From Candidatus Poribacteria bacterium (GTDB taxonomy: Bacteria > Poribacteria > WGA-4E > WGA-3G): a stretch of DNA of 33,398 bases. The stretch covers positions 643-34,040 of the forward strand of contig JAAXHI010000301.1 in assembly GCA_012270875.1 (NCBI GenBank), read 5' to 3'. Under the pieces are notes generated by a model, which did no database searches, was not told the DNA's origin, and was given only the letters and a program-made list of their open reading frames with translations. Positions 1 to 33,398 of this stretch are shown here, piece after piece; the first letter of the stretch is position 1; each line of letters begins with the position of its first letter. The translations under genes were made by a program, and so were the position numbers.

Positions 1-698
1 TCTCCGAATTCGGCATCAGGTAGTGTGCGACCACAGTTATGCAATGCGTAAGCCCGTTCATAGAGTTCCCGATCATTTATTAGGACAATACCACCCTCAC
101 CCGCACAAAGATTTTTCGAGGACTGAAAGCTGAAGCATCCGAAGTGTCCCCAACTTCCAACACCGCGTCCACGCCACTCTGCACCGTGTGCCTGTGCGCA
201 GTCCTCCACAATCTTGAGATTGTGCCGATTCGCGATGTCAACAAGAGCGTCTAAGTCTGCTGGATATCCTGCGATATGGACTGGTAAAATAACTTTCGTC
301 TTATCCGTTATCGCGGCTTCAACTTTTGAAGGGTCCAATAGGAAACTGTCTGGTGCGGTATCTACGAAAACTGGAACCGCATGCGTCATGAGGATCGCAA
401 CGACTGTTGCTTGAAAGGTGTAGGGTGTTGTGATAACTTCATCGCCGGGACAGACACCCGCTGCCTTTAGGGCGATATAGAGTGCCGAGGTGCCGCTATT
501 GACACAAACACCGTAGTTCGCACCTTGGAATTCAGCGAACTGTTGTGCGAATTCGGGAACCTTTGGTCCGCCAACACCCCATTGTCCGCTTTTGTAAATA
601 GTTTCAAATGCTTCGATATCGGCAGGATCCTGCGTGGGCCATGTAGGGAAGCCAGCAGTTCGGACAGGTTCGCCGCCGTTTATTGCCAATGTTGCCAT
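1..698 (-). CDS. DegT/DnrJ/EryC1/StrS family PLP-dependent aminotransferase (3' end cut by window)
   Basis: Translating the minus strand from ATG at 698 gives an open frame of about 232 residues that runs off the window, so the C-terminal part is missing. It opens MATLAINGGEPVR, the usual start of sugar-type DegT aminotransferases. It continues with the substrate/PLP loop NSGTSALYIALKAAG, the PLP-phosphate region EDCAQAHGAEWRG, and FSFQSSKNLCAGEGG, whose lysine is the expected Schiff-base residue. Family members transaminate keto-sugars or cyclitols for surface glycans or secondary metabolites; the substrate cannot be read from sequence. A purine-rich GAAGGGGGA ribosome site lies just upstream. 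The gene starts 20 nt after the DUF402 stop on the same strand, so co-transcription is likely. Confidence 0.93.
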   Translation of the reverse strand, partial: MATLAINGGEPVRTAGFPTWPTQDPADIEAFETIYKSGQWGVGGPKVPEFAQQFAEFQGANYGVCVNSGTSALYIALKAAGVCPGDEVITTPYTFQATVVAILMTHAVPVFVDTAPDSFLLDPSKVEAAITDKTKVILPVHIAGYPADLDALVDIANRHNLKIVEDCAQAHGAEWRGRGVGSWGHFGCFSFQSSKNLCAGEGGIVLINDRELYERAYALHNCGRTLPDAEFG

Positions 699-718
699 CT
701 TTTCGTCCCCCTTCAATC

Positions 719-1273
719 CTAAGGTAGTTTTGCTACATAATCCTGCAAATCAGGAAGCTGCGCGTTGTTAAATACTGCTTGCAAGCGAAATTTCAAACGA
801 CCTTCTTCAACTTCAGCGATTAATGCCGTTAGGACGCTTCGCGCTTTTCTTTCTAATTCAGCGTCAATTGCGCCGTTTTGGATTGCTTCCTCAAATTCGT
901 CTTCATCTTGGATTTGATAGGTGCCATCTGGGTTTATCCAGAGATCCAAGAAGAGGTCGGTTATTTCAAAACAATTAAGTTGCCCTGTTACATCCAGGTT
1001 CCGTTTGACGGGTTTCATAATATCGCAATAATACCCGGTCCACTCGTTATTGAGATTGTAAACTTTGCCGACATCATACCACAGTCCAGTGAAGACGAAC
1101 CAGACCACAGCGAAGTTATTTGCTAAAACTGTCTCACCGTTTTGAACTATCGGTGAGGAGGGTTTAACCCGCTGAGACGTGACAATCACATCGTCGTCCA
1201 GATAAAGCAGCTCCTGTTGGAAGTGATTCACCCGATCGGGTGGTCTTTTATATGTAAGTGTTACAATCTCCAT
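719..1273 (-). CDS. DUF402 domain protein (FomD/Ntdp-like)
   Basis: A 184-residue soluble protein. The middle section (about 60-135) carries the DUF402 pattern: WYDVGKVYNLNNEWTGYYCD, then TDLFLDLWINPDG and QDEDEFEEA. The acidic residues of these motifs bind divalent metals in characterised members (FomD and the nucleoside tri-/diphosphatase Ntdp), which hydrolyse phosphoanhydride or nucleotidyl-phosphonate bonds. The domain is seen in the sequence; the hydrolase activity is inferred from the family and the substrate is unknown. The ATG lies exactly 12 nt after an AAGG in a 24-nt tandem duplication that forms its leader. The stop is 20 nt before the DegT-type gene, suggesting one transcript. 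No signal peptide or membrane segment. Confidence 0.82.
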   Translation of the reverse strand: MEIVTLTYKRPPDRVNHFQQELLYLDDDVIVTSQRVKPSSPIVQNGETVLANNFAVVWFVFTGLWYDVGKVYNLNNEWTGYYCDIMKPVKRNLDVTGQLNCFEITDLFLDLWINPDGTYQIQDEDEFEEAIQNGAIDAELERKARSVLTALIAEVEEGRLKFRLQAVFNNAQLPDLQDYVAKLP

Positions 1274-1321
1274 TTTTTTATATTCCCTTGCGGTTCGTTT
1301 TTTATATTCCCTTGCGGTTCG
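1274..1321 (-). repeat. Exact 24-nt tandem duplication forming the leader of the DUF402 gene
   Basis: Two identical 24-nt units (1274-1297 and 1298-1321) abut each other and the start codon. On the coding strand each unit begins CGAACCGCAAGGGAATAT and ends in six A. The AAGG can act as a Shine-Dalgarno site with a 12-nt A/T-rich spacer, so the duplication supplies two ribosome sites in series. The same AACCGCAAGG plus 12-nt spacer precedes the ATG at 26963. Confidence 0.9.
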
Positions 1322-1413
1322 ATTAGGTGGGTTGGGGCTTAAAAGTTCCTCTCCGTAGAGTCGCCCTCCATTTTGCGGCGTACTCGCCCATAAGCGATCT
1401 GCTTCATTCCAAG

Positions 1414-2502
1414 CTACGTGCTTTTTAATTTATTACGGAAGGCTTTAATATGTTCCGGTGTTGTCCCACAACAGCCACCTATTAAATAGGCACCGGTTTC
1501 AATGAGTTCAGGAACGTGACTTGCCATCTCTGATGGGGTCTGCGTATAGACGGTTTTGTGATTTTCATCAAGTTTTGGCATGCCAGCATTTGGGTATGCC
1601 ATCATCCGTTTCCCGTTGATTCCTGTTTCCGCAAGTGCTGTGCTGAGCTGGTGGATACCTGAAATCGCATAAGGCATTCCTGTATGTTCATCGCGTCTGG
1701 ATTCAGCACCGCAGTTCACACCGATGATACTGACGGCATCTAACAACGAGCCATCGCTTGAAAACTCACCGGACGTGAGAATCTCAAGCAGATCGGCAGG
1801 CGAGTTTCCCCAATCTGTCCGATAGATGACATTGCCAGTGCGCCGCTCTTTCGTCCATTTGTATGTCAAATTTACGGCGATGGGAAGACCTGTTTCACGT
1901 GCGATATCTACAGCGATCGCTGCTTCTTTTGCAGAAAACATCGTCTCGAGGCAAAGGAAATCCACGCCTTCTTCTGCTAAGGTGTGGATCACTAATTTAT
2001 GTGCTTCTCGTGCGTCATCATTTGGAATCCCGAAAGTGGTATCTCCACTATCGGCTTCTATTGCGCCGGGAGAGGGGCCGACGGAGCCTGCTATGTACAT
2101 CTCTTTTTCACTTTGTGCGATGGCGGCTTTTGCGTGTTGAACAGCGAGTCGTGTGAGTCGTTGTGCCCCCAATGCGTCCTGTCCAGCCATTTCCAAGTGA
2201 AGTGGAGACGCTACAAACGTATTTGTTCCAATCGCCTCAGCACCTGCGTTGATATAGTCCGAATGGATGTCAATGACAGTCGCGGCGTGCAATTCATTGG
2301 CGAGTGCACTGTTCGCGAGTTCTATATCGCGCTCGAACAACTGCGAACCGAACCCACCATCGTACAAAATTGGTTCATCAGATTTTAATCGTTCTCGAAA
2401 GGTTTTAATTTTACCTTGCGGTTCGGTGAGGCGTGCTAAGGGTTTCACGTCCCGCTCCGTATATCCGCCCTCCAAATGTGCAGTTAAGACAAATTGTGCC
2501 AT
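1414..2502 (-). CDS. Homocysteine S-methyltransferase family protein
   Basis: A 362-residue protein with the zinc-dependent homocysteine-binding (BHMT/MetH N-terminal) barrel. Evidence is ILYDGGFGSQLFERD (46-60) near the first strand, GVNCG with Cys264, and the terminal GGCCGTTPEHI with Cys344/Cys345; these three cysteines are the zinc ligands of the family. It should transfer a methyl group to homocysteine to form methionine, from a donor that may be the corrinoid protein encoded at 7550-8308. The reading frame starts about 30 residues before the usual family start. This extension (MAQFVLTAHLEGGYTERD) matches nothing I know, and the ATG at 2502 has no clear Shine-Dalgarno, so the start is uncertain. 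Downstream of the RACo-type activator on the same strand. Confidence 0.88.
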   Translation of the reverse strand: MAQFVLTAHLEGGYTERDVKPLARLTEPQGKIKTFRERLKSDEPILYDGGFGSQLFERDIELANSALANELHAATVIDIHSDYINAGAEAIGTNTFVASPLHLEMAGQDALGAQRLTRLAVQHAKAAIAQSEKEMYIAGSVGPSPGAIEADSGDTTFGIPNDDAREAHKLVIHTLAEEGVDFLCLETMFSAKEAAIAVDIARETGLPIAVNLTYKWTKERRTGNVIYRTDWGNSPADLLEILTSGEFSSDGSLLDAVSIIGVNCGAESRRDEHTGMPYAISGIHQLSTALAETGINGKRMMAYPNAGMPKLDENHKTVYTQTPSEMASHVPELIETGAYLIGGCCGTTPEHIKAFRNKLKST

Positions 2503-2534
2503 TTAGGGCATAATTTCATTACAGGTTATGCGCT

Positions 2535-2563
2535 TAGGATTATCCTGAAAACCTATAATCCTA
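2535..2563. repeat. 9-bp inverted repeat in the spacer between activator and homocysteine methyltransferase
   Basis: TAGGATTAT (2535-2543) is the exact reverse complement of ATAATCCTA (2555-2563), with an 11-nt loop. It sits in the 108-nt gap between the activator stop and the methyltransferase start. No T-run follows on the minus strand, so a simple intrinsic terminator is unlikely. An operator, a processing hairpin or a dispersed palindrome are all possible. Confidence 0.5.
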
Positions 2564-2610
2564 TAGAAATCGAAGAAGCCTATAAATCATAGTTCAGACT
2601 TTTGCCTTCT

Positions 2611-4500
2611 TTACAACGTTACTCGCATTGGTTTGAATTGACACCCTTCCACGAAGATGTCAAAGAAATCGGGGGTGGTCTCCAATTCAATATGTTCGAT
2701 GTTGTTGACAAATGCTTCAACACTTGCCCGTTTTTTGTCTGAAAGGAGTACAGCGGTTGCTCCTGCTACTGCGGCGTTGCCGATTTTGACGATGTTTGTT
2801 TCTGGAACGGGTGCCAGAAATCCGATTTCGATTGCATCTTGTAGGTTAACATAATTGGCGAAACCGCCCGCGAGAAAAAGTTTTGTGATGTTTTCGGGAG
2901 CACAACCGAAATGTCGTAGGACGATATACTGTCCACAGTAGTTTGCTGCCTTTGCTTGTGCCAGATTACTTGCATCCTCACGTGAGAAGGTAATCCCGTG
3001 TTCAGGCAAAAGCGGCATCACGCGTTGTTTCCTATCTGCAAAAACGCCTTTTGGACTCATCTGATCGTTCCGACGTAACTCGGCAAGCAGCGAGATCAAC
3101 CCGGAACCGCATAAACCTTGCGGTGTTTCTCCATCAATCGTCGTATAATCGAAATGGCTGTCATACCATTTCATAGACTCAATGGCACCCGGATAGGCGG
3201 GCATTCCGTATTCAATGCCGCCCCCTTCAAATGCTGGACCGGCAGGGCAGGATGCAGCTACCATCCGCTTCGCATTTCCGACAATCACCTCTGTGTTTGT
3301 TCCAACATCAACTAACATGATGATGTCATCCTGTGTGGCGATGTTGATTGTGACTAAATCGGCTGCGACATCCGCGCCGACATGGCTGGCAATCAACGGC
3401 AGGCTGTACACCATCGCTTTCGGGTTTGCCCGGATCCCCAAGCGGCGCGTCTTTTCTATAAGCGAAGTAGTTGAACGGATGCCGTCCCGATATTCATGCT
3501 CAATCAGGGATTTATAGGGTTTCTGTCCGATGCTCTGGACATCTTGTTTGAAGAAAATATCGCGCATCGTCGTGTTACCCACAACGACAACCTCATAAAT
3601 TTCTTGTCGGACGAAGTCGTGTCGGTCACACATCTCCATGATTTCGCTGTTTAATGCAGCGATAAGCGAGCGGCGCAGTTCACCGTGAAATTCACCGTCG
3701 TAAGTGATGCGGTTCATGACATCGCTGCCACCGAATCGTTGTGGGTTTTCAAAGGAACTGACAGAGACTGTTTTTCCGTTCTCCAAATCCACCAGATTTG
3801 CTACGACTGTGGTTGTCCCGATATCAATTGCTAACCCGTAAAGATGTCCTCGGTACCGGTCAATGGGTTCGTCGTTGTAATAGACGACTCCATCGTTATG
3901 GGTGACCTTTGGGCTTAATTCTGGTACTTCGTTGTCATCTGTAACGGTATGCGTTAGGATCCTCGGTGTACGGCGGAGCGGTGTGAACTCAATATCTTTA
4001 TCGATATCAAGCACAACTGCTTGGCAAGCAAGACGGTAGTTATCTCGGAGGAAGGCTTCTGCTTCATTAGGCGGTTGGAGGCTGTCCATCCCACGTTTAA
4101 TCTCAACGATACATTCGTGGCACTGTCCAGTTCGGAAGCAGGAGGTAGGTACTTGGACGGTTAAATCGTCTGCGTAGTCAAAAACAGTTTTTCCGGGGGT
4201 AAGTTGATAGGCTTTTCCGTCACATGTGATTGTGCCTTGTGATTCTGCTGCTTGATCGGGTGCGTCGGTTTCCCAAGCACTGCGATAATCTAATTTATCG
4301 TCTCCGACACAGAGAAGTCCTGTCCCTTCATCAATTTTCCGCTGATTTCGACACCCGAATTTCGCGGTGCAGTGGTCAAATCGGTTTTTGTAGGGACACC
4401 GATAGGTGGCTTGTTCATCGGCGTGGACGACCAAACCTTCAAAGATTTGTGTAATTTTACTGAGGCGTTTCTCGTATTCGGCTTTATCTATTTTTTTCAT
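2611..4500 (-). CDS. RACo-type corrinoid activation protein (2Fe-2S, ASKHA/DUF4445)
   Basis: A 629-residue protein. A plant-type 2Fe-2S domain lies at about 90-175, with Cys121, Cys127, Cys130 and Cys159 as likely cluster ligands (CFRTGQCHEC, then LACQAVVLD). An ASKHA ATPase-like part follows, with GLAIDIGTTTVVANLVD, VVVGNTTMRDIFF, LVDVGTNTEVIVG, LCGSGLISLLAEL and LFLAGGFANYVNL. Such proteins use reducing equivalents and ATP to return inactive Co(II) corrinoid to Co(I). An extra N-terminal segment holds Cys35, Cys44, Cys50 and Cys64, which could bind another metal site; I do not know this from the classical RACo. It lies in one direction with a corrinoid protein and a homocysteine methyltransferase, fitting a role in their reactivation. 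No strong ribosome site before the ATG. Confidence 0.9.
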   Translation of the reverse strand: MKKIDKAEYEKRLSKITQIFEGLVVHADEQATYRCPYKNRFDHCTAKFGCRNQRKIDEGTGLLCVGDDKLDYRSAWETDAPDQAAESQGTITCDGKAYQLTPGKTVFDYADDLTVQVPTSCFRTGQCHECIVEIKRGMDSLQPPNEAEAFLRDNYRLACQAVVLDIDKDIEFTPLRRTPRILTHTVTDDNEVPELSPKVTHNDGVVYYNDEPIDRYRGHLYGLAIDIGTTTVVANLVDLENGKTVSVSSFENPQRFGGSDVMNRITYDGEFHGELRRSLIAALNSEIMEMCDRHDFVRQEIYEVVVVGNTTMRDIFFKQDVQSIGQKPYKSLIEHEYRDGIRSTTSLIEKTRRLGIRANPKAMVYSLPLIASHVGADVAADLVTINIATQDDIIMLVDVGTNTEVIVGNAKRMVAASCPAGPAFEGGGIEYGMPAYPGAIESMKWYDSHFDYTTIDGETPQGLCGSGLISLLAELRRNDQMSPKGVFADRKQRVMPLLPEHGITFSREDASNLAQAKAANYCGQYIVLRHFGCAPENITKLFLAGGFANYVNLQDAIEIGFLAPVPETNIVKIGNAAVAGATAVLLSDKKRASVEAFVNNIEHIELETTPDFFDIFVEGCQFKPMRVTL

Positions 4501-4557
4501 GTTTATTGGTTACCGATTTTCAGTGGTACTATATCCAATCAAATTTTCACGATAATC

Positions 4558-4572
4558 GCGAGCACAGCTCGC
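4558..4572. repeat. Small GCGAGC-ACA-GCTCGC palindrome in a gene spacer
   Basis: A 6-bp stem (4558-4563 with 4567-4572) and an ACA loop lie in the 141-nt spacer between the endonuclease stop and the activator start. It is followed by CTCCTACAA, so the minus strand reads TTGTAGGAGCGAGCTGTGCTC. This resembles REP-like intergenic palindromes common in many genomes. No function is evident. Confidence 0.5.
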
Positions 4573-4641
4573 TCCTACAAGAAGATGGCGGTCTGTAAGC
4601 ATTTAAATCATACCACGCATAATTTGAAATTGGATGAAGCC

Positions 4642-5322
4642 CTAATTCTCTTCAATCAGTTTCTTTAAATCTTCAATAAAATGCTCAAAAAGTTTGACTT
4701 TGTCGCTTTCTTCAAGTTCTTCCGTTGTTAGGACATAAGTCCCATCAAGGTCAATCTCTGCAATGACTCGTTGTCTTTTTGCAGGATCTACTTTCGTCAG
4801 GTCTTTGTCTCTATCAGGTGTGATCAAATAAACCTTGATGTGTTTTGTATTCTCACTGTCCTGAAACTTGGACTTCCAGTAACTTGTCTGGACCAATCGC
4901 TCTCTCAAAGAGGTTTTACTTGAAATCACAGCAATGACCTGTGAATTTTGAGGTTTGTAAATAACAATGTCAGCATCAGGTAAAAGTCCTCCAAATCTTC
5001 CATAATTAACTGTCAAGTTTTGCTTAACAGCGTCTAATTCTTGGGACAGTCGTCTCCCGTTTAATTTACGGCCTCCAATTACCTTTACTTCATGTGATTC
5101 AAGTGCTTCTGTGATAATGTGTTGGAGGAGTTTTTCAAAATTATTCCCGATGAAAGAACGCCAACTTTGCCCTTTATCTTTCTTTGGCTCATGTTCTTCA
5201 AGGTAAGCGTAGCGAAGTTCCTGTGCTTTTTCCAAAAGTTCGTGAATGTATCTATAGGCTTCTACTCCGCGCTCTTCCACCATGTCATCATATAAATTCT
5301 TTAAATCTTCAAAACACTTCAC
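4642..5322 (-). CDS. BsaWI-like type II restriction endonuclease, copy 1
   Basis: A 226-residue protein with a PD-(D/E)XK nuclease core: LPDADIVIYKP (Pro115, Asp116, Asp118) and VIAVISSKTSLRERL (Ser134, Ser135, Lys136). The S-x-K followed by S/T-L-R-x-R resembles enzymes of the BsaWI and CCGG-cutting groups, where the arginines read the CCGG core; that specificity is inferred. It is the same length as its neighbour at 5473-6153, and about half of the residues match, with all core residues aligned at the same numbers. The start is GTG with GAGGGG about 8 nt upstream, similar to the leader of the other copy, which suggests a tandem duplication that included the ribosome site. Third gene of the restriction-modification operon. 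Confidence 0.75.
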   Translation of the reverse strand: MKCFEDLKNLYDDMVEERGVEAYRYIHELLEKAQELRYAYLEEHEPKKDKGQSWRSFIGNNFEKLLQHIITEALESHEVKVIGGRKLNGRRLSQELDAVKQNLTVNYGRFGGLLPDADIVIYKPQNSQVIAVISSKTSLRERLVQTSYWKSKFQDSENTKHIKVYLITPDRDKDLTKVDPAKRQRVIAEIDLDGTYVLTTEELEESDKVKLFEHFIEDLKKLIEEN

Positions 5323-5472
5323 AGTATCTACCCCTCTAACTTAACAGTAATGTACTCAGTCATATACATTTCTATGCCTGATGAATATGATACAAAACCT
5401 TTTGTCTTGGATTCCCACTGTGTCGTGGTGTATGCCTAGGCAAAAAGGCTTCATATCAAAGCACATACTGCC

Positions 5473-6153
5473 CTAATTACCCTCTATCAAATGCTTAAAA
5501 TCCTCAATAAAATGTTCAAAAAGTTTAACCTTAGCACTTTCGTCAAGGTCAGCCTCTGTTAGGACATAAGTCCCATCAAGGTCAATCTCTACAATAGCGC
5601 GGCCTTTCTTTGGAAGATAAGTGTCTGTCAAAGTCCCATCTTCGTCTGGCGTGATAAAATAGACCTTAATATGTTCCGTCGTTTTACTCTCCAGAAGTTT
5701 GAGTTTCCAGTAGCCCGTTTGAGCAATTCGCTCGCGCAATGTAACTTTGCTTGAAATCACAGCAATAATCTGAGAGTCTTTAGGGTTGTAAACTACAATA
5801 TCAACATCCGGTAAATGTAGCCCAAACGCGCCGTAATCAATTGCCAAATTCCGCTTAACACGGCCCAGTTCCAACGATAGGTTTCTACTCCTCTCTAACT
5901 TATTACCATTGATTACTTTCATACCGAGCGCTTCAATTGACTCCGTAATAATATGCTGGATCAACCTCTCAAAATTTTTCCCCTTAAAAGCGCGCCAACT
6001 TTGTTCATGGTCCCCATCGGGTTTCTCTCTCAAAAAATCCTGTTTATGACGTTCTTTGGCATCTTGCAAAAGTTGAGAAACCGTTCTGTAGGTTTCCACG
6101 CCATCTACTAATTGTCTCGCATTGTACATATCTTTCAAATCATCAAAGTCCAC
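5473..6153 (-). CDS. BsaWI-like type II restriction endonuclease, copy 2
   Basis: A 226-residue paralogue of the 4642-5322 product. The nuclease core is intact: LPDVDIVVYNP (Pro115, Asp116, Asp118) and IAVISSKVTLRERIAQ (Lys136). The conserved QSWRAFKGKNFE and HIITES stretch around 51-72 and the C-terminal EIDLDGTYVLT and VKLFEHFIED are shared by both copies. The GTG start lies 6 nt after the methyltransferase stop, with AAAGGAG 9 nt before it, so the two genes are almost certainly co-transcribed. Either this copy is the ancestral endonuclease and the other a duplicate, or the two form a heterodimer. The products contain no membrane segments and should be cytoplasmic DNA-cutting enzymes. Confidence 0.75.
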   Translation of the reverse strand: MDFDDLKDMYNARQLVDGVETYRTVSQLLQDAKERHKQDFLREKPDGDHEQSWRAFKGKNFERLIQHIITESIEALGMKVINGNKLERSRNLSLELGRVKRNLAIDYGAFGLHLPDVDIVVYNPKDSQIIAVISSKVTLRERIAQTGYWKLKLLESKTTEHIKVYFITPDEDGTLTDTYLPKKGRAIVEIDLDGTYVLTEADLDESAKVKLFEHFIEDFKHLIEGN

Positions 6154-6159
6154 AACTAT

Positions 6160-7473
6160 CTACTCCTTTAACCCAATAACAATATATTCTGTCGGGTACG
6201 CTTCGGAATCAGCTTTGTCCTTGCTAGCAAAGCGTCCTGTTTTTTCATCCCTTTTCTGAGGGAGAATCTTGAGAGGAATTTCGCGCTTTATGAGTTTATC
6301 CAGTTTAAAACCCGCATATTGCAAAGACTCAGCGAATGCTTCAGCGTTAAGTATATCAACACCCTTTAACTTCGTGTTCCCAATGACAAAGCAACATCTA
6401 CCGGTCGGTCTCAGAATCCTATAACTTTCGTCAAATACCTCCTGCATGTCAATAAAGAAGGCTTCAATTTCTTTAGCTTTCTTTTTACTCTTGGGCACCA
6501 TGTTACTAACAATTTCAGAAGCTATTTGCCCCTTTAGTACCTTATGATCGTAATGCTTATAGGAAGTCCCAATAAACTCTTTTCTATATTCTTTAAGATC
6601 CCCTGCTAAATCAAGCCAGAGCGTTGAGAGTTGATGTAGATCCGCGTATTCGTAACTTGTCACATAGGGACTTGAACTCACAATTAGATCAACACTATTA
6701 TTCGGAACAGGCTGCTCTTCTGCAGAACCTATTCGGATATTTAGGTAATCATCAGGGTTGTTTTTAACATCAGACGGGACAACATCATAAAATTGAGAAT
6801 TTCCCCTCAACATTTTTAGAAGGTGTCTTTTGATAGCATCATAGGGAAGTGTGGATCGCTTATTCAAATCTCGTATTGGCTTAGTGCTACTTTGGCTCCA
6901 AATTGAACACGTTTTAAGGACATGACTAAACGCGACAAGCAGAAAGAACTTGATCACTGATTCATCTTCTTTACGAATTACGGATAGGATTTTTCCAAGT
7001 TCGTCCCGTGTTGATTCTGTAAACCAGTAGTCTATCTTTTCTAAATGTCTTTCTGGAATATGAGGGTGTATTTGATTATTATTGAACAATCCATCTTTTT
7101 CCCCAAGGTTACAAATTTCTGATAGAAAATGCTTAACCTTCTTTTCAAGATGATCAGGGTGGATCGCTTTTGCTTTCGCTCCAGTCATCAGATAAGCAAC
7201 TTTATTAATGTCTGTTCCACTGGCATGAAACCCTCGCGATATAGCACTAACAATGGTTGTTCCACATCCCATAAACGGATCGTTCACACTAGCGTTTCCG
7301 TTGGTTAAGTACTCATCCATCAGGCGTTCAACAAGTTGTGGAATGAACTTAGCAGGATAGCGGTGGTAACCATGTGTCCATTTTCCCGTATCTGATGGTT
7401 TACAATTGGTAAACGACCACGTTTTGTCAATGGGAGCCTGGTTAAACCATTCAAAAATCTCATTCGGTCCCAT
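6160..7473 (-). CDS. DNA methyltransferase of the N6/N4 amino-methylase family
   Basis: A 437-residue protein with the exocyclic-amino DNA methylase fold. Motif X-like HGYHRYPAKFIP (34-45) is followed by motif I DPFMGCGTT (65-73), which binds S-adenosylmethionine, and catalytic motif IV SSSPYVTSYEY (266-276). The S-S-P-Y form is closer to the SPPY of N4-cytosine enzymes than to the DPPY/NPPY of N6-adenine enzymes, so N4-methylcytosine is the better guess. Between the motifs lies a long region that may hold target recognition. AAAGGAG sits 9 nt before the ATG. It is first in the operon, followed after 6 nt by an endonuclease gene, so it should protect host DNA from these nucleases. The region looks richer in A/T than its neighbours. 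Confidence 0.9.
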   Translation of the reverse strand: MGPNEIFEWFNQAPIDKTWSFTNCKPSDTGKWTHGYHRYPAKFIPQLVERLMDEYLTNGNASVNDPFMGCGTTIVSAISRGFHASGTDINKVAYLMTGAKAKAIHPDHLEKKVKHFLSEICNLGEKDGLFNNNQIHPHIPERHLEKIDYWFTESTRDELGKILSVIRKEDESVIKFFLLVAFSHVLKTCSIWSQSSTKPIRDLNKRSTLPYDAIKRHLLKMLRGNSQFYDVVPSDVKNNPDDYLNIRIGSAEEQPVPNNSVDLIVSSSPYVTSYEYADLHQLSTLWLDLAGDLKEYRKEFIGTSYKHYDHKVLKGQIASEIVSNMVPKSKKKAKEIEAFFIDMQEVFDESYRILRPTGRCCFVIGNTKLKGVDILNAEAFAESLQYAGFKLDKLIKREIPLKILPQKRDEKTGRFASKDKADSEAYPTEYIVIGLKE

Positions 7474-7549
7474 GAATTTGAACTCCTTTTTGCGTCGGAG
7501 TGGGGCTACAAGCCGCCAGCGAACGGAGGATTAGTTTTCTGATTTCGGT

Positions 7550-8308
7550 TTACCATTCCTCGTCTGGTGCTTCGAGGAACTGCTTAGCGAGTGCGACGCA
7601 GGCGAGGGCATCTTTCCCGTATCCATCAGCCCCCATATCGTCTGCGAATGTCTGTGTGACTGGTGCGCCGCCGACCATAATCTTGACTTCTTCCCGCAAA
7701 TCTTCGTCTATGAAGGCATCAATCGTTTTTCCCATGTTCGGCATGGTTGTCGTTAGGAGTGCTGACATCCCTAAAATCGGTGCCTCGTGTTCCTCAACGG
7801 CTTCAATGAATTCATCTTCGGAGGTATCAACACCGAGATCGTGTACGACGAAACCTGCGCCACGCAACATCATAATGCAGAGATTTTTGCCGATGTCGTG
7901 CAGATCGCCTTTGACGGTTCCCATAATGACCGTGCCGATGGGTTCGATGCCTGATTCGGAGAGGATTGGTTCAATATATGCCATTCCTGCTTTCATTGCG
8001 CGGGCGCATGCAAGGACTTCTGGTACGAAAATGAAGTTTTCTCGGAACTTGATGCCGACGATGCCCATCGCTGCGATGAGACCGTCATCCATAATCTCTA
8101 AGGCTTCTGTGCCTGCTTCGAGTGCTGCTTCCGTCAACTCATCGACAGTGTGATGATCGCCATCAATCAGCGCAGCGGCGATGTCTTGCATAGCGGGTGT
8201 TGCCTGCGCGAACGTGTCAATGGCGAGTGCTATTTCATCAGGTTCTTCCAAGAACTCTTCAATTTCTTCTCGGATAAATTCGTTTGCGATGTCACTAATA
8301 GATGCCAC
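7550..8308 (-). CDS. Corrinoid (B12-binding) methyltransferase protein
   Basis: A 252-residue protein with the two domains of MetH/MtaC-type corrinoid shuttles. A helical cap holds ALIDGDHHTVDELTEAAL and KFRENFIFVPEVLACARAMK. A Rossmann domain follows with the B12 motif GDLHDIGKN, in which the His (residue 137) is the lower cobalt ligand; then VHDLGVDT, GMSALLTTTM and MVGGAPV. It carries a methyl group on cobalt between a donor methyltransferase and an acceptor. I chose GTG at 8308 because GGAGG lies 12 nt upstream and a promoter at 8336-8365 overlaps the more distal ATG at 8365, which therefore cannot be in the mRNA. The homocysteine methyltransferase and activator further along the strand are likely partners. 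Confidence 0.92.
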   Translation of the reverse strand: MASISDIANEFIREEIEEFLEEPDEIALAIDTFAQATPAMQDIAAALIDGDHHTVDELTEAALEAGTEALEIMDDGLIAAMGIVGIKFRENFIFVPEVLACARAMKAGMAYIEPILSESGIEPIGTVIMGTVKGDLHDIGKNLCIMMLRGAGFVVHDLGVDTSEDEFIEAVEEHEAPILGMSALLTTTMPNMGKTIDAFIDEDLREEVKIMVGGAPVTQTFADDMGADGYGKDALACVALAKQFLEAPDEEW

Positions 8309-8335
8309 GTGTCTTGAATTCCTCCTCAAAGAGTT

Positions 8336-8365
8336 ATGATACCACACCCTCGAAAAAAATGGCAA
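8336..8365 (-). promoter_or_regulatory. Sigma70-type extended -10 promoter for the corrinoid protein gene
   Basis: Read on the minus strand: TTGCCA (8365-8360), 18-nt spacer, TATCAT (8341-8336) preceded by TGTGG, giving an extended TGn -10. Transcription would start near 8329, directly before the GAGGAGG ribosome site, leaving a leader of about 20 nt. The same TGTGGTAT(A/C)AT core is seen in two other promoters here (20630-20658 and 21604-21632). Confidence 0.65.
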
Positions 8366-8463
8366 ATGAATTCCGAAGTTAACAGAGGTAACACGGAAAA
8401 CGCTACAACGGGTTTGCGGAGCTGCTCGGCATTTGTCAAGATATAAGGACTGCGAAATTGAAA

Positions 8464-8484
8464 GGCGCGCTTTGTCAGCGCGCC
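8464..8484 (-). terminator. Likely intrinsic terminator after the TRAP tatT-tatP genes
   Basis: A perfect 8-bp GC-rich stem (8464-8471 with 8477-8484, GGCGCGCT/AGCGCGCC) and a 5-nt loop lie about 40 nt past the solute-binding protein stop. On the minus strand it is followed by TTTCAATTT, a weak T-rich tract. Confidence 0.65.
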
Positions 8485-8523
8485 TATTGGGGTGAGGTTA
8501 TTGACGAATTGCGTCAGGGTTCC

Positions 8524-9582
8524 CTATTTGCTTTTGCGGTACGCTTCTAAGAGGGCGTTAATCTTGTCAAGAAATTCTTGGGAGTAAACCTCACCGACGA
8601 GTTCTTTGTGGGTTTGCATGGCAATGGCATCCCACGCTTCCCGGGAATCTCCCTCGAATTCAACTACTTGAATGCCAGCCTTCTTTTGGAGTGCCTCAAG
8701 TGCCCTTTCGTTGTCTTTGCGAATATTCTGGATTAGATCGTCCTGAGATGCGTCCACCGTTTCACGCAAAACTTTCTGCTGTTCGGGGGAAAGTTGATCA
8801 AATTTCTCCTTTGTTATAACTGTCGCACCTACGCCTACATTAACAGGCAGGTCTGTCATGTATTTGAATTTATCGTACCATTGGAGTGCGATAGTGACAT
8901 AAGGAGACGCGGCTAAGGTGTTGAGATGCCCCGAGTAGAGCGAAGATAAGACCTGTGTGACTTCTCTCGGTACAGTTGCGATCTTGGCGTTTTCGTAGAA
9001 TGTGAGGGCAATTTTGTCGGTCGGACGCGCCCACATCTTGACGCTCGGGGACTGGAGATCGGCAATAGTGCGGATGGGTTGATTGCTGAATAGATAATAA
9101 TATCCGATGTCCCCCATACCGAGCAGGATATACCCGGCATCCATGAAGGCTTTGTCAAGATCTTCTCGGAGATAGTCTCGGACGTAATCAAGTTCCTCGT
9201 AGGTTTCAAACAGCCGAGGTAGTTGGAAAATTAAGACCTCTTGTTGTATTTCGCCAAGTCCAGTGGCAGTCATAGCACCTGCGTGGAGCAGCCCTGCTCG
9301 CATCTTGCGGATGACATCGAGTTCATCTCCTTGGACACCATTCGGATAGAAGCGGAATTGGAGATCCCCCTCCGTCTTGGAACGGAGTGCTTTACCCATT
9401 GCATCAAAATTGTTCATCCACGTGGAACCTTTTGGAGCGAGGGTTGCGAACTTAATGAATTCGGCGGCAAAGGACGTTAGTGGTAAGCATAGCATGCCGA
9501 AAATAATCAGAAACACATACGCGAATTTAAGGGGGTTAGGGTTGAAAACCCTTCTTACAAGGTTTGTCTTCTTTGGTGTCAT
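8524..9582 (-). CDS. TRAP-type transporter periplasmic solute-binding protein (DctP/TatP)
   Basis: A 352-residue secreted protein. Residues about 1-40 form a signal peptide with hydrophobic core FAYVFLIIFGMLCLPL and likely cleavage after SFA. The mature part begins FIKFATLAPKGSTWMNN and continues with RFYPNGVQGDELDVIRKMRAG and KMWARPTDKIALTF, the DctP-family ligand fold; the MWARPTD arginine is the expected carboxylate-binding residue. It should deliver an organic acid or similar ligand to a TRAP permease. Its ATG shares one base with the tatT stop (TAATG), so translation is coupled. TatP-TatT pairs are known from Treponema (Tp0957/Tp0956). The DctQ/DctM membrane partners are not next to it; a terminator-like hairpin follows instead. 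Confidence 0.92.
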   Translation of the reverse strand: MTPKKTNLVRRVFNPNPLKFAYVFLIIFGMLCLPLTSFAAEFIKFATLAPKGSTWMNNFDAMGKALRSKTEGDLQFRFYPNGVQGDELDVIRKMRAGLLHAGAMTATGLGEIQQEVLIFQLPRLFETYEELDYVRDYLREDLDKAFMDAGYILLGMGDIGYYYLFSNQPIRTIADLQSPSVKMWARPTDKIALTFYENAKIATVPREVTQVLSSLYSGHLNTLAASPYVTIALQWYDKFKYMTDLPVNVGVGATVITKEKFDQLSPEQQKVLRETVDASQDDLIQNIRKDNERALEALQKKAGIQVVEFEGDSREAWDAIAMQTHKELVGEVYSQEFLDKINALLEAYRKSK

Positions 9583-10490
9583 TATTCAGAGCCTCCTTCT
9601 TCGAGTTCTGGATCAAAAAGTAGATCGGCTTGGTCAAGCCAGCGTTTCGCGCGCGATTTTGCGAGCGATGTCGCTGCAGCTTCGCCCGGATAAATATCCT
9701 GCGGGGCATCAATGACTTCCTGTAACGCTTGCTTGTAGAGTTTTAGGTCCTGTTTAGGATAGGCGTAGTACCGTGCGAGATAGAATTTGCTCATCAGGAA
9801 CTTGCCATCATTCATTTTATCGACAATATCAATGTGCTTCTTCGCTTTTTCTGGATCGCCGCCGATTGATGGCGATCGGTCACCATAGTAGACGGCATAG
9901 AAAAGGTGCGCACTCCCGAAGTAGAAGGTTTCATCCAATTCAAGCACGCGCGCCATCATTAACTCAACACGAGCGAGGTCAATGATTTGCATCGGGTCAT
10001 CTTTCTGGAGGCTGATACCACGTCCCATAGCGTAAGCAGCCCAAAAGAGGGGTTCAACCTGTTTTTTCTTGAGTGTCTGAAGTGCCTTTTCAAACGCAGC
10101 GAGCTCGACAGTTCTTGGTTGCTCAAAGGTTTTATCGGATTTCGCGAGTGCTTTAAAAGCGTATGCTTCGGAGCGTACGTAGTGTGCGATCGCTTGTGAG
10201 CGCATCTCGTCCGCTGTTTCGGTGTCTCCAGCGATCTCAGCGTCTTCCATCTTATCTTCAAGAAAACCGCTGTAAGATGAATGGGCGCGTGCGGTCTTGA
10301 CGATAAGTCCTGTATTTCCAGTCTTCGCCAAACGCTCAAGTGTCTTGAGATTATTCGCGAGGGTGTTTTCTACGACAACTAAATCGCCCTCCTTTTGAAT
10401 CCGAGACAGCTTGGCAAGCCCACAGCCACCTAAGAGCATAGGTAAGAGCAGTAACAACAATGTTTGGGTTCTGAAATATTTATGTATCAT
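9582..10490 (-). CDS. TatT-like TRAP transporter accessory lipoprotein
   Basis: A 302-residue protein with a lipoprotein signal: hydrophobic LLLLLLPMLLGGCG with the lipid-attachment Cys at about position 23. The remainder is all-helical by composition, with repeated Ala/Leu-rich segments such as ALQTLKKKQVEPLFWAAYAMGRG and ELMMARVLELDETFYFGSAHLFYAVYYGDR. These match the TPR-like TatT family that forms a trimer and docks TatP solute-binding proteins. The next gene is a DctP-type protein overlapping by one base, which confirms the assignment. The start overlaps the stop of a 26-codon ORF by ATGA, so its translation may depend on that small ORF. Confidence 0.88.
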   Translation of the reverse strand: MIHKYFRTQTLLLLLLPMLLGGCGLAKLSRIQKEGDLVVVENTLANNLKTLERLAKTGNTGLIVKTARAHSSYSGFLEDKMEDAEIAGDTETADEMRSQAIAHYVRSEAYAFKALAKSDKTFEQPRTVELAAFEKALQTLKKKQVEPLFWAAYAMGRGISLQKDDPMQIIDLARVELMMARVLELDETFYFGSAHLFYAVYYGDRSPSIGGDPEKAKKHIDIVDKMNDGKFLMSKFYLARYYAYPKQDLKLYKQALQEVIDAPQDIYPGEAAATSLAKSRAKRWLDQADLLFDPELEEGGSE

Positions 10491-10567
10491 GATGAATGTC
10501 CCTTAAGGTTGAGTTGTGAGTGGTGTTTATCCACGACTTTCGGTTTAATGGTACTTGAATGTTCCAT
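10487..10567 (-). CDS. Small 26-residue ORF, possible leader peptide of tatT
   Basis: ATG at 10567 has a near-perfect Shine-Dalgarno (GGAGG at 10581-10577, 9-nt spacer), the best in this stretch. The frame encodes a polar peptide that opens MEHSSTIKPK and ends NLKGHSS, and stops with TGA overlapping the tatT ATG (ATGA, 10490-10487). tatT itself lacks a good ribosome site, so this ORF could drive its translation by coupling. The peptide has no hydrophobic segment and four His; no homologue is known to me. It may be a leader or a true small protein. Confidence 0.6.
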   Translation of the reverse strand: MEHSSTIKPKVVDKHHSQLNLKGHSS

Positions 10568-10657
10568 AGTAAGATTCCTCCACAGTTTTGCTTGTCTGCT
10601 TGTAGTGCCAAATCTGAAGATTGACATTAAACAGCGTGCTAATAGAAATTTTGTTGC

Positions 10658-10677
10658 GATACTTTATAGCAAGTATC
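10658..10677. promoter_or_regulatory. 7-bp inverted repeat upstream of the tatT leader
   Basis: GATACTT (10658-10664) and AAGTATC (10671-10677) are perfect reverse complements separated by 6 nt. The repeat lies just past the ygfZ stop and about 90 nt upstream of the small ORF. The half-site spacing fits a dimeric repressor operator; it could also be a weak hairpin at the ygfZ 3' end. No convincing minus-strand promoter was found here. Confidence 0.35.
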
Positions 10678-10687
10678 AACTGATGCG

Positions 10688-11800
10688 TTACGCCAGAAAG
10701 GGCAGCAGTACAACTGTAGCGTCAACACGTCCATCCGATGTCTCAATCTGGACGCGACTGCCCGGTTCTGTTACTGCGATACGGACGTACCCCAAGGCGA
10801 TCTCTTTTCGGAGTGTTGGCGCGAAGGTGCGACTTGTAACCCAACCGATCTCTTTGTCACCGTTGAAAATCAGTGCGCCTGAAGGAAGTTCGCAATCGTC
10901 TTGGGATGTTGGGTTATCGTCGATTTCCATACCACGCAAGAGCCGATTCGGGTGTCCGCGATATTTCATCCGTGCGACGATCTCTTGTCCGATATAACAC
11001 CCTTTCTCAAAATTGATGGCGTGTTCTAATTCCGCTTCAAGGGGGATAACGGCATCGGTCAACTCTGTCCCATATCTGGGTATACCTGCCTCAATCCGAA
11101 GTGACTCAAGTGCATCCCAGCCGATAGGTTGCACGTCAAATTGCGAACCTTCGGTCATGAGTGTCTCCCAAAGTGATGCCAAAGCCTTAGTAGCGGTATA
11201 AAGGGTGTAGCCGGTTTCGCCGGTGGCATCTGTTCTCACACAGACGATACGGTGTTCAAAAAGGGCATCTGCTGGACGGGCGCGGTTATGACGTTCTGGT
11301 AAAGTAGTGAGGTCGCTCACGCTCAGCGCGGATTGGACGAGTTCCGACGCTTTAGGACCGTGGACAGCAATTGCACCAATTTCAGCGGTTGAATCGGAGA
11401 GTTCAACATCGTCAGCGATAATGTACTTGTCGAGTTCGCCGAAGAGATTTTCTGCGGTTTCAGGGGCAGTGTCAATAATGATTGCATCTTCAAGGACATA
11501 GACGTTTAAATCAGCGATAATTTTGCCGCGGTGTGTTAAAAGTGTGGCGTAGGTGCCTTGTCCTGCTGAAAGGGTTTCAACATCGTTAGAGATAATGCGG
11601 TGTAGAAATTTGGCGCGATCATCGCCTACTAACTGATGTCTGCTCCGGTAGGATACATCAGTTAAACCTACACCATTTCTCACGGCGTGATGTTCGGAAA
11701 CGGGATCGGTAAAATGGGCAGCGATATTCCAACCTTGATGCTTTTCAGCGAAGGTTGCGCCGAGTTGTTCATGAATGTGATGAAGCGGTGTTGTTTTCAT
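10688..11800 (-). CDS. ygfZ: YgfZ/GcvT-type folate-binding protein
   Basis: A 370-residue protein of the GcvT-like aminomethyltransferase fold. The N-terminal half has VGLTDVSYRSRHQLVGDDR and FLHRIISNDVETL. The C-terminal half carries the YgfZ signature KGCYIGQEIVARMKYRG (266-282) with the conserved Cys268, which separates YgfZ from glycine-cleavage GcvT. YgfZ proteins bind tetrahydrofolate and support Fe-S enzyme assembly or repair, for example of tRNA thiolation enzymes. The cytoplasmic location follows from the lack of a signal peptide. No glycine-cleavage genes are nearby. It lies between the Omp85 fusion gene and tatT on the same strand, with a hairpin repeat upstream. Confidence 0.9.
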   Translation of the reverse strand: MKTTPLHHIHEQLGATFAEKHQGWNIAAHFTDPVSEHHAVRNGVGLTDVSYRSRHQLVGDDRAKFLHRIISNDVETLSAGQGTYATLLTHRGKIIADLNVYVLEDAIIIDTAPETAENLFGELDKYIIADDVELSDSTAEIGAIAVHGPKASELVQSALSVSDLTTLPERHNRARPADALFEHRIVCVRTDATGETGYTLYTATKALASLWETLMTEGSQFDVQPIGWDALESLRIEAGIPRYGTELTDAVIPLEAELEHAINFEKGCYIGQEIVARMKYRGHPNRLLRGMEIDDNPTSQDDCELPSGALIFNGDKEIGWVTSRTFAPTLRKEIALGYVRIAVTEPGSRVQIETSDGRVDATVVLLPFLA

Positions 11801-11808
11801 AGTTATCA

Positions 11809-11833
11809 GTTGTCAGTACGGTTAACTGACAAC
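11809..11833. repeat. 9-bp inverted repeat (GTTGTCAGT/ACTGACAAC) between Omp85 gene and ygfZ
   Basis: GTTGTCAGT (11809-11817) and ACTGACAAC (11825-11833) pair perfectly around a 7-nt loop, filling most of the 40-nt spacer. There is no T-run on the minus strand side. It resembles the degenerate TCAGT/GTCAGC-type repeats in other spacers of this window (23351-23375 and 26795-26900), so it may be a member of a dispersed family. Confidence 0.6.
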
Positions 11834-11840
11834 TACTCTC

Positions 11841-14800
11841 CTAAAAGATACGACTGAAGCGTAAAATGAGTTTTGGATTTTGTAAGGAAAACGATGAATC
11901 GAGTGCTTCTGCGACCTCAATTGCGAAGCTCCACGGGTTCCGGTTACCGAACGGATCTATGAAAACGGAGCATCCAATACCGATTGAGGTTTTAATCCGT
12001 TCCGAGAAAGTTTCAAGATTGGAAAAGGGTGCGTCTCCGTGCCACCAGACGCTGCCTGTATCCAAGAAACAGCTGAGTGTCCACCCGATTACAGCATCGG
12101 GGTCCCTGTGGATTGTCTCGCTGATAAACCGATACTCCAGGTTAAGCAGGAGCCGATTATCCCCTGCAAATCTGTTAAAATCGTGACCACGCACGGTATT
12201 ACCTCCACCCAAGTGAAGGAGCCGTTGTCTCGGCAATGGCGCGTCAGAAAAATCACCTGTGACTCTAATGTTTAAGTTGTGTGGACCGGAGAGCGGTGTG
12301 TAGCGCGCTATTTCAAATCGGTAGAAGTTGAAGTCGTAATCACCGCCGAAATATTGTCCCGTCAATTCAAAAGCAACCTGTGCGAGCCACCCGCGCCGAG
12401 TTCGCTCATTTGCAGAAAACAGCGTGTGGAAATTTTGTATGGATGTTGACCTGTGGTCCCGAGTATCAAATGCGAAAATGAGGGCAAGGTTTCTCAATTG
12501 CCCACGATCAATCCGAGAGTTACCACGCTTGAATTGGTTGCGGTTAAAATAGCTCCAATCCGTTGATTTAGAGAGGTTGCCGTGATTTTCTCCTGTAAGT
12601 TCCAATCTAAGATAACTCCATTCAGTGGGTGCGTAGGTTATCCATCCTTGGGTCCCCCAGCGTTCATAATAATCCTGAATGTCGAAACCTTCATAGGCGG
12701 CCCCGAGGCTGGCGTCACCGTGATGTAGATAGAGATTAGAGCTGACATCAGTGAGTTTATAGAAACTCCCACCAATTTTAAGAGGTTGTCGTTTAAAAAA
12801 TCCTTTCTCGATACCGGCGTGATAATTCCAGGTCTTGCTTGAAAATCCACGACTGATTGATCCGAAAATTTTTTCTGCACCTGTAAGGCGAGTTGCGACT
12901 GTTCCACCGGCCCCCAGCATTAAACCGTGAACACGATTGAATTGAATAATTGGAAAGCCCCCGGGTTTAGCGAAGGGTTGTTCTTCAATCTCAACAATCA
13001 TGACGTTTTTTCCACCTTCGCGTTGAACCCGCCAATCCCGCACTGATTTAAAGTGCTCATTGTTTGCCCCGAGTTCCCTACGCATGCGGTTTATTTTTGT
13101 TTGCCCGAGGGTGTGGTGATAAATATCGGAGGTCTGTGAATTCTGTTCTCCGACACTGTTCTCAGTTTTTAGGTCAAGTGCCGATAATAGTTCTGCGCGT
13201 GGAATACGAGAGTTTCCAGTGAAACGGATTTCGTGTAACGTGCCTTCGTTAATGCTGAATTCGAGGATATCGTTCGCCATTCGATAATTAACGGTGGCGA
13301 ACTCATAGCCGCGGTTGATATAGAAATTGGCAATTAGCTGCTGTTTGAATCTCGCATTGGTGACGGCGAGATAACTGGGTTTTAGCTGGAACCAATCCTT
13401 GATGAATTGGGAAGGGAAACTTCTATTTCCATTGATCTTAATCTGGCGCGCCAGTACTACGGGTGCTTCCGTGACTCGGATGTGCACACTGGCACTCGGG
13501 AAAAGTTGCGGGTCTCCGGGTACGAGTTGCCCCTGCCTTGTCTCTAAACGGACATCCTGAAACCAATCGTGTGCTCGTAGTTCAGCAATTAGCCAGGAGA
13601 GTTGCGAGATTGTGATGACATCCTTCGGTTGAATCGGAATATTTTGCTGGATAACCTCAGTCGGGATAGTCGTATTTCCTTCAATTTCGACTGCGGTAAC
13701 CTGAAATTTCTCCTCGGATGTAAAGGCTTCTGAGGCGGTTAGTGGTGCTGTTGCGAGGTTCAGCATACCCATCGCTGGGGCATGGCGTTCGGAAAGTATA
13801 TCCATATACTGTTGTGGCGAATGAAACCACCATGGGTGTTCATTATCGTAAGTCGGTAGCCAATAACTATATTCTCTCTCTGTTGTAGATACAAGGTTTG
13901 CTGCGCCGCCACTGCTGTTATATGCTTTACGATGGATGTTAAAAAGCCATCTGTTTTCAGAAACAGATTCCGTTTGCGCGTCTGACTGAGTCGGTTTTTC
14001 TAATATTTTACGCGGGAGGGCGACTTCGATGCTCCAAGAAGAGGTGTTAATTTGGGCTGCGACCTTTGCCTCTGAATCCCATTTACTATCTCCCTCAAAT
14101 GATGTTTGCATAGCCTTCTGATTCAAAGTGCGTTGGACATCATGAGGGGCAAATCGGAAACTGGGCTTGCCTGGGACATTAACCCGTTGGTCAAAGCGTG
14201 CGCCGATCGGATTGATAACGAGGTGGTAATAGGTATCGGTTTGCAGGTTGGGATCAATCAAGATTTCAATGCATTCATCTTCCCAAATAGGGGAATCGTG
14301 TTGTGTCTGTGAGATGTATGGGAATTGCGATTCGGAAATGTGTGCTTTTACACCGATATAAAAATTTTCGGAGTCCCATAGCAGAAAGGTTTCTGTGGGG
14401 TTACCCGCTTCCTCGGTTCCTTCTGAATTCAGAAATGGAGAGAGTCCTTGAGCCGTCTGCCATACGATTTCAGATAGATTGCCATCAATAGTAGGGGATC
14501 GTGTTGTCTTCGGGACAGGCAGGATAGCATCGATAAAAGGATCCGCCTCAGTGTCTGAAGGTGTGTCTTCTGTGTCTGATGAGCTCGGTAGTAATGAAAT
14601 TGTATTGGTTGCCTTTAAACGAAACAACGGTCCCCCGTCGTTAATAATGGTTAACGATGTTTCGTTATCTATTTCTGCGGGCAGATTGATAACGACCTGC
14701 TGTTTTTCGCTCTCAAGTTCGGTATTGATGGCGTAATTTTCAGGCAATTTCAATCGGATATTGCCGCCATGGGCAGTTATATCCATGGGTGCTGCAACAG

Positions 14801-15509
14801 TGTCAAGCATAACTAACTCGATGGAACCGTTTTGTGTTTCTAATTTATTTTCTCCATGTGTTAGCAAGATTTTTCCGTAAATGCGTCCTTTTTTTACTGT
14901 GACGTTGTAGTTCCCCAGAGTTTCATCTAACTGGACGTTTCCTGTTTCTGTCGAGATTTCGATTTTCCCTCGGATGCTTTTGAGACGTATATCTCCATTG
15001 TTTACGCCGAGTTTAACGGAGACATCTGCGGGTGTTTTAATGGTCCATTTCAATTGGAGCTGCTTGCGGAGTTTAGCTTGCAGTTCCGCCATTTTGGAAA
15101 AAGGGTTAGATTTTGTTTCCGGCACATCACCGCCGGGCACTTGGGTATTCAATTGAAGTGTCCCATCGTCTTGGGTCCCTGTTAGAGAGATGTTATCGAG
15201 GTAGGCGCGAATGAGCGCGTCATCTGCTGCGTCTGTTGGCTGTATCTGTTTTTCAAGTGTGACACTGATACTTCTACCCTCAGTGGCGATCATTTCAATG
15301 CTCCCCGATACATCTAAATTGAGTGCTATCCGGTAAATATCTTCAAAACTGAAGGTTTCCTCTGATGTCGTTCCCGATATCGGGGTCTGTTTTTGCGTCG
15401 GAATGGGTTCATCTACTGCACCTGCTGATGAACCAAACAGGTTTAGTGTGAGGACGAACGCGCAAAATAGATATAGAGGTGCCAGGGTTGTGCGACACAA
15501 GGACAACAT
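11841..15509 (-). CDS. Outer-membrane Omp85/BamA-like protein with DUF4097-like and CBM9-like domains
   Basis: A 1222-residue protein with a signal peptide (about 1-31). Residues 60-305 contain short beta repeats such as VNNGDIRLKSIRGKIEISTE and TQNGSIEL, typical of DUF4097-like adhesin beta-helices. Residues about 325-575 resemble a family 9 carbohydrate-binding domain (TIDGNLSEIVWQTAQ, LLWDSENFYIGVKA, WEDECIEILIDP). Three POTRA-like domains follow at about 602-681, 686-756 and 757-843. The rest (855-1222) is an Omp85 barrel with HLGGGNTVRGHDFNRF, the lid-loop VRG motif, and a C-terminal Phe as in outer-membrane beta-signals. BamA/TamA/TpsB proteins insert or secrete proteins across the outer membrane. 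The N-terminal additions are unusual and could recruit a glycan or specific client. The ribosome site is GGAAA. Confidence 0.88.
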   Translation of the reverse strand: MLSLCRTTLAPLYLFCAFVLTLNLFGSSAGAVDEPIPTQKQTPISGTTSEETFSFEDIYRIALNLDVSGSIEMIATEGRSISVTLEKQIQPTDAADDALIRAYLDNISLTGTQDDGTLQLNTQVPGGDVPETKSNPFSKMAELQAKLRKQLQLKWTIKTPADVSVKLGVNNGDIRLKSIRGKIEISTETGNVQLDETLGNYNVTVKKGRIYGKILLTHGENKLETQNGSIELVMLDTVAAPMDITAHGGNIRLKLPENYAINTELESEKQQVVINLPAEIDNETSLTIINDGGPLFRLKATNTISLLPSSSDTEDTPSDTEADPFIDAILPVPKTTRSPTIDGNLSEIVWQTAQGLSPFLNSEGTEEAGNPTETFLLWDSENFYIGVKAHISESQFPYISQTQHDSPIWEDECIEILIDPNLQTDTYYHLVINPIGARFDQRVNVPGKPSFRFAPHDVQRTLNQKAMQTSFEGDSKWDSEAKVAAQINTSSWSIEVALPRKILEKPTQSDAQTESVSENRWLFNIHRKAYNSSGGAANLVSTTEREYSYWLPTYDNEHPWWFHSPQQYMDILSERHAPAMGMLNLATAPLTASEAFTSEEKFQVTAVEIEGNTTIPTEVIQQNIPIQPKDVITISQLSWLIAELRAHDWFQDVRLETRQGQLVPGDPQLFPSASVHIRVTEAPVVLARQIKINGNRSFPSQFIKDWFQLKPSYLAVTNARFKQQLIANFYINRGYEFATVNYRMANDILEFSINEGTLHEIRFTGNSRIPRAELLSALDLKTENSVGEQNSQTSDIYHHTLGQTKINRMRRELGANNEHFKSVRDWRVQREGGKNVMIVEIEEQPFAKPGGFPIIQFNRVHGLMLGAGGTVATRLTGAEKIFGSISRGFSSKTWNYHAGIEKGFFKRQPLKIGGSFYKLTDVSSNLYLHHGDASLGAAYEGFDIQDYYERWGTQGWITYAPTEWSYLRLELTGENHGNLSKSTDWSYFNRNQFKRGNSRIDRGQLRNLALIFAFDTRDHRSTSIQNFHTLFSANERTRRGWLAQVAFELTGQYFGGDYDFNFYRFEIARYTPLSGPHNLNIRVTGDFSDAPLPRQRLLHLGGGNTVRGHDFNRFAGDNRLLLNLEYRFISETIHRDPDAVIGWTLSCFLDTGSVWWHGDAPFSNLETFSERIKTSIGIGCSVFIDPFGNRNPWSFAIEVAEALDSSFSLQNPKLILRFSRIF

Positions 15510-15584
15510 TTAGGGAAGTTTCCTTTTTAATCGAGTATATGTGGTGATGCAATATGGGTTTGAGGATTGTACCTACAGAATTGC

Positions 15585-15613
15585 TTGACACATTTTAAAT
15601 AATACTTTATACT
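15585..15613 (+). promoter_or_regulatory. Consensus sigma70 promoter for the xylose-isomerase-like and adenylate kinase genes
   Basis: TTGACA (15585-15590), exactly 17 nt, then TATACT (15608-15613). Both boxes are at or one base from consensus. The start would be near 15620, leaving a leader of about 100 nt before the ATG at 15721. The leader has no strong hairpin that I can see. Confidence 0.75.
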
Positions 15614-15720
15614 TATTAGAAAAGTCAAGCAGTTTTTCGTACCCTTCACGGCTATTGGAGCGTTTTTATTATTTATAATGAAGAGAAGAAGCGTAAAATG
15701 CTGCGTACAGGAGAAAGAAG

Positions 15721-16773
15721 ATGAGCGAATCTTTTGAAGGAGCGACAGAATATTGTTTCTCCTTCGGACCATGGAATATACACGAAGGGTCAGATCCTTT
15801 CGGCCCACCTGTTCGAGAGCCATTTAGTTTTGATGAGAAAGTTGGATTTTACCGAGACCTCGGTTTTGTCGGTATTCAATTTCATGACGATGACATTGTC
15901 CCTGATATTGACGAGAAAACGCATGCCCAGTTGATGAGCGAAACGAAAACGGTAAAAGCGCAGCTGGATGACCAAGGTTTAACGGCGGAAGTGGTTGCGC
16001 CACGTCTGTGGGAGTCTCCGCAGACGATTGATGGGGCATACACGTCTAATTCTCGAAAAGAACGGGAATATGCGTTGGAACGTTCAAAACGGTGCGTGGA
16101 CGTTGCCAACGAAATTGGGTGCAGAAACCTTGTGTTGTGGCTTGCTCGCGAAGGCACTTATATCCGAGAAACGAAATCATCGTCAGACGCAGTTGGCCAG
16201 ATTCTGGATGCTATTAATGTTTTACTCGAATATGATCCAGAAATTCGTATTCTGATTGAACCGAAACCGAACGAACCGATGGATATCGCCTATATCCCGA
16301 CGATCGGGCATGCGATTGGTTTGGCTTATGCGAGCGATGAACCGGAGCGGGTTGGTGGGTTAATCGAAAGTGCGCATGCGATCTTGGCAGGATTGGAGCC
16401 GTCCGATGAAATGGGGTATGCGCTCCATCATAAGAAGCTTTGGAGTGTACATCTCAACGACCAGAACGGACTAAAATTCGACCAGGACAAGGCGTTTGGT
16501 TCTGTCAATTTGCGGCGTGCCTTTAATCAGGTCCGGGTACTTGAAGAGAATGGATATGGTAGAAACGGTGAGTTCGTCGGATTAGATGTGAAAGTAATGC
16601 GGACACAACCGCGCGATATCTCAACAAAACATTTATTGAGCAGCCGCCGTACTTTTCTTAATCTGCTGGAGAAGGTTCGGACATTTAATAAAAAAGTGGA
16701 GCAGGAGTTTATTGCGGCCCGAGACTATGAAGGCTTAGATTTCTATATTCTTGAACACCTTCTTGGCACATAA
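15721..16773 (+). CDS. Xylose isomerase family sugar isomerase
   Basis: A 350-residue TIM barrel that aligns along its length with short class I xylose isomerases. Matching stretches are FSFGPWNIHEGSDPFGPPVR, GIQFHDDDIVP (His55, Asp58 of the ring-opening pair), LIEPKPNEP (Glu180, Lys182), VGGLIESAHAILAG (Glu216, His219), NGLKFDQD (Asp254, Asp256) and GLDVKVMR (Asp289). The normal metal Asp of HIDLNGQNG is replaced by His244 in VHLNDQNG, a ligand more typical of rhamnose isomerase and ketose epimerases, so another sugar may be the true substrate. The WGGREG strand is WLAREG. The start has AGGAG nearby and a strong promoter upstream. An adenylate kinase gene follows after 89 nt. Confidence 0.88.
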   Translation: MSESFEGATEYCFSFGPWNIHEGSDPFGPPVREPFSFDEKVGFYRDLGFVGIQFHDDDIVPDIDEKTHAQLMSETKTVKAQLDDQGLTAEVVAPRLWESPQTIDGAYTSNSRKEREYALERSKRCVDVANEIGCRNLVLWLAREGTYIRETKSSSDAVGQILDAINVLLEYDPEIRILIEPKPNEPMDIAYIPTIGHAIGLAYASDEPERVGGLIESAHAILAGLEPSDEMGYALHHKKLWSVHLNDQNGLKFDQDKAFGSVNLRRAFNQVRVLEENGYGRNGEFVGLDVKVMRTQPRDISTKHLLSSRRTFLNLLEKVRTFNKKVEQEFIAARDYEGLDFYILEHLLGT

Positions 16774-16862
16774 ATTCTATCGCAGGCGTGCTTGAATCTG
16801 CTTTGTATAGTGCGTCAACTCAACGGAGAGTTATATAAAGGCGGCAGAGGACAAAAACAGAC

Positions 16863-17513
16863 ATGACAATGGATAAGAGCCCTCTACACGAGGCGGATGG
16901 ACCTCGTTACCATGCAGTGATGCTTGTTGGTCCCCCCGGTGTAGGCAAAGGAACACAAGGGAAGATGCTGGCACAAATCCCCGGTATTTTCCATGTCTCC
17001 AGCGGGGATATGTTCCGAGAACTTAAGACCAATTCCAAATTCGGACAAATCTTCCAGCAATACGCCGGAGTCGGCAAGTTAGTTCCGGACGATATTACAA
17101 TCAAAATTTGGCAGGATTACATGGCGCGGAAGGTCTGTGAGGGACTTTATACGCCCGAACGCGACTTGCTCATTCTTGATGGTATTCCGCGGAACATTAC
17201 GCAAGCGGCTTTGATAGCACCTTGTGTAAAAATCTTTAAAATCATCTTTATGGTTTGTGAAGACAGAGAGGTGATGTTTAAACGCATCCGTGGACGCTCT
17301 CTGAAAGAGAACCGGATTGATGATGCTGAAGAAGTGGTAGTTCGCTATCGGTGGGACCTTTACAAACGGTACACTGAACCGCTGATTGACCATTACCCGC
17401 AAGACCTCATTCGGATCATTGATGCCGACAACATCGCATCAGATGTACTTCACCAGATATTATCCGTAATAGTGCCTATTCAGAAAAAACATTTCATGCC
17501 ACCGCTGATGTAG
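16863..17513 (+). CDS. adk: Adenylate kinase family protein
   Basis: A 216-residue P-loop kinase. VGPPGVGKGTQGKML (22-36) is the Walker A loop and HVSSGDMFREL (44-54) the AMP-binding segment. LILDGIPRN is the counterpart of the DGFPR motif, and RIRGRSLKENRIDDAEEVVVRYR holds the LID and catalytic arginines. The LID is short, without a zinc-finger insertion, so the enzyme might favour UMP/CMP or AMP; adenylate kinase is the default family call. It would interconvert ATP plus AMP and ADP in the cytoplasm. It has a polar N-terminal extension of about 15 residues before the first strand. Transcribed with the upstream isomerase and convergent with the glycosyltransferase gene, 35 nt apart. Confidence 0.87.
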   Translation: MTMDKSPLHEADGPRYHAVMLVGPPGVGKGTQGKMLAQIPGIFHVSSGDMFRELKTNSKFGQIFQQYAGVGKLVPDDITIKIWQDYMARKVCEGLYTPERDLLILDGIPRNITQAALIAPCVKIFKIIFMVCEDREVMFKRIRGRSLKENRIDDAEEVVVRYRWDLYKRYTEPLIDHYPQDLIRIIDADNIASDVLHQILSVIVPIQKKHFMPPLM

Positions 17514-17548
17514 ATGCGCGTCCAACCCCAGACATCTTACTTTACTGT

Positions 17549-19195
17549 TCAATCAGCGTGACGATAGAGATGAAATTCAGGATGCGCGAGTGCTTGCATT
17601 GGAAATGGTGCTCCGTCATCTGATACCCGGATGCCGAGGAACTGTGGTGTCCGTCGAAACGTCTTGTGCAGTTCATACTGACTTCCTTCCTCTAAGATGC
17701 GATCATAAAATGCCAGTGTCTCCTCTAATTGAATCTCGTTGAGCGGGTACCAATCTTCATCTTGATAATGCTGAGGCTGTTTTCGGTATTTTTGGAACAC
17801 CTCAAGGTCTGGTACAAGGATAAGTACCCATTCTGCTTCTTGATCTGCCACTTCCAAATCTAAATCAGGTAGAAGCCAGTTAAATAAGGTTATCGGTGCA
17901 GTCGCAATAACTTCCTCCGGCGGAATGTGGGCAGATATCCATTCCGATGCTGCAACACGGGTCGGTTGTGCCAGCATTACAGAAGCGAAAGCTGCAGTAT
18001 AGACAAACGAATAAAGTACGACGACTCCGAAAATAATACTCCTTCCCCACTTTTGAAAAGTAACGTATCCCTTGGGCTTTCCAGACATAAGAAGCGATGA
18101 ACCCTTATGTGTGATTTTGAAAAGATTAGCGAGGGCGATAGCGGCAAGCACCGTGAGTGCGGGATAGAGTATGAGGAGATGACGCGCAAATTTGACTTTG
18201 TGTATTCCGATAAACAGTAGATACGGGATAGCGAAAGCGAGTAAAAGTGTCTCTGTGCTGATGCCGCTTTTAAACGAGACGAGTGCACGCACTACTCCAA
18301 AACCGACGAGAAGTGCGAGTGGCAATCCCATTCCCCATTTCAGTAGCACCCATAGGTAGACGAACCGTTGTAACCACCCTGATTCTCCTGTGGAAATGAG
18401 CCCAAAATGTCCTTGATGATAGTGGGTGGCTTCGTACCAAAAGTCTGAGAAGAAAAGATTCCACTCTGGTGAAATTAGGTCAATGAGCCAATAAGGACAG
18501 AGGAGCGTGAAGGTTAAGGCTGAAACACCGATAACCGTTGCAAACCTTCTATAAAAATGCTCGGTACCGATGAAAGTTAAGAGAGAAAAACAGACAAAAA
18601 TAGTCGTGAATTTGACTGCGCAACCGACACCCACAATAACCCCGAGCCACACTGCGGTCCGAAATGTAAGCACAGATGAGGGAAAGCGAGCGCGAAGAGC
18701 GATCCAGAGAAACAGTGTTACACAGAAAGTGGCGGGGATGTCAACGAGTGCGAAACGGGATTCGTTAGTGGCATGCAACATCGCCACAGCGAGCAATCCT
18801 GCGGCAATCTGACCGACGCGTCTATTATAAGCGTGCCGCCCAATAGCATAGGTGAACCAGAGTGTTGCGGTGGACAAGAGGGTATTGATACAGCGTGCCA
18901 ATAGAATGACACTGGTTTCCGTTAGATGCAAGCCGCAGATTGAGAGCAATTTGCCTACCGCAGCAACGATGTAAAACCACGCCGTTCCGGGCCAGTTATA
19001 GGTTTGAGGGGGTGCCGTGAAGTGGATGAGGTTCAGCACATCGTGTGCAATAATTGTTTCACGTGGATCCGGTGTGTCGGGCAATCCAACGTTTAGACCG
19101 ACGACCCGCAGACCGAAACCGGCAATGAGAATCGCTGATATAACGAAGTTGCTGGACAAACTAAAGAAGTTCCGCACCGCGAGAAGCAATCTCAT
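17549..19195 (-). CDS. GT39/ArnT-like membrane glycosyltransferase (GT-C fold)
   Basis: A 548-residue protein with about ten hydrophobic helices and a C-terminal soluble tail (about 420-548). The first extracytoplasmic loop after helix 1 reads RVVGLNVGLPDTPDPRETI, whose Asp is in the position of the catalytic residue of dolichyl-phosphate-mannose or lipid-linked sugar transferases. FAIPYLLFIGIHKVKFARHLLILYPALTVL is a typical late-helix pair, cited here by its first residues FAIPYLLFIG. It should transfer a sugar from a polyprenyl-phosphate donor outside the inner membrane; the acceptor is unknown. I chose ATG at 19195 rather than TTG at 19234 because it overlaps by ATGA the stop of the remnant GNAT gene, indicating former translational coupling. 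No good ribosome site otherwise. Confidence 0.85.
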   Translation of the reverse strand: MRLLLAVRNFFSLSSNFVISAILIAGFGLRVVGLNVGLPDTPDPRETIIAHDVLNLIHFTAPPQTYNWPGTAWFYIVAAVGKLLSICGLHLTETSVILLARCINTLLSTATLWFTYAIGRHAYNRRVGQIAAGLLAVAMLHATNESRFALVDIPATFCVTLFLWIALRARFPSSVLTFRTAVWLGVIVGVGCAVKFTTIFVCFSLLTFIGTEHFYRRFATVIGVSALTFTLLCPYWLIDLISPEWNLFFSDFWYEATHYHQGHFGLISTGESGWLQRFVYLWVLLKWGMGLPLALLVGFGVVRALVSFKSGISTETLLLAFAIPYLLFIGIHKVKFARHLLILYPALTVLAAIALANLFKITHKGSSLLMSGKPKGYVTFQKWGRSIIFGVVVLYSFVYTAAFASVMLAQPTRVAASEWISAHIPPEEVIATAPITLFNWLLPDLDLEVADQEAEWVLILVPDLEVFQKYRKQPQHYQDEDWYPLNEIQLEETLAFYDRILEEGSQYELHKTFRRTPQFLGIRVSDDGAPFPMQALAHPEFHLYRHAD

Positions 19196-19290
19196 TTTTG
19201 GAGAAAACCCAGTTCTTTGAAAATATTTTCCCAACGTGATCTGTGATTTTCACGAAGATAGTCCGGCACAAAACCGAGGTTAAGGTGATA
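19192..19290 (-). pseudogene. C-terminal remnant of a GNAT acetyltransferase, cut by the tnpB element
   Basis: Minus-strand codons from 19290 read YHLNLGFVPDYLREN, then HRSRWENIFKELGFLQK and TGA (19194-19192). They line up with residues 146-174 of the intact GNAT at 20962-21558 (TYLNLGFIPVYVEEG, then RWSDIFEKLG). Thus this is the tail of the gene whose front lies at 20720-20983, on the far side of the tnpB element. The TGA overlaps the glycosyltransferase ATG by four bases. About 66 codons equivalent to GNAT residues 81-146 are absent from both fragments. Confidence 0.85.
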
Positions 19291-19440
19291 GCACCCACAA
19301 CCTACGAGGTTAGGGCTTCGGTTTCATAGCGACTGCGGTTTTCTCATAGAGTCCATCGTCTTACTTTCGCTCCACCCGCAGGCGTTTCCCTGTAGTTTTC
19401 TACAGGCATATCGTTAGGTAACGGCTATCCCCGCCTGCAA
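19291..19440 (-). ncRNA. Predicted omega-RNA (reRNA) guide scaffold at the tnpB 3' end
   Basis: TnpB nucleases use a guide RNA made from the 3' end of tnpB to the element right end. Here the segment from the last tnpB codons to 19291 contains a perfect 7-bp hairpin with a 4-nt loop (19389-19406, CCTGTAG/CTACAGG), a conserved-looking GGTGGAGCGAAAGTAAG stretch, and the right-end hairpin 19294-19315. The guide would be the bases past 19291, starting in the GNAT remnant (TATCACCTTAACC). Seen: the hairpins and position. Inferred: the RNA itself; its 5' end is a guess. Confidence 0.55.
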
Positions 19441-20532
19441 TATGTTTAGCGCAGCGTTGATGTCTCTATCGTGATGTGTTCCACATTCAGGACATGTCCA
19501 CTGCCGATCATTCAATGTAAGTTTTTTGTTATGATACCCGCAAGCACTACACAGTTTCGTTGTAGCAGTCCATTGATCGACTTGACGGAAATCACGCTTA
19601 TGTTTTTGACACTTATATTTCAATATCTCAACAAACTCGTAGAAAGCAAGGTCAGAGACTTTGCGCCCCCACAGCCGTTTCATGCCCTCAAGGTTCAAAG
19701 CTTCAAGGACAATCGTATCAAACTTCTTACAGAGTTCACTCGCGAGTTGCCAATGGAAGTCTTTGCGTTGATTGCTAATTTTCCGATAGAGACGGGCGAG
19801 TTGCCTCACACACCACCACCAAGCGTTAGACCCTTTTTGCTTGCGACTCAATGCTTTGTTGAGAGACCGAAGTTTCTTCAAGTTAGATTTCAAAGGTTGT
19901 GGGTGTTGTATCTTTTCACCCGTGCTCAGTGTCAAAAATGCGTCTTTCATCCCGAAGTCTGCCCCAACGCTTTGACCTGTTGTCGGCAGCGGTCTAAAAT
20001 CTCTATAGGTTGTTGTGATACAAAGCCAATAGTCACCGCAAGTATCACGTTTGATGGTGATACGACTGATAGAACCGTGCCACTGGCGGTATTTGTGAAA
20101 CGTATAGGGCACTCTATCAAACTGCCACTTACGCGTATCAGGATTCCATTTGCGAAAAGTCAATGTGATACGATTGTTTTTCAGACACCAACCCGCGGGC
20201 CCTGGATAGGTGATAGATTTGAACTTATGTCTCGGCTTGATATGCGGTCTGCCACCAAGTTTCTTGAAAAAACGATCGTATGCATTATCAATACGCATCA
20301 ACTCTTGTTGCACCGCTTGACTTGGCAGTATCTTCCAGTGCGGGTGCGTCGTCCGTTTCAACGCTTTAAAGTGATTATCCATGGCATTATAATTCGCATA
20401 CGGCAAACCCGCTTTATAGCGTTGACGTTGCCACTCGTGGAAATACTTATGCACTTGCCACATATCGTCAAGCAGGTTGCCAATGCGTATGGTGTTAGAT
20501 TGTTTTCCCAACGGATATTTATATGTTTTCAT
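19414..20532 (-). CDS. tnpB: TnpB, RNA-guided nuclease of an IS200/IS605-type element
   Basis: A 372-residue full-length TnpB. The N-terminal part (1-185) has the helical and beta-barrel (wedge/REC) character of the family. The RuvC-like nuclease follows: GADFGMKDAFLTL with Asp192, IVLEALNLEGM with Glu277, and HDRDINAALNIL with Asp355/Asp357. Inserted before the last motif is a four-cysteine zinc finger, CSACGYHN and CPECG (Cys328, 331, 347, 350). All catalytic residues are present, so the protein is probably active. It should cut DNA guided by the RNA from its 3' end and help keep the element at its donor site. A consensus promoter lies at 20630-20658, and a large hairpin at 20575-20615 lies between promoter and gene. 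Confidence 0.95.
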   Translation of the reverse strand: MKTYKYPLGKQSNTIRIGNLLDDMWQVHKYFHEWQRQRYKAGLPYANYNAMDNHFKALKRTTHPHWKILPSQAVQQELMRIDNAYDRFFKKLGGRPHIKPRHKFKSITYPGPAGWCLKNNRITLTFRKWNPDTRKWQFDRVPYTFHKYRQWHGSISRITIKRDTCGDYWLCITTTYRDFRPLPTTGQSVGADFGMKDAFLTLSTGEKIQHPQPLKSNLKKLRSLNKALSRKQKGSNAWWWCVRQLARLYRKISNQRKDFHWQLASELCKKFDTIVLEALNLEGMKRLWGRKVSDLAFYEFVEILKYKCQKHKRDFRQVDQWTATTKLCSACGYHNKKLTLNDRQWTCPECGTHHDRDINAALNILQAGIAVT

Positions 20533-20574
20533 GGACTATCAAGTCTCAAGTCTTTAACCCCTATTGAGTGGGTA

Positions 20575-20615
20575 GGCAGACACGTAACCGAGCGGTTACG
20601 CTCAATATGTCTGCC
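20575..20615. repeat. Extended imperfect palindrome in the tnpB 5' leader
   Basis: An outer stem GGCAGACA (20575-20582) pairs with TGTCTGCC (20608-20615), and an inner stem CGTAACCG (20583-20590) pairs with CGGTTACG (20593-20600). The two 8-bp stems are separated on one side by a 7-nt bulge. It begins about 8 nt after the predicted tnpB transcription start, so it would form at the 5' end of the mRNA. It may be a subterminal TnpA-recognition hairpin or limit tnpB expression. Confidence 0.7.
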
Positions 20616-20629
20616 AACTTGATACTCAT

Positions 20630-20658
20630 ATGATACCACATTTCTGTGTGAATGTCAA
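20630..20658 (-). promoter_or_regulatory. Consensus sigma70 promoter of tnpB
   Basis: On the minus strand: TTGACA (20658-20653), 17 nt, TATCAT (20635-20630), with TGTGG directly before the -10 (extended -10). Predicted start near 20623. A short inverted pair CACA/TGTG lies in the spacer. The core matches the promoters at 8336 and 21604. Confidence 0.75.
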
Positions 20659-20695
20659 GTTTTTTGATACGACACGCCCATACGCCCGCCTACAT

Positions 20696-20715
20696 CCCCT
20701 ACCTAAAGGCAGGGG
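20696..20715. repeat. Left-end hairpin of the tnpB element
   Basis: CCCCTACC (20696-20703) pairs with GGCAGGGG (20708-20715) around TAAA, with one A-C mismatch. The CCTAAAGG-centred GC-rich hairpin is typical for ends of IS1341-type elements. The GNAT reading frame ends within it (stop at 20701-20699), which marks the junction with host DNA close to 20719. Confidence 0.65.
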
Positions 20716-20719
20716 GCTT

Positions 20720-20983
20720 GACGGGAAGATTGATAACGAAGAAGAATCCGTTTGGATCGAAATCGGATTGGTTGATAACGTTAGCATACGTATCTTGTGC
20801 GGTTCTACCTTTGTCTACGAAGGCGCTGTCCATGATTCGCGCCCAGTGTATTTCGTCACCTTTCTGATAGGTTCGGATGTGATAGCCATCAGGACACTGG
20901 CGTCTCGGCAGCTTCTCTAAACTGTGCAGGACCATTCTGAGTTGATCTTCCACTGTATTCTTTAACTTGAGACCTTCGTCCAC
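20720..20983 (-). pseudogene. N-terminal fragment of a GNAT acetyltransferase interrupted by the tnpB element
   Basis: The frame from ATG 20983 (or GTG 20953) encodes about 85 residues, including DQLRMVLHSLEKLPRRQ, GYHIRTYQKGDEIHWARIMD and GRTAQDTYANVI. These match residues 4-80 of the adjacent intact GNAT (RQLRMVRPNLENLP, GYGMRTYRKGDEVHWARIIS, ERTAQDTENEI). Homology stops after FFFVINLPV, where the element left-end hairpin begins and supplies a stop. The acetyl-CoA-binding motif A is missing, so this copy cannot work. Its tail is at 19192-19290. A tandem duplicate of the upstream gene. Confidence 0.85.
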
Positions 20984-21558
20984 AGTTCTGTAGGGAGTGT
21001 CTCTTTGACGTTTAGGATCTGTGCGGACATCGACGGGAGTCCCAATTTCTCAAAGATGTCCGACCACCGCTCTGGTTGTCCTTCTTCAACGTAAACAGGT
21101 ATGAACCCTAAATTCAGATAGGTTTTAATGGCGGGGATGCGGAAATCGTCGGTGTCCAACATCGAACATTTGAAGTTGTTGTCCCGAAAGTAGCAGAGGA
21201 CAGCGAGTGAGACCCATTTTCCGAGTTTGTGTCCTGTGTGTTCAGCGACAACGCCGACCATGTGCACATATCCGACCTCTTTTTCATCTACGGATTGCCG
21301 CCAGGCACAAGCAGTTCCGACGGGGATACCGCGATGCGTTGCGAAGTAGAATCCATCGGGCAGAAACACATCTCGGTTCGTAATTTCATTTTCTGTATCT
21401 TGTGCGGTGCGTTCTCTGCCACCGAACGAGTCACTAATAATACGCGCCCAGTGTACCTCATCCCCTTTGCGATAGGTGCGCATGCCGTAACCTACGGGAA
21501 GTTCAAGTTCCGGTAGATTTTCTAAATTAGGACGTACCATCCTGAGTTGTCGCGCCAT
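20962..21558 (-). CDS. GNAT family N-acetyltransferase
   Basis: A 198-residue protein. The N-terminal half (GYGMRTYRKGDEVHWARII) leads into the core at about 95-155. HMVGVVAEHTGHKLGKWVSLAVL is the acetyl-CoA pyrophosphate-binding motif A (cited in parts: VGVVAEHTGHKLGKW), and IPAIKTYLNLGFIPVYVEE is motif B with the usual LGF turn. It should transfer an acyl group from acetyl-CoA to an amine; the acceptor is unknown. AGAAGGAG lies 8 nt before the ATG, and an extended -10 promoter is at 21604-21632. The stop overlaps the start of the broken paralogue, and the old operon continued to the glycosyltransferase, hinting at modification of a sugar or its carrier. Confidence 0.85.
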   Translation of the reverse strand: MARQLRMVRPNLENLPELELPVGYGMRTYRKGDEVHWARIISDSFGGRERTAQDTENEITNRDVFLPDGFYFATHRGIPVGTACAWRQSVDEKEVGYVHMVGVVAEHTGHKLGKWVSLAVLCYFRDNNFKCSMLDTDDFRIPAIKTYLNLGFIPVYVEEGQPERWSDIFEKLGLPSMSAQILNVKETLPTELWTKVSS

Positions 21559-21603
21559 CTGCTTTCTCCTTCTCGTATGCAGTGCGGTTGCCAGTTAGCC
21601 GTG

Positions 21604-21632
21604 ATTATACCACACCTCAAAAATTCATGCAA
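21604..21632 (-). promoter_or_regulatory. Extended -10 promoter of the GNAT/glycosyltransferase operon
   Basis: Minus strand: TTGCAT (21632-21627), 17 nt, TATAAT (21609-21604), preceded by GAGGTGTGG so a TGn extended -10 is present. Divergent and almost abutting the plus-strand aroK promoter at 21638-21666. Confidence 0.72.
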
Positions 21633-21637
21633 AATCC

Positions 21638-21666
21638 TTTACAATATTTTCCAAAAGCATTATAAT
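21638..21666 (+). promoter_or_regulatory. Sigma70 promoter of aroK-aroB
   Basis: TTTACA (21638-21643), 17 nt, TATAAT (21661-21666). Predicted start near 21673, giving a leader of about 50 nt to the GTG at 21722. The -35 boxes of this and the divergent GNAT promoter are only 5 nt apart, so RNA polymerase binding may compete. Confidence 0.75.
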
Positions 21667-21721
21667 AGTCCTCAATCATTTATAACAGGAAACACTCGCT
21701 CGCAATAAGGTCGGAAAATAG

Positions 21722-22264
21722 GTGAAACGACAGCAAAGAAAAACGCCCAACATTGTGCTTGTCGGTTTTATGGGAACTGGGAAAACCTCCATAGGCAGAC
21801 GGCTTTCCATGCAACTTCGGATGCGCTACGTGGATACAGACGATGTTATTGAACGTGATAGTGGACGGCGTATCAGCGATATTTTTTCGGAAGATGGAGA
21901 ACCCGTTTTTCGAGAGCTGGAAAGCGAAGCGGTTCGTAAAGTATCAAAACTGGAGAACCACATTATCGCCACGGGTGGCGGTGTTGTCTTGAAAGAAGCC
22001 AATATGGTAGAACTCAGGCGGAACGGTATTATTTTTTGCTTAACAGCGACAGCGGAAGAGATTTATCAGCGAGTTCGACATCAGTCGCACCGACCTCTAC
22101 TTCAGACCCCCGATGCCCTCACGAAGATCCGTTCTATGTTGGAAGACCGACACCCCTACTATGCCAAAGCCGACTATATGGTGGAAACGACGGGACGCTC
22201 GTTTGGAGAGGTCATGGCGTATATTAAACGGGTGTTTGCGAAAAGTATTAGGGATTCAAGATGA
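21722..22264 (+). CDS. aroK: Shikimate kinase
   Basis: A 180-residue P-loop kinase that phosphorylates shikimate at O-3 in the aromatic amino-acid pathway. Visible are Walker A GFMGTGKTS (15-23), the shikimate-binding YVDTDDVIE with Asp38, PVFRELESEA with Arg64, the ATGGGVVL loop (83-90), and the LID segment HRPLL with its arginine near 120. The length is normal for the family. The start is GTG with AAGG about 11 nt upstream and no closer ATG; the promoter TTTACA/TATAAT precedes it. The stop overlaps the aroB start by four bases, so the two enzymes are made together. Confidence 0.95.
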   Translation: MKRQQRKTPNIVLVGFMGTGKTSIGRRLSMQLRMRYVDTDDVIERDSGRRISDIFSEDGEPVFRELESEAVRKVSKLENHIIATGGGVVLKEANMVELRRNGIIFCLTATAEEIYQRVRHQSHRPLLQTPDALTKIRSMLEDRHPYYAKADYMVETTGRSFGEVMAYIKRVFAKSIRDSR

Positions 22265-23349
22265 CGAACACCTTACGCGTGGAACTCGGCGAGGATAGTT
22301 ATCCGATCATTGTCGGAGGTGCACTTCTTGGTCGGGTTGGCGAACTGCTTACATCACATACCAAATCTAAAAAGGTGCTCATCCTTTCGGATTCACTTGT
22401 TAAAGCGCGGTACATGCCTGTTGTTCGCCAAAGCCTTGAAAATGCGGGGTTTGATGTAGGTACAATAGAGGCTCCTGCTGGTGAAAAAAGCAAATCGTTA
22501 GCCCAGTTCTCTCGGATACAGGATAGTTTGATTGCGCATCAACTTGACCGCAGTTCAATGCTTATTGCGCTCGGTGGTGGTGTCATCGGTGATTTAGGCG
22601 GTTTTGCAGCAGCGGTGTATATGCGTGGTATCCCTTACGTCCAGATTCCAACGACGCTACAAGCGCAGGTCGATGCAAGCGTTGGCGGCAAGACAGCGAT
22701 TAATCACCCGAAAGGCAAGAACCTCATTGGTGCGTTTCATCAACCGAAATTGGTGCTTATTGATGTAGATACCCTCAAAACCTTACCACAACGCGATATG
22801 CGTTCGGGACTTATTGAAGTTATCAAGATGGGGGTTATCCGTGACGCATCGTTATTCGAGAGGGTTGAGGAGAACTTGGCGGCTATTTTGAATTTAGAAG
22901 ATGCTGTGCTTATTGAGATGATTTCGAGTGCGTGTGTCAATAAAGCGGAAGTCGTCGCGAAAGATGAGAAGGAGAGCGGTTTGCGGATGGTGCTGAACTA
23001 CGGACATACCTTCGGTCACGCGCTTGAGGCAGTGACGCATTACAACAGATACCGACACGGCGAAGCGGTCTCTATCGGTATGAATTGTGCGGCGCAATTG
23101 GCGGTTAATTTGCAGATGTTCTCTGAAACCGATTTTCAACGGCAACGTGTCCTCTTAAATCGTGCGAAATTGCCACTCACATTCCCCTCCGATTTAACCC
23201 CAGAAGCAGTATGTGATGCGATGTATTTAGACAAAAAGACGATCGGGGGTAGACTCCGTCTCATCTTGCCGACGCGTATTGGGGAGGTCGTCATCCGAGA
23301 TGATGTAGACGATCAGCATGTTTTAGAAGCTATATCGCAGTGTTTTTAA
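22261..23349 (+). CDS. aroB: 3-dehydroquinate synthase
   Basis: A 362-residue enzyme that converts DAHP to 3-dehydroquinate, step two of the shikimate pathway, using NAD and a metal ion. Family motifs are LALGGGVIGDLGGFAAAVYMRG in shortened form (GGGVIGDLGGFAA), the QIPTTLQAQVDASVGGKTAI region with the catalytic lysine, HPKGKNLIGAFHQP, and the metal ligands Glu in KAEVVAKDEKE, His in NYGHTFGHALE and His in YRHGEAVSIGM. The full length matches bacterial AroB. It overlaps aroK by ATGA. A GC-rich hairpin with a T-run 25 nt after the stop ends the operon. Confidence 0.96.
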   Translation: MTNTLRVELGEDSYPIIVGGALLGRVGELLTSHTKSKKVLILSDSLVKARYMPVVRQSLENAGFDVGTIEAPAGEKSKSLAQFSRIQDSLIAHQLDRSSMLIALGGGVIGDLGGFAAAVYMRGIPYVQIPTTLQAQVDASVGGKTAINHPKGKNLIGAFHQPKLVLIDVDTLKTLPQRDMRSGLIEVIKMGVIRDASLFERVEENLAAILNLEDAVLIEMISSACVNKAEVVAKDEKESGLRMVLNYGHTFGHALEAVTHYNRYRHGEAVSIGMNCAAQLAVNLQMFSETDFQRQRVLLNRAKLPLTFPSDLTPEAVCDAMYLDKKTIGGRLRLILPTRIGEVVIRDDVDDQHVLEAISQCF

Positions 23350-23374
23350 TGGCTGTCAGCGTATTAGCCGTCAG

Positions 23375-23405
23375 CCGTCGGGACGGTTTTTTCTACGAAA
23401 AAACC
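23375..23405 (+). terminator. Intrinsic terminator after aroB with overlapping second hairpin
   Basis: CCGTC-GG-GACGG (23375-23386) is followed at once by six T (23387-23392). The last GG and the T-run also form the 5' arm of a second, 9-bp stem: GGTTTTTTC (23385-23393) with GAAAAAACC (23397-23405). The two structures exclude each other. The A/T-rich second hairpin may be a remnant of a bidirectional terminator. Confidence 0.75.
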
Positions 23406-23514
23406 TTTCAGCATGCCTCGCAGTGAGAGTTAAGAGGTTTCTAATGAACATAGCACCTCTTTGCTGACCGCCGAAAACCAACAGTCAACAGCCACAAACG
23501 AGGAATATATATTT

Positions 23515-24660
23515 ATGATAAAAATAACGCAATGGATAGTCGTTATCTTAGTTTTATGCCTAAGCGTTAGTGTGGCATTTAGCCAAGGACTTGCGCCGCC
23601 ATCAAACGTCACGGCGATGGATACACCCAATGATAACGGATCCAGTATTACCATTAAATGGGACGCGGCAGTTGAGGGTAGCGGTATTAGTGGTTACCAA
23701 ATTCTGCGGCGGATTGCCGATGGTGAGCTTGAAACCATCGGAGACTTATTGCCCGCAGACGCAGGGGTCTATGTTGATTCAGCTATTGAGAAGGGGACTG
23801 CCTACACCTATATCGTGCGTGCTGTTAGTGAAACGGAGGCGACAGTAGATTCCGAACAGACTGTTCCGGTTGAGGGGACAGGCGAGTGGTTTCATACTGG
23901 CAAAATCCCGTTGCTTATTGCCATGCTCCTTTTTTCCGCAGCAATACTTTGGAATATTTATGATGCGCGAAGCGGTAAAGATATATTTGTCCGACGTATC
24001 CCTGGGCTTGAGGCGGTTGATGAAGCCATCGGTAGAGCGACAGAAATGGGACGTTCCATTCTATACAGTACAGGAATGGCGGGTGTCAGTGGTGTCGCTA
24101 CGATTGCGAGTATGACGATTTTGGGACAGGTCGCTCGGCGCACAGCGGATTATGAGACTGCATTACGTGTTCCATGCCGGGACCCAATTGTACTAAATGT
24201 CGTGCGTGAAATGGTAAAAACTGCTTATCTTGAGGAAGGTCGTCCGGATGCCTATAATGAAGATGACATCTTTTTTATCACCGAAAGCCAATTCGCGTAC
24301 GCTGCGGGTGTAGAAGGCATGATGCTCCGCGAGAAACCGGCGGCGATATTTCTACAAGGTACATTTTACGCTGAATCTCTCATCCTTGCGGAGACCGGTA
24401 ATTCTGTTGGTGCTATTCAGATCGCTGGAACGGATTCGGAACACCAACTCCCATTTTTCATCGCCGCGTGCGATTATACCTTAATTGGCGAAGAACTTTA
24501 TGCTGCGAGTGCGTACCTTTCCAGAGAACCGATGTTGCTCGGAAGTCTGAGAGGTCAGGATTGGGGAAAGTTACTTATTTTCGCTGCTATCGTATTGGGT
24601 GTGGTGCTTGAATTATTTGGCGTTAGTTGGATCACAACCCTCTTACAGCGGGTAAGTTAG
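23515..24660 (+). CDS. FN3 and DUF6754-like membrane protein (first gene of four-gene membrane cluster)
   Basis: A 381-residue protein starting at ATG 23515, chosen over the earlier TTG because it gives a clean signal peptide (IVVILVLCLSVSVAFS, cleaved near 24) and follows GAGGAA. Residues 27-118 form a fibronectin type III domain (PPSNVTAMD, SITIKWDAA, SGYQILRR, TAYTYIVRAVSE). A membrane helix spans 130-148, then a 200-residue domain containing AIGRATEMGRSILYSTGMAGVSG in parts (GRATEMGRSILYS), and a last helix spans 352-372. The middle domain matches my memory of DUF6754, of unknown function. The FN3 domain should lie outside and the large domain inside. Three small membrane-protein genes follow with tiny gaps, implying a complex. 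Confidence 0.8.
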   Translation: MIKITQWIVVILVLCLSVSVAFSQGLAPPSNVTAMDTPNDNGSSITIKWDAAVEGSGISGYQILRRIADGELETIGDLLPADAGVYVDSAIEKGTAYTYIVRAVSETEATVDSEQTVPVEGTGEWFHTGKIPLLIAMLLFSAAILWNIYDARSGKDIFVRRIPGLEAVDEAIGRATEMGRSILYSTGMAGVSGVATIASMTILGQVARRTADYETALRVPCRDPIVLNVVREMVKTAYLEEGRPDAYNEDDIFFITESQFAYAAGVEGMMLREKPAAIFLQGTFYAESLILAETGNSVGAIQIAGTDSEHQLPFFIAACDYTLIGEELYAASAYLSREPMLLGSLRGQDWGKLLIFAAIVLGVVLELFGVSWITTLLQRVS

Positions 24661-24668
24661 GAGGTTTT

Positions 24669-25319
24669 ATGAAGCGACAAGTCCCTTTAGTTCTCTGCTT
24701 TGTTTTCGGGATTGTAATGATCCTCACACAATTCAGCCCGCATTCAGTTTCGCAATGGGTCTATGAGGAAGTCATCAGTTGGGTGTTGATTATTGGGCCT
24801 TTTGCGCTGGTATTGGCAACGGTGACGCTGATTCAGACGCATGCGACGCGAATTCGGCGTCGAACAGAACATTGGCAGTACAGTTTTGTTGTATTTGCGG
24901 GTCTTATTATAATGGTTCTGATCGGTCTTTTCTTTACACCACAGAATTCTGTATTTGAGTGGTTATACAACAACGTCCAGTTGCCGATGGATGCGACGAT
25001 GTTTTCGCTGCTTGCCTTCTTCATCGCCTCAGCCGCCTACCGCGCTTTCCGCGCCCGAACATTTGAAGCAAGTTTACTATTGATTACTGCTCTGATTGTC
25101 ATGATGGGGAATGTGCCCGTTGGCGATCTTATCTGGAATACAGTATTATTTTGGGTCCCCTTGGAGGATGGTGCTTCTTGGTGGCGGCAGTGGATTTTAG
25201 ATAACCCGAATCTTTCAGCGAGACGTGGCATTATTCTCGGTGTTAGTTTAGGTGTAATTTCACAGTCTATCCGAATTATCTTGGGTATTGAACGCTCGTA
25301 TCTTGGTGGAGGAGATTAA
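24669..25319 (+). CDS. Six-helix membrane protein of unknown function (second gene of cluster)
   Basis: A 216-residue protein starting at ATG 24669, directly after AGGAGG and 8 nt past the previous stop; the longer frame from 24627 would overlap that gene and lacks a ribosome site. Hydrophobic helices lie at about 5-21, 36-57, 71-90, 109-126, 132-148 and 186-206. A short basic loop HATRIRRRTEHW (58-69) and RAFRAR (125-130) should face the cytoplasm. Conserved-looking residues include GNVPVGDLIWN and the tryptophans WWRQWIL in a loop before the last helix. I do not recognise a family. Its place between two other membrane genes suggests a subunit of the same complex. Confidence 0.75.
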   Translation: MKRQVPLVLCFVFGIVMILTQFSPHSVSQWVYEEVISWVLIIGPFALVLATVTLIQTHATRIRRRTEHWQYSFVVFAGLIIMVLIGLFFTPQNSVFEWLYNNVQLPMDATMFSLLAFFIASAAYRAFRARTFEASLLLITALIVMMGNVPVGDLIWNTVLFWVPLEDGASWWRQWILDNPNLSARRGIILGVSLGVISQSIRIILGIERSYLGGGD

Positions 25320-25321
25320 AT

Positions 25322-26116
25322 ATGGATCGGCGATTTGTCTTTATCTTGGTTGCGTTGGCGGTTATTATTCCGATGTTGTTCTCTGTCAATTTACCCGTCT
25401 CAGTATCTGAACCGACGCAGAAATTCTACGATTATGTTGAGGCTCTTCCTGCCGGGTCAACGATCATGGTTGCCTTTGATTATGGTCCCTCCTCTTTAGC
25501 CGAGCTGAATCCTATGGCAAAAGCATTACTGAAACAGTGTTTCGATAGAGACATACGGGTCATAGCTATTACACTTATTGTAGATGCACCTACCTTGGCA
25601 AGTGCCCTTATACAAGAAGTCGCTACAGAGAAAGGGGCAGTGGAAGGTGAAGATTATGTCTTTTTAGGCTACCGTCCTGGTGCTGTGCAAGTGATGCTTG
25701 GCATGGGGACGGACATCGCGAGTGTGTATGATACGGATTACAACGGGACAGCGATTAGTGAGATCCCGATGATGCAAAATATTACGAACTATGACCAAAT
25801 TGATCTTCTGGTTGATTTCGCCTCCAGCGATACGGTAGAGTCATGGATTATCTACGCGAATGTCCGGTACAACCAAAAGATCGCCGCTGGGGTCACAGGC
25901 GTTATTATCGCACAGATGTTTCCGTATCTGCAGACTGGACAGTTAGTTGGTTTGCTGTCTGGAATTTTGGGAGCGGCTGAGTACGAGAACCTTGTAGGTG
26001 CTCCTGCGAAAGGGATGCAATGGATAAATGTAGAATCGTTTGTCCATCTGTTGATTGTCGGACTGGTAATCATTGGCAACATAACTTACTTTATTCATAG
26101 GACACGGGAGGAATAG
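25322..26116 (+). CDS. Two-helix membrane-anchored protein with a large soluble domain (third gene of cluster)
   Basis: A 264-residue protein starting 2 nt after the preceding stop, with GGAGGAG just upstream. One helix at 5-22 and a C-terminal helix at about 240-257 flank a 210-residue domain. The domain alternates strands and helices like a Rossmann-type fold: STIMVAFDYGPSS, DIRVIAITLIVDAP, EDYVFLGYRPGAVQVML and DQIDLLVDFASSD. The late stretch PYLQTGQLVGLLSGILGAAEYE weakly resembles the end of the first gene's domain. No signature of a known binding protein or enzyme is clear. The domain would sit on one side of the membrane as a sensor, ligand-binding or assembly part; the function is unknown. 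Confidence 0.72.
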   Translation: MDRRFVFILVALAVIIPMLFSVNLPVSVSEPTQKFYDYVEALPAGSTIMVAFDYGPSSLAELNPMAKALLKQCFDRDIRVIAITLIVDAPTLASALIQEVATEKGAVEGEDYVFLGYRPGAVQVMLGMGTDIASVYDTDYNGTAISEIPMMQNITNYDQIDLLVDFASSDTVESWIIYANVRYNQKIAAGVTGVIIAQMFPYLQTGQLVGLLSGILGAAEYENLVGAPAKGMQWINVESFVHLLIVGLVIIGNITYFIHRTREE

Positions 26117-26120
26117 TTTG

Positions 26121-26780
26121 ATGGATTTATGGAGTTTAATTGGAATTTGGGTTGCAGCGTTTCTGACACTCTCCATCTACAGCGTTCTTTATCAAGACAA
26201 CCCGTTCTACCGATTTGCCGAACACCTTTTTGTAGGCGTATCTGTTGGGTATGGGATTGTCCTTTCTATCTATCAAGGACTTGTCCCCTTTGCCTTTAAA
26301 CCGTTATGGGAGACGGTAGAAACTGGCGCGCCAGAAGGTTTCATTAAACTAATTCCGATCGGTATCGGTTTGCTCTTTTTTGCGCGCCTGTCCCCTCGTC
26401 ATACGTGGTTAATCCGCTACCCGATTGCTATTCTTATCGGATTTGGTTCGGGAATCGCAATTCCGAATGTGCTGCGCGCGAACATATTTGAACAGACGCG
26501 TGGAACACTTGCTCCGTTTGCAGAGATTGCCGCGGGAACGCTCACGGGTTGGGGTATTTTCGAGGCAGTCCTTATGGTTGCTGGTGTTATTTGCACACTG
26601 ACCTATTTTTTCTTTGCTGTAGAGCATCGGGGACCTGTCAAATGGGTTTCAAAGGTCGGCATCGCTTTCCTTATGATCGGATTCGGTTCGGCGTTTGGGA
26701 ATACTGTTATGGGACGTGTCGCGTTGCTTATTCAACGGGTCGACTTCTTATTAAGCGATTGGTTGCACATAATTTCTTAA
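26121..26780 (+). CDS. Six-helix membrane protein of unknown function (fourth gene of cluster)
   Basis: A 219-residue protein starting at ATG 26121 (GGGAGG 9 nt upstream), 4 nt after the previous stop. Hydrophobic helices lie at about 4-23, 34-52, 74-90, 100-117, 143-166 and 176-195. The C-terminal third has a glycine-rich FGSAFGNTVMGRVALLIQR (188-206), which looks like a conserved functional segment because it ends a helix with an Arg and a polar pair. An early loop carries YQDNPFYRFAEHLFVG with charged residues at the membrane edge. No family is recognised. It closes the cluster; a repeat-rich spacer without genes follows. Confidence 0.72.
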   Translation: MDLWSLIGIWVAAFLTLSIYSVLYQDNPFYRFAEHLFVGVSVGYGIVLSIYQGLVPFAFKPLWETVETGAPEGFIKLIPIGIGLLFFARLSPRHTWLIRYPIAILIGFGSGIAIPNVLRANIFEQTRGTLAPFAEIAAGTLTGWGIFEAVLMVAGVICTLTYFFFAVEHRGPVKWVSKVGIAFLMIGFGSAFGNTVMGRVALLIQRVDFLLSDWLHIIS

Positions 26781-26794
26781 TCTTTATGGGAATG

Positions 26795-26886
26795 GCAATC
26801 GGCTATCAGCAATCGGCTATCGGTAAGAATGGCTTTCGGAAATCTTCGGCTATCGGAAATCTTCAGTAAAGAGACGTTGGGATTTT
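26795..26886. repeat. Degenerate short-repeat spacer (GCAATCGGCTATC and TCGGAAATCTTC units)
   Basis: GCAATCGGCTATC occurs at 26795-26807 and 26809-26821, and TCGGAAATCTTC at 26836-26847 and 26853-26864. The stretch ends with AGACGTTGGGATTTT (26872-26886), which recurs exactly at 31616-31630 in another spacer. No gene is seen in the whole 26781-26962 spacer. Its role is unknown. Confidence 0.75.
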
Positions 26887-26940
26887 CAAAAACCTCTTGT
26901 AACTGACTGCTGATTGCTAAAGTTCAAACCCACACCATTT

Positions 26941-26962
26941 AACCGCAAGGAAAAATTAAAAA
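26941..26962 (+). promoter_or_regulatory. AACCGCAAGG leader element before the TIM-barrel gene
   Basis: AACCGCAAGG (26941-26950) is followed by exactly 12 A/T bases and then the ATG. The same decamer, spacing and A-rich spacer occur twice in tandem before the DUF402 ATG. AAGG may be the ribosome site; its long spacing is unusual. Confidence 0.55.
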
Positions 26963-27805
26963 ATGAAACTTGGATATAGTACATGGGGAATGCCCACTGT
27001 TCCTATAGATACTGCCATCTCCCATTTAGCAAAACTCGGATACGATGGCGTTGAACTGACCATCATTCCACGGTTTACGACTGAACTCAGCACGCTTGAT
27101 GCTGCGGAACGGAAACGGATTGCCTCCCTATTAGAACAGCATAACTTGGCACTACCGGCAATCGCGGCGCATTCAAGTCTGCTGGAAATGGATCCAGAGG
27201 CACATGCGAAAAATATGTGGCGACTGAAAGGCGGTGTTGATCTCGCGGTGGAACTCGCACAAGGTGATGAACCGCCTGCGGTTAATACGACCCCTGGTGG
27301 AAAACCGGAGGATTGGGATAGAAACAAGGAATTCCTCGCGGAACGGGTCGGAGAACTTGCCGATTATGGGGCATCGCGCGGTGTTACGATTGCTATGGAG
27401 CCGCATATCGGTGCTATCATTGACACACCGGCGAAGGTGCTTGAACTTCTGGAAATCGTCAATTCACCCTATCTCAAAGTTAACTTCGACATCAGCCATT
27501 TTGATATTGTTGGTATGCCGACAGAAGAGACGGTGGCGGCGTTAGCAGCCGTATCAGCACATACACACGTCAAGGACCAGCGCGGTACTGCACCTAACCA
27601 TGAGTTCCTCATTCCCGGTGAAGGTCCATTTGATTATGTCGGCTATCTCAAGGAGATGCAAGCACACGGTTATGATGGTTTTATCACTGCTGAGGTGAGT
27701 TTTATGGTGCAGGCACGCGAAAACTACGATCCGCTCGCTGCTGCGACACTCTCTTATCAGACTTTATCGAATGCTTTTACGGAGGCAGGAATCGAACGAG
27801 GATAG
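26963..27805 (+). CDS. Xylose-isomerase-like TIM-barrel sugar isomerase/epimerase
   Basis: A 280-residue protein of the AP-endonuclease-2/sugar-phosphate isomerase superfamily. It opens MKLGYSTWGMP with LAKLGYDGVELT, the first barrel units. The four metal ligands are Glu146 in IAMEPH, Asp176 in NFDISHFD, His202 in HTHVKDQ and Glu244 in ITAEVSF, as in ketose 3-epimerases and inositol-catabolism enzymes. It should isomerise or epimerise a sugar or cyclitol in the cytoplasm; the exact substrate cannot be told. Two nucleotides separate its stop from the sulfatase start, so the pair may release and process a sulfated sugar. Confidence 0.88.
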   Translation: MKLGYSTWGMPTVPIDTAISHLAKLGYDGVELTIIPRFTTELSTLDAAERKRIASLLEQHNLALPAIAAHSSLLEMDPEAHAKNMWRLKGGVDLAVELAQGDEPPAVNTTPGGKPEDWDRNKEFLAERVGELADYGASRGVTIAMEPHIGAIIDTPAKVLELLEIVNSPYLKVNFDISHFDIVGMPTEETVAALAAVSAHTHVKDQRGTAPNHEFLIPGEGPFDYVGYLKEMQAHGYDGFITAEVSFMVQARENYDPLAAATLSYQTLSNAFTEAGIERG

Positions 27806-27807
27806 CG

Positions 27808-29205
27808 ATGGGAACCCCGAACATCCTTTTATTAATGACAGATCAGCAACGTTGGGATGCGATGGGTTGCAGCGGTGATTGGGTAGAGACACCGAACCTT
27901 GATCGCATCGCAAGTGAAGGTGTGCAGTTTACGAACTGTGTCACGACCTCGCCGGTCTGTATCCCGACGCGACTCAGTTTAGCGACAGGCTTATATCCGC
28001 ATAACACCGGCGTTTGGAATAATATGAACCATACAATGCCAGCAGAAACGCCGACATGGATGCAAGCAATGCGCGATGCAGGCTACCGGACGAGTCTTTT
28101 CGGCAAAACACATTTACATCCACACGGCGGTGACTTACGTGAGCGTGAAGACTTGATGAATGCTTACGGGTTGGACGACGTAAACGAAATCGGTGGACCG
28201 CGTGCGAGTGCCAGTACTTTATCGCACATGACGGCGGAGTGGGAAGAAAAAGGGTTATGGGATGCCTACCGAGCGGATTATCGAGAACGGTTCAGCTCGA
28301 AACCACACCTTGTGCGTCCGTCAACGTTAGGACTCGAAAACTACGCTGATGTCTATGTCGGGCAGCAGGCGAAGCAGTATCTACAGAACTATGATCGGCA
28401 GGAGCCTTGGTGCTGTTGGGTGAGTTTCGGGGGTCCACATGAGCCGTGGGATACACCGGAGCCTTACGCCAGTATGTATGATCCGGAGGTGATGCCAGAA
28501 GCAGTTCCGCGCCCGTCTGCTGGAGAACGTCCGCGTGGACACTTAGATCGGCTTATGGAGCGGATAAACCCTGCGTTTGAACCCGGTGAAATCGGTAGAT
28601 TGCGTGCAGATTATGCTGGCAATGTAACGCTTATTGACGCGCAAATCGGTGAAATTCTTGATGCGATTGCGGCACGCGGTGAGCTTGAGAACACTGTCAT
28701 TGTGCATACCTCTGACCACGGTGAGATGAACGGCGATTACGGACTTATCTATAAAGGCAATTTTTTGAACGGTGCAGTCCGGATCCCGTTACTCGTGCGA
28801 ACGCCTAAGGCATCGGGGTTACAAACCCCTCCCACAGGAAGTGTCTGTGATAGTCCTGTAGAATGGATTGACATCGGTCCGACGCTTGTTGAAATGGCAG
28901 GTGGTGAATTGGCGCATCGTCAGTTCGGAAAATCGTTGTGTCCGGTGCTAACGAACTCGGAAGCGGCGCACCGTGATTTTGCGATTTCCGAGATACAAGG
29001 CGAGATTATGTTGCTAAATCAGGAGTGGAAGGCTGCGCTCAACACAGATGGCGAAGTTTATCTGTTATTCGATGTGCAAAATGACCCGAATGAGATACAT
29101 AACCTCGCTGGTAAACCTGAAGTTGTAGATGTTGAAACGGCGTTGCGCCTGCAAATTTTAGAATGGCTTGTGCAGACGCAACTGGGAAAACCGTTTCGTC
29201 AGTGA
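27808..29205 (+). CDS. Sulfatase (formylglycine-dependent)
   Basis: A 465-residue type I sulfatase. NILLLMTDQQRWDAMG holds the first metal Asp. VCIPTRLSLATGLYPHNTG (50-68) is the active-site signature, with Cys51 the residue converted to formylglycine. HTSDHGEMNGDYGLIYKGNF holds the other metal residues. The canonical C-x-P-S-R reads C-x-P-T-R here, a permitted but less common variant. It hydrolyses sulfate esters of sugars or other organics. No signal peptide is seen, so unless exported by other means it acts in the cytoplasm. It starts right behind the TIM-barrel gene. A maturation enzyme must be encoded elsewhere. The gene converges on the VWA gene with a 10-nt gap. Confidence 0.95.
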   Translation: MGTPNILLLMTDQQRWDAMGCSGDWVETPNLDRIASEGVQFTNCVTTSPVCIPTRLSLATGLYPHNTGVWNNMNHTMPAETPTWMQAMRDAGYRTSLFGKTHLHPHGGDLREREDLMNAYGLDDVNEIGGPRASASTLSHMTAEWEEKGLWDAYRADYRERFSSKPHLVRPSTLGLENYADVYVGQQAKQYLQNYDRQEPWCCWVSFGGPHEPWDTPEPYASMYDPEVMPEAVPRPSAGERPRGHLDRLMERINPAFEPGEIGRLRADYAGNVTLIDAQIGEILDAIAARGELENTVIVHTSDHGEMNGDYGLIYKGNFLNGAVRIPLLVRTPKASGLQTPPTGSVCDSPVEWIDIGPTLVEMAGGELAHRQFGKSLCPVLTNSEAAHRDFAISEIQGEIMLLNQEWKAALNTDGEVYLLFDVQNDPNEIHNLAGKPEVVDVETALRLQILEWLVQTQLGKPFRQ

Positions 29206-29215
29206 ATGGAATATC

Positions 29216-31465
29216 CTAACTGGATTGTTCCTGTTCTTTAATTCGCCTTGCGTTGTGCACGAGTGTTAACAATTCTTCGCCGCGCTTCTCGGCTTGCGCT
29301 TCATCTTTTGCGACAACCTCTGGATGCTGTTGCAAGATGTCTTTAAGCGTCTTCGAGACGGTCTGTAGGCAACCCTCTTTCACCCAGAAACTCTCCCGTA
29401 GGATTTCGGCGAATTGTGCCATAGTTGCAGCAAACTGAAGTCCCGGCGAGGTATCCTCAAACTTGGCTTTAAGGTCTTCAACAGCGAATTTCTCACTGAC
29501 TTCCGTTACCTTTTGCGTGTCGGGATCTTCATACCGGATGGAGACCTTCGCGAGTCTGCCACTATCAACCCCTTTGTTGAGTTTAACTTCATAGAGTGCG
29601 GTGACGCTGTGTCCGGATCCGATTTCGCCAGCATCTGCTTCGTCGTTACGGAAATCCTCATGCTTCATCTGTCGGCTTTCATAGCCAACCAGCCGGAACT
29701 GCCTCACGGTATCTGGATTGAATTTAACCTGGACCTTCGCATCCTTCGCGATGGTCTGTAGTGTTCCCGTGAGATTCTCAACAAAGATGCGACGTGCCTC
29801 GTTACGGGTATCGACATAGGCGTAATTCCCGTTGCCTTTCTTCGCGAGTTCCTCCATGAGGGTGTCGTTGTAATTCCCCATGCCGAAACCGACTGTGGTT
29901 AAGAAGATGTTATCGTTATCAACGTAGCTGCGGATTTCCTTGAGAAGCACTTCTGGGTCTGTTACACCTTCGTTCGCAACGCCATCTGAACAGAGAATCA
30001 CACGATTGATGCAATCGCTTTCTGCATTCTTGCGGGCGAGTTCATATCCTTTGTGAATCCCGTCTTCAACATTTGTCACACCTTCTGGACACAGCGAATC
30101 AATCCGTTCCAAGATGTGTTCCCGATTCACAACACTGGTATGTGGGAGGACAACCCGAGCGTCGGTGCCGTAGACGACAATGCCAATCTTGTCGGCGGGA
30201 CGGAGTTGTTTGACCAAAAGCCGCAACGCCTTTTTTACCAACCCCAACCGATTTTCCATGCCCATTGACCCGGAGACATCGATTACGAAAGTGAGTACAG
30301 CGTCCTGGCGATCAACATCTGGAACGACGCGTCCTTGAATGCCTATGCGTAGCAATTGGGATCGCTTGCGTTCACTAAATTTTGAAGGCGCGCCTTCAAG
30401 ATGCAGTGCGAAAGCGGCATCGGTTGGCGGGGTATAGTCGTAATCAAAAGCGTTGATGAATTCCTCGACCCGCACGGCTTCTGTCGGTGGCAGATTGCCG
30501 TCTCGGAGATAGCGACGCATTACGGCATAGGAGGCACTATCGGCATCCATACCAAAAGTCGACTTGTTATCATCTTCTGGGTCAATAAATGGGTTTGTGC
30601 CGTGTCCCTTGAAGAAGACATCGCGGTAAGCAGCTCCATTGGGCGGGTTTAATTGTGCTGATGTTGGGACAATTGCACTATACGCAAAGGATTCCATGAC
30701 CTGCGAGAGCCGCTTCCGTTTGAGAGTAGGCCTATTAAACGTTAATGGTCTTGTGTCATTGATAGGTACGTCACGCAAAACCAGTCTTTCTTCATTGAAA
30801 ACGTTATCCGCGAAGGCATAGCGGCAGACGAAATCTGAATCTAATTCGACATCAGAGACATGATAAGCCACGCTCGCGCTTGCGTGGTTTGTTCGTGTAA
30901 TCGTAACGTCGTGCGATGGGGACTCAATGTCTCCAAGTGCGTCCTTACCTTCAATGTCTATTGACATCAAGAAACTTTCAACAGGTTGGTTGGCTCGTAG
31001 ATGATGCGTGTACACTAAACTGTCGTCGATTTCCTCGGTCTGTTCAGTATATTGGATTTGAATCCGGCACGCATCATCGGCAGCAATCGGTGGGATTTCT
31101 GCTTGCAATGCGGAAGTCCCGATTGTCTGTAAGATTTGCAAGTCCTGCGCTTGGAGAATGCGTTTATAGAACTCGGTTAACTTCTGTCCTCTCAGCAATT
31201 GTGGTTCCGTGAGATTGCCACTAATGCGAATCTCGGTATTTTTTTGTTTCGCTCCATCCGGTAGTGGGAAAAGAAAAAGACCACCGATAGGGACGTTATT
31301 TGGGTTGCTGAAAATGAGATCTACTTCTGTTGTTGCTAACCGATCATCATCAATTGAGACGTTCACGTGATAACGCTCAATCATCAGTTTTTGAAAGTGA
31401 GATGCTTGCGTCTCTGATGGGACAAAAAGACTTCTCGCCAGTGTGTAGAATTCTAATTGGTTCAT
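29216..31465 (-). CDS. VIT and VWA (YfbK-like) protein
   Basis: A 749-residue protein joining two modules. Residues about 20-180 form a VIT domain (TTEVDLIFSNPNNVPIGGLF and FPLPDGA), as in inter-alpha-trypsin inhibitor heavy chains. Residues 280-745 match YfbK: an N-terminal unit with NPFIDPEDDN and STFGMDADSASYAVMRRYL, a von Willebrand A domain with MIDAS DVSGSMG (396-402) and later VILCSDGVANEG, and a C-terminal DUF3520-type unit containing KVQVKFNPDTVRQFRLVGYE. No signal peptide is seen, so it may be cytoplasmic. VWA proteins mediate metal-dependent protein contacts; the partner is unknown. AAAGGAG precedes the ATG. A shorter paralogue lies directly upstream. Confidence 0.9.
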   Translation of the reverse strand: MNQLEFYTLARSLFVPSETQASHFQKLMIERYHVNVSIDDDRLATTEVDLIFSNPNNVPIGGLFLFPLPDGAKQKNTEIRISGNLTEPQLLRGQKLTEFYKRILQAQDLQILQTIGTSALQAEIPPIAADDACRIQIQYTEQTEEIDDSLVYTHHLRANQPVESFLMSIDIEGKDALGDIESPSHDVTITRTNHASASVAYHVSDVELDSDFVCRYAFADNVFNEERLVLRDVPINDTRPLTFNRPTLKRKRLSQVMESFAYSAIVPTSAQLNPPNGAAYRDVFFKGHGTNPFIDPEDDNKSTFGMDADSASYAVMRRYLRDGNLPPTEAVRVEEFINAFDYDYTPPTDAAFALHLEGAPSKFSERKRSQLLRIGIQGRVVPDVDRQDAVLTFVIDVSGSMGMENRLGLVKKALRLLVKQLRPADKIGIVVYGTDARVVLPHTSVVNREHILERIDSLCPEGVTNVEDGIHKGYELARKNAESDCINRVILCSDGVANEGVTDPEVLLKEIRSYVDNDNIFLTTVGFGMGNYNDTLMEELAKKGNGNYAYVDTRNEARRIFVENLTGTLQTIAKDAKVQVKFNPDTVRQFRLVGYESRQMKHEDFRNDEADAGEIGSGHSVTALYEVKLNKGVDSGRLAKVSIRYEDPDTQKVTEVSEKFAVEDLKAKFEDTSPGLQFAATMAQFAEILRESFWVKEGCLQTVSKTLKDILQQHPEVVAKDEAQAEKRGEELLTLVHNARRIKEQEQSS

Positions 31466-31762
31466 GAGATATCTCCTTTTATTCTATGTTTAAGGGTTGG
31501 GTCTGCTTGATTGGTGAAGTGAGAGGTAAAAGTCATTCAGGCACACCTATTTGGAGTTGTGCCTACAATGTGCCAATATCATGAAAAAGGCACATTAAAA
31601 TCTATACATTTAATAAGACGTTGGGATTTTAGGCGGGTTTAAATAGGGGAACAGATTTTTTTATTTTCTCAGATAATCCAAAATACCAAATATCCCAAGA
31701 CAGTTTAAAAGGGCGATCTCACTTGCGACGAATCGAGAACTGAAATCGCCCTCTCAAAAACA
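31466..31762. other. Spacer of 297 nt with palindromes, no gene seen
   Basis: Between the two VWA genes. It has AGGCACA (31539-31545) with TGTGCCT (31558-31564), and TGTGCC (31569-31574) with GGCACA (31589-31594), two stem-loops built on the same GGCACA word. A copy of AGACGTTGGGATTTT (31616-31630) also lies here, shared with 26872-26886. A terminator hairpin occupies the far end. No convincing minus-strand promoter or small ORF with a good ribosome site was seen. Confidence 0.6.
31710..31752 (-). terminator. Intrinsic terminator after the second VWA gene
   Basis: AGGGCGAT (31710-31717) pairs with ATCGCCCT (31745-31752) around a 27-nt loop; the minus strand continues TTTTAAAC. It starts about 10 nt past the stop of the upstream VWA gene, and would separate its transcript from the VIT-VWA gene. 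Confidence 0.6.
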
Positions 31763-33398
31763 CTACCCTTCCTTTTGTTCCTTAAGGCGATGTGCTTTAA
31801 GGACAAGGTTGAGCAGTTCTTCGTATCTCATGCTGTGTTTCCGAGTTTTCGCTTCGAGATGCGGTAGGATCCTCTCAAGTGTCTCACCGACATTTTTCAA
31901 AGAGCCTTCTTGCGCCCAGAAGCTGCCGCGCAGGATTTCAGCGAACTCAGCGACAGAGGCGGTAAGTTGGAACGTCGGGGTTGCTTCTTCAAATATCCCT
32001 TTCAAAGCATCTGTAGCGATAGATTCATTCACCTCCGTCACGTGTCCTGTCTCTGGGTCTTCATGCCGGATAGAGACTGTAGCGAGTTTGCCGATTGCAT
32101 TATTGTGGAGTTTAACTTCATAGAGCGCAGTGACACTATGTCCGGCACCGACTTCACCAGCATCTACGGTGTCATTACGGAAGTCTTCGTGTGCGAGTCG
32201 TCGATTTTCATATCCAAGTAGCCGGAACCGGCTGACAGTCTCTGGGTTAAACTCGACTTGTATTTTGGCATCTTTCGCAATGATTTGGAGTGTTCCTGTC
32301 AAGTTTTCCACAAAGATCCGTTTCGCTTCGCCGAGTGTATCAACATAGGCATAGTTACCGTTGCCGTTATTTGCGAGTTGTTCCATGAGGGTATCGTTGT
32401 AATTGCCCATCCCGAAACCGACCGTTGTTAGTGTTACGCCTTCTTTAAGGTATGTGCGAATTTCTTTGAGAATTGCATCGGGACCGGTTTGTCCGACGTT
32501 CGCGACACCATCTGAACACAGGATCACACGGTTGATGTAATCGGAATTTGCATTCTGGGTTGCGAGCTTATATCCCATCCGCAGTCCTGCCTCTGCATTT
32601 GTCGTGTATTCTGGTGCAAGCGCGCGGATTGCGCTTAAAATATGTTCTCGATTCACAATACTGGTATGCGGCAGGACGACCCGTGCATTAGAAGCGTAAA
32701 CGACGATACCGACTTTGTCGCTCGGACGGAGTTGTTCAAGCAAAAGTGTCAACGCCTGTTTTACTAATCCCAACCGATTTTCCCTGCCCATTGACCCAGA
32801 AACATCAATGACAAAAGTAAGTATCGCGTCTTTCCTGTCAGCGTCTGGAATCAGACGACCTTGAATACCGATGCGCAGCAATTGGAGCCGTTTGCCTTCA
32901 CCAAATTTTGAAGGCGCGCCCTCAAGATGAATGGCGAAAGTCTTGTCTGTTGGCGGCGCGTAATTGTAATCTAAGGCGTTCACAAACTCTTCGACGCGTA
33001 TCGCTTCTGATGGTGGGAGGTAACCGTCTTGAAGGTAACGCCACATAACGGTATACGAAGCGGTATCTACATCCATACCAAACGTCGAAAAGTTGTCGTC
33101 CTCAGTGTCAATGAACGGATTTGTGCCAGCATCATTAAAGAAGACATCATCATAGGCAGCACCGTTTGGTGGGTTTAATGCTACCTGTGACGAACGTAAC
33201 GCCTGGACCTGCGGTGAATGTGATCCAGTAGGCACCACATGACCGTTCTTCGTGTTATGTCCACGCAACATGGGCTGGCTCTGTTCCTGGACAGTGACGA
33301 CAGAGTTCTGCATAGGAACAATCGGTTTGATAACAGGTTTAACAACAGGTTTCCGGACCTTCGGTTTCGACGGTTGTACTGCCACCGGAAATTTAGAC
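31763..33398 (-). CDS. YfbK-like VWA protein, 5' end cut by window
   Basis: At least 540 residues; the frame stays open to the window edge, so the start and any signal peptide are missing. A Pro/Lys/Val-rich linker near the visible start (KPKVRKPVVKPVIKPIVP) is followed by the YfbK modules: NPFIDTEDDN and STFGMDVDTASYTVMWRYL, a von Willebrand A domain with DVSGSMGRENRLGLVKQAL and VILCSDGVANVG, and the C-terminal DUF3520-type part with KIQVEFNPETVSRFRLLGYE. It matches residues 270-745 of the neighbouring VIT-VWA protein closely, so the two arose by duplication. The linker suggests a cell-envelope location, as in E. coli YfbK-type proteins, but this cannot be confirmed. Confidence 0.9.
   Translation of the reverse strand, partial: SKFPVAVQPSKPKVRKPVVKPVIKPIVPMQNSVVTVQEQSQPMLRGHNTKNGHVVPTGSHSPQVQALRSSQVALNPPNGAAYDDVFFNDAGTNPFIDTEDDNFSTFGMDVDTASYTVMWRYLQDGYLPPSEAIRVEEFVNALDYNYAPPTDKTFAIHLEGAPSKFGEGKRLQLLRIGIQGRLIPDADRKDAILTFVIDVSGSMGRENRLGLVKQALTLLLEQLRPSDKVGIVVYASNARVVLPHTSIVNREHILSAIRALAPEYTTNAEAGLRMGYKLATQNANSDYINRVILCSDGVANVGQTGPDAILKEIRTYLKEGVTLTTVGFGMGNYNDTLMEQLANNGNGNYAYVDTLGEAKRIFVENLTGTLQIIAKDAKIQVEFNPETVSRFRLLGYENRRLAHEDFRNDTVDAGEVGAGHSVTALYEVKLHNNAIGKLATVSIRHEDPETGHVTEVNESIATDALKGIFEEATPTFQLTASVAEFAEILRGSFWAQEGSLKNVGETLERILPHLEAKTRKHSMRYEELLNLVLKAHRLKEQKEG

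Follow-up and report, generated by a model that had tools for sequence, protein, structure and literature searches.

What four closely packed genes for membrane proteins do in a Candidatus Poribacteria genome is the question raised by this locus, which lies within the window (the whole stretch of DNA analysed, 33,398 nucleotides). The four co-directional open reading frames (ORFs), here termed P1 to P4, lie on the forward strand. P1 (23515-24660, 381 aa) carries a signal peptide, an FN3 domain, a transmembrane (TM) helix, a DUF6754 region and a C-terminal TM helix, P2 (24669-25319, 216 aa) has about six TM helices, P3 (25322-26116, 264 aa) has N- and C-terminal TM helices flanking a Rossmann-like domain, and P4 (26121-26780, 219 aa) again has about six TM helices; its start is taken as the ATG at 26121, the ORF list having a TTG three bases upstream. 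An earlier note on this DNA gave intergenic gaps of 8, 2 and 4 nt, which agree with the ORF coordinates, and its two six-helix proteins and one two-helix protein agree with family-averaged hydropathy (two TM segments plus a signal peptide in P1, about six in P2, two in P3 and about six in P4). It also credited all four genes with strong ribosome sites. This is so for P2 (taggaggtttt-ATG), P3 (ggtggaggagattaaat-ATG) and P4 (cgggaggaatagtttg-ATG), but the site of P1 is a weaker gagg. All four genes are under purifying selection, with dN/dS of 0.05-0.15. A terminator-like hairpin with a T-run (23373-23388, forward strand), located between aroB and P1, suggests that P1-P4 form their own transcription unit, although this is a consensus match of a kind common by chance (8 such sites in the region against 5.2 expected).

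P1 had been described as an FN3/DUF6754-like protein, and comparison with PF20539 (DUF6754) identifies it as a full family member, with a score of 407 bits against a curated cut-off of 27 bits and a match spanning profile positions 3-256 of 257. The DUF6754 region (aa 123-376; 23881-24642, forward strand) contains the near-invariant motifs ETGN, GAIQIAGT, QLPFF and CDYTLIGEE, and PF20539 was matched by all 47 P1 relatives scanned. The FN3 domain occupies aa 28-107 (23596-23835, forward strand); its fn3 Pfam score is just under the cut-off (23.2 vs 25), and its identity is backed by profile comparison and by fold. FN3 is absent from the short P1 proteins of Armatimonadota, which makes it an optional N-terminal add-on. 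The single extracytoplasmic FN3 domain claimed for this cluster is thus present in the window, but among relatives the outer part of P1 is variable (none, FN3, or LysM plus FN3) while DUF6754 is constant. In two Poribacteria genomes (G037 and G040) a second P1 consists of two wall-binding LysM domains followed by an FN3-like part and DUF6754 (L151 7843-9798; L162 8421-10379), and these LysM domains support an extracytoplasmic N-terminus of P1. Positive-inside loop charges place the DUF6754 domain inside, and on hydropathy and loop charge it is probably cytoplasmic. The structure model of the DUF6754 half has low confidence and was too weak for a fold to be assigned through the PDB, where the matches derive from FN3. 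Long P1 ORFs of 1108 and 1190 aa were considered as fusions and judged to be stop-poor, GC-rich extensions. As read from the sequence, the second-copy clusters with LysM are flanked on one side by peptide ABC transporter-like genes and on the other by surE-, DUF368-, NAD kinase-, aroE-, zapA- and MoxR-like genes.

None of P2, P3 and P4 matched a family in Pfam or NCBIfam. When 20-21 relatives of each were compared with Pfam, P2 and P4 each gave a single weak match in one relative and P3 gave none; P2 and P4 likewise had no match among PDB chains, Nqr subunits included. P1-P4 do not, then, fall into unrelated known families (Pfam, NCBIfam, PDB), and the statement that none has a known role holds, DUF6754 being the sole named family among them in Pfam and NCBIfam and itself without a function. 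P2 shares the conserved motif F-x3-AFFIASAAxRxFRxR-x4-E with its relatives, and P4 the C-terminal motif M-x2-FGxxFGxTVM-x-R-x2-LL-x2-R. Hydropathy and an AlphaFold model (pLDDT 84, pTM 0.78) bear out P3 as a two-helix protein with a soluble Rossmann-like domain (aa 30-230; 25409-26011, forward strand). The search for a known fold returned generic Rossmann matches only, with TM-scores of at most 0.38 over the query. By hydropathy and loop charge this domain is probably extracytoplasmic, while the loop charges of P2 fit an N-in and those of P4 an N-out orientation. Common ancestry of P1 and P3, proposed from a likeness of their late segments, comes down to a weak hint: the two domains have a similar beta-alpha order, and profile-profile comparison gives an E value of 0.008 with a probability of 5%, a level that 1 of 60 block shuffles reaches.

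Relatives of P1-P4 occur in Poribacteria, Planctomycetota and Armatimonadota. PF20539 is present in 57/60, 76/294 and 173/201 genomes of these phyla, respectively, and in 0/14 control genomes. Far from being rarely adjacent, the four genes keep the order P1-P2-P3-P4 in 65 of the 71 sampled loci with 3 kb or more of sequence downstream (29/29 in Poribacteria, 18/22 in Planctomycetota and 18/20 in Armatimonadota), with intergenic gaps typically between -4 and 10 nt. Because the cluster is conserved in three phyla, a chance arrangement is excluded. Two of the six exceptions (L124 and L141) are gene-picking artefacts and the other four (L116, L117, L143 and L168) have P1 without P2-P4 nearby; those from Planctomycetota (L116, L117 and L168) indicate that the module need not always stay whole. 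At L110, L123 and L179 there are either copies of P1 in tandem or two full P1-P4 sets. No P1 was found on plasmids (72,556 searched) and no relative in viral contigs, and a mobile or viral element was accordingly rejected.

Directly upstream of P1 at six loci (L155, L130, L131, L133, L134 and L179) stands a second set of genes, c5-c7-c10-c3, which, whole or in part, precedes P1 at many loci of Armatimonadota and Planctomycetota and at two of Poribacteria (L155 and L157). At L179, c5-c7-c10-c3-P1-P2-P3-P4 is followed by a second P1-P2-P3-P4, and the lone P1 of L116 and L117 adjoins c3. The c5 product has a TM helix and a small soluble part; the other three proteins are about 110 aa (c7), 600 aa (c10) and 375 aa (c3) long. 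c10 is an ASKHA ATPase of the MutL/GlmL family (PF13941, 434 bits; cut-off 27). Between phyla it is conserved at 59-72%, and its phosphate and adenosine motifs (DCGSTTTK, DIGGATTD and GSGGVLSHAP) are intact; it stays under the NCBIfam cut-offs for GlmL (238 against 475), Or-4 (220 against 600) and TIGR01319 (182 against 204). c3 comprises a barrel-sandwich stretch, an unmatched middle and a weak KOW-like end, and may be a scaffold-like protein. Neither c10 nor c3 led to a counterpart system among solved structures, and PADLOC had no match for P1-P4, c10 or c3, so that an anti-phage defence system was also rejected. Paralogues with the c10 ATPase domain and the c3 domain in a single ORF lie at L177 (775-3249, reverse strand, 824 aa) and L178 (700-2808, reverse strand), in genomes that also have normal, separate c10 and c3. 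An additional neighbour cluster, c14, was judged to be an artefact of gene picking, its ORFs lying antisense to c10.

The two blocks are not always neighbours. In G151 and G185 a c7-c10-c3 block lies far from P1-P4, and most Poribacteria of the window's genus likewise carry c10 and c3 apart from P1-P4. In the window's own genome both are unlinked to P1-P4: c10, 78% identical to that of L155, is on contig C212 and c3 is split across the ends of contigs C567 and C418. No c5 or c7 was found beside c10 in this genus, and c3 occurs in 52/60 genomes related to the window's. Four genomes (G037, G040, G042 and G057) have an extra P1 by P1 count, and c3 is single in all of them.

Presence and absence nevertheless go together. 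Among 294 Planctomycetota, P1 occurs in 76, c3 in 71 and c10 in 73 genomes, with P1 and c10 common to 69, P1 and c3 to 68 and all three present in 67 (Fisher p about 1e-53), while among 201 Armatimonadota P1 and c10 are found together in 168 and neither in 17 (p 2e-13); these p-values ignore genome kinship and hence overstate independence. The adjacency of c10-c3 and P1-P4 in three phyla stands apart from them. In the 67 Planctomycetota with all three genes, the distance from c3 to P1 is at most 3.5 kb in 46 genomes and that from c3 to c10 at most 5 kb in 56; the two blocks are unlinked in 17. The set is near-universal in Poribacteria and Armatimonadota and near all-or-none in Planctomycetota, where incomplete assemblies could account for the genomes with an incomplete set.

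The case from genomics for a single complex of P1-P4 and c10/c3 is good, and the set probably forms a single ATP-driven cell-envelope device. The multi-subunit membrane machine suggested in the earlier note gains from the conserved gene order and from the lack of matches to unrelated families, but it covers only half of the set, c10, c3, c5 and c7 having been missed. The reading somewhat favoured here is that P1-P4 are the membrane module of an ATP-driven envelope complex, whose other half, on the cytosolic side, would consist of c10 as the ASKHA ATPase, c3 with its barrel-sandwich domain, the small protein c7 and c5, which is anchored in the membrane. P1 may contact the cell wall or a glycan outside through FN3 or LysM, with DUF6754 serving inside as the docking site for c10-c3. 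ATP turnover by c10 would then cause a change that is relayed via P1 to the P2-P4 core and the outer Rossmann domain of P3, the output most likely being the moving or placing of an envelope component. A more tentative proposal, rather doubtful at this level of detail, is that the set represents a novel envelope machine in which an actin-like (ASKHA) ATPase, and not an ABC or AAA motor, works a wall-contacting FN3/LysM complex. The type IV pilus alignment complex PilM-PilN-PilO-PilP, where an actin-like ATPase inside acts on anchored envelope proteins, offers an analogy to c10 and P1-P4 in plan only; no Pfam match to the PilM, PilN, PilO or PilP families was found in P1-P4, c10, c3, c5 or c7.

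The chief rivals to this two-module complex are a sensor and a reactivating chaperone. As a trans-envelope sensor, the set would carry no cargo; P1 (through FN3 or LysM) or the Rossmann domain of P3 would sense the state of the wall or a ligand and control the ATP cycle of c10. The way in which the outer part of P1 varies around an unchanging DUF6754 is receptor-like, and response-regulator/HD-GYP genes follow P4 at four Armatimonadota loci (L130, L132, L135 and L138), although this is a large common family whose position there may be due to chance. However, two strongly conserved six-helix subunits exceed the needs of a simple sensor, and in Pfam the conserved set shows no output domain of the kinase, cyclase or DNA-binding kind, which makes this explanation unlikely.

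Less likely again is that c10 is a GlmL-type reactivating chaperone and that what it repairs, P1-P4, is an enzyme or cofactor system bound to the membrane. The family membership of c10 points in this direction, its ASKHA ATPase domain being that of the GlmL/MutL accessory ATPases (PF13941, NF040745, NF040744 and TIGR01319), which serve glutamate mutase and ornithine aminomutase. However, c10 is about 130 aa longer than these, it is linked to membrane genes and no mutase accompanies it: glutamate mutase E (PF06368) occurs in 5/294 Planctomycetota and in 0 of the 73 with c10, which excludes the glutamate-mutase version of this explanation in that phylum. Nor was a B12-binding domain found in P1-P4, c3, c5 or c7. 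The weakest alternative, that P1-P4 and c10-c3 are two separate ancient systems sharing genomes and operons by common descent only, would suit the unlinked blocks of the window's genus and of some Planctomycetota, but is made improbable by their joint presence and absence across Planctomycetota and their adjacency in three phyla.

Other known systems resemble the two-module complex in part. The Rnf/Nqr redox pumps share with it two six-helix subunits and an RnfC_N/NqrA-like barrel-sandwich match in c3, which is at or below the cut-off and confined to one short stretch, but full-length RnfC/NqrA and NqrB/D/E-type subunits were not found. No ABC transporter family was found by Pfam among P1-P4, c10, c3, c5 and c7. 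Judged against pilus, ABC, defence and solved-structure counterparts, no described type of system appears to fit P1-P4 with c10-c3, an assessment that may change once their function is known. The open-licence literature, outside which most subscription journals lie, yielded no paper naming DUF6754, PF20539, PF13941 or the GlmL family, and the operon partners of DUF6754 and the association with c10/c3 appear undescribed. A gene set present in 57/60 Poribacteria and 173/201 Armatimonadota sampled has hitherto been without a described function, and joining the DUF6754 module, the GlmL-like ATPase and c3 would turn four isolated unknowns into a single testable system. The GlmL/MutL ATPase family would thereby gain a role beyond mutase repair, and a true envelope machine would be a basic cell-surface component in little-studied phyla.

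The surroundings of the cluster hold several further features. Upstream, a 372-aa ORF (19414-20532, reverse strand) resembles an IS605-type OrfB/TnpB protein ending in a CxxC zinc finger, and a GNAT acetyltransferase gene is accompanied by a shorter ORF repeating its N-terminal part (20699-20983 and 20962-21558, reverse strand), apparently a truncated tandem copy. Downstream are two adjacent VWA/YfbK-type proteins (PF12450, PF12034; 29216-31465 and 31763-33385, reverse strand), probably tandem paralogues, of which only the first (29216-31465) matched a VIT domain. Right after P4, short direct repeats of ATCGGCTATC lie at 26798-26854; the window holds 6 matches to this sequence against 1.9 expected by shuffling, and 1 of 100 shuffles reaches 6.
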